From positions 1 through 32,598 of the forward strand of contig DYNN01000026.1 of the NCBI GenBank assembly GCA_020721045.1: a stretch of DNA of 32,598 bases, read 5' to 3'. The position numbers and the translations under genes were made by a program. Under the pieces are notes generated by a model. It was not told where the DNA came from, ran no database searches, and saw only the letters and a program-made list of their open reading frames with translations. The stretch comes from Thiomargarita sp. (GTDB lineage: Bacteria > Pseudomonadota > Gammaproteobacteria > Beggiatoales > Beggiatoaceae). Every line of letters starts with the position of its first letter. Position 1 is the first letter of the stretch. Below, piece after piece: positions 1 to 32,598 of this stretch.

Positions 1-27
1 TTATTTTTCAGGAGATACAAACAGTTA

Positions 28-55
28 TTTCTTTGCTTATATCGAACTCACGTTA
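28..55. repeat. 28-bp repeat copy, end of a MITE-like element
   Basis: These 28 bases are identical to 24156-24183. In both places the repeat ends a few bases beyond the stop codon of a minus-strand defence-type gene (methyltransferase here, helicase there). Its right end, ATCGAACTCACGTT, is the terminal repeat of the 84-bp element at 24099-24182. The matching left terminus is not seen between here and base 1, so this copy either runs out of the window or is incomplete. Confidence 0.6.
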
Positions 56-64
56 GATTACGTT

Positions 65-1555
65 TTAGCGCGATTCTAGCATATCCAATTGCCCCTTTTC
101 AGACCGCTTTTGATACTGCGAAAACAAGCCTAATTCTTTCGATAGGGCTTTTAGAGATAATTTTTTTAATAGTTGTATCGTAATGGGACGCTTTTCATCC
201 CAAAATATTATGGAATTAAAAAATTCAAGCGCGGGTTCAGAAGTTAATAATTCGTAAATAAATAACGCTTCTTCTTGCGTGCTGAAAGATAAAAAATTAA
301 CTGTATCGTCAAATAATACTGTTTTTCCGTCTAATGTACCGACTAAAGTAAAATTTAAAGTTTTATATAATCCTGAAATAGCAATTTTCCACGGTCTAAA
401 TGAATAATCGCCTACACCAAAAATTGAAAATTCAGGCTTATTTTGATAAATGACACTTTTGCGCTTGGCTAAATACTCTTTATGTTTTATTAAATAATCC
501 CATGTTTTTGGCGCGATTCTCTTAATGATAGCGGTATTTTCTCCGACAAATTTTTGCGGCACAATAACCACTTTTCGATAAACACCAATATCCCCATGTG
601 CAAGGTCAGAACTTTTTAATAAAGGATAAAGATAATCTGTTTCACATTCGATAAATTCACCTAAACCATTTTTATAGCCCCCATTAACGGGTTCTAATTC
701 CATAATTTTTGCGCAATCATGTTTTATTCCAGAACGCCATATATAATGCGATTCTTCTCCTCTTAAATGTCGCCATTTTTCATATAGATAAAGATGACTG
801 ACCATATTACCCTCTCGCTGACCAATAAAGCGGTCGGGTTGTGGCGCGTCTAATGAAGCGTAAACTTGACAATCCACATCACCCGCATCTGTGGTTGCTA
901 CCAATAAACAGGATTCTACGTTAGCAGAAAAATATTTTTTAGTATCAATCAGATAAATAGAGAAAAAAAGACGATGTGTTATATTTTTCCGCAGTCGCTG
1001 CATCACTTTACGCGCAACGGCATATTTACACAAAAAAGCCAGTGTGCCATCTCTTTTGGTAAATAAATGCAGCAGTTGTAATAATATAAATTCTGACACA
1101 TCAAAATTACTGCTTCCCGTAATGGCTTCTATGCCTTTTTGTTGATGAAAATTTGATTTTTCAGGAATATTTTGGCTATTTAAAACACTTAACGCGCTAT
1201 TTGTCACCCAAGGCGGATTCCCAATAATTAAAAGATAGCCTTGTAATGATGCGATAATAGTTGCCCAATCGGTATTAAAAAAATCCGCTTGTTTAATGGT
1301 TACTCGTTTATTATCAGGCAATAATTGCTGACTATTTTTCACATAATCAGGATTAATTTCAAAACCCAAAATAGTGGCATGAGTAAATGCTTGATAAGCA
1401 GCTAAAATAAATGCCCCTTGTCCGCAAGTGGGTTCAATAATAATATCTGGGTTAAGGTGATGATTTTGTTTTAAAATCAAGACAATTTTTTGTGCAAGAG
1501 AAATAGGCGTTTGAAAATCGCCAAATTGGGCTTGATGAATTGATTTTGTAGACAT
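65..1555 (-). CDS. Type II N6-adenine DNA methyltransferase
   Basis: A modification enzyme of about 496 residues that should transfer a methyl group from SAM to adenine N6 and so protect DNA from the adjacent endonuclease. Motif I is EPTCGQGAF (residues 41-49, SAM binding), an acidic FEIN follows in the next strand (about 65-68), and the catalytic motif IV is NPPW (113-116). The C-terminal 300 residues would hold target recognition. The reading frame is open up to 1639, but that start would lie inside the upstream endonuclease gene. The ATG at 1555 (MSTKS) sits 4 bases after the endonuclease stop and just before the family-typical FGDFQTP segment, so I chose it. The two genes form a restriction-modification operon. 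The recognition site cannot be told from sequence. Confidence 0.85.
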   Translation of the reverse strand: MSTKSIHQAQFGDFQTPISLAQKIVLILKQNHHLNPDIIIEPTCGQGAFILAAYQAFTHATILGFEINPDYVKNSQQLLPDNKRVTIKQADFFNTDWATIIASLQGYLLIIGNPPWVTNSALSVLNSQNIPEKSNFHQQKGIEAITGSSNFDVSEFILLQLLHLFTKRDGTLAFLCKYAVARKVMQRLRKNITHRLFFSIYLIDTKKYFSANVESCLLVATTDAGDVDCQVYASLDAPQPDRFIGQREGNMVSHLYLYEKWRHLRGEESHYIWRSGIKHDCAKIMELEPVNGGYKNGLGEFIECETDYLYPLLKSSDLAHGDIGVYRKVVIVPQKFVGENTAIIKRIAPKTWDYLIKHKEYLAKRKSVIYQNKPEFSIFGVGDYSFRPWKIAISGLYKTLNFTLVGTLDGKTVLFDDTVNFLSFSTQEEALFIYELLTSEPALEFFNSIIFWDEKRPITIQLLKKLSLKALSKELGLFSQYQKRSEKGQLDMLESR

Positions 1556-1559
1556 TGAT

Positions 1560-2213
1560 TTAGCGAATTTTAAGCACTCCTGATACAGTGCCAGCGTTTT
1601 GAATGGCGCGGCTGTATTGGAGTCTCCATTGAAGGGCATTTGAAATGGTTAAATAACCTTGATTTGGGGGAGATTGTAGAATTTTATCAGCCAGTTGATC
1701 TGCGCCGATTTCATCTATGGGTAAATTTCTCTCCATAAGGAATGCCATAATATCATCCTTATTTCCATCTCTTGTTAATATATCCAAGATTCCTTTTGTG
1801 GTTTGAAAATCTGCGGTATATTCTTTTTCAATAAAAATAGTATGTTGCATATTTAATTGACTGGTTTTATTGTCGCTATTATCCATTTTATCATAAACAA
1901 AAATAAGCAAATGATAACCAAGACCAAATATTTTTTGAGCCGCAGATTTAAAAGGACAAGAGGATTGTGGTTGTTTAATGCTGGTTACTTTTATATCAAC
2001 TCCCAATTCAGGAAAATCAATTCCAGATGCAGAATTACCGCGTAAATATTCATATTGACTTAAAAGAAAATCAGCAAATTTATGCTCAAGATAAGTGCCT
2101 ACTGCTTTCCCATCGGTTATGCCGTAGAGTGAGGATTCATGGTGCAATGTTTCAATAGCCGCAAATTGTGCAGCAGCTTGATGCAAAAAGGGGATGGTTA
2201 AAATGGGCTTCAT
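1560..2213 (-). CDS. Type II restriction endonuclease (PD-(D/E)XK)
   Basis: A 217-residue protein encoded directly upstream of the adenine methyltransferase on the same strand, the usual layout of a type II system. A PD-(D/E)XK-like core is visible: GID (Asp66), then VDIK (Asp73, Lys75), followed by a hydrophobic strand LLIFVYDK (about 97-104). No helicase or methylase domain is present, so it fits a small homodimeric orthodox endonuclease. I do not recognise the exact family or cut site. The functional call rests on the catalytic-type motif plus the methylase neighbour, and it appears intact. Confidence 0.75.
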   Translation of the reverse strand: MKPILTIPFLHQAAAQFAAIETLHHESSLYGITDGKAVGTYLEHKFADFLLSQYEYLRGNSASGIDFPELGVDIKVTSIKQPQSSCPFKSAAQKIFGLGYHLLIFVYDKMDNSDNKTSQLNMQHTIFIEKEYTADFQTTKGILDILTRDGNKDDIMAFLMERNLPIDEIGADQLADKILQSPPNQGYLTISNALQWRLQYSRAIQNAGTVSGVLKIR

Positions 2214-2325
2214 ATATTTTCAACATTATGATTTGTAAAAAAGAAATCATTATCCAATTTTAAATTCCCGTGTAATAAAATGTACCTCAATAAGAAGCAC
2301 TTTGGTAGGTTTTTTCTATTGCCCC

Positions 2326-2360
2326 CCCTCTTTTCCTTACTAAAGAAAGGAGTTAGAGGG
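2326..2360. terminator. Imperfect hairpin downstream of secA
   Basis: CCCTCT (2326-2331) pairs with AGAGGG (2355-2360), with an inner TCCTT/AAGGA stem. It lies 19 bases past the secA stop. No T-run follows on either strand, so it may be a dispersed palindromic repeat rather than a true intrinsic terminator. Confidence 0.4.
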
Positions 2361-2378
2361 TGATCTCCTAATTTAAAC

Positions 2379-5108
2379 CTAACTTAATTGACCATGACAC
2401 TGTTTGTACTTTTTACCAGAGCCGCAAGGGCAGGGTTCGTTACGTCCCACTTTCTTTTCCGAACGCACAAAAGGCGTATGCGCATTATCTTCCGCTTTAT
2501 CACTTTCATCTTCTTCAGATAAACTATTGGTTTCTGCATGTTGGAATTGCATATGAGTCGGTGTTTGGTGCTGTTGTTCAATTACCTGCGCTTCTGCTTG
2601 TGTTTGAAATTGCACTTTGGAAATAATCTCAATGACACGTAGATCAACAGCATGTAACATTTGGGTAAACATTTCAAAGGCTTCACGCTTAAATTCATGT
2701 TTGGGATTTTTCTGTGCATAACCCCGTAAGTGAATGCCTTGTCGTAGATAATCCATGGCTGCAAGATGTTCTTTCCAAAAAGTGTCAAGTACTTGTAGCA
2801 TAATGTTTTTTTCAAAGATACGCATATTTTGCGCAGAAATTTGAGTTTCTTTTTGCAAATATACTGATTCTAAAGCATTCAGTATTTTTTCTCGTACAGT
2901 TTCTTCATGCAAAGCCTCGTCTTCCTGTAACCATTGCGCAATCGGCAAACGTGTACCGAAAGATTGCTCCAAAGCATTTTCCAGCCCCGGTATGTTCCAC
3001 AATTCATCCAAACTTTTAGGTGGAATATATTGGTCGATGGTTTCGGTAAGAATTTCAAATCGTTTATTTTTAATTGCGTCTTCAATCGATTCCAATTCTA
3101 AGAGATCGTTACGTCTTTCGTAGACAATCCGACGTTGATCATTGGCAACATCATCATATTCAAGCAATTGTTTACGAATATCGAAGTTTCTACCTTCAAC
3201 TTTACGTTGTGCAGTTTCAATGCTGCGACTTACCCAAGGATGTTCAATGGCTTCACCATCGCCCATACCTAATTTTTGCATTAACCCAGCGACGCGATCT
3301 GAGGCAAAAATCCGCATTAAACTGTCTTCTAAAGATAAGTAAAAACGGCTTGAACCCGGATCGCCTTGTCGTCCAGCCCGTCCACGCAATTGGTTATCGA
3401 TTCGTCGTGATTCGTGTCGTTCAGTACCAATAATGTGTAAACCGCCGCTGCTCAATACTTGTGCATGACGTTCTTTCCATTCTGCACGCATTTGTTGGAT
3501 TTGTTCTTCAGTACTTTGATCGCCTAATGCTTTAATTTCAGCTTCAACATTACCGCCTAATACAATATCAGTCCCACGTCCTGCCATGTTAGTTGCAATT
3601 GTTACAGCGCCCGGGCGACCGGCTTGTACGATAATTTCAGCTTCTTTTTCATGCAACTTCGCATTTAATACTTGATGCTTAATCTTTTCTTTTTGCAATA
3701 AGCGAGAAATAATTTCTGAATTTTCAATCGACGTTGTACCCACTAATACTGGCTGTTTTCGTTGTTGGCAATCTTTGATATCCTCTAAAATTGCGTTTAA
3801 TTTCTCTTGTTTCGTTAAGAAAACCAAATCGCCCAAATCTTTACGAATCATGTCTTTGTGGGTAGGGATAACGAGAACTTCTAAATTATAAATACTTTGA
3901 AATTCAAAAGCTTCTGTGTCAGCCGTGCCCGTCATACCCGACAATTTTTTGTATAAACGGAAGAGATTTTGGAAAGTAATTGAAGCCATGGTCTGATTTT
4001 CGTTTTGAATCGGCACATTTTCTTTGGCTTCTAACGCTTGGTGTAAACCTTCTGACCAACGACGCCCCGGCATTGTACGACCGGTAAATTCATCAACAAT
4101 CACAATTTGACTGTCTTTGACGATATAATCCGTATTTTTTTCAAACAAGTGGTGCGCACGCAAAGCGGCATTGACGTGATGCATTAATACGATATTTTTT
4201 GAGTCGTATAAATTTTCCTGCGCATTCAAAATACCGTTTTTAATCAACAACTCTTCAACATGTTGATGTCCTTCATCGCTGAGTAAAACTTGTTTATTCT
4301 TCTCATCAACATAAAAATCCCCGGGTACTTCTTCTTCGTCATCTTTATGAGGCGCTCTTGCTTGTGAAACTAATAGCGGAACCAGTTGATTAACACGTTT
4401 GTAAAGTATTGAATTATCATCCGTTGATCCAGATATAATCAGAGGTGTGCGTGCTTCATCAATCAAAATAGAATCAACTTCATCAACGACAGCAAAATGT
4501 AAATCACGCTGAACCCGATCGGCTGATTTAAAAACCATATTATCGCGCAGATAATCAAAACCAATTTCATTATTAGTGGCATAAGTGATATCTGCTTGAT
4601 AAGCCAGTTGTTTTTCTTCATGGTTCATGCCGGGTACACTCACACCGACAGTCATACCCAAAAAACGATAAATTTGTCCCATCCATTCGGCATCACGGCG
4701 CGCTAAATAATCATTCACAGTGACGATATGTGCGCCTTTACCGGGCAGCGCATTGAGATAAGTGGCTAACGTGGCAACTAAGGTTTTACCTTCACCTGTG
4801 CGCATTTCTGCAATTTTACCTTGATGTAGTGCAATTCCGCCTATCAGTTGTACATCAAAATGACGCATATTTAAAACACGTTTACCTGCTTCACGGACGG
4901 TAGCAAAAGCTTCTGGTAATAGCTCGTCTAGTGATTCGCCTTTATCCAAACGCTGACGAAATTCTACGGTTCTATTTTTTAATTGTTCATCTGTTAAGTC
5001 AATCAGAGAGGTTTCAAATGCATTAATTTGCTCAACAGTTTTGAGCATTCGTTTAATAAGCCGTTGATTACGGCTGCCAAAAATCTTGGTCAGTAGTTTT
5101 GTTATCAT
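2379..5108 (-). CDS. secA: Protein translocase ATPase SecA
   Basis: The motor of Sec protein export, which pushes unfolded preproteins through SecYEG by ATP hydrolysis at the inner membrane. At 909 residues it has the normal proteobacterial length (E. coli 901). Visible landmarks are the Walker A segment [13 protein letters not shown] near residue 103, the DEAD-type box [18 protein letters not shown] near 207, the motor motif [14 protein letters not shown] near 508, the arginine-finger region [20 protein letters not shown], and the C-terminal SEC-C zinc motif [14 protein letters not shown] (SecB/ribosome binding). It is a single-gene unit with about 300 bases of non-coding DNA upstream. It appears complete. 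Confidence 0.98.
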
Positions 5109-5174
5109 GGGTATGAGGTGTTAAATGTCAGAATAAGGTGTTCAACAAAATTTTTGCTGTAAAAATAAAGCGAC

Positions 5175-5210
5175 TATTTTATCGCAAATGCGCATATTTT
5201 ATCGCAAATG
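5175..5210. repeat. Two tandem 16-bp repeats upstream of secA
   Basis: TATTTTATCGCAAATG occurs twice, separated by 4 bases, in the secA upstream region. It could be a duplicated protein-binding site or simple slippage. There is no further copy nearby, so it is not a CRISPR array. Confidence 0.7.
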
Positions 5211-5366
5211 TTAAATCACATTTTGGTTAAAAATTGAGCGAAATTGAAATCGATCTTGGGATAAATCTATAAAAATCAAACAAGTTGTAGTATCATATTG
5301 TTTATATTGAATATTAATTAGATGGACGATTCAATCAGAATTCATTGTAACAGGAATTGATTAGGG

Positions 5367-5402
5367 CAGGCAAAAGACTACCATTGACTATTACCTTGCC
5401 TG
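5367..5402 (-). terminator. Possible terminator after nrdG
   Basis: CAGGCAA (5367-5373) pairs with TTGCCTG (5396-5402), 13 bases past the nrdG stop. The loop is long (22 bases) and no T-run follows, so this is a weak call. Confidence 0.3.
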
Positions 5403-5414
5403 TTAAGACATTAA

Positions 5415-6083
5415 TTATCTGATAATAGTAAATGGTATAAAATTTTGTACTTTAGACAATAAATCTGCTAGAACGGGTAGATTTTCATATTGAGATATTC
5501 GACAACGTTGTAGAACATACTGGTGCACACCTAATTTTGCCAGTTGTGCGGCTAACGAAAGAATGCTTTCTGTGGTTAAAAAATGAGTATCAATAGTTGT
5601 ACGAAATTCACAGGTAATTCCCGAATTTAGCAGATATTGCGCACTTTTTAAAGCAAGTTCTCCACTTTTTGGTATACCAGTGATTTTTTCATAGTCAGTA
5701 AAATGTGCTTTAATATCAAAACCTACCCAATCAAGATAAGGTAATAGTGAAACAAAATTATCTGGTTGAATGCCTGCTGTGTGTAATCCAATTTTAAATC
5801 CTAAACTTCGTACTTCTGATATTGCGGTTAATAGATTTTTTTGTAATGTTGGTTCGCCACCACTAAAAACAACAGCATCCAGTAAGCCACGTCTTGTTTC
5901 TAAAAATTGAAGTATATGCTGCCAACTATATGTTTCTGCTTTAAAATCTAATAGTGACGTATTATGACAGTAATGACAACGCCACGCACAACCTTGACAA
6001 AAAACAACTGCTGCTAAATGGTCAGGAAAATCTATTGTTGTAAACGGAGTAAATCCTCCTACAACAATCGTTTTCTTTAACAC
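5415..6083 (-). CDS. nrdG: Anaerobic RNR activase NrdG (radical SAM)
   Basis: A radical-SAM enzyme of 222 residues that uses a 4Fe-4S cluster and SAM to place the glycyl radical on the class III ribonucleotide reductase. The cluster ligands are in CQGCAWRCHYC (Cys32, Cys36 and Cys39 form CX3CX2C; Cys29 is extra), and the SAM-binding SGGEPT motif lies near residue 75. The start is a GTG at 6083 that overlaps the stop of the small glycyl-radical ORF by 7 bases, so the two should be translationally coupled. It is larger than E. coli NrdG (154 residues) and resembles the longer type annotated in many non-enteric bacteria. Its substrate here would be Gly27 of that small protein rather than the C-terminus of NrdD. 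Confidence 0.92.
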   Translation of the reverse strand: MLKKTIVVGGFTPFTTIDFPDHLAAVVFCQGCAWRCHYCHNTSLLDFKAETYSWQHILQFLETRRGLLDAVVFSGGEPTLQKNLLTAISEVRSLGFKIGLHTAGIQPDNFVSLLPYLDWVGFDIKAHFTDYEKITGIPKSGELALKSAQYLLNSGITCEFRTTIDTHFLTTESILSLAAQLAKLGVHQYVLQRCRISQYENLPVLADLLSKVQNFIPFTIIR

Positions 6084-6244
6084 AAGCGAACTTCTTGAAA
6101 ATGAACACGTTCTTCATGTTCCCCTTGTTTTCCCGGATTAAAAGTGTCTACAGGTCGATGGTATCCCATCACACGAGTCCATATTTCACAAGGTTGACGT
6201 TCTTCGTCAGTGAGTTGAATGTGATTTTTTAATTCATTTGACAT
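6077..6244 (-). CDS. Separate glycyl-radical domain of class III RNR (55 aa)
   Basis: A short ORF of 55 residues that carries the part NrdD lacks. CEIWTRVMGYHRPV (residues 19-32) followed by FNPGKQ (35-40) matches the glycyl-radical loop at the C-terminus of ordinary NrdD proteins, with Gly27 of RVMGY as the radical site. It starts at an ATG inside the last codons of nrdD, in a different frame, with 16 bases of overlap. AGGAA stands just ahead of this ATG as a ribosome-binding site. Its stop overlaps the GTG of nrdG. The fusion point fits: NrdD ends right after its zinc site, where the glycyl domain would normally continue. It presumably docks onto NrdD in trans and is activated by NrdG. I saw no slippery heptamer that would argue for frameshifting. 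Confidence 0.82.
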   Translation of the reverse strand: MSNELKNHIQLTDEERQPCEIWTRVMGYHRPVDTFNPGKQGEHEERVHFQEVRLC

Positions 6245-7929
6245 AATTTTTCCTGTTGTTTTTGTGTTAAACGTTCTTCATCACAATGTGGACAAAAACG
6301 GTGTTCTCCCGCTAAGTATCCATGCGTAGGGCAAAGAGAGAAGGTTGGAGTGATTGTGATATAAGGTAAATTGGAGTGTTCTAATACGCGACGTACCAAT
6401 GTTTTACAGGCTTGAGTACTGGAAATTTGCTCGCTCATGTATAAATGCAATACTGTGCCACCTGTATAACGTTTTTGTAATTCATTTTGATAAATAATGG
6501 CTTCAAAGGGATCGTCGGTAAAACCAACTGGTAGTTGTGAAGAATTGGTATAATAAGGTCGTTCCGTAGTGCCAGCTTGTAAAATAGATGGATATCGCTT
6601 TTTGTCTTCTTTAGCAAAACGGTAAGTTGCTCCTTCTGCTGGCGTGGCTTCTAAGTTGTAAAGATGTCCAGTTTCTTCTTGGAATTTAATTATTTGCTCT
6701 CTAATATGATCTAATAAACGTAAAGCAAAATTTTGTCCGTATTCCGTTGTAATATTGTGAGTATCTTGGGTAAAATTGCGTATCATTTCATTAATCCCAT
6801 TGACGCCCAACGTAGAAAAGTGATTACGCAACGTGCCTAAATACCGTTTAGTGTAAGGGAATAATCCAGCTTCTAGATAATGCTGAATGGTTTGTCGTTT
6901 AATTTCTAAACTTTGCTTACCTAATGTTAATAGTTTATCTAATTGTTGGTACAATCCTTTTTCATCATTTTGGTAAACATAGCCTAGACGCGCACAATTA
7001 ATCGTCACTACACCAATTGAGCCGGTTTGTTCAGCCGAACCGAACAAGCCATTTCCGCGCTTTAATAATTCTCTTAAATCTAGTTGTAAGCGACAACACA
7101 TACTTCTAACCATATGAGGTTTTAATTCGGAATTAATAAAATTTTGGAAATACGGTAATCCAAATTTGGCAGTCAGATTGAATAATAAATCTGCGTTAGG
7201 CGTGTCCCATAGAAAATCTGGAGTGATATTGTAAGTGGGAATAGGAAAGGAAAATATACGCCCTTTAGCATCTCCAGCTAACATAATTTCTAGGTAAGCA
7301 CGATTTATCATGTCTATTTCTGTTTGCAAATCACCATAGGTAAATGGCATTTCAACGCCTGCAATGATTGGCACTTGTTGCCGCAAATCTTCAGGACACA
7401 CCCAATCGAAAGTGACATTGGTAAAAGGTGATTGCGAACCCCAACGCGAAGGAACATTTAAATTGTAAATAAACTCTTGAATTGATTGCTTAACTTCTGC
7501 TAAAGATAAAGCGTCTTTTCGTATATAAGGTGCTAAATAAGTATCAAAAGAACTAAACGCTTGAGCACCTGCCCATTCATTTTGTAACGTGCCTAAAAAA
7601 TTGACCATTTGCCCAATGGCACTTTGTAAGTGTTTAGGCGGCGTTGCTTCTATTCGATTTGTAATTCCATTAAATCCTTCCATCAATAACTGACGTAGTG
7701 ACCAACCGGCGCAATATCCACTGAACATATCTAAATCGTGAATATGAAAGTCACCTTGACGATGCGCTTGATTAATTTCAGCAGAATAAATATAGTCTAA
7801 CCAATAATTTGCAATAGCTTTACCTGCCACATTCAAAATTAATCCGCCGAGCGAATAGCCTTGATTTGCATTGGCTTTGACTCGCCAGTCAGTTTTAGTT
7901 AAATATTCTTCTACAGAGAGTTGATTCAT
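6229..7929 (-). CDS. nrdD: Anaerobic ribonucleoside-triphosphate reductase, catalytic part, without glycyl loop
   Basis: The 10-stranded barrel of class III ribonucleotide reductase (566 residues against 712 in E. coli), which makes dNTPs without oxygen. The N-terminal ATP-cone regulatory domain is absent: the protein begins directly with the catalytic part. The active-site region MCCRLQLDLRELLK carries Cys278/Cys279 on the finger loop, and GSIGVVTINCARLGY follows. The C-terminal metal site is CPTH (Cys533, His536) with CPHC (Cys546, Cys549). The chain stops 17 residues later without the RVxGY glycyl-radical motif, which is encoded by the overlapping ORF at 6077-6244. The gene order nrdD, glycyl domain, nrdG is a tight operon. 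Lack of the ATP-cone implies no dATP off-switch of the usual kind. Confidence 0.95.
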   Translation of the reverse strand: MNQLSVEEYLTKTDWRVKANANQGYSLGGLILNVAGKAIANYWLDYIYSAEINQAHRQGDFHIHDLDMFSGYCAGWSLRQLLMEGFNGITNRIEATPPKHLQSAIGQMVNFLGTLQNEWAGAQAFSSFDTYLAPYIRKDALSLAEVKQSIQEFIYNLNVPSRWGSQSPFTNVTFDWVCPEDLRQQVPIIAGVEMPFTYGDLQTEIDMINRAYLEIMLAGDAKGRIFSFPIPTYNITPDFLWDTPNADLLFNLTAKFGLPYFQNFINSELKPHMVRSMCCRLQLDLRELLKRGNGLFGSAEQTGSIGVVTINCARLGYVYQNDEKGLYQQLDKLLTLGKQSLEIKRQTIQHYLEAGLFPYTKRYLGTLRNHFSTLGVNGINEMIRNFTQDTHNITTEYGQNFALRLLDHIREQIIKFQEETGHLYNLEATPAEGATYRFAKEDKKRYPSILQAGTTERPYYTNSSQLPVGFTDDPFEAIIYQNELQKRYTGGTVLHLYMSEQISSTQACKTLVRRVLEHSNLPYITITPTFSLCPTHGYLAGEHRFCPHCDEERLTQKQQEKLCQMN

Positions 7930-8381
7930 TTTTATAGATAAATTTCTTGATTATTAATGTCAACAATATAAAACGAAAAAATATATTTGTCAACGATAAC
8001 AATATTTTTTATTATCAATAAGTTAAATTATAATTAATGGAAGATTATTGAATAAACTATATTTTTATATAAAAGCATTTAAATTATTAATTTTATTGCT
8101 TTCGTTATAACAGATTAAATTCAATAACAAATAATTGTTTAATTAAATTAACTTATTAATATATATAATAAAATTAACAAAATGATCTACTAAGACATAA
8201 AATATATTATTTTTTAATAAATTTTCTACATAGTAACATTATATTTTTCATTTCGCCTAAAATTAAAGCTAATTACAAAATTATTTTATAGATTTGATCT
8301 AAATCAAGTCTATTTATTGAAAATTTTGCTTAACTGAACCAATTTATTATATTTAATGCCGTTAAGCAGAAGGAATATTTT
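7930..8381. other. AT-rich divergent control region nrdD / ubiU
   Basis: 452 bases of very AT-rich DNA between the diverging nrdD and ubiU genes. It must contain both promoters. A perfect FNR operator lies at 8294-8307. Nearer to nrdD there are only weak half-sites, such as TTGAT at 7947-7951, and an AAATATATTT palindrome that vaguely recalls an NrdR box. Neither is good enough to call. No RNA gene or small ORF stands out. Confidence 0.6.
8294..8307 (+). promoter_or_regulatory. Perfect FNR/ANR box upstream of ubiU
   Basis: TTGATCTAAATCAA matches the FNR consensus TTGAT-N4-ATCAA at all ten fixed positions. Its centre is at 8300.5. A class II start 41.5 bases downstream (about 8342) would put TTAACT (8330-8335) at the -10 position, with TG just ahead of it as an extended -10. 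The ubiU ATG is 40 bases further on. It implies oxygen-sensing activation of ubiUV, and it could also act on the divergent nrdD. Confidence 0.85.
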
Positions 8382-9377
8382 ATGGAATTAGTATGTCCCG
8401 CAGGCAATTTTCCGGCTTTAAAAATGGCTGTAGATAATGGTGCCAACGCTGTCTACTTAGGATTTCGTGACGATACTAATGCACGACATTTTGCGGGTTT
8501 AAACTTCGATGCAACAAAAATGCGACAAGGCATTGATTATGCGCATACTCATCAAGTCAAAGTGTTTTTAGCCATTAACACTTATCCACAGCCACAAGGT
8601 TGGCATCGTTGGCAAATGGCGATTGATCAAGCGGCTGATTTGGAAGTAGATGCTTTAATTATTGCTGATTTAGGTGTGTTAGATTATGCGACAGAACGGT
8701 ATCCTCATTTACCGCGTCATCTTTCTGTACAAGCTTCAGCGACCAATTATCAAGCGATTCGTTTTTACCACCGACACTTTGATATTCGTCGTGTAGTATT
8801 GCCACGAGTTCTTTCCTTAGCACAAGTAAAACAAGTCGTTGCCAACAGTCCAGTACCGATTGAAGTATTTGGTTTTGGGAGTTTATGTGTCATGGTAGAA
8901 GGACGCTGTTTACTTTCCTCTTATGTCACCGGACAATCACCTAACACCTTCGGAGCTTGCTCGCCTGCCAATACTGTGGAATGGCGCGAAACAATGCAAG
9001 GATTAGAAACTCGCTTAGGCGGCATACTCATTGATCGACGACAAACTGGTGAAAATGCGGGCTATCCCACTTTGTGTAAAGGACGTTTTCAAGTCGGTCA
9101 ACACACTTATTATGCGATTGAAGAACCAACCAGTCTTAATACTTTGGAAATTTTGCCTGAATTACAGCAAATGGGTGTCAGTGCCATTAAAATTGAAGGA
9201 CGACAACGAAGCCCCGCCTATGTTGCCCAAGTCACCCGTATTTGGCGTGCGGCAATAGATGCTTGTAAAAAAGAAGGTATGCGATTTTCACCAAAAGCAG
9301 CTTGGTTAGCAGAATTACAAAAGATTTCCGAAGGCAGTCAAACCACTTTAGGAGCTTATCATCGACCATGGCAATAG
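8382..9377 (+). CDS. ubiU: O2-independent ubiquinone hydroxylase subunit UbiU (U32 family)
   Basis: A peptidase-U32-family protein of 331 residues. With UbiV it forms the 4Fe-4S heterodimer that hydroxylates the ubiquinone ring from prephenate rather than O2. The opening MELVCPAGNFPALKMAV and the FGFGSLCVMVEGRC segment are typical. The four cluster cysteines, Cys169, Cys176, Cys193 and Cys232, fall at exactly the positions reported for E. coli UbiU. The gene follows an FNR box and overlaps ubiV by 10 bases (ATGGCAATAG), so the pair is made together. A nearby AAGGAA before the ATG serves as ribosome-binding site. It is intact. Confidence 0.95.
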   Translation: MELVCPAGNFPALKMAVDNGANAVYLGFRDDTNARHFAGLNFDATKMRQGIDYAHTHQVKVFLAINTYPQPQGWHRWQMAIDQAADLEVDALIIADLGVLDYATERYPHLPRHLSVQASATNYQAIRFYHRHFDIRRVVLPRVLSLAQVKQVVANSPVPIEVFGFGSLCVMVEGRCLLSSYVTGQSPNTFGACSPANTVEWRETMQGLETRLGGILIDRRQTGENAGYPTLCKGRFQVGQHTYYAIEEPTSLNTLEILPELQQMGVSAIKIEGRQRSPAYVAQVTRIWRAAIDACKKEGMRFSPKAAWLAELQKISEGSQTTLGAYHRPWQ

Positions 9378-10285
9378 CTCACTTTCACTATCCTAAATTG
9401 GCAATGGGACCTATTTTATATTACTGGTCACAAGACACTATTTTTAAATTTTATGACCAACTCGCTCAAACACCTATTGATATTATTTACTTGGGAGAAA
9501 CAGTTTGTTCAAAGCGAAAATTGTTGCGTACGACTGATTGGCTGGCATTAGCGAATGAATTAAAAAGTAGTGGTAAAACCATCGTGTTGTCTACCATGGC
9601 ACTACTTGAAGCTGATTCTGAATTACAAACGCTCAAACGTCTGTGTGAAAATAATGATTTCACGGTTGAAGTAAACGATATGGCAGCTTTACAATTTCTT
9701 GCCGGAAAGCCTTTTATAGCGGGGTTAGGCATTAATATTTATAATAACCGCACTCTTACCTATTTGAGTCAATTGGGACTACAACGTTGGATTTTACCCG
9801 TTGAATTGTCTCATAATACACTGGAAATGTTACATCAGGCGCGTCCTGCTGGCGTTGAAACAGAAGTATTTGTCTACGGTCGTTTGCCATTGGCGTATTC
9901 AGCCCGCTGTTTTACTGCCCGCGCGCATAATTTACCTAAAGATGACTGTCAATATCGCTGCTTAGATTATCCAGATGGTTTACTATTATCCAGCCAAGAA
10001 AAACAACCTTTTCTCGTCTTAAACGGCATTCAAACTCAATCTGCGCATTACTGTAATTTATTGACCGCTTTACCCACATTGATTGACATGAAAATTGACG
10101 TATTGCGTATCAGTCCTCATTCGCAACACTCTGAACAAGTTATTGATATCTTCTACCAAAGCTTACGGCAACCGAATCATATTGAGAGTTATGAACAAAA
10201 GTTGCGCCGTTTAACGCCGTTGGGTAATTGCAATGGTTATTGGTATGGTAAAGAGGGAATGATAAATTACACTACTCGGATATAA
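9368..10285 (+). CDS. ubiV: O2-independent ubiquinone hydroxylase subunit UbiV (U32 family)
   Basis: The partner of UbiU, 305 residues from the ATG at 9368. The frame is open 22 codons further upstream, but MAIAHFHYPKLAMGP is the family-like N-terminus and gives the coupled overlap with the ubiU stop. Candidate 4Fe-4S ligands are Cys47, Cys181, Cys194 and Cys198, with the last three spaced as in E. coli UbiV (180, 193, 197). Its 3' end overlaps the convergent ubiT by 14 bases, leaving no room for a terminator between them. It acts only in anaerobic ubiquinone synthesis, needed for respiration with nitrate or other acceptors under low oxygen. Confidence 0.93.
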   Translation: MAIAHFHYPKLAMGPILYYWSQDTIFKFYDQLAQTPIDIIYLGETVCSKRKLLRTTDWLALANELKSSGKTIVLSTMALLEADSELQTLKRLCENNDFTVEVNDMAALQFLAGKPFIAGLGINIYNNRTLTYLSQLGLQRWILPVELSHNTLEMLHQARPAGVETEVFVYGRLPLAYSARCFTARAHNLPKDDCQYRCLDYPDGLLLSSQEKQPFLVLNGIQTQSAHYCNLLTALPTLIDMKIDVLRISPHSQHSEQVIDIFYQSLRQPNHIESYEQKLRRLTPLGNCNGYWYGKEGMINYTTRI

Positions 10286-10772
10286 AAGGCATTTTTGCTC
10301 GCATCTTCCATAAATATTCAAAGCTATCAACGACATATCCTAATTGTTGAATGGCAAATTTCGTATATTTTCCTGGTTCAAGTGCTGCTAAGAAATTTTT
10401 TACATATAAACCCAATTCCGTATCACCGGCTAATTGCAATCGCCGATTAAAAAATAAACTATCAGGGTCTTCACGTTCTGTGATTAAACACATAAAGCTA
10501 TAAGCGTAACCACTCATTTGTAAATCGGCTTGTCTTGGTGAATGATACGCAATCAATCGACGTTGAGAAAAACTTAAGCAGAAAGTGATTTGCACATCTT
10601 GTACTTGAATGCAAAGTATTTTACCTTCTAAAAAATCTAATTCACCGACATTTATTTCTCGCGCGAATACTTTATTTAAAGTAGTGGCTAATAAAGTACT
10701 ATGTACACTGTTGGGAATATATTTTAGAGGAAAAATCAATGGATAAGGTAATTGAGGCAAGTTATTATTCAT
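10272..10772 (-). CDS. ubiT: Anaerobic ubiquinone lipid carrier UbiT (SCP2 domain)
   Basis: A 166-residue SCP2/sterol-carrier-type protein that in E. coli (YhbT) binds isoprenoid quinone precursors and replaces UbiJ in oxygen-independent ubiquinone synthesis. The central part, with CIQVQDVQITFCLSF and the QADLQMSGYAYSF strand, and the C-terminal helix region FFNRRLQLAGDTELG fit the SCP2 fold. It converges on ubiV with overlapping ends, so all three anaerobic ubiquinone genes are adjacent. It has its own promoter region at 10773-10856, which shows no perfect FNR box. Confidence 0.88.
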   Translation of the reverse strand: MNNNLPQLPYPLIFPLKYIPNSVHSTLLATTLNKVFAREINVGELDFLEGKILCIQVQDVQITFCLSFSQRRLIAYHSPRQADLQMSGYAYSFMCLITEREDPDSLFFNRRLQLAGDTELGLYVKNFLAALEPGKYTKFAIQQLGYVVDSFEYLWKMRAKMPFISE

Positions 10773-10811
10773 TTTCTGTTTACCAATTTAAATTATTTAA
10801 CGCGTAAAGAT

Positions 10812-10844
10812 AAGGGACAAGCATCACATTAACGCTTATCCCTT
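10812..10844 (-). terminator. Terminator-like stem-loop after the 147-aa gene
   Basis: AAGGGA-C-AAGC (10812-10822) pairs with GCTT-A-TCCCTT (10834-10844): ten pairs around one mismatch with an 11-base loop, 13 bases past the stop of the gene at 10857. Only a short T-rich stretch follows on the minus strand. Confidence 0.55.
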
Positions 10845-10856
10845 TGAATAATATAT

Positions 10857-11300
10857 TTATTTCTTATCTGTTTCGCATTTATCACCATCTAATGCTTGTA
10901 ACGCTTCACCCATTGCTTTGACGCGATCAGCTTGTATGGTAGTTGCCACTTGTTTTGCAGCAGCCACATCTCCTGATTGAATAGCAGGAATAATTTCACT
11001 GTTTCGAGTTTCCTTAAAAACAACCCAAATTTCTTGGAATTGAGTCAATTTAGCTTTATCAACAACGCCTTCCTGCAACAAAGCATCTAGTGCTGTTTCT
11101 AACGCAGTTGATGATTCCTCAATCCCTTTTTTCAGTTCTTCTTGTTGGGCTTTATCGCTTGTTCCTAACATTTCAACTAATTTGGCACGAGCTTCACCTA
11201 AATTTGCCTTGACATCACAAACAGTTGCGGCTTGCACCCATGATGCCATTAACAATGAAACACCCATTGTAACTAGGCTAGTTATCGCGTGTTTTTTCAC
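10857..11300 (-). CDS. Periplasmic helical protein, FNR-type promoter, function unknown
   Basis: A 147-residue exported protein. A signal peptide (residues 1-24, MKKHAITSLV... to WVQA) ends before ATVCDVK. The mature part is almost all amphipathic helix with heptad-like spacing, as in four-helix bundles such as the cytochrome c' fold, but there is no CXXCH haem site. Cys28 and Cys142 near the two ends could form a disulfide that ties the bundle. The start is a GTG at 11300 with GAGGA seven bases ahead. It is a single-gene unit with an FNR box upstream and a stem-loop downstream, so it is probably made when oxygen is low. I do not recognise a named family. Confidence 0.8.
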   Translation of the reverse strand: MKKHAITSLVTMGVSLLMASWVQAATVCDVKANLGEARAKLVEMLGTSDKAQQEELKKGIEESSTALETALDALLQEGVVDKAKLTQFQEIWVVFKETRNSEIIPAIQSGDVAAAKQVATTIQADRVKAMGEALQALDGDKCETDKK

Positions 11301-11416
11301 AGTATTATCCTCGACAATGAGACTGTAATTTTTGATAATAAATAGTAGTGAAACAATAATATATCCTCATCCAATTAGTTATAGAGTTGAATGAACAATA
11401 CCATTTTCACATTGGA

Positions 11417-11458
11417 AGTCTATCAAGAAAAATTGTTACGCAACTTGATCTATATCAA
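11417..11458 (-). promoter_or_regulatory. FNR-dependent promoter of the 147-aa periplasmic protein
   Basis: TTGATCTATATCAA at 11445-11458 is a perfect FNR operator (centre 11451.5). On the minus strand TAGACT (11422-11417) is a fair -10 hexamer. It would put the start of transcription near 11410, exactly 41.5 bases from the operator centre, the standard class II FNR geometry. That leaves a 5' leader of about 110 bases. Confidence 0.8.
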
Positions 11459-11472
11459 CACGTTAATCAGTA

Positions 11473-11518
11473 CATGTTATTCGCCGCTGCCAACCAAAAT
11501 ATCTACATTACCACACCA
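11473..11518 (+). pseudogene. 46-bp fragment of a cardiolipin-synthase-like (PLD) gene
   Basis: Read forward from 11474 it encodes MLFAAANQNIYITTP, which matches the stretch of cardiolipin synthases just before the TTPYF segment. It is 85% identical to 22084-22129. Five of the seven differences are at third codon positions, so both come from once-functional coding sequences. Homology ends at the same codon in both copies. It has no start region or continuation, and stop codons follow. Confidence 0.5.
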
Positions 11519-11549
11519 ATTTGGTAAATAAGAGCTACTCGACCAAATT
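11518..11549. terminator. Hairpin just after the RAMP operon
   Basis: AATTTGGT (11518-11525) pairs perfectly with ACCAAATT (11542-11549), starting six bases past the stop at 11555. There is no clear T-run, so it could be a factor-dependent or weak terminator of the CRISPR-type operon. Confidence 0.35.
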
Positions 11550-11554
11550 ACGCG

Positions 11555-12934
11555 CTAATCTTCATGGGGGAATTTAACGATTTTTAATGTTGGAATTACA
11601 AGACTTTTTTCATTTAATGGCTGCAACTGTTGTCTGCCATAATTTTCCTCAAGCCATTTAAAATTCTCATCTTCCGGTTTTTCAATCTTTATTGTTGGTA
11701 CCATCACTTTAGCCGGAACTTTACTTGGATCACCTAATAATTCCAACGCATTCTTTACATCAGATAACATAGTTTTTACAAACTCATCCCGTAATTCTTG
11801 CCACTTTGGCGCATTTTGTTCCACATGAGAAGTAGCATGTTCTTGAGGATAAAGCTTTTCTGGTATTGCATCCTCAACAAATACTTGATGATAACGCGAA
11901 CTGTTAAAAACATCATCACTACTATAACGTTCTTTTCGATCAATCAAAAATAAACCAATAGGATCAATGCGTACCGTTCCTAAACCAATCGCTTTACCCA
12001 TACCCAATTTATGACGAAACTCATTTGTAGGACGTAACGCATAAAATAACAAACCCAATTCCCAACGACTGAGATTGTAAAAATCTAGGTGAAAATAAAA
12101 AATTCTCTTTGGTTTAAGAGGACGAATTGCTGTTTTTAATGATTTATTTTTTTCAGAATCAAGCGTTTTCCAAGGTTGCTTTCCATTATCTTGATGCGCA
12201 TGTAAATACATTTTTCTCCCTTGAGGCACATGCTTAGTTGAGTCTAATGTACGTTTAGTAATACATTCCTTTCCTTCATTAGGTTCTTTGAAATACAGGA
12301 TAGGACAAGGTGGTTTAGGTGAAAGTAAACTTTTAAGAACGACTTTCTCTTGATAATAAGGTGTTGATTGTTCAGGATTTAATATACCAAAAGACACATT
12401 CACTCTACCTGCTAATGCACGCCCTTTATCACTACTAGAGCGAGTATCTTTTTGCACAAAACCAAACAACAACTCGGCTGGTGTAATCAAATTACGTCCA
12501 TTGTTAAACGGAAGCAATTCTGGATTGATCTGTTTAAAGAAATGGTGAACTGATTTTTTCATTCCTTGACGCACGGACAGCACACGATCATCTAATACCC
12601 GCAATGCAGAATGACTGGCAGATTCAACCAAAGAAGATAATAAACCACGTAAACTGGAGGCTGGAATTGCTGGTTTACCTTCTAATTAAAAATGTTCTGC
12701 GGTTGCCACTTCTTTAGGATTCGGTCTTGTTTGAGCCGCTCCAACAAAAATCTCTTTTTCAGTCGTCAATTTGCAAATAATACGACCGCTTAACGTGTCA
12801 GAATGATATTTTGCATGACCATAATTTTTCAGATTTCTTTCATCAAAATCAGTCACTTTCAAACTCTGTTCTGGATTTGGATTCTGTCTACTCACTGGTA
12901 CAAAATGATAGGGATTACAAAAAGAATCAGACAT
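11555..12934 (-). pseudogene. Third RAMP (Cas7-like) gene interrupted by an in-frame TAA
   Basis: Two open stretches, 12934-12689 (82 codons) and 12685-11558, are in the same frame and separated only by a TAA at 12688-12686. Read through, they give one protein of about 459 residues that looks like a type III RAMP subunit (I think of the TIGR03986 type). Features are NPYHFVPV at the N-terminus, EGKPAIPASSLRGLLSSL directly after the stop, and the glycine-rich HKLGMGKAIGLGTVRI near the C-terminus. The stop lies inside the conserved segment before the IPASSLRG helix, so the N-terminal piece cannot fold alone. A TTG at 12631 could restart translation without the conserved block. The start overlaps the previous gene by 8 bases. 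Either the gene is dead, or the TAA is a sequencing error or is read through. Confidence 0.8.
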
Positions 12935-14423
12935 TTTTTATCACTCCTACTTTATCGCGAAATTGGGTAACTAACTCATTGATTAATATTTTAATTTCAG
13001 ACAATTCTCTTTTTTCTAAACTCGATTTTTTGTCTTCAGTTAATGTAAATTTGTCTGCAACTTTATCTATTTGATTCAGCGACCAATTTTTTAAAGTGCC
13101 ACGACAACGACCATAGCCTTTAGCCGCGCCAAAACCAAAAGTGATATCTCCTTCACATAAGTCACGGATAACTAAAGCCAATAAACCTAAACCCCAAGGT
13201 TCAATGCGTTCTAAATCAATTGACCATTGACCGGTAAAAGTGGGTTTATATACAGATGCCGCATTAAATTTTAAACGATCACCACTACCACCTGTGAAAC
13301 GATCAATTGAAACAAACTCTTGATGGAAAGAAATTCCTGTATTTTCAACTAAAGTAAAGTCACTGATATTAATTGGTGTTTTCCAATCTGTTGTACCAAA
13401 AAGTTGTGTTGCTAAATCACCGTCTTTGACTTCATTTTTATCTGCTAAAAGCCCTGCTTTTCCACCTAATGTGCGGATAATTCGCTCTGCTTGCGTCCGA
13501 ATCGCACCACGCATAGAACGCGCGGGTAAAATAGCATGACCTTTTGAGTCTCGTTTTGGTTGATGATTAGGTGTTATACCTTTTTGATATAATGAAGGAT
13601 CATTAACTAAAAATGGACTGTCAAATATCAATTCTAAATTCAATTGTAACGTAGCATGTGTAGAAATAAGTTGAGGAATTAAATTATCAAACTGTTTAGA
13701 ATCAATCGGTTCAAATGAATTAAACCACATTTCATTGGTCTTTTGTTCTAACCATTTCTTCGCTTTTTCAGCATCAATACATTCAACTTTTTCTGATTTC
13801 CATGTAAACCTGCCCTGATTTTGCGCCGTATCACTACCCATAGTTATTGGCTCTTGCGCGTCATTAAATCCCTTTAATCCCGCTAATAATAAAGCAACTT
13901 CTTGTTTTTCCAATCCTTGTGCAGTCATATAAACTGAAAATTCTAAATTAGGTGGCACCACTTCTCGATGAAAAAGATGTTTCTCCATTGCAGTACGTGT
14001 ATCTCTATCAATAGTGACACCTACAACCACATTAGCTTGTCGTTTTGCAGACCAATAAGAAGGTGGAAAAGCTGGATTTTCTAATTGTTGGCTTAAAGTC
14101 GCATCAAAAAAATTAACTTTACCTCCAATGGCTTCCTGCTCCTGAGTTTCACTACCAAATAATGCAGTTAATAACGTTTCGTCACTGGACCGATTTTTTA
14201 ACCAAGCGCGTAAATTACCTTTTAAAGCAGTCGCAGGAATATAAGGTTGACCATTAACATCTAATATCACAGCATCCACTTTAATTGATTGATTTTTATC
14301 ATTTTTAAGTGCATCTTGATAAGCTTCTGTAATTTCACCAGAACCTATACGTAGTGAAGTTTGAGTAGTCAATGTGCCAGTAATACGCCAACGTGTTGGA
14401 AATATTGTTAATGAGGCATACAT
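12927..14423 (-). CDS. Double Cas7-like RAMP protein of a type III effector
   Basis: A 498-residue protein with two Cas7/Csm3-like units. Unit 1 has SLRIGSGE (23-30), an Asp at KVDAVI (Asp50) where Csm3-type proteins keep the target-RNA-cleaving Asp, and YIPATALKGNLRAWL. Unit 2 repeats the plan with DSPFLVNDP, ILPARSMRGAIRTQAE and a C-terminal GFGAAKGYGRCRG glycine loop, but the region before its helix (TPNHQPKRD) lacks an obvious catalytic Asp. It would form two of the backbone segments along the crRNA. It starts 2 bases after the preceding stop, with AAGGAG as ribosome-binding site, and overlaps the next RAMP gene, so the three RAMPs are one operon. Such fused double Cas7 proteins are known from type III-D variants. 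Confidence 0.8.
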   Translation of the reverse strand: MYASLTIFPTRWRITGTLTTQTSLRIGSGEITEAYQDALKNDKNQSIKVDAVILDVNGQPYIPATALKGNLRAWLKNRSSDETLLTALFGSETQEQEAIGGKVNFFDATLSQQLENPAFPPSYWSAKRQANVVVGVTIDRDTRTAMEKHLFHREVVPPNLEFSVYMTAQGLEKQEVALLLAGLKGFNDAQEPITMGSDTAQNQGRFTWKSEKVECIDAEKAKKWLEQKTNEMWFNSFEPIDSKQFDNLIPQLISTHATLQLNLELIFDSPFLVNDPSLYQKGITPNHQPKRDSKGHAILPARSMRGAIRTQAERIIRTLGGKAGLLADKNEVKDGDLATQLFGTTDWKTPINISDFTLVENTGISFHQEFVSIDRFTGGSGDRLKFNAASVYKPTFTGQWSIDLERIEPWGLGLLALVIRDLCEGDITFGFGAAKGYGRCRGTLKNWSLNQIDKVADKFTLTEDKKSSLEKRELSEIKILINELVTQFRDKVGVIKNV

Positions 14424-14425
14424 TC

Positions 14426-16156
14426 CTAAATCTCCTTAATTTTATCAGCTTGAGGACGACAATTCCAATGAATAGATAAATTTACCGCGATTTCACCATA
14501 GCCATTTTGTGGTATATAAGGACAATGTTGCCATTGATTTTCAGTATCACTAGGAATTTGATAATACTGCAATATATTTTCAGCCAATGGAATTCCTGTA
14601 TAAAACCATTTTTCAATACATTCTTGCGCTTTACTCTCTTGATTTAACTTGGCTTTTAATACAAAAACACTCCCAACATCAGTCAATAAATAAGGTCGAT
14701 AGCAATCACTACTTTCTTTTTGAAAACGTTCCCATAAATAACGACCACCGGCTAAAGTTTGAGTTGCAAAAAAACGTTGCATTTCTAGTGAATTCTCAGA
14801 AAGTTGTGTCCAAGTATCATGATACGCAGATTGTAATTCCATGTGAGGTTTACACAATAAAGCAGGTGTTTGCAACGTAATAATCCATAGCCCATCATCA
14901 CGACTTGATAACTGTGGAGAAACGACTTGTTCAATGGGTGCAATCTCAGTATCGACAACCACTTTCGTTTTACCTAAACCTAATAGTGGATTTTGTAATT
15001 TAGATAAAATAACTTGTTGTTTATCTTCAGAAATAGCTGACAAATCCACATAAGCTAACCATTGTAATTCGGCTTCTGGCGTAATCATTTCATAGGAAAA
15101 CAATTGCTGATCTTGAGACCGCTGTTTTTCTGAATCAATTGCGGTACGTACTCGTGATTGTCGTTTTATGTTGGGCAAATCAAACTTTTCTTTAATTTCA
15201 CTATCACTTTTCCAATCAATTGAAAATTTAGGTGCAACGAACTGGTCATTTTCTCTAAATAAAACAGGTTTATGTTGCAATGCAATGTCATAATACCGTT
15301 TTCCCACTTCTACCAACGACAAAGGAAAGCGATATGGACGATTGTTTAATTTACTAGGAAAAGCATGAGAAATATAAATTTTACTAAGAAATTCATAGAG
15401 TTCTTCAGTAAACATTTCCGCTAAAATACTTTTAATCACGCCACCTGCAATAGTTTCATCTGAACGAAATAAATTACGGCTTTTACGAGTATCTGCCAAA
15501 CAAAATGCAGCTCGCGGTCGTAATTTGAGCATATAACGATTACTTTTTGCTAGTTTTACAGCAGGATTAATTTGTTTTTCCATAGATTCAACTGTTACGC
15601 CTGCGATTTCGCCAAAACCAATGGTACGATTCGCGCCCAGTTGCATAATCCATTGCAAGCCTTTGTTAAAACAAAAAATAAAATCTTGTTGTTCTTGTTC
15701 ATCAATAGCTGAAAAGTGAGCTTGACCTTGAAATTGAATTGTTTCTCCAGTTGCAAAAGGTTTTTCTGTGACGATATAAGCCCCTTTTTCTGTAGAACCG
15801 GTTTCTTCATTAATACGAATACGATAATGCTTTGTTTTACGTTTATTTTCTGCTGATTGTTTTTCTAAAATAGTTAAATCTTCAAGTATTAATTTTTTGC
15901 GTTGCGGCATAACGCCATTTTCACTACTTTGTCCCAACCATTTTTTCAAGTTAAGTGAAAAGTTTGCAGAACCTAATAAATCTAATTCTTGCCACGCTTC
16001 CCGTAACTTACCGATTAATAAAGTAGCGGGAATATAAAATTGACCTTCATGATTTCTGGCTAAAGGCACATCAATTCCATACTCGGTTGGTGTAGCTGAC
16101 TGAGTCAAATAAGGTGCTTTTAAGGTAAGTGTTATTTGCAAGGATATGACATTCAT
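14426..16156 (-). CDS. Fused Cas7-like / Csx10(Cas5)-like RAMP protein
   Basis: A protein of 576 residues from the ATG at 16156. The frame is open to a GTG at 16183, but AAGGA stands at the right distance before MNVIS. The N-terminal third is Cas7-like: TEYGIDVPLAR (Asp29 at the Csm3-type catalytic place), FYIPATLLIGKLREAW, and NRTIGFGEI as glycine loop. From about residue 215 a second RAMP begins (RYMLKLRPRAAFCLADTR, then ETIAGGVIKSILAEMF), which resembles Csx10/Cas5-type subunits that hold the crRNA 5' end. The last 200 residues (DGLWIITLQTPALLC, FFATQTLAGGRYLWERF) look like a further ferredoxin-like unit. It follows the rpn copy with a few bases between. No separate small Cas11 subunit gene is visible. 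Family placement needs a profile search. Confidence 0.7.
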   Translation of the reverse strand: MNVISLQITLTLKAPYLTQSATPTEYGIDVPLARNHEGQFYIPATLLIGKLREAWQELDLLGSANFSLNLKKWLGQSSENGVMPQRKKLILEDLTILEKQSAENKRKTKHYRIRINEETGSTEKGAYIVTEKPFATGETIQFQGQAHFSAIDEQEQQDFIFCFNKGLQWIMQLGANRTIGFGEIAGVTVESMEKQINPAVKLAKSNRYMLKLRPRAAFCLADTRKSRNLFRSDETIAGGVIKSILAEMFTEELYEFLSKIYISHAFPSKLNNRPYRFPLSLVEVGKRYYDIALQHKPVLFRENDQFVAPKFSIDWKSDSEIKEKFDLPNIKRQSRVRTAIDSEKQRSQDQQLFSYEMITPEAELQWLAYVDLSAISEDKQQVILSKLQNPLLGLGKTKVVVDTEIAPIEQVVSPQLSSRDDGLWIITLQTPALLCKPHMELQSAYHDTWTQLSENSLEMQRFFATQTLAGGRYLWERFQKESSDCYRPYLLTDVGSVFVLKAKLNQESKAQECIEKWFYTGIPLAENILQYYQIPSDTENQWQHCPYIPQNGYGEIAVNLSIHWNCRPQADKIKEI

Positions 16157-16179
16157 TATTGTTTTCCTTAAGATTTTCT

Positions 16180-17112
16180 TCACTTGCTTTTTAAACGAAT
16201 AACATCAGTTTCATCTACACTGAATAATTTAGCAATTTGTTCAGTAGAAAAACCTTGTTGTAGTGCTAATTGAATACGTTCTAGTTTTTCTTGTTCTTTG
16301 CCCATTCTTGTGCCTTGTTGAATTCCCATTTCAATCCCTTTCTCAACTCCCCGTTCCTCAGCTTTCAGTGATGCTTCTTGTACCGCTTCTTGTACTGCAG
16401 TATCAATGACATTTTTCAAATCTCGATAGTATTTCAGAGAGTTTTCATAGTCTTGCCATTGTTGAAGATTAAAACGTGCTATTTCTGCAACAGCAAATGC
16501 TTGTTCAAATACATCTTCTTTTAAATGAGCGGGAATATCATCAAAATCTTCTAAATGTTTGATAAAATACAACCATTTATCAAAATGCGTTTGTAATTCT
16601 TCAAGCTTTTTTTGAAAACGCGGCATTTCGATGAAAATAAAGGTCAGTTTGTCGTAAAATACTTCACAAACTTCGTTACGTAACTGAATATTCTGTAAAT
16701 ACTGCGCTGTATTTTTATTGTTATCAAAAACAAAATCTAATAGTGCAATGCAATATACAGGTTGTAATTTATAATCCCATTCGCCGCGTTCTGCTTGCTC
16801 TCTGATAGGAAAAGTGGCGTAAAATACACTGCGATCTTTGAAAAAGTTTTGTTTAGCTTTTTGTAATTCAACGATGAATTTATGACCTTCTCGACTTTCA
16901 CAATATAAATCAAAGATAGCCTTGCGATCTAACTCATTATTACCTAATTGTTCATTCTTTTTATAAAATAAATCCTGTATCTGATGTTTAGCGGGTAACA
17001 GTTGATTAAGAAAATCTATGAGCAAACTTTTATTGGCTTCTTCACCAAATAGTTTTTTAAAGCCAAAATCAGTGAATGGATTGATATACTTCGCTTTGTG
17101 GTTGTTTTTCAT
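16180..17112 (-). CDS. Rpn/PD-(D/E)XK family nuclease (second tandem copy)
   Basis: A 310-residue member of the Rpn (recombination-promoting nuclease, PDDEXK_2/transposase_31) family, from the ATG at 17112. The N-terminal signature is NPFTDFGFKKLFG. The nuclease core shows FDLYC (Asp68) and VELQKAKQNFFKDRS (Glu82, Gln84). The C-terminus has a charged helical region with G-E/K-G repeats (VEKGIEMGIQQGTRMGKEQ) and a small helix-turn-helix-like tail (GFSTEQIAKLFSVDE). It is nearly identical in DNA to the copy at 17132-18016 apart from a 48-base difference in the GMxxG repeat zone. The stop lies 24 bases before the next RAMP start. Rpn proteins act as RecA-independent recombination nucleases. A CRISPR role is not known. 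Confidence 0.88.
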   Translation of the reverse strand: MKNNHKAKYINPFTDFGFKKLFGEEANKSLLIDFLNQLLPAKHQIQDLFYKKNEQLGNNELDRKAIFDLYCESREGHKFIVELQKAKQNFFKDRSVFYATFPIREQAERGEWDYKLQPVYCIALLDFVFDNNKNTAQYLQNIQLRNEVCEVFYDKLTFIFIEMPRFQKKLEELQTHFDKWLYFIKHLEDFDDIPAHLKEDVFEQAFAVAEIARFNLQQWQDYENSLKYYRDLKNVIDTAVQEAVQEASLKAEERGVEKGIEMGIQQGTRMGKEQEKLERIQLALQQGFSTEQIAKLFSVDETDVIRLKSK

Positions 17113-17131
17113 AGTCAATATTATTACTTGC

Positions 17132-18016
17132 TCACTTGTTTTTTAAACGAATAACATTAGTTTCATCTACACTGAATAATTTAGCAATTTGTTCCGTAGA
17201 AAAACCTTGTTGTAGTGCTAATTGAATACGTTTTAATTTTTCCAATTCTCTTCCTCTTTCCTCAGCTTTCAGTGATGCTTCTTGTACCGCTTCTTGTACT
17301 GCAGTATCAATGACATTTTTCAAATCTCGATAGTATTTCAGAGAGTTTTCATAGTCTTGCCATTGTTGAAGATTAAAACGTGCTATTTCTGCAACAGCAA
17401 ATGCTTGTTCAAATACATCTTCTTTTAAATGAGCGGGAATATCATCAAAATCTTCTAAATGTTTGATAAAATACAACCATTTATCAAAATGCGTTTGTAA
17501 TTCTTCAAGCTTTTTTTGAAAACGCGGCATTTCGATGAAAATAAAGGTCAGTTTGTCGTAAAATACTTCACAAACTTCGTTACGTAACTGAATATTCTGT
17601 AAATACTGCGCTGTATTTTTATTGTTATCAAAAACAAAATCTAATAGTGCAATGCAATATACAGGTTGTAATTTATAATCCCATTCGCCGCGTTCTGCTT
17701 GCTCTCTGATAGGAAAAGTGGCGTAAAATACACTGCGATCTTTGAAAAAGTTTTGTTTAGCTTTTTGTAATTCAACGATGAATTTATGACCTTCTCGACT
17801 TTCACAATATAAATCAAAGATAGCCTTGCGATCTAACTCATTATTACCTAATTGTTCATTCTTTTTATAAAATAAATCCTGTATCTGATGTTTAGCGGGT
17901 AACAGTTGATTAAGAAAATCTATGAGCAAACTTTTATTGGCTTCTTCACCAAATAGCTTTTTAAAGCCAAAATCAGTGAATGGATTGATATACTTCGCTT
18001 TGTGATTGTTTTTCAT
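17132..18016 (-). CDS. Rpn/PD-(D/E)XK family nuclease (first tandem copy)
   Basis: A 294-residue paralogue of the gene at 16180-17112, with the same active-site residues (Asp68, Glu82, Gln84). It lacks 16 residues of the glycine/charged repeat. The frame extends six codons upstream to 18034, but the ATG at 18016 matches the start of the other copy (MKNNHKAKY) and is preferred. Its first 44 bases overlap the 3' end of cas10 in another frame, so the last 14 or so residues of the Cas10-like protein are read from rpn DNA. This suggests that an rpn gene landed on the cas10 end and was then duplicated. Confidence 0.88.
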   Translation of the reverse strand: MKNNHKAKYINPFTDFGFKKLFGEEANKSLLIDFLNQLLPAKHQIQDLFYKKNEQLGNNELDRKAIFDLYCESREGHKFIVELQKAKQNFFKDRSVFYATFPIREQAERGEWDYKLQPVYCIALLDFVFDNNKNTAQYLQNIQLRNEVCEVFYDKLTFIFIEMPRFQKKLEELQTHFDKWLYFIKHLEDFDDIPAHLKEDVFEQAFAVAEIARFNLQQWQDYENSLKYYRDLKNVIDTAVQEAVQEASLKAEERGRELEKLKRIQLALQQGFSTEQIAKLFSVDETNVIRLKNK

Positions 18017-19460
18017 AGTCGACGGTGCTCTCAAGTTCTAAGTAATCCCATAATTCAATTAAGTGTATCCAAAGCGTTGCATCTTTGCCAAAACAATTTG
18101 CTAATTCGTTTAATTTATCGTCATAATCAGCGATTTTCAAAATTTGTTCAACTTCTGTAGTTAATTCTGCTTTATCTATTTGATTATCATGTAAATAGGC
18201 TTCTACCAATCGATAAACTTTTCCTTTTGATAAATTACGTTTGATAGGATGGACAGCAGAAAGTACTTTGTCCATGTTTTCACCAGAGATAAGTAAATCA
18301 CTACTATTTATTCCTTTTGGACAACGTTGCTGGCGAAATTTTTCTAAATCATCTCCTGTGTAATCAAAAGATTCTAATATTTGGTAAGCCATGCAATTTG
18401 TTGTTCTACTTTTATTTTTTGCTAATTGGGCGAGTTCTTTAGCTAATTTGGTAATACTGTGAATTGGCGCATGATGGTGACAAAAAACTAAACCCGCAGC
18501 ATGAGTTAATGGAATATCACTACTTTTGGGTGCAGGATTGAAAACACTCCACTCTTTAGAGTATTGAAAGAAATCACTGAGTGTCCACCATCCTTGCCAT
18601 GCAGGCACTACTAAAATCATTTCATCACCGCCCCACAGTAATATTTCTAAACGATGTCTATTTTCAGGCGTTGTCCATGTCGGTTTGCCAAGCGTTTCTT
18701 TTAATAAATTGGCTAAAAATGAGCGTCGATGCGTTTTTACTGTGTTATCAAATTCTCTTAATCCATCTTCACTACCTTCTTTACACATATGTTGTTCTAT
18801 TTGACCGAATCCGTTACCATCTAAATAAATGACAGCCATTTTACCATTTAAATTACTTTGTTTTTTATCTTCAGTCAGTTCATTGAATTCTCTAATAAAA
18901 TCTTTAACATCTTTTATATTAATAGGAGAATTTTCCAATTTTTCTATTTCTTGGCGGTAAAAAGTGCGTTTTTGTCCATTTCCATATCTTCTACGTTGAT
19001 AGACAGACTCACTCACTGTAATAGTGGCTTCACCTTTAGTCATCGAATGATTGCTAGGACGAATAAAATCAACTTCGCATATAGTGTGTTCTAAAGATTG
19101 TAATTCTGGATAAATAACTGTGGCTGATTGCATTTGTTGCCAACGTGTGAGGGCAATCAATGTTTCTCGATCCGTATAAAAAGAATCTGAAACTGGAATG
19201 CTATTAACTAATAAAGTAGTGTTTTTCAGTTTTGTATCTTGTTCAAGATAATCAATCACTTCCTGTTTTAGATCAGTGTTACTTTTAAAAAGTCCAGAAG
19301 AGGCACCCGTGCTTATGATTTCAAGTTGCTTGAATTTATTTTTAATTCTTTCAGTGGCTCTTAACAATAACAAACTACCCCCGCGAATTGTGCTTAAGTC
19401 TTGGGTATCACTGATAAAATTATCTAAATTGACTGCTTCCATATAGAGATAAAATGCCAT
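17973..19460 (-). CDS. cas10: Short Cas10-like protein (two Palm domains, no HD nuclease)
   Basis: A 495-residue large subunit of a type III-like effector. It begins directly with a Palm1-like segment (MEAVNLDNFISDTQDLSTI, then RGGSLLLL), so the N-terminal HD DNase of usual Cas10 is missing. Palm2 starts at MAVIYLDGNGFG (Asp214; the usual DGD is DGN) and carries the cyclase motif WGGDE (277-280). CHHHAPIHSITKLAKELAQLAK is a typical Palm2 segment, and a helical C-terminal D4-like part follows. It should therefore make a nucleotide signal rather than cut DNA. The start has a strong site, AAGGAGG, before ATG 19460. The last residues (after LWDYLELE) are encoded by DNA overlapping rpn, so the natural C-terminus may have been altered. 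It is first in the minus-strand operon. Confidence 0.82.
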   Translation of the reverse strand: MAFYLYMEAVNLDNFISDTQDLSTIRGGSLLLLRATERIKNKFKQLEIISTGASSGLFKSNTDLKQEVIDYLEQDTKLKNTTLLVNSIPVSDSFYTDRETLIALTRWQQMQSATVIYPELQSLEHTICEVDFIRPSNHSMTKGEATITVSESVYQRRRYGNGQKRTFYRQEIEKLENSPINIKDVKDFIREFNELTEDKKQSNLNGKMAVIYLDGNGFGQIEQHMCKEGSEDGLREFDNTVKTHRRSFLANLLKETLGKPTWTTPENRHRLEILLWGGDEMILVVPAWQGWWTLSDFFQYSKEWSVFNPAPKSSDIPLTHAAGLVFCHHHAPIHSITKLAKELAQLAKNKSRTTNCMAYQILESFDYTGDDLEKFRQQRCPKGINSSDLLISGENMDKVLSAVHPIKRNLSKGKVYRLVEAYLHDNQIDKAELTTEVEQILKIADYDDKLNELANCFGKDATLWIHLIELWDYLELESTVDYEKQSQSEVYQSIH

Positions 19461-19560
19461 ATTTTCCTCCTTTTGCTAAAAACGATGTAGAAATGTGTAT
19501 TCACTATGTATAATAACCATAAAAACATCCTTTTGCCAAGATACAAAGTGATTTATTTTT
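19461..19560. promoter_or_regulatory. Divergent promoter region between cas10 and the CorA-like gene
   Basis: 100 bases shared by two diverging genes. On the plus strand TATAAT at 19509-19514 is a perfect -10 hexamer, 47 bases from the CorA-like start, with only a poor -35 match. The same AT-rich stretch can supply a minus-strand -10 (TATACA) for cas10. The sharing suggests joint expression of effector complex and membrane protein. Confidence 0.5.
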
Positions 19561-21117
19561 ATGGAAATTAATATGACCACGAATTCTGCGCAACTCAAAC
19601 AATTTCATCAAATTTTATTATGGCCACTGCGATTGATTGTTCCTGAAAATAAAGGACAAGATACTGTAATTCAGGAATTAACTAAGCAAAATTGGACTGA
19701 AACGACGATTTCTAAAAATTATGCAGAACAAGTTTATTTTCATCCATTTATTCGACAATTTTTGTATGGTGATGCAGATACGCCCGCCACTGTTCAAGTC
19801 TGTGAACGTTGTGATGTTAATAAAATTAAAGTTACTTTGAAATCAAAGGATAATCCCTCATTTGTCCTTGATGTGAAACGGATTCAATTGTATTTATTTG
19901 AAGTGGGTATTGGAATTTTAGTGGTTGAAGTCGCTTCTCAAGCAATTGAAAGTATAAAAAATATTGAAGATTTCCTTGATCAATTTCGTCGTGCTTATCC
20001 ACCTTATTGGGATGAATGGGGATCTGGACATTCGCCTAAATCGGTTGAATTTTTTTCTAAAGATAATCAGTCGCTTGTTATCAGTAATTTTGAAGATACT
20101 CAATTTTTTCAACAAGATGTGGTTGAAAAGAAAAATTTTCCAGTGGCAGCACATTGGGAATATTTATTACAGCCTTTAGTGCGATATACCGGTAAAAATG
20201 AAAATGCTAACAAAATTCGTTATCAACAAGTTGAAGATGAAAGAATTCCTTACATGGCACATTTAGCTTTTGATGATCCACGTTTGTTGACCAGAGGCGA
20301 TTTTATTCGCTTGGCTTTAGCTGATGATGCAGGGGATTCTGATAGTTTTCCTTATGCTGAACCATTTTTGAAGGATTTTGAAGAAAGATATTGTTATGAT
20401 CGTTTTTGGGAAGAAAAAGCAAATTCATGGCTAAATACTCGTTATCTATGTTGTGGCTATGCATTTACAATGGTTGGAAAAAATGAACCTAATTTTTTTG
20501 CAAATGAAGAAAATGGTGGACTTTCTCATTTTCGCCGTCACTATTTTATGATGGGTTTGATTGCTCATTTTCATAAAGCGGCTTTATTGGTTTTGTGGGA
20601 TAAATTAGCAAAAGCAGTGGCTAAATTTACTAAAAAAGAAGCATCACGTCGTGAATTTAAGAAAGAAGTTCATGATATTTTAGAAGAATTATTACATTTT
20701 ACTTATCGTTATTGGTTTACTGAATTGTCTAATCAAGTACAGCCCAAAGAGTTATTTGATTGGTGGAGTCATCATTTAGGCACGCGGGAACTCTTTGATC
20801 GGGTTATGAAAGAAGCACAAGATGCGCATCAATTTTTGGAAATGGAAGAACAAAAACAACAAACAGATATCACTATTCGTTTAACTGTAGTTGCGACTAT
20901 TGGTTTGGCGATTGGTTTAGTGTTAGGATTTTTTGGTGGTAATTATAATATAGAAGAAAAATTCAATCATTTAACCAGTTTATTTGCTTCTTGGTCTAAT
21001 TGGAAATTGACGCTGATTTTGACCGGATTTTCTTTTATTTTTATGATGATAGTTCTTTTTTTCTCAACACCTATTGCTCGTTTTATGGGATGGATTGCAA
21101 GTTGTTGGAAAAAATAA
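19561..21117 (+). CDS. CorA-like two-TM membrane protein, likely type III CRISPR effector
   Basis: A 518-residue protein with a long soluble part and two C-terminal membrane helices (about 439-457 and 482-502). The loop between them begins FGGNYN, where CorA channels have their GMN motif. The soluble part is rich in aromatic and charged residues (YAEQVYFHPFIRQFLY, HFRRHYFMMGLIAHFHKAALL), a pattern I associate with CorA-like proteins next to type III CRISPR loci. Known CRISPR CorA proteins answer a Cas10-made SAM-AMP signal and damage the membrane. Whether that applies here is inference from its divergent position 100 bases from cas10. A second ATG at 19573 (MTTNSAQ) has a GGA ahead of it and may be the true start. 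The gene is intact. Confidence 0.65.
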   Translation: MEINMTTNSAQLKQFHQILLWPLRLIVPENKGQDTVIQELTKQNWTETTISKNYAEQVYFHPFIRQFLYGDADTPATVQVCERCDVNKIKVTLKSKDNPSFVLDVKRIQLYLFEVGIGILVVEVASQAIESIKNIEDFLDQFRRAYPPYWDEWGSGHSPKSVEFFSKDNQSLVISNFEDTQFFQQDVVEKKNFPVAAHWEYLLQPLVRYTGKNENANKIRYQQVEDERIPYMAHLAFDDPRLLTRGDFIRLALADDAGDSDSFPYAEPFLKDFEERYCYDRFWEEKANSWLNTRYLCCGYAFTMVGKNEPNFFANEENGGLSHFRRHYFMMGLIAHFHKAALLVLWDKLAKAVAKFTKKEASRREFKKEVHDILEELLHFTYRYWFTELSNQVQPKELFDWWSHHLGTRELFDRVMKEAQDAHQFLEMEEQKQQTDITIRLTVVATIGLAIGLVLGFFGGNYNIEEKFNHLTSLFASWSNWKLTLILTGFSFIFMMIVLFFSTPIARFMGWIASCWKK

Positions 21118-21153
21118 CTTGTATGGTGCATGACGCTATCGTTTATGCATCCT
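21091..21153 (+). repeat. 63-bp direct repeat, first copy (corA tail plus REP-like hairpin)
   Basis: Matches 21612-21674 at 58 of 63 bases. The first part is the end of the CorA-like gene (WIASCWKK and stop). The second is a hairpin in which GGTGCAT pairs with ATGCATC, possibly doubling as its terminator. The two copies flank the collar-like gene. Confidence 0.85.
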
Positions 21154-21175
21154 GCCGTGCGATAGATTGATAGAT

Positions 21176-21202
21176 AAAACCCCGTCATGCAAGTAGACGA
21201 GG
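21176..21202 (-). terminator. Intrinsic terminator of the collar-like gene
   Basis: On the minus strand CCTCGTC (21202-21196) pairs with GACGGGG (21186-21180), with one G-T pair and a 9-base loop, followed directly by TTTT (21179-21176). It lies 18 bases past the stop at 21221. Confidence 0.7.
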
Positions 21203-21220
21203 CAAAATATTTGATGAAAA

Positions 21221-21502
21221 TCAAGGACGCTGAGGATATATTCCTTCCACAGATACGCAGTATTTGGTTCCAGCAGGTGCCTGTAAAGATGGAAGTTTGT
21301 CTGAACCCAAAACAGATTTCAACATTTGATTTGACGTTGATGAACCATCTGCTGGTGCAAATCCTTGAGGACAATAATTGGCAGCCATAAGGCAAACAGA
21401 ACCTAAATAATCCTGTTCGTTACAAGCCATTGCATTTGCGCTAACCAAGATACCAGAAGCAGTAATGAGCGTTGTAAGTGCGTGAGTAATTTTATTAGCC
21501 AT
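21221..21502 (-). CDS. Small secreted protein with phage-tail-collar-like motif
   Basis: A 93-residue protein from the ATG at 21502, which has AAGGA ahead of it. An upstream ATG-type start at 21553 would give a poor signal sequence. A signal peptide (MANKITHALTTLITASGILV to SANA) is followed by CNEQDYLGSVCLMAANYCPQGFAPADGSS. The YCPQGFAPADG segment resembles the tail-collar/microcystin-dependent protein family, which forms fibre or collar structures. It is shorter than that family, with five cysteines in the mature part. It sits on the opposite strand between the CorA-like gene and the cas6 remnant, inside a direct repeat, and has its own terminator, so it looks like an inserted cassette. Function is unknown. 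Confidence 0.7.
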   Translation of the reverse strand: MANKITHALTTLITASGILVSANAMACNEQDYLGSVCLMAANYCPQGFAPADGSSTSNQMLKSVLGSDKLPSLQAPAGTKYCVSVEGIYPQRP

Positions 21503-21611
21503 GAATAATCCTTTGTCGAATAATTTACAGGAAAATGATTTACTTAATAACAAATCACTTATTTTTAGTGTAAACTATTGGCTATATTTATGTCAATTAT
21601 TTTTTTGTAAA

Positions 21612-21674
21612 TGGATTGTAAGTTGTTGGAAAAAATGACTTGCATGGTGCATGACGCTATCGCTTATGCACCCT
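21612..21674 (+). repeat. 63-bp direct repeat, second copy
   Basis: A degenerate copy of 21091-21153 that still encodes WIVSCWKK and a stop, then GGTGCAT...ATGCACC as a perfect 7-bp stem. It lies 48 bases ahead of the cas6 remnant and so marks where the CorA-like gene once ended relative to cas6. Confidence 0.85.
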
Positions 21675-21721
21675 ACATTTGCTGATAACATCATGATATC
21701 TCTTCAATAGATAAAAATACC

Positions 21722-22066
21722 ATGCTACTGAGTTTAGAACCCTTATTTCCTTTATATGCCATTGATATTACATTACAATGTACTCAGCCAATTTACAAAT
21801 TACGTCATTTTCATCAGTTGGCATTCACCACATGGTTACGATATTTATTACCACAAATTACCGATTATGAACAATATATTACGATTGATGCCGTTGAAAG
21901 TGGACGTAGTGATTATGCGGCAGGCGATTTATACCGTTTTACTTTGTTTGTATTAAATGGTCATGAGGAATTAATCGAGTATTTACTTTCTTGTTTCAAT
22001 GAGTTACCAAAACATGTTCATACTCAAGACACACCTTTGTTTTTCAGCCCGTGTAGGTCCGATTAG
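21722..22066 (+). pseudogene. 5' remnant of a Cas6-like crRNA endonuclease gene
   Basis: An open frame of 114 codons whose first ~107 residues look like the N-terminal ferredoxin-like half of the Cas6 found with type III systems: LEPLFPLYAIDITLQCTQPI, then FHQLAFTTWLRYLLPQ, and the strand GDLYRFTLFVLNG. After TPLFF (about 22045) the sequence runs into a REP-type repeat and stops at 22066. The whole C-terminal half, with the glycine-rich loop that holds the repeat RNA, is gone and is not found further on. It has the same direction as the CorA-like gene and probably once formed an operon with it. Cas6 identity is by recalled similarity, so moderate. Confidence 0.6.
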
Positions 22067-22269
22067 CGTAGCGTAATCGGACGCATGTTATTCACCGCCG
22101 CTAACCGAAATATTTATATCACCACACCACGGTGAAACGTGGAATACGGACAATCCGCTATACGTTTTACAAACCCATGTTTCACATGATTTAATGATTT
22201 TTTGTTTTGAAATGTGAGGTTATTAATCTAATAAACATGCGTCCGATTACGCTACGCTAATCGGACCTA
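22054..22269. mobile_element. REP doublet (REPIN-like) element
   Basis: A 36-bp sequence (22054-22089) returns as a perfect inverted copy at 22234-22269. Each arm is itself a hairpin (GTCCGATTA ... TAATCGGAC around GCGTAGCG). The 144 bases between hold the PLD-gene fragment at 22084-22129 and AT-rich DNA. Paired inverted REP sequences of this form are typical of non-autonomous elements moved by REP-associated tyrosine transposases. No transposase is in this window. The element abuts the break in the cas6 remnant. Confidence 0.8.
22084..22129 (+). pseudogene. Second 46-bp PLD (cardiolipin synthase-like) fragment
   Basis: Encodes MLFTAANRNIYITTP and then a stop (CGG TGA). It is 39/46 identical to 11473-11518. 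Its left end is part of the REP arm, so the repeat and the gene fragment are physically joined. Confidence 0.5.
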
Positions 22270-22302
22270 CGGTCTCTACGAGTTTTATTGATAGTGACGA
22301 GT

Positions 22303-22346
22303 AAAAACAACCTGACATTGAATTTTTCTTACATTGTCAGGTTGTT
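22303..22346 (-). terminator. Strong intrinsic terminator of the CAP-domain gene
   Basis: On the minus strand AACAACCTGACA (22346-22335) pairs perfectly over 12 bases with TGTCAGGTTGTT (22317-22306), and the T-run continues to 22303. It begins 15 bases past the stop codon at 22361. Confidence 0.85.
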
Positions 22347-22360
22347 GAAACAATTAAGTT

Positions 22361-23998
22361 TTACTCGATATTGATGATAATCGGGCGTTCGTTAAATACA
22401 ATAGTGCCATCAGTTAAGGCATAACCAATGAAAAAATACAACATTGCTTGTGATACATCTTGGTTTTTGAGAATTTGCAGCAAAGGTGTTAAATCACCCG
22501 GCACTAATACCGTTGTTTGCGCATTTTCTAATTTGACATTCATCATATAAGGCTGTGCTTGCATTTTCGCCACTTCATCACTCCAACCGCTACTATCTAC
22601 ATATAAATCAATTGGATAGATTTCTCCTACGTTTTCACTAAATGCAAAATAATTGGTGTCGAAACTGCCATCATAACGTGATTCTTCCGCGCTAAATGGT
22701 TTTTCAATCCCTACAGCAACTAATAAATTAGCCGTTAAACCAATATGTTCAATTACTGGTTGAAAATTAAATGCTAATGAAGCGTTGGGCAAGCGTGCCA
22801 TACCCATTTGAGTGAATTTGACAAAATTATTGTTTGCTAAAACGCCGCTTCTAAAACTTGCAGGTGCGACTGTGCGTGATGTGTCAAGATAAATCACGTT
22901 AGCAATCACTTCGGTAGGTTCATTTGGCAAACCATAACAACCATCGCTTACATTTGTAAAACCTTGAATATATGCTTTACCATTGGTGATACATTGGGTT
23001 TTTATTGTCAAATCAATGTCTTCAGTCGTATCTCCTGTTGTAGTTGAAGGTTCACTAGTAGGATCAACAGGTTCTGGAATCGTATTGTTTGATGTTGTAG
23101 AAGGTTCACCAACTGGATCGCCCACAGGTTCAGTAGTTGGCGATGAAAATTCACTGGCTAGCACATCTAACTTAACATTTTGATCTGCCATCGTGATATT
23201 GCGTGTAATTGAACCCAATGAAGAATGGGTAATTGTTACGGTATATTGTCCAGTTGATAGCGGCAAACCATAACCACCAGCAGTTGCAGTTGTTGTTACT
23301 TCACTACCAGTTGAGATATTTACACCCGCAATCCCTTCACCACCGTTGTATAAACCATTTTTATTAATATCATCGTAGATAACACCTGTTAAAAAACTAC
23401 GTGAATCAATTGCACTACTTCCAAAATCTATCGTTACTAAATAAGTTGTTAAAGTTTCCCCAGCTTGTAGCCCAGTAACAATGCCAATGCCAGTTTCTTT
23501 GGTGTCAGCAGACAGAATGTTAGTCCGATGTCCACGTCCGGGGATGTCTTTGTCAATAAATAATTGATCAAGAAACTGTGAACCCATTTCATTAAGATCA
23601 ACGCCACTTTCACGGTATTTAGCGGCAAGATTCTCTCTCATCATATTCCATTGATAACCGGCATTCGTCATGCGATTACCAGGCGATACCCCTTCTGGTG
23701 AATTGTGTTCAAAGTAAACACGTGTCAACATGTCATTGCTATGACCACGCGCAGCTTGTAACAGTTGTGCATTGAAAGTGAGTGGTGGCAAGGGTTCGCC
23801 AGTAATTTCACCCGGATTAACCCCTTCAAATACACTACTTAAACCCATACGTGCAGCTTCAACTTGTGGATTAGCACGTGCCCGATTCATGGCTTCTAAA
23901 TGTACTTGTTCGGCAGAAGTGGGATCGCCATAATCATAGGCATAAGCAGATGAAGTGGCTAAAAGTGGTAACATAAAAGACAATTTAAAGTAATTCAT
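22361..23998 (-). CDS. Secreted CAP-domain protein with SdrD-like and Pro/Thr linker regions
   Basis: A 545-residue exported protein. The signal peptide is residues 1-20 (ends SAYA). A CAP/SCP domain spans about 28-192: FEHNS with His98, RENLA with Glu122, and GRGHRTNIL with His157 are its usual cavity residues. Next, DDINKNGLYNGGEG (209-222) starts an SdrD-B-like, perhaps calcium-binding, beta unit to about 275. A low-complexity linker rich in E, P, S, T and G (about 288-328) follows, with imperfect GEPSTT / SEPSTT repeats. The last ~215 residues form a domain I do not recognise. AAGGA lies ahead of the start. It is a monocistronic gene with a strong terminator. Bacterial CAP proteins are extracellular with poorly known roles, so a surface or matrix function is only a guess. 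Confidence 0.88.
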   Translation of the reverse strand: MNYFKLSFMLPLLATSSAYAYDYGDPTSAEQVHLEAMNRARANPQVEAARMGLSSVFEGVNPGEITGEPLPPLTFNAQLLQAARGHSNDMLTRVYFEHNSPEGVSPGNRMTNAGYQWNMMRENLAAKYRESGVDLNEMGSQFLDQLFIDKDIPGRGHRTNILSADTKETGIGIVTGLQAGETLTTYLVTIDFGSSAIDSRSFLTGVIYDDINKNGLYNGGEGIAGVNISTGSEVTTTATAGGYGLPLSTGQYTVTITHSSLGSITRNITMADQNVKLDVLASEFSSPTTEPVGDPVGEPSTTSNNTIPEPVDPTSEPSTTTGDTTEDIDLTIKTQCITNGKAYIQGFTNVSDGCYGLPNEPTEVIANVIYLDTSRTVAPASFRSGVLANNNFVKFTQMGMARLPNASLAFNFQPVIEHIGLTANLLVAVGIEKPFSAEESRYDGSFDTNYFAFSENVGEIYPIDLYVDSSGWSDEVAKMQAQPYMMNVKLENAQTTVLVPGDLTPLLQILKNQDVSQAMLYFFIGYALTDGTIVFNERPIIINIE

Positions 23999-24098
23999 GC
24001 ATAATTTCCTTAAATATTCTAAGTAGTGAATAATTTATCTTCAAAATAAAAGCATAGCAAATTTTGATAAATAAAATAGCATTATCTAAACTTATTTT

Positions 24099-24182
24099 AA
24101 CGTGAGTCCGATGCAAATATTCCAACTATTGATGAATTAACGATGACGTTCCGGCTTTCTTTGCTTATATCGAACTCACGTT
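24099..24182. mobile_element. 84-bp MITE-like element with terminal inverted repeats
   Basis: AACGTGAGTCCGAT (24099-24112) and ATCGAACTCACGTT (24169-24182) are inverted repeats with one mismatch in 14. The element has no ORF. Its last 28 bases recur at 28-55, and a single terminus AACGTGAGTTCGAT recurs at 30745-30758. It ends 4 bases past the helicase stop codon. Confidence 0.65.
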
Positions 24183-24186
24183 ATTA

Positions 24187-27100
24187 TTACTGCTCTAGTA
24201 CTTTCCAAATACCATAGTAGACTTTTCCTTTTCGCTCTCCCAATGCTTTAATCCAACTTATTTCATCCATACACTTTAATTGATTGCGGACTTGGGACAA
24301 AGGTTGTTTAGCAATTACTCCCATAGACTCAGCTAATGGAGTTGCTGCCATTCTAGGCACTCCAAGTAAACGCAAAACAACAGCGTTATCATCATTAACA
24401 CCATAATAAGCTCGTGATGGTAAATTACGCAAAGAACTATCTTCCGATAATTCACCTCCTGTCATAGAAAGTAATGCGCCTAATCCCCATGATGCAGTTT
24501 GCGTTAATTTACCAAATAGTTTTTTGCCACAATTAGTAATGTCGTTTTTAAAATATTTTCTTGCAATTTCAGGAATTGAATCACCGTTTACCCAATCTTT
24601 AATAATGAAAGCTAATTTCTGACCATCAGGATTATCACCTCCTGTAACTTCTTCTAGGTTTTTCCGTAACTCATCTACTTTAAGTAATATTCCCATCATT
24701 TTTTGCAAATCGTTATTTTCAGAATGAAATAACGTATCTTCGTTCCAAGTATTAACTTTAATACCTTCTCTATTTGTTGCTGCAAGTGCTTCATTAATAC
24801 TATGTAATGAAAATCCAGTGCTATCAACTAATTTCAGTGGTTGATTTGGTCTTTGAATGTAGTCAGTATAAGTTCTTATCCCATTAAGTAGCTTATTAGC
24901 TTGGTTATGATTATTTTGTCTCAAAGTTTCAAAACCTAATGTACCGCGTAAGATTTGTTCTACTTGGTCAATAAAATCTTGCGGCTGCCCCATTTGCCGA
25001 TAAGTATGTGTCAAATATTGCAAAAAAGATGACCATTCAGGATGCCAATAAACAATATCTCCTAGATTATCTAGCCATTTTTCAGCCTCCTGAGCCATAA
25101 CAATCAAAGCAGAATTTAAATCCCCTGTTTGTTGATTAATAAATTTTTTTAAAATTTGTGCTTTTTCCTCATTATCAGCAACTAACGCCACAACGCCCAA
25201 GCTACCTTGATCGACTCGTCCCGCTCTGCCAGCAATATTCCAAAAATCTTCTGGCGGCATATCTTTACCATAAGGATATTGATGAGCAGCCATCACTACA
25301 CCTGCCACTGGAAAATTAACCCCTTGCGCAATGGTTGTGGTCGCTACTAAAAAATCAATTTCCTGTTCTTCAAATAACCATTCCATTAACACTTTAGTAT
25401 CATCCGATAAGCCACTATGATGAACACCAATGCCATAATTGAGCAAGTCAATGAGTGGAAAATCAGAGCCAAATTCTAGGTTAAGAAAATCTTGCACTAA
25501 GCTAATATTGCTTGAAGGTTGTAAGCGGTGATTACTCTTTAATTTTAACTGCTCGGCAAGCGACCAAACCCAATCAGGGCGACTGTGCATCACAATAACT
25601 GAGCCACGTTGCTTTAAGTTTTGTGCGGTTAAAGCAGCTAAGGTACTTTGATTGCAAACCTGGCTATAACTATGTTTACTTGAAATGTCTTTAGGCAAAC
25701 ACAAAGTTTCATCAATACTTAACGTATGCCGTGTTGTATGCTGAGTTTTTAGTTTAAGTTGGTAATCATAACTTCTCCCCTTTTTATCGCCCTTTTCGGC
25801 TTGAACAATGCCAATAACCCTATCGTTTGGCTGCCAATCTATACTCAAACTAATGTCTTGCGAATTAACATCACCTAACCAGCGAGCAACTTGACGAGCA
25901 TTATTAATAAATGGGGTTAAAAGTAGAAATTGAGCGCGTTGACATTCTTTGTTAATCGTTGCTAACAATAATTCTAAGCGTAAACCTCTGTTTGTATCTT
26001 GAATTGTATGGGCTTCATCAACGACCACTAAAGTTAAAGGTCGCCCTACTTTTGTTTCCAAATCCTGCCGTAACATTAAATCGAGTTTTTCAGGTGTAGT
26101 GACTAAAACTCTAAACGCTCGTGTTATATCTTGTTCATGTAGTAGTTGAGCTTCGATACTATCAATTTCTAAAGCAGGGCTAACTTGTTCAACCATAATC
26201 CCTAAAGGCTCAAAATCGTGTCTTAATTTGCGAGTAACTTGATTCACTAATGCTCTAGTCGGTGCAATATAAGCAACCCAACCACGCTCTGCATCAAATT
26301 GATTTAAAGCTTGCAAAATACGGAATTGCGCTATTAAGGTTTTACCACTAGAGGTTGGTAAACTCACCACTACAGCACGACGACTTGAACCTAATAACCC
26401 TTGTTCTGCCAATGCGCGGCGTTGTGGTGGCAAGACTTCAAATAACGCTTTACTACCACGTCCTTTATCTACAAGACTTTTTACAAAGTGAGTAACGCGC
26501 GAATTTACCGCACGAGTCACCGTCCAAATGGAATTATCAACCTGTGCTTTAGCACTTATTGCCAGCAAACGCGTTAAAGGCGATAACATTGATAAACCAA
26601 TTTGATCAGAAGCCGCTAAAGAACGGTCAAAGTGCATCTCTAATAAAGGTTTAATCGAATAGCTACCTTCTACTACACCGTCTGTTAAATAATACGCCAT
26701 GATTTCAGCCGCTTTAGCTAAATGATATAAAGCGATAAGCTCCAAAGCTGCTACTTTTGCTTGAGAATTAGGCTTATTTTTTAAATAACTCGATTCAAAA
26801 TCACTTTGTGTTTTACGCAATTCAACAATTAATTCCAACACCGCATCACGATCTTCCCAACCCTGTTTACGAATTAACCGTAACCAAATTTCTAAAATCG
26901 TAGCCCAAGTTTTTTCTCCCCAAACATCAGAATCTAAAGGTAATGTTTCCCAAGTTTTTTCGCGTAATAACCGTGCGGCATCAGCACCCATATCTCCAAT
27001 CACAGCTAAAGCACAGTAACGTAAAGTTTGCTCGGCTTGCAAAATAGGTTTTGTTTTATTGGGAATAACCCGCAATAATCTAAACGCATTTGCCGCGCAT

Positions 27101-27309
27101 TCTCGCAATAAAGCTTGATTTTCATCATTAACTCCCTCTAACTGCAAATCAAGAACAATCAGTTCTAAAGCTTCTGCATGACGTTCAATTAAGCCATAAT
27201 CGACTATAACCGTTTCGTTTAACAATGCTTGATAAATGAGGGCTTTATTAGCCTCTTGCTTTGCCTGTTCTAAACTATCTTTTAGAGTGTCCAATAACCA
27301 ATGAGTCAT
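24187..27309 (-). CDS. Large SF2 (Ski2/Hel308-like) helicase of a two-gene defence pair
   Basis: A 1040-residue helicase. An N-terminal all-helical region (1-300) precedes the motor: Walker A PTSSGKT (318-324), TPEKLD (405-410), DEAH (431-434), then GIGVHHSGL, ATTTIAQGVNFP and NIAGRAGR, the last three being Ski2/Hel308 hallmarks. Motif III, usually SAT, reads LTPF (464-467). The last ~300 residues are unassigned. It starts with ATGA overlapping the nuclease gene upstream, so the two are coupled. Helicase plus PD-(D/E)XK partner recalls the Hachiman (HamA-HamB) and AbpAB layouts, but I cannot show that the partner belongs to DUF1837. Three tandem TAA stops end the gene. Confidence 0.82.
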   Translation of the reverse strand: MTHWLLDTLKDSLEQAKQEANKALIYQALLNETVIVDYGLIERHAEALELIVLDLQLEGVNDENQALLRECAANAFRLLRVIPNKTKPILQAEQTLRYCALAVIGDMGADAARLLREKTWETLPLDSDVWGEKTWATILEIWLRLIRKQGWEDRDAVLELIVELRKTQSDFESSYLKNKPNSQAKVAALELIALYHLAKAAEIMAYYLTDGVVEGSYSIKPLLEMHFDRSLAASDQIGLSMLSPLTRLLAISAKAQVDNSIWTVTRAVNSRVTHFVKSLVDKGRGSKALFEVLPPQRRALAEQGLLGSSRRAVVVSLPTSSGKTLIAQFRILQALNQFDAERGWVAYIAPTRALVNQVTRKLRHDFEPLGIMVEQVSPALEIDSIEAQLLHEQDITRAFRVLVTTPEKLDLMLRQDLETKVGRPLTLVVVDEAHTIQDTNRGLRLELLLATINKECQRAQFLLLTPFINNARQVARWLGDVNSQDISLSIDWQPNDRVIGIVQAEKGDKKGRSYDYQLKLKTQHTTRHTLSIDETLCLPKDISSKHSYSQVCNQSTLAALTAQNLKQRGSVIVMHSRPDWVWSLAEQLKLKSNHRLQPSSNISLVQDFLNLEFGSDFPLIDLLNYGIGVHHSGLSDDTKVLMEWLFEEQEIDFLVATTTIAQGVNFPVAGVVMAAHQYPYGKDMPPEDFWNIAGRAGRVDQGSLGVVALVADNEEKAQILKKFINQQTGDLNSALIVMAQEAEKWLDNLGDIVYWHPEWSSFLQYLTHTYRQMGQPQDFIDQVEQILRGTLGFETLRQNNHNQANKLLNGIRTYTDYIQRPNQPLKLVDSTGFSLHSINEALAATNREGIKVNTWNEDTLFHSENNDLQKMMGILLKVDELRKNLEEVTGGDNPDGQKLAFIIKDWVNGDSIPEIARKYFKNDITNCGKKLFGKLTQTASWGLGALLSMTGGELSEDSSLRNLPSRAYYGVNDDNAVVLRLLGVPRMAATPLAESMGVIAKQPLSQVRNQLKCMDEISWIKALGERKGKVYYGIWKVLEQ

Positions 27310-28088
27310 GGCTGAACTCCTTTCGATACCAAAGAGGGTAATTCAGAAATAGAATGCGGAAGATAAATTGCTTGTAATTGACAATGTGTAGGTGTTTTGA
27401 CTGTATCAGCGAGAGCTTTGGCGCGTGTTTTTAGGTCTTTTTTACACGGCGAAGTATCACGAATTAGAATACCAAAAATAGCAACAGACTTATTGCCTGA
27501 TTTGAGCAACAAAGTAACAGCCGCATCAAACTGCTTTTCATAATCTGTATTTTTGCATCGTGGCAGCAACCAACGCAGTAATTGAGAAATTAAACTTAAG
27601 TTAGTAACAAGCTCTTCTAACTGATGAATCATACCAGTACAACCATTCATCACATTAGGCGGAGCGTTTTTATCGCTAGATGTTTTTACCTCGCCGATTA
27701 ATAAATGAATTTCGTTACCGATTTCGACAAAACCAACTAAATCTGCACCAGGCAAACTTGCTTTAGGTGTACGCTTGTCACGCTCCATATTCCAAGGCCA
27801 GACAACATTATATTTTTTAATCAACCAAGCTTCTGCCAGTGCTTCACCAATAGCCCAATCTCGCTCTTCTAGCACTTCAGCAGCTAAAATTTCATCAAGA
27901 CTATTCTGCTCAAAACCTGTTGAAGCTAATCCACGCAAATGAGCATTAAAATCTTCTGTTCCTTCTTGGTCATGGAGCCGCACTGCAACATCATTTTGTA
28001 AAAAATGAGTATATTCTTCATTTCTTTCAAAAAGACATCCGGACCAATTGACTATGCCTTCTGTATCACTATATTTAACGATTTCCAT
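27306..28088 (-). CDS. PD-(D/E)XK nuclease-like partner of the helicase
   Basis: A 260-residue protein with a plausible PD-(D/E)XK core: Glu82 in AIGEALAEAWL, Asp116 in SLPGADLVGF, and Glu133-Val-Lys135 in LLIGEVKTSSD. The first 75 residues and the helical C-terminus are unassigned. AGGA stands seven bases before the ATG. The stop codon overlaps the helicase start (ATGA), so the pair should be made together in fixed ratio. By analogy with HamA-HamB it may be held inactive by the helicase and released on sensing phage or broken DNA. The family is not recognised by name, and the role is inference from motif and context. Confidence 0.72.
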   Translation of the reverse strand: MEIVKYSDTEGIVNWSGCLFERNEEYTHFLQNDVAVRLHDQEGTEDFNAHLRGLASTGFEQNSLDEILAAEVLEERDWAIGEALAEAWLIKKYNVVWPWNMERDKRTPKASLPGADLVGFVEIGNEIHLLIGEVKTSSDKNAPPNVMNGCTGMIHQLEELVTNLSLISQLLRWLLPRCKNTDYEKQFDAAVTLLLKSGNKSVAIFGILIRDTSPCKKDLKTRAKALADTVKTPTHCQLQAIYLPHSISELPSLVSKGVQP

Positions 28089-28297
28089 TTATTGTCCTGA
28101 TTATTTTTGCTAAGTCAAAGTGCTAAAATGCAAATCAAGAGCTAAATCAAGATGAGAATTTGTATTTCATGGAAAATATGAGATAGTGAAGATTATAAGG
28201 TTGACAACAATCACTAATTTCACTACCATTTATTCTAAATTCAATAACAATGTGAATTATAAAATGGATAGCAAGAATTGAAGGTGAATAATGTAGT

Positions 28298-28321
28298 GAT
28301 GCGGCACCCGTTTACCGCATC
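28298..28321. repeat. REP-like hairpin downstream of the Sel1 gene
   Basis: GATGCGG (28298-28304) pairs perfectly with CCGCATC (28315-28321) around a 10-base loop. On the plus strand TACTTTTTT follows, but no plus-strand gene ends here. For the minus-strand Sel1 gene (stop at 28335) it could act as a 3' stabilising hairpin. The rest of 28089-28297 shows no gene. Confidence 0.5.
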
Positions 28322-28334
28322 TACTTTTTTACTC

Positions 28335-28844
28335 TCATTGACCGTGATTATGGTGCCATTCGCTGACTAAGCGTTCTGCTTCTGTACGTTCGTCTGGCGT
28401 TAATTTACGGTTGATGGCATTACCATTAACAGTTGCTTCTTGATGCTTTTGTGCAGCGGCTAAAGCAAACCATTGATAAGCAAGTACTAAATCTGGAGGA
28501 ACACCTTCACCACGATAAAATCGTAAGCCTAGATTATACTGTCCCTCTGCATTACCTTGTTCAGCACTTTGATAAAACCAATGAACCGCACGTTTTGGGT
28601 CTTGCGGGACACCTTGCCCATTAAAAAAGCAAATGCCAAGTTGATTTTGTCCGCCGGCATGTCCTTGATTGGCTGCTTTATTAAGTGCATACACAGCTTC
28701 TGCTAAATTGCCATTGTTGTAGTGCGTGAGACCCTGTTGGTAAATTTCTTCTGTTTGCTCAGAATCACCACTGCTTACAATTGTAGGTGTTAAGGTAAAA
28801 GTAATAACAAAGCTACATAATAACAACAGGTTAGATAATTTCAC
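28335..28844 (-). CDS. Exported Sel1-like repeat protein
   Basis: A 169-residue protein with a signal peptide (KLSNLLLLCSFVITFTLTPT) and Sel1-like/TPR helical repeats: ALNKAANQGHAGGQNQLG, then AVHWFYQSAEQGNAEGQYNLG, then AYQWFALAAAQKH. AKKGxxxAQxxLG-type repeats of this kind form protein-interaction scaffolds in the periplasm. Two GTG codons are possible. The one at 28844 follows AAAGGAGGT at ideal spacing, while the one at 28850 overlaps that site, so I chose 28844. It lies 20 bases downstream of fabB and may be the last gene of a fabA-fabB-sel1 unit. It is probably complete, though short for the family. Confidence 0.85.
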   Translation of the reverse strand: MKLSNLLLLCSFVITFTLTPTIVSSGDSEQTEEIYQQGLTHYNNGNLAEAVYALNKAANQGHAGGQNQLGICFFNGQGVPQDPKRAVHWFYQSAEQGNAEGQYNLGLRFYRGEGVPPDLVLAYQWFALAAAQKHQEATVNGNAINRKLTPDERTEAERLVSEWHHNHGQ

Positions 28845-28864
28845 AACCACCTCCTTTAGTTATT

Positions 28865-30082
28865 TTAACCATTAAAACGTTGAAAAATCAGTGTCGCGTT
28901 AGTGCCCCCAAAACCAAAGCTATTAGACATGATCGTGTTCAGTGTCACATTATCTTGTCGAATACGTACGATAGGCACACCTTCGGCTTGTGGGTCTAAT
29001 TCTGTAATGTTAGCTGATGCACTGATGAAATTTTCTTCTAACATCAATAAGCTATAAATGGCTTCATGTACGCCCGCCGCACCTAGTGCATGACCGGTCA
29101 GTGATTTGGTAGAACTAATTGGTGGAATTTTGTCAGCAAACACGGTTTTAATAGCTTCTAGTTCACGTACATCACCCACTGGCGTGCTAGTTCCGTGAGC
29201 GTTAATGTAGTCAATTGGTGCAGATATTGTTGCCATGGCTTGTTGGATGCAACGAATTGCGCCTTCACCAGAGGGTTGTACCATATCGTAACCATCGGAA
29301 GTTGCACCGTAACCAACTAATTCAGCATAGATTTTAGCACCGCGTTTTTGTGCATGTTCTAATTCTTCTAATACTAAAATGCCTCCACCACCAGAGATGA
29401 TAAAACCGTCTCGCGTGTTGTCATAGGGACGTGAAGCTGTCGTTGGCGTATCGTTATATTTGGAAGACAAAGCACCCATTGCATCGAAAAGCATTGTCAT
29501 ACTCCAATGCACTTCTTCTCCGCCGCCTGCAAAGATAATGTCTTGTTTTCCCATCTGAATTTGCTCGTAACCATTACCAATGCAATGGGCACTGGTGGCG
29601 CAAGCGGAACTAATGGAGTAGTTAACCCCTTTGATTTTAAAAGGTGTTGCTAAACAAGCTGCTGTTGTGCTTGCCATTGTGCGTGGTACCATGTAGGGAC
29701 CCACTTTGCGTAATCCACGGGCACGCAAGGTATCTACTGCAATTGATTGATTTGCAGGTGAAGCACCACCTGACCCTGTGACTAATCCGGTGCGTGGATT
29801 AGAAATATCTGTTTCAGCCAATTGTGCATCGGCAATTGCTTCACGCATTGCTAAATAGGTAAATGCAGCTGCATCTCCCATAAAACGCTTAACTTTTTTA
29901 TCGATTAGTGCGTTTAAATCAAGGTGAATTGCACCATGAATGTGCGAACGAAACCCTAAATCAGCGTATTCTTGTTCAAATTCGATACCTGATTGCCCAA
30001 GGCGAAGGGAATCTAATACTGTTTGTTTGTTATCGCCAATACTACTAACAATACCAAGTCCTGTAACCACAACCCGTTTCAA
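28865..30082 (-). CDS. fabB: 3-oxoacyl-ACP synthase I FabB
   Basis: A condensing enzyme of fatty acid synthesis (405 residues) that elongates acyl-ACP, including the unsaturated branch opened by FabA. The catalytic triad is visible as Cys161 ([10 protein letters not shown]), His296 ([12 protein letters not shown]) and His331 ([12 protein letters not shown]). The [16 protein letters not shown] start is family-standard, and it is a TTG codon at 30082 with GAGGGG ahead. It lies 10 bases after fabA, the usual gammaproteobacterial fabAB operon. It is complete and ordinary. Confidence 0.97.
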
Positions 30083-30092
30083 AGCGTTCCCC

Positions 30093-30608
30093 TCAAAAAC
30101 CTTCAGTAGAAGTGAATAAACCTACACGTAAGTCTTTGGCAAAGTAAATTTCTTTACCGTCTACTTTCATCGTTGCATCGCCAATGCCCATGACTAATTT
30201 TCGCATAATAACCCTTTTCATATCAATATGGTAGCTGATAATTTTATTGGCTGGAGTCACTTGTCCGGTAAATTTAACTTCACCAGCACCCAATGCTCGC
30301 CCACGCCCAGGTCCACCTAGCCATCCTAAAAAAAAGCCAATCAGTTGCCACATGGCATCGAGACCTAAACAACCTGGCATCACTGGATCACCTGGAAAGT
30401 GACAGTCAAAAAACCATAACTGCGGTTGAATATCTAGTTCGGCAATAATAGCACCTTTGCCAGCTTGTCCACCATTATCAGTGATATGTGTAATACGATC
30501 AAACATTAACATAGGTGGCATGGGTAATTGGGCATTGCCGGGACCAAACATTTCGCCTCGTCCACATTGCAGTAGTTCTTCATAAGTATAACTATTTTTT
30601 TTCTGCAT
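30093..30608 (-). CDS. fabA: 3-hydroxydecanoyl-ACP dehydratase/isomerase FabA
   Basis: The bifunctional dehydratase and trans-2/cis-3 isomerase that starts unsaturated fatty acid synthesis. It has 171 residues, as in E. coli, and the active-site pair His70 ([13 protein letters not shown]) and Asp84 (LGLDAMWQL) falls at the same numbers as in E. coli. It is the first gene of the fabA-fabB operon. Presence of the FabA/FabB pathway supports a proteobacterial host. Confidence 0.97.
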
Positions 30609-30927
30609 GATGGATTCCTACTGATAATATAGACACTGCTTTGATATTTAAAGAGAATGAGATAAGTTTTTGTTTTGTCATTTGAAGTTCAAAATAATTT
30701 TTCAATGATAAATAGGGGTATTATAAATCTATAAATGTTTTTTTAACGTGAGTTCGATAGAGGAAAAGAAGTTTGTATCACATGAAAAATAAGAGATAAT
30801 GATGATTGCTAAGCGCACTCCCCTTTATTCCATGAGATACGCGATTGAGTATAACAGATATTTTTTGTGATGTAGATGATTTCTGTAAAGTGTTTATTTC
30901 AGTTTAGTTGGGCGCGTTATTGTCAAT
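30609..30927. other. Non-coding region upstream of fabA
   Basis: 319 bases between the macrodomain gene and fabA. It must carry the fabA promoter. It includes one lone copy of the MITE-type terminus (AACGTGAGTTCGAT, 30745-30758) with no partner terminus nearby. No FabR-type operator or small gene was recognised. Confidence 0.5.
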
Positions 30928-31464
30928 TCATATCATTGGTAAATCAAGTAATTGTAATTCTTGAGTGTAAGCTTGATGAATAACTTCAGCATCATTGCCA
31001 AATGCTACAAAATAAACGATTTCAATACCTTGATGTTGTTGAACAAAATCATAAGTGGTGGTAACGGCAATTTTAGTCGCAGGTGGAATTGGGTAGCAAT
31101 AAACGCCGCAACTCACAGCAGGAAAAGCAATGGTTTTTAGGTGATGTTTGAGGGCTAAATTTAAACAAGAACGATAGCAGGAGGCGAGTAATTCTGCTTC
31201 TCCTTTTTGTCCACCTTGCCAGCGCGGACCGACAGTATGAATGACGTGTCTAGCCGGTAGCAGGTAACCGCCAGTGATTTTTGCTTTACCTGTTTCACAA
31301 CCCCACAAGGTACGACATTCATCTAGTAATCCGTCTCCAGCTGCTTTATGAATAACACCATCCACGCCGCCTCCACCAAGTAAGGTATTATTTGCTGCAT
31401 TAACAATGACATCAACTGCTAATGTCGTAATGCTCCTACGAATGAGCACTAATTGGGTTGCCAT
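30928..31464 (-). CDS. Macrodomain protein (O-acetyl-ADP-ribose deacetylase-like)
   Basis: A 178-residue stand-alone macrodomain of the MacroD/YmdB type, which removes ADP-ribose or the acetyl group of O-acetyl-ADP-ribose. NAAN (22-25), [10 protein letters not shown] (30-39), the HTVGPRW strand, and [12 protein letters not shown] for the phosphate loop are all present. One thing is odd: the first motif, normally GDIT, reads RSIT (residues 10-13), so the Asp that usually contacts the adenine ring is replaced. The DNA suggests two nearby compensating frameshifts. The gene is 7 bases from the alpha/beta hydrolase upstream and likely cotranscribed with it. Confidence 0.9.
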
Positions 31465-31471
31465 TTTTTAT

Positions 31472-32254
31472 TCACTCGTTAGAAATTACAATTTTGTCTC
31501 GTTGTAAAAAATTATCGATTATTAATAAAAACTCGTTTAATTTGTCTAAATATGAAAAGTGACCTGCATTTTTTAATACGACTAAACCCGCATTAGGAAT
31601 CAATTTTTCCATAAGTTGCCCATCGCTGACAGGTGTAGCTTGATCATGCTCTCCCCAAATTAATAGTGTTGGTATCGTAATTTTAGATAATAATATCGTT
31701 AAATCTTCATTGACCACGGTAATTAAAATATCACGCATGATCCCATTAGCATTTTGATAATCCGTTGAACCTAATTTACGTTTTGCGCGTTCAACAAAGG
31801 AATTGAAAATAGAATTTAATAAGGGTAATGTGACGATTTTCTTGATAAACTTATATAAATATATTTTTAGATAGTAACTGCTTGTTCTTTTTGGTTTAAT
31901 ACCTGCGCTGTCTACTAAAATTAACTTAGTCATCTGTTCTTGAGCAGCCGCTAAACGAATAGCTATTCTTCCACCAAAAGAATGTCCAATCAGTATCGGA
32001 TTTTTGATGTTAAGCTGTTGAATAAATTGCTTAATACAGTTTGCATAATCCTGAGTATTCCATACGGTTTTAGGCGGCGTGCTTTGTCCAAAACCAGGTA
32101 AATCAATGGCGTAAACACAAAAATCGATACTCAGAGTATCATAAACTGATTTAAAACTGTATAGATCAGCGCCCCAGCCATGTAATAGTAAAATGGCTTG
32201 TCCTTGCCCTGACATTTGATAATTAATTTCTAACTCATTAATTTTTAAATTCAA
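31472..32254 (-). CDS. Alpha/beta-fold hydrolase
   Basis: A 260-residue hydrolase with an intact catalytic triad: Ser92 in IGHSFGGR, Asp204 in WGEHDQATP, and His232 in NAGHFSY. HGWGAD (25-30) forms the oxyanion-hole loop. A lysine- and aromatic-rich cap region lies at about 121-165. The substrate cannot be told; relatives include esterases and BioH-like or C-C bond hydrolases. The start is a TTG at 32254 with GGA ahead, the first codon of a family-typical N-terminus. The macrodomain gene follows directly. Confidence 0.9.
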   Translation of the reverse strand: MNLKINELEINYQMSGQGQAILLLHGWGADLYSFKSVYDTLSIDFCVYAIDLPGFGQSTPPKTVWNTQDYANCIKQFIQQLNIKNPILIGHSFGGRIAIRLAAAQEQMTKLILVDSAGIKPKRTSSYYLKIYLYKFIKKIVTLPLLNSIFNSFVERAKRKLGSTDYQNANGIMRDILITVVNEDLTILLSKITIPTLLIWGEHDQATPVSDGQLMEKLIPNAGLVVLKNAGHFSYLDKLNEFLLIIDNFLQRDKIVISNE

Positions 32255-32284
32255 AATATATCCTAAATGGTCTTTGAAATGTTA

Positions 32285-32325
32285 CAAAAAATTACTCGTT
32301 ATCAAGCGTGATTTTCTCGATAACG
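32285..32325 (-). terminator. Intrinsic terminator of the OsmC-like gene
   Basis: On the minus strand CGTTATCGAG (32325-32316) pairs with CTTGATAACG (32306-32297), with one G-T pair, and a T-run follows at about 32291-32286. It lies 22 bases past the stop at 32348. Confidence 0.7.
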
Positions 32326-32347
32326 AAATAAAATTTAACGGATTTTT

Positions 32348-32598
32348 CTATTCTACTTCATAAGTGATCGGCGTTAATTCTTTCAGATTATCAGAAACTG
32401 GACAACGTCGATCAACTTCAGCTAAAAACGCCTGTTTTTCTTCTAAAGTCATATCCGCATCAATGTGAGTGATTACTTTCATACCTAAAAATCCTGCACG
32501 ATTTTCGGTACTTTTGCCCATTAATACATCCGCATCAACATCGCCCTGCTTCAAAAAACATATTTAAATGTATGTATTTGATAATTCGCTTTCTGTTG
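32348..32598 (-). pseudogene. OsmC-family protein, 3' part, probably frameshifted and cut by the window edge
   Basis: The open 68-codon stretch 32348-32554 encodes the C-terminal half of an OsmC-type protein: DVLMGKSTENRAGFLGM, then FLAEVDRRCPVSDNL, with the second peroxidatic-type Cys in RRCPVSDN. It has no good start (a TTG only), and an in-frame TAA lies about 25 bases upstream. One frame over, the DNA up to the edge reads QQKANYQIHTFKYVF and would join the frame if the run of six T at 32561-32566 had one more base. So this is either a frameshifted gene or a sequence error in a homopolymer. OsmC proteins reduce organic peroxides. The N-terminal Cys is not in view. Confidence 0.55.

Follow-up and report, generated by a model that had tools for sequence, protein, structure and literature searches.

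A separately encoded small protein as the probable glycyl-radical subunit of a class III ribonucleotide reductase

Introduction

Class III ribonucleotide reductase (RNR) has been described as NrdD plus NrdG (e.g., PMC4009431; this and all other papers are cited from extracts). The systems of T4, T. maritima and P. copri have a common fold, finger-loop cysteines, a zinc-type site, a glycyl-radical loop and an NrdG activase. The cysteine motif of the finger loop, MGCR or MCCR, is a feature of the class (PMC9669993). Small separate proteins with a glycyl-radical loop are known as spare parts of pyruvate formate-lyase (PFL): YfiD/GrcA, and Y06I of phage T4. These are the only validated spare parts, and others may exist for other enzymes (PMC8683613).

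RNR catalytic chains split over two genes have been reported before. In Pseudomonas aeruginosa, the adjacent genes NrdJa and NrdJb encode one such chain, which is of class II, unlike the class III split reported here (PMC4860495, PMC4009431). Six phages have a split nrdD, one of them intein-free and in three coding pieces; phage Aeh1 has a functional two-gene nrdA (PMC3653736). These splits were mostly tied to introns, inteins and homing endonucleases in single phages, and the extracts of that paper describe neither a separate radical domain nor orphan copies of one. A search of the open-licence literature turned up no account of NrdD with a split-off radical domain, of the biochemistry of one, or of stand-alone NrdD-type domains in phages.

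Here we describe a locus of Thiomargarita sp. which shares the listed features with the class III systems, but differs from them in carrying the radical loop on a second polypeptide and in lacking the ATP-cone.

The Thiomargarita locus

The analysed stretch of DNA, hereafter the window, comprises 32,598 nucleotides. Three overlapping genes are located on its minus strand: nrdD (6229..7929), for a catalytic subunit of 566 aa; a small ORF (6077..6244) of 55 aa, with an RVMGY motif containing Gly27; and nrdG (5415..6083), for a radical-SAM activase of the NrdG2 type with 222 aa (TIGR02495, E 9.6e-58, over the cut-off). The small ORF overlaps nrdD by 16 nt (6229-6244) and nrdG by 7 nt (6077-6083). 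On the same strand, 5 nt ahead of its ATG, a ribosome-binding-like AGGAA can be read from the sequence (6250..6254). An earlier, sequence-only reading of the window had reported the positions of the small ORF, both overlaps and the AGGAA site, and all agreed with our check of the sequence.

The window NrdD matched positions 2-530 of the 562 of the Pfam family NRDD (PF13597; E 1e-173, 579.5 bits), and the 55-aa protein matched positions 531-562 (E 2.4e-8, 33.5 bits). Both exceeded the curated cut-off of 26.2 bits. Judged by these matches, the two chains combined make up one complete NRDD domain. The NrdD chain stops just past a CxxH...CxxC zinc-type site, and the glycyl-radical loop, absent from its own C-terminus, is encoded in the small ORF, as the earlier reading had proposed. 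That reading was also right about the missing ATP-cone, the alignment to the 684-position PRK08270 model beginning at position 104. The finger-loop motif is MCCR (M277-R280), and Glu427 aligned with Glu495 of T. maritima, the role of which was taken from PMC9669993. In the window's genome (99.92% complete) there were no NRDD matches besides the two chains.

The window's 55-aa protein matched, in addition to PF13597, one DUF under the cut-off of that DUF. In eight small proteins scanned, PF13597 alone was found at E <= 0.01, and the PFL-type Gly_radical family (which we take to be PF01228) was not reported. YfiD/GrcA, named in the sequence-only reading as the closest parallel, is apt in function, but belongs to a different family. 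There is a further difference: in the split enzyme the small protein is the sole visible source of the glycine and does not mend a broken chain.

Most of the bacterial and viral small proteins seen had a stretch D/E-E-R-Q/T-x-C-E-V/I-W preceding the radical loop, which may be a docking element. In this stretch, several relatives of the window family have a threonine instead of the cysteine, which is thus not essential. The motif searches demanded RV/IxGY-like loops, and therefore cannot by themselves show that the glycine is conserved.

A perfect FNR-type palindrome, TTGATCTAAATCAA, is located at 8294..8307, flanked by nrdD and the U32 gene divergent from it, and would suggest anaerobic control. 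Three sites in the window, this one included, match the FNR consensus exactly. With up to two mismatches, 78 FNR-type sites were found in the window versus 44.7 expected, chance being computed at this level only.

Conservation in close relatives

We analysed the best 80 of 565 relatives confirmed in the genome collection, which are hence close by choice. The sequence-only reading had suggested looking for the 55-aa family beside short NrdD proteins, and there it was found: the small ORF lay behind a short NrdD in 78 of these 80, and the other two loci ran off their contigs. A fused NrdD was not seen among these best 80. In 79 loci (window included), the frame of the small ORF relative to nrdD was 0, 1 and 2 in 24, 29 and 26 cases, respectively, with distances between the two genes of -23 to +431 nt. 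A CxxxCxxC ORF (nrdG-like) followed the small ORF in 77 of the 79.

All 80 small ORFs, counting two in L111, start with ATG. Sites resembling a Shine-Dalgarno (SD) sequence of >=4 nt were found at 79 of the 80 starts, compared with 12.7% of 7682 other ATGs, and sites of >=5 nt at 65, compared with 3.2%, an enrichment biased upward because the starts were picked partly by their SD. The core of the small ORF had a median dN/dS of 0.19 (1519 pairs with dS 0.1-1.5, not independent of each other), with one pair above 1, and the entropy at the three codon positions was 0.45/0.37/1.16. The small ORF is under purifying selection.

Some loci deviated from the common arrangement. In 17 of the 80 relatives the small ORF was in frame with nrdD past one stop codon, and in a Methylophaga MAG (L111) past two. 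In a genome with 100% completeness (G649), nrdD and the only small ORF were separated by ~9 kb (9.5 kb when measured from one matched stretch to the other), with the small ORF upstream of nrdD and 5 nt ahead of an nrdG-like ORF, recognized by eye. When 13 genomes were searched whole, the radical part formed a second match in 11, was in frame beyond two stops in G573, and was fused in G715. The Methylophaga MAG is also peculiar in having two small radical ORFs in tandem (3130-3303 and 3367-3549) behind a single nrdD.

Distribution of split and fused NrdD

Among 95 relatives (window included), 22 had NRDD, and in 20 of these the radical part was either separate or preceded by an in-frame stop; a fused form alone was found in G054 and G094, and G012 carried an additional fused copy (counts from our reading of the match rows). 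A class sample of 370 genomes gave 38 with NRDD: 29 split (window included), seven fused (G054, G094, G127, G266, G275, G331 and G397) and two weak or partial (G194 and G247). In a phylum sample of 397 genomes, 142 matched PRK08270 at E <= 0.001, many through the ATP-cone alone. Among the matches listed, 20 genomes were over the PRK08270 cut-off, 17 of them split and three fused (G094, G715 and G054); NrdD from other subfamilies, including the E. coli type, was fused in at least 43 more. This indicates that the split is the rule in the PRK08270 subfamily, but not in NrdD generally. The sequence-only reading had called a glycyl radical supplied in trans unusual, which holds in comparison with the other NrdD subfamilies, but not within this one.

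In the family of G782, 72 of 116 genomes had NRDD, at least 54 of them with a separate small match. The radical part was past an in-frame stop in G821 and G863, and fused in G810; in G804 and G825 the contig ended inside nrdD or <=135 nt from it. Of the control genomes, 6/14 had NRDD.

The split form was also found on plasmids of Cupriavidus, Paracoccus, Bradyrhizobium, Shinella and Sulfuricurvum, including the megaplasmid pHG1 of Cupriavidus necator. Fused NrdD was found on plasmids of Acidiphilium, Actinomyces and Geoalkalibacter. The plasmid records labelled the small ORF “nrdD”, “hypothetical protein” (one Paracoccus record), or not at all. In C. necator, NrdDG is essential for complete denitrification (PMC2864759), a result that does not single out the small gene. 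The C. metallidurans genome paper gives NrdDG, in the extracts used, as Rmet_5137 and Rmet_5139, with one locus number skipped, which probably marks the position of the small ORF.

A quick tree of 158 NrdD rows contained 143 split, 10 fused and 5 undetermined forms. Rows <520 aa and duplicates had been dropped, intein-like loci fell out, and L139, L143 and L173 were labelled by hand. The split and fused states needed four changes, three of which were forced by well-supported branches. Four fused forms were near or in the split clade (L116, L172, L193 and L159) and six farther out (L003, L010, L012, L118, L119 and L173), the distant ones being outside the split clade, and L116 and L193 inside. 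From their place within it, L116 and L193 look like later re-fusions, and not like signs of error. The simplest account of the tree would be one old split, followed by few re-fusions; its base is unsure, due to long branches. The existence of fused relatives shows that the split is not required for function.

Several relatives had nrdD in collinear pieces within one long frame, intein-like at several sites (G001, G002, G012, G017, G023, G025, G032, G035, G037, G039, G857 and others).

Structure model

The NrdD and small protein of one relative (L060) were modelled with AlphaFold as a single chain of 629 residues, with the in-frame TAA read as glycine and 128 sequences in the alignment. The model had a pLDDT of 78.6 and a pTM of 0.83. 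The small part starts at residue 574. The block 571-580 had a pLDDT of 53, and the blocks covering residues 581-629 had 92, 79, 85, 90 and 73. Values below 50 were found at the junction (570-577), near the finger loop (272-275) and in other parts of the barrel.

Solved class III reductases topped the Foldseek list for this model. By VIA-align, residues 23-624 superposed on 9d3x (Z 30.2, rmsd 3.0) and residues 21-625 on 4u3e (Z 29.6, rmsd 3.3). We infer the place of the glycine from the range ends, which are all that the alignment gives. An offset of 18 between the range ends in five T4 NrdD entries would put Gly598 of the model on Gly580; in T. maritima it would fall on 619 to 621 (known Gly621), and in P. 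copri on 712 (known Gly711). As one read-through chain, and not a two-chain prediction, the model may reflect remembered NrdD structures; it is compatible with the small protein docking on NrdD. A profile of 18 small proteins searched against the PDB gave no significant match, T. maritima NrdD being hit at E 0.23-0.24 and an unrelated protein at 0.79.

Alternative explanations and proposed mechanism

A sequencing error, or a programmed frameshift or readthrough, could mean that the true product is one fused chain. A run of five As ahead of the small ATG in the window would fit this, as would the small ORFs that follow nrdD in frame past a single stop and the fused relatives in and outside the split clade. 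The earlier reading had held that fused sister genomes would point to such an error, and fused relatives do exist, but those inside the clade look like re-fusions. The three frames are about equally frequent, the gaps vary freely up to 431 nt, and the small ORFs have their own ATG and, with the bias in start choice mentioned above, SD-like sites. In G649 the small ORF is even upstream of nrdD, contradicting a fused chain. Due to this variation and the G649 arrangement, we rejected the production of one fused chain by error or frameshift, which we regard as extremely improbable; a glycyl radical supplied in trans, as in the sequence-only reading, is the best reading of the frames, gaps and separation. 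The two proteins could instead be joined after translation, by a split intein or by ligation, and large intein-like insertions do occur inside nrdD of several relatives. Short, variable tails without intein-like ends (judged by eye) were seen at the split; joining was therefore rejected too, and has a negligible chance of being correct.

The small protein could also have no more than a repairing or regulatory role, like that of YfiD towards PFL, with NrdD working alone. Its small size, its separate gene and the orphan copies on phages and plasmids would agree with such a role, which we still consider very unlikely, since NrdD stops ahead of the radical loop and the window's genome has just the two NRDD matches. 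That the gene pair is a decaying remnant, with class III activity lost, is hardly credible in view of the purifying selection, the intact core motifs and the nrdG-like ORFs at nearly all loci; no point in its favour was found, and it was rejected.

The small protein is very probably an obligatory glycyl-radical subunit of class III RNR, acting in trans. As NrdD ends ahead of the radical loop, the small protein must supply the glycine in cells without a fused copy, and as the only visible glycine source of the split enzyme it should be obligatory. The parts would work together as follows. The barrel, the cysteines of the finger loop and a zinc-type site would all come from NrdD. The 55-aa protein would dock at the position that the C-terminus takes in fused class III enzymes, its RVMGY loop entering the barrel. 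NrdG, encoded by the next overlapping gene, would put the radical on Gly27, from where it would pass to a finger-loop cysteine, and NTP reduction would begin. The glycine is the point at which oxygen cuts class III enzymes. In the split form only the 55-aa part would then be lost and could be replaced, a speculative benefit of the split.

If this is true, many beta- and gammaproteobacteria, among them organisms in which denitrification is studied, keep the stable radical of an essential enzyme on a subunit of its own, ~50-65 aa long and replaceable. NrdD, small protein and NrdG would then form a natural in vitro system, with the radical on a short chain that could be swapped after exposure to oxygen. 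Recombinant NrdD from species with the split, if cloned without the small ORF, may miss the radical site.

Orphan copies in bacteria, prophages and plasmids

Small radical ORFs were also found without an adjacent nrdD, in prophage-like regions and on plasmids (L220, L221, L222, L223, L224, L225, L176 and L179). One genome (G813) encoded, besides nrdD and the small ORF belonging to it, a further two small ORFs elsewhere on the same contig: L220, which has a gene with matches to phage capsid and prohead protease ~2.5 kb away, and L221, among genes that were phage-like by eye. G841 had two extra copies, one of which (L222) was directly followed by a Phage_Mu_F protein. G857 encoded nrdD and a small ORF on the chromosome, plus another small ORF on a contig of 175,924 bp, and in G281 a copy was found on another contig. 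The A. vinosum plasmid pALVIN01 had, when the plasmid was searched, one small ORF and no large NrdD, and the Allochromatium tepidum plasmid pAt1 carried a small ORF at the place that it has on the G857 contig. L221, L222 and L223 had an extra cysteine-rich stretch ahead of the radical loop.

In the vicinity of the orphan ORF of L225 there was an 890-aa ORF (7365-10037) that by eye resembles the catalytic chain of a class I/II RNR; ORFs similar to SSB and YqaJ were also nearby.

Viral copies

Searching IMG/VR with an alignment of 18 small proteins gave 218 stretches, of which 213 were confirmed. We fetched 80 of these (L231-L310), and searched 50 of the 80 records whole. A radical-loop ORF was recognized in 76 of the 80 loci by motif and in 71 by the gene caller, and NrdD in one (tblastn, E <= 1e-5). 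From the 50 whole records, 49 encoded the small protein without NrdD, and one (G906) encoded both; the records may be fragments, none being known to be 90% complete, so that the absence of NrdD is not proof. Neighbours in 12 viral loci included portal, head maturation protease, major head protein, endolysin and clamp loader genes, with one or two members each (77 of 93 prepared ORFs scanned, plus strand only).

All ten small proteins tested matched PHROG 4132, listed with unknown function (E 7.1e-11 to 0.0039). The matches covered only part of this 179-aa profile, within positions 86-159. Six of the ten also matched weakly the end of PHROG 487, the phage NrdD (E 0.0035-0.032). In INPHARED phages, unlike IMG/VR, there were only weak matches, to one record and to three records. 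The small proteins would offer a testable function for this phage protein family.

The YfiD/GrcA parallel fits these orphan phage and plasmid copies best. By analogy with T4 Y06I (PMC8683613), the phage copies would most likely activate or repair the NrdD of the host; it is possible that they act as a decoy, sequestering NrdG or NrdD. We give even chances to a wider reading, in which the radical domain would be a mobile, exchangeable part, detachable from the bacterial enzyme. Many phages and some plasmids would then bring in a copy that activates, repairs or commandeers the host NrdD for DNA synthesis under anoxia, an RNR counterpart of T4 Y06I and PFL.

Other genes in the window

Divergent from nrdD are two overlapping Peptidase_U32 ORFs (8382-10285), possibly UbiU/UbiV. 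In G649, a U32-like ORF, recognized by eye, also adjoins nrdD. A RAMP superfamily protein (PF03787) is encoded at 12927-14423, so that a type III CRISPR-Cas module may be present there. Further along, two tandem genes of the PD-(D/E)XK transposase family (16180-17118 and 17132-18034) are near-identical, with 290/311 columns identical.
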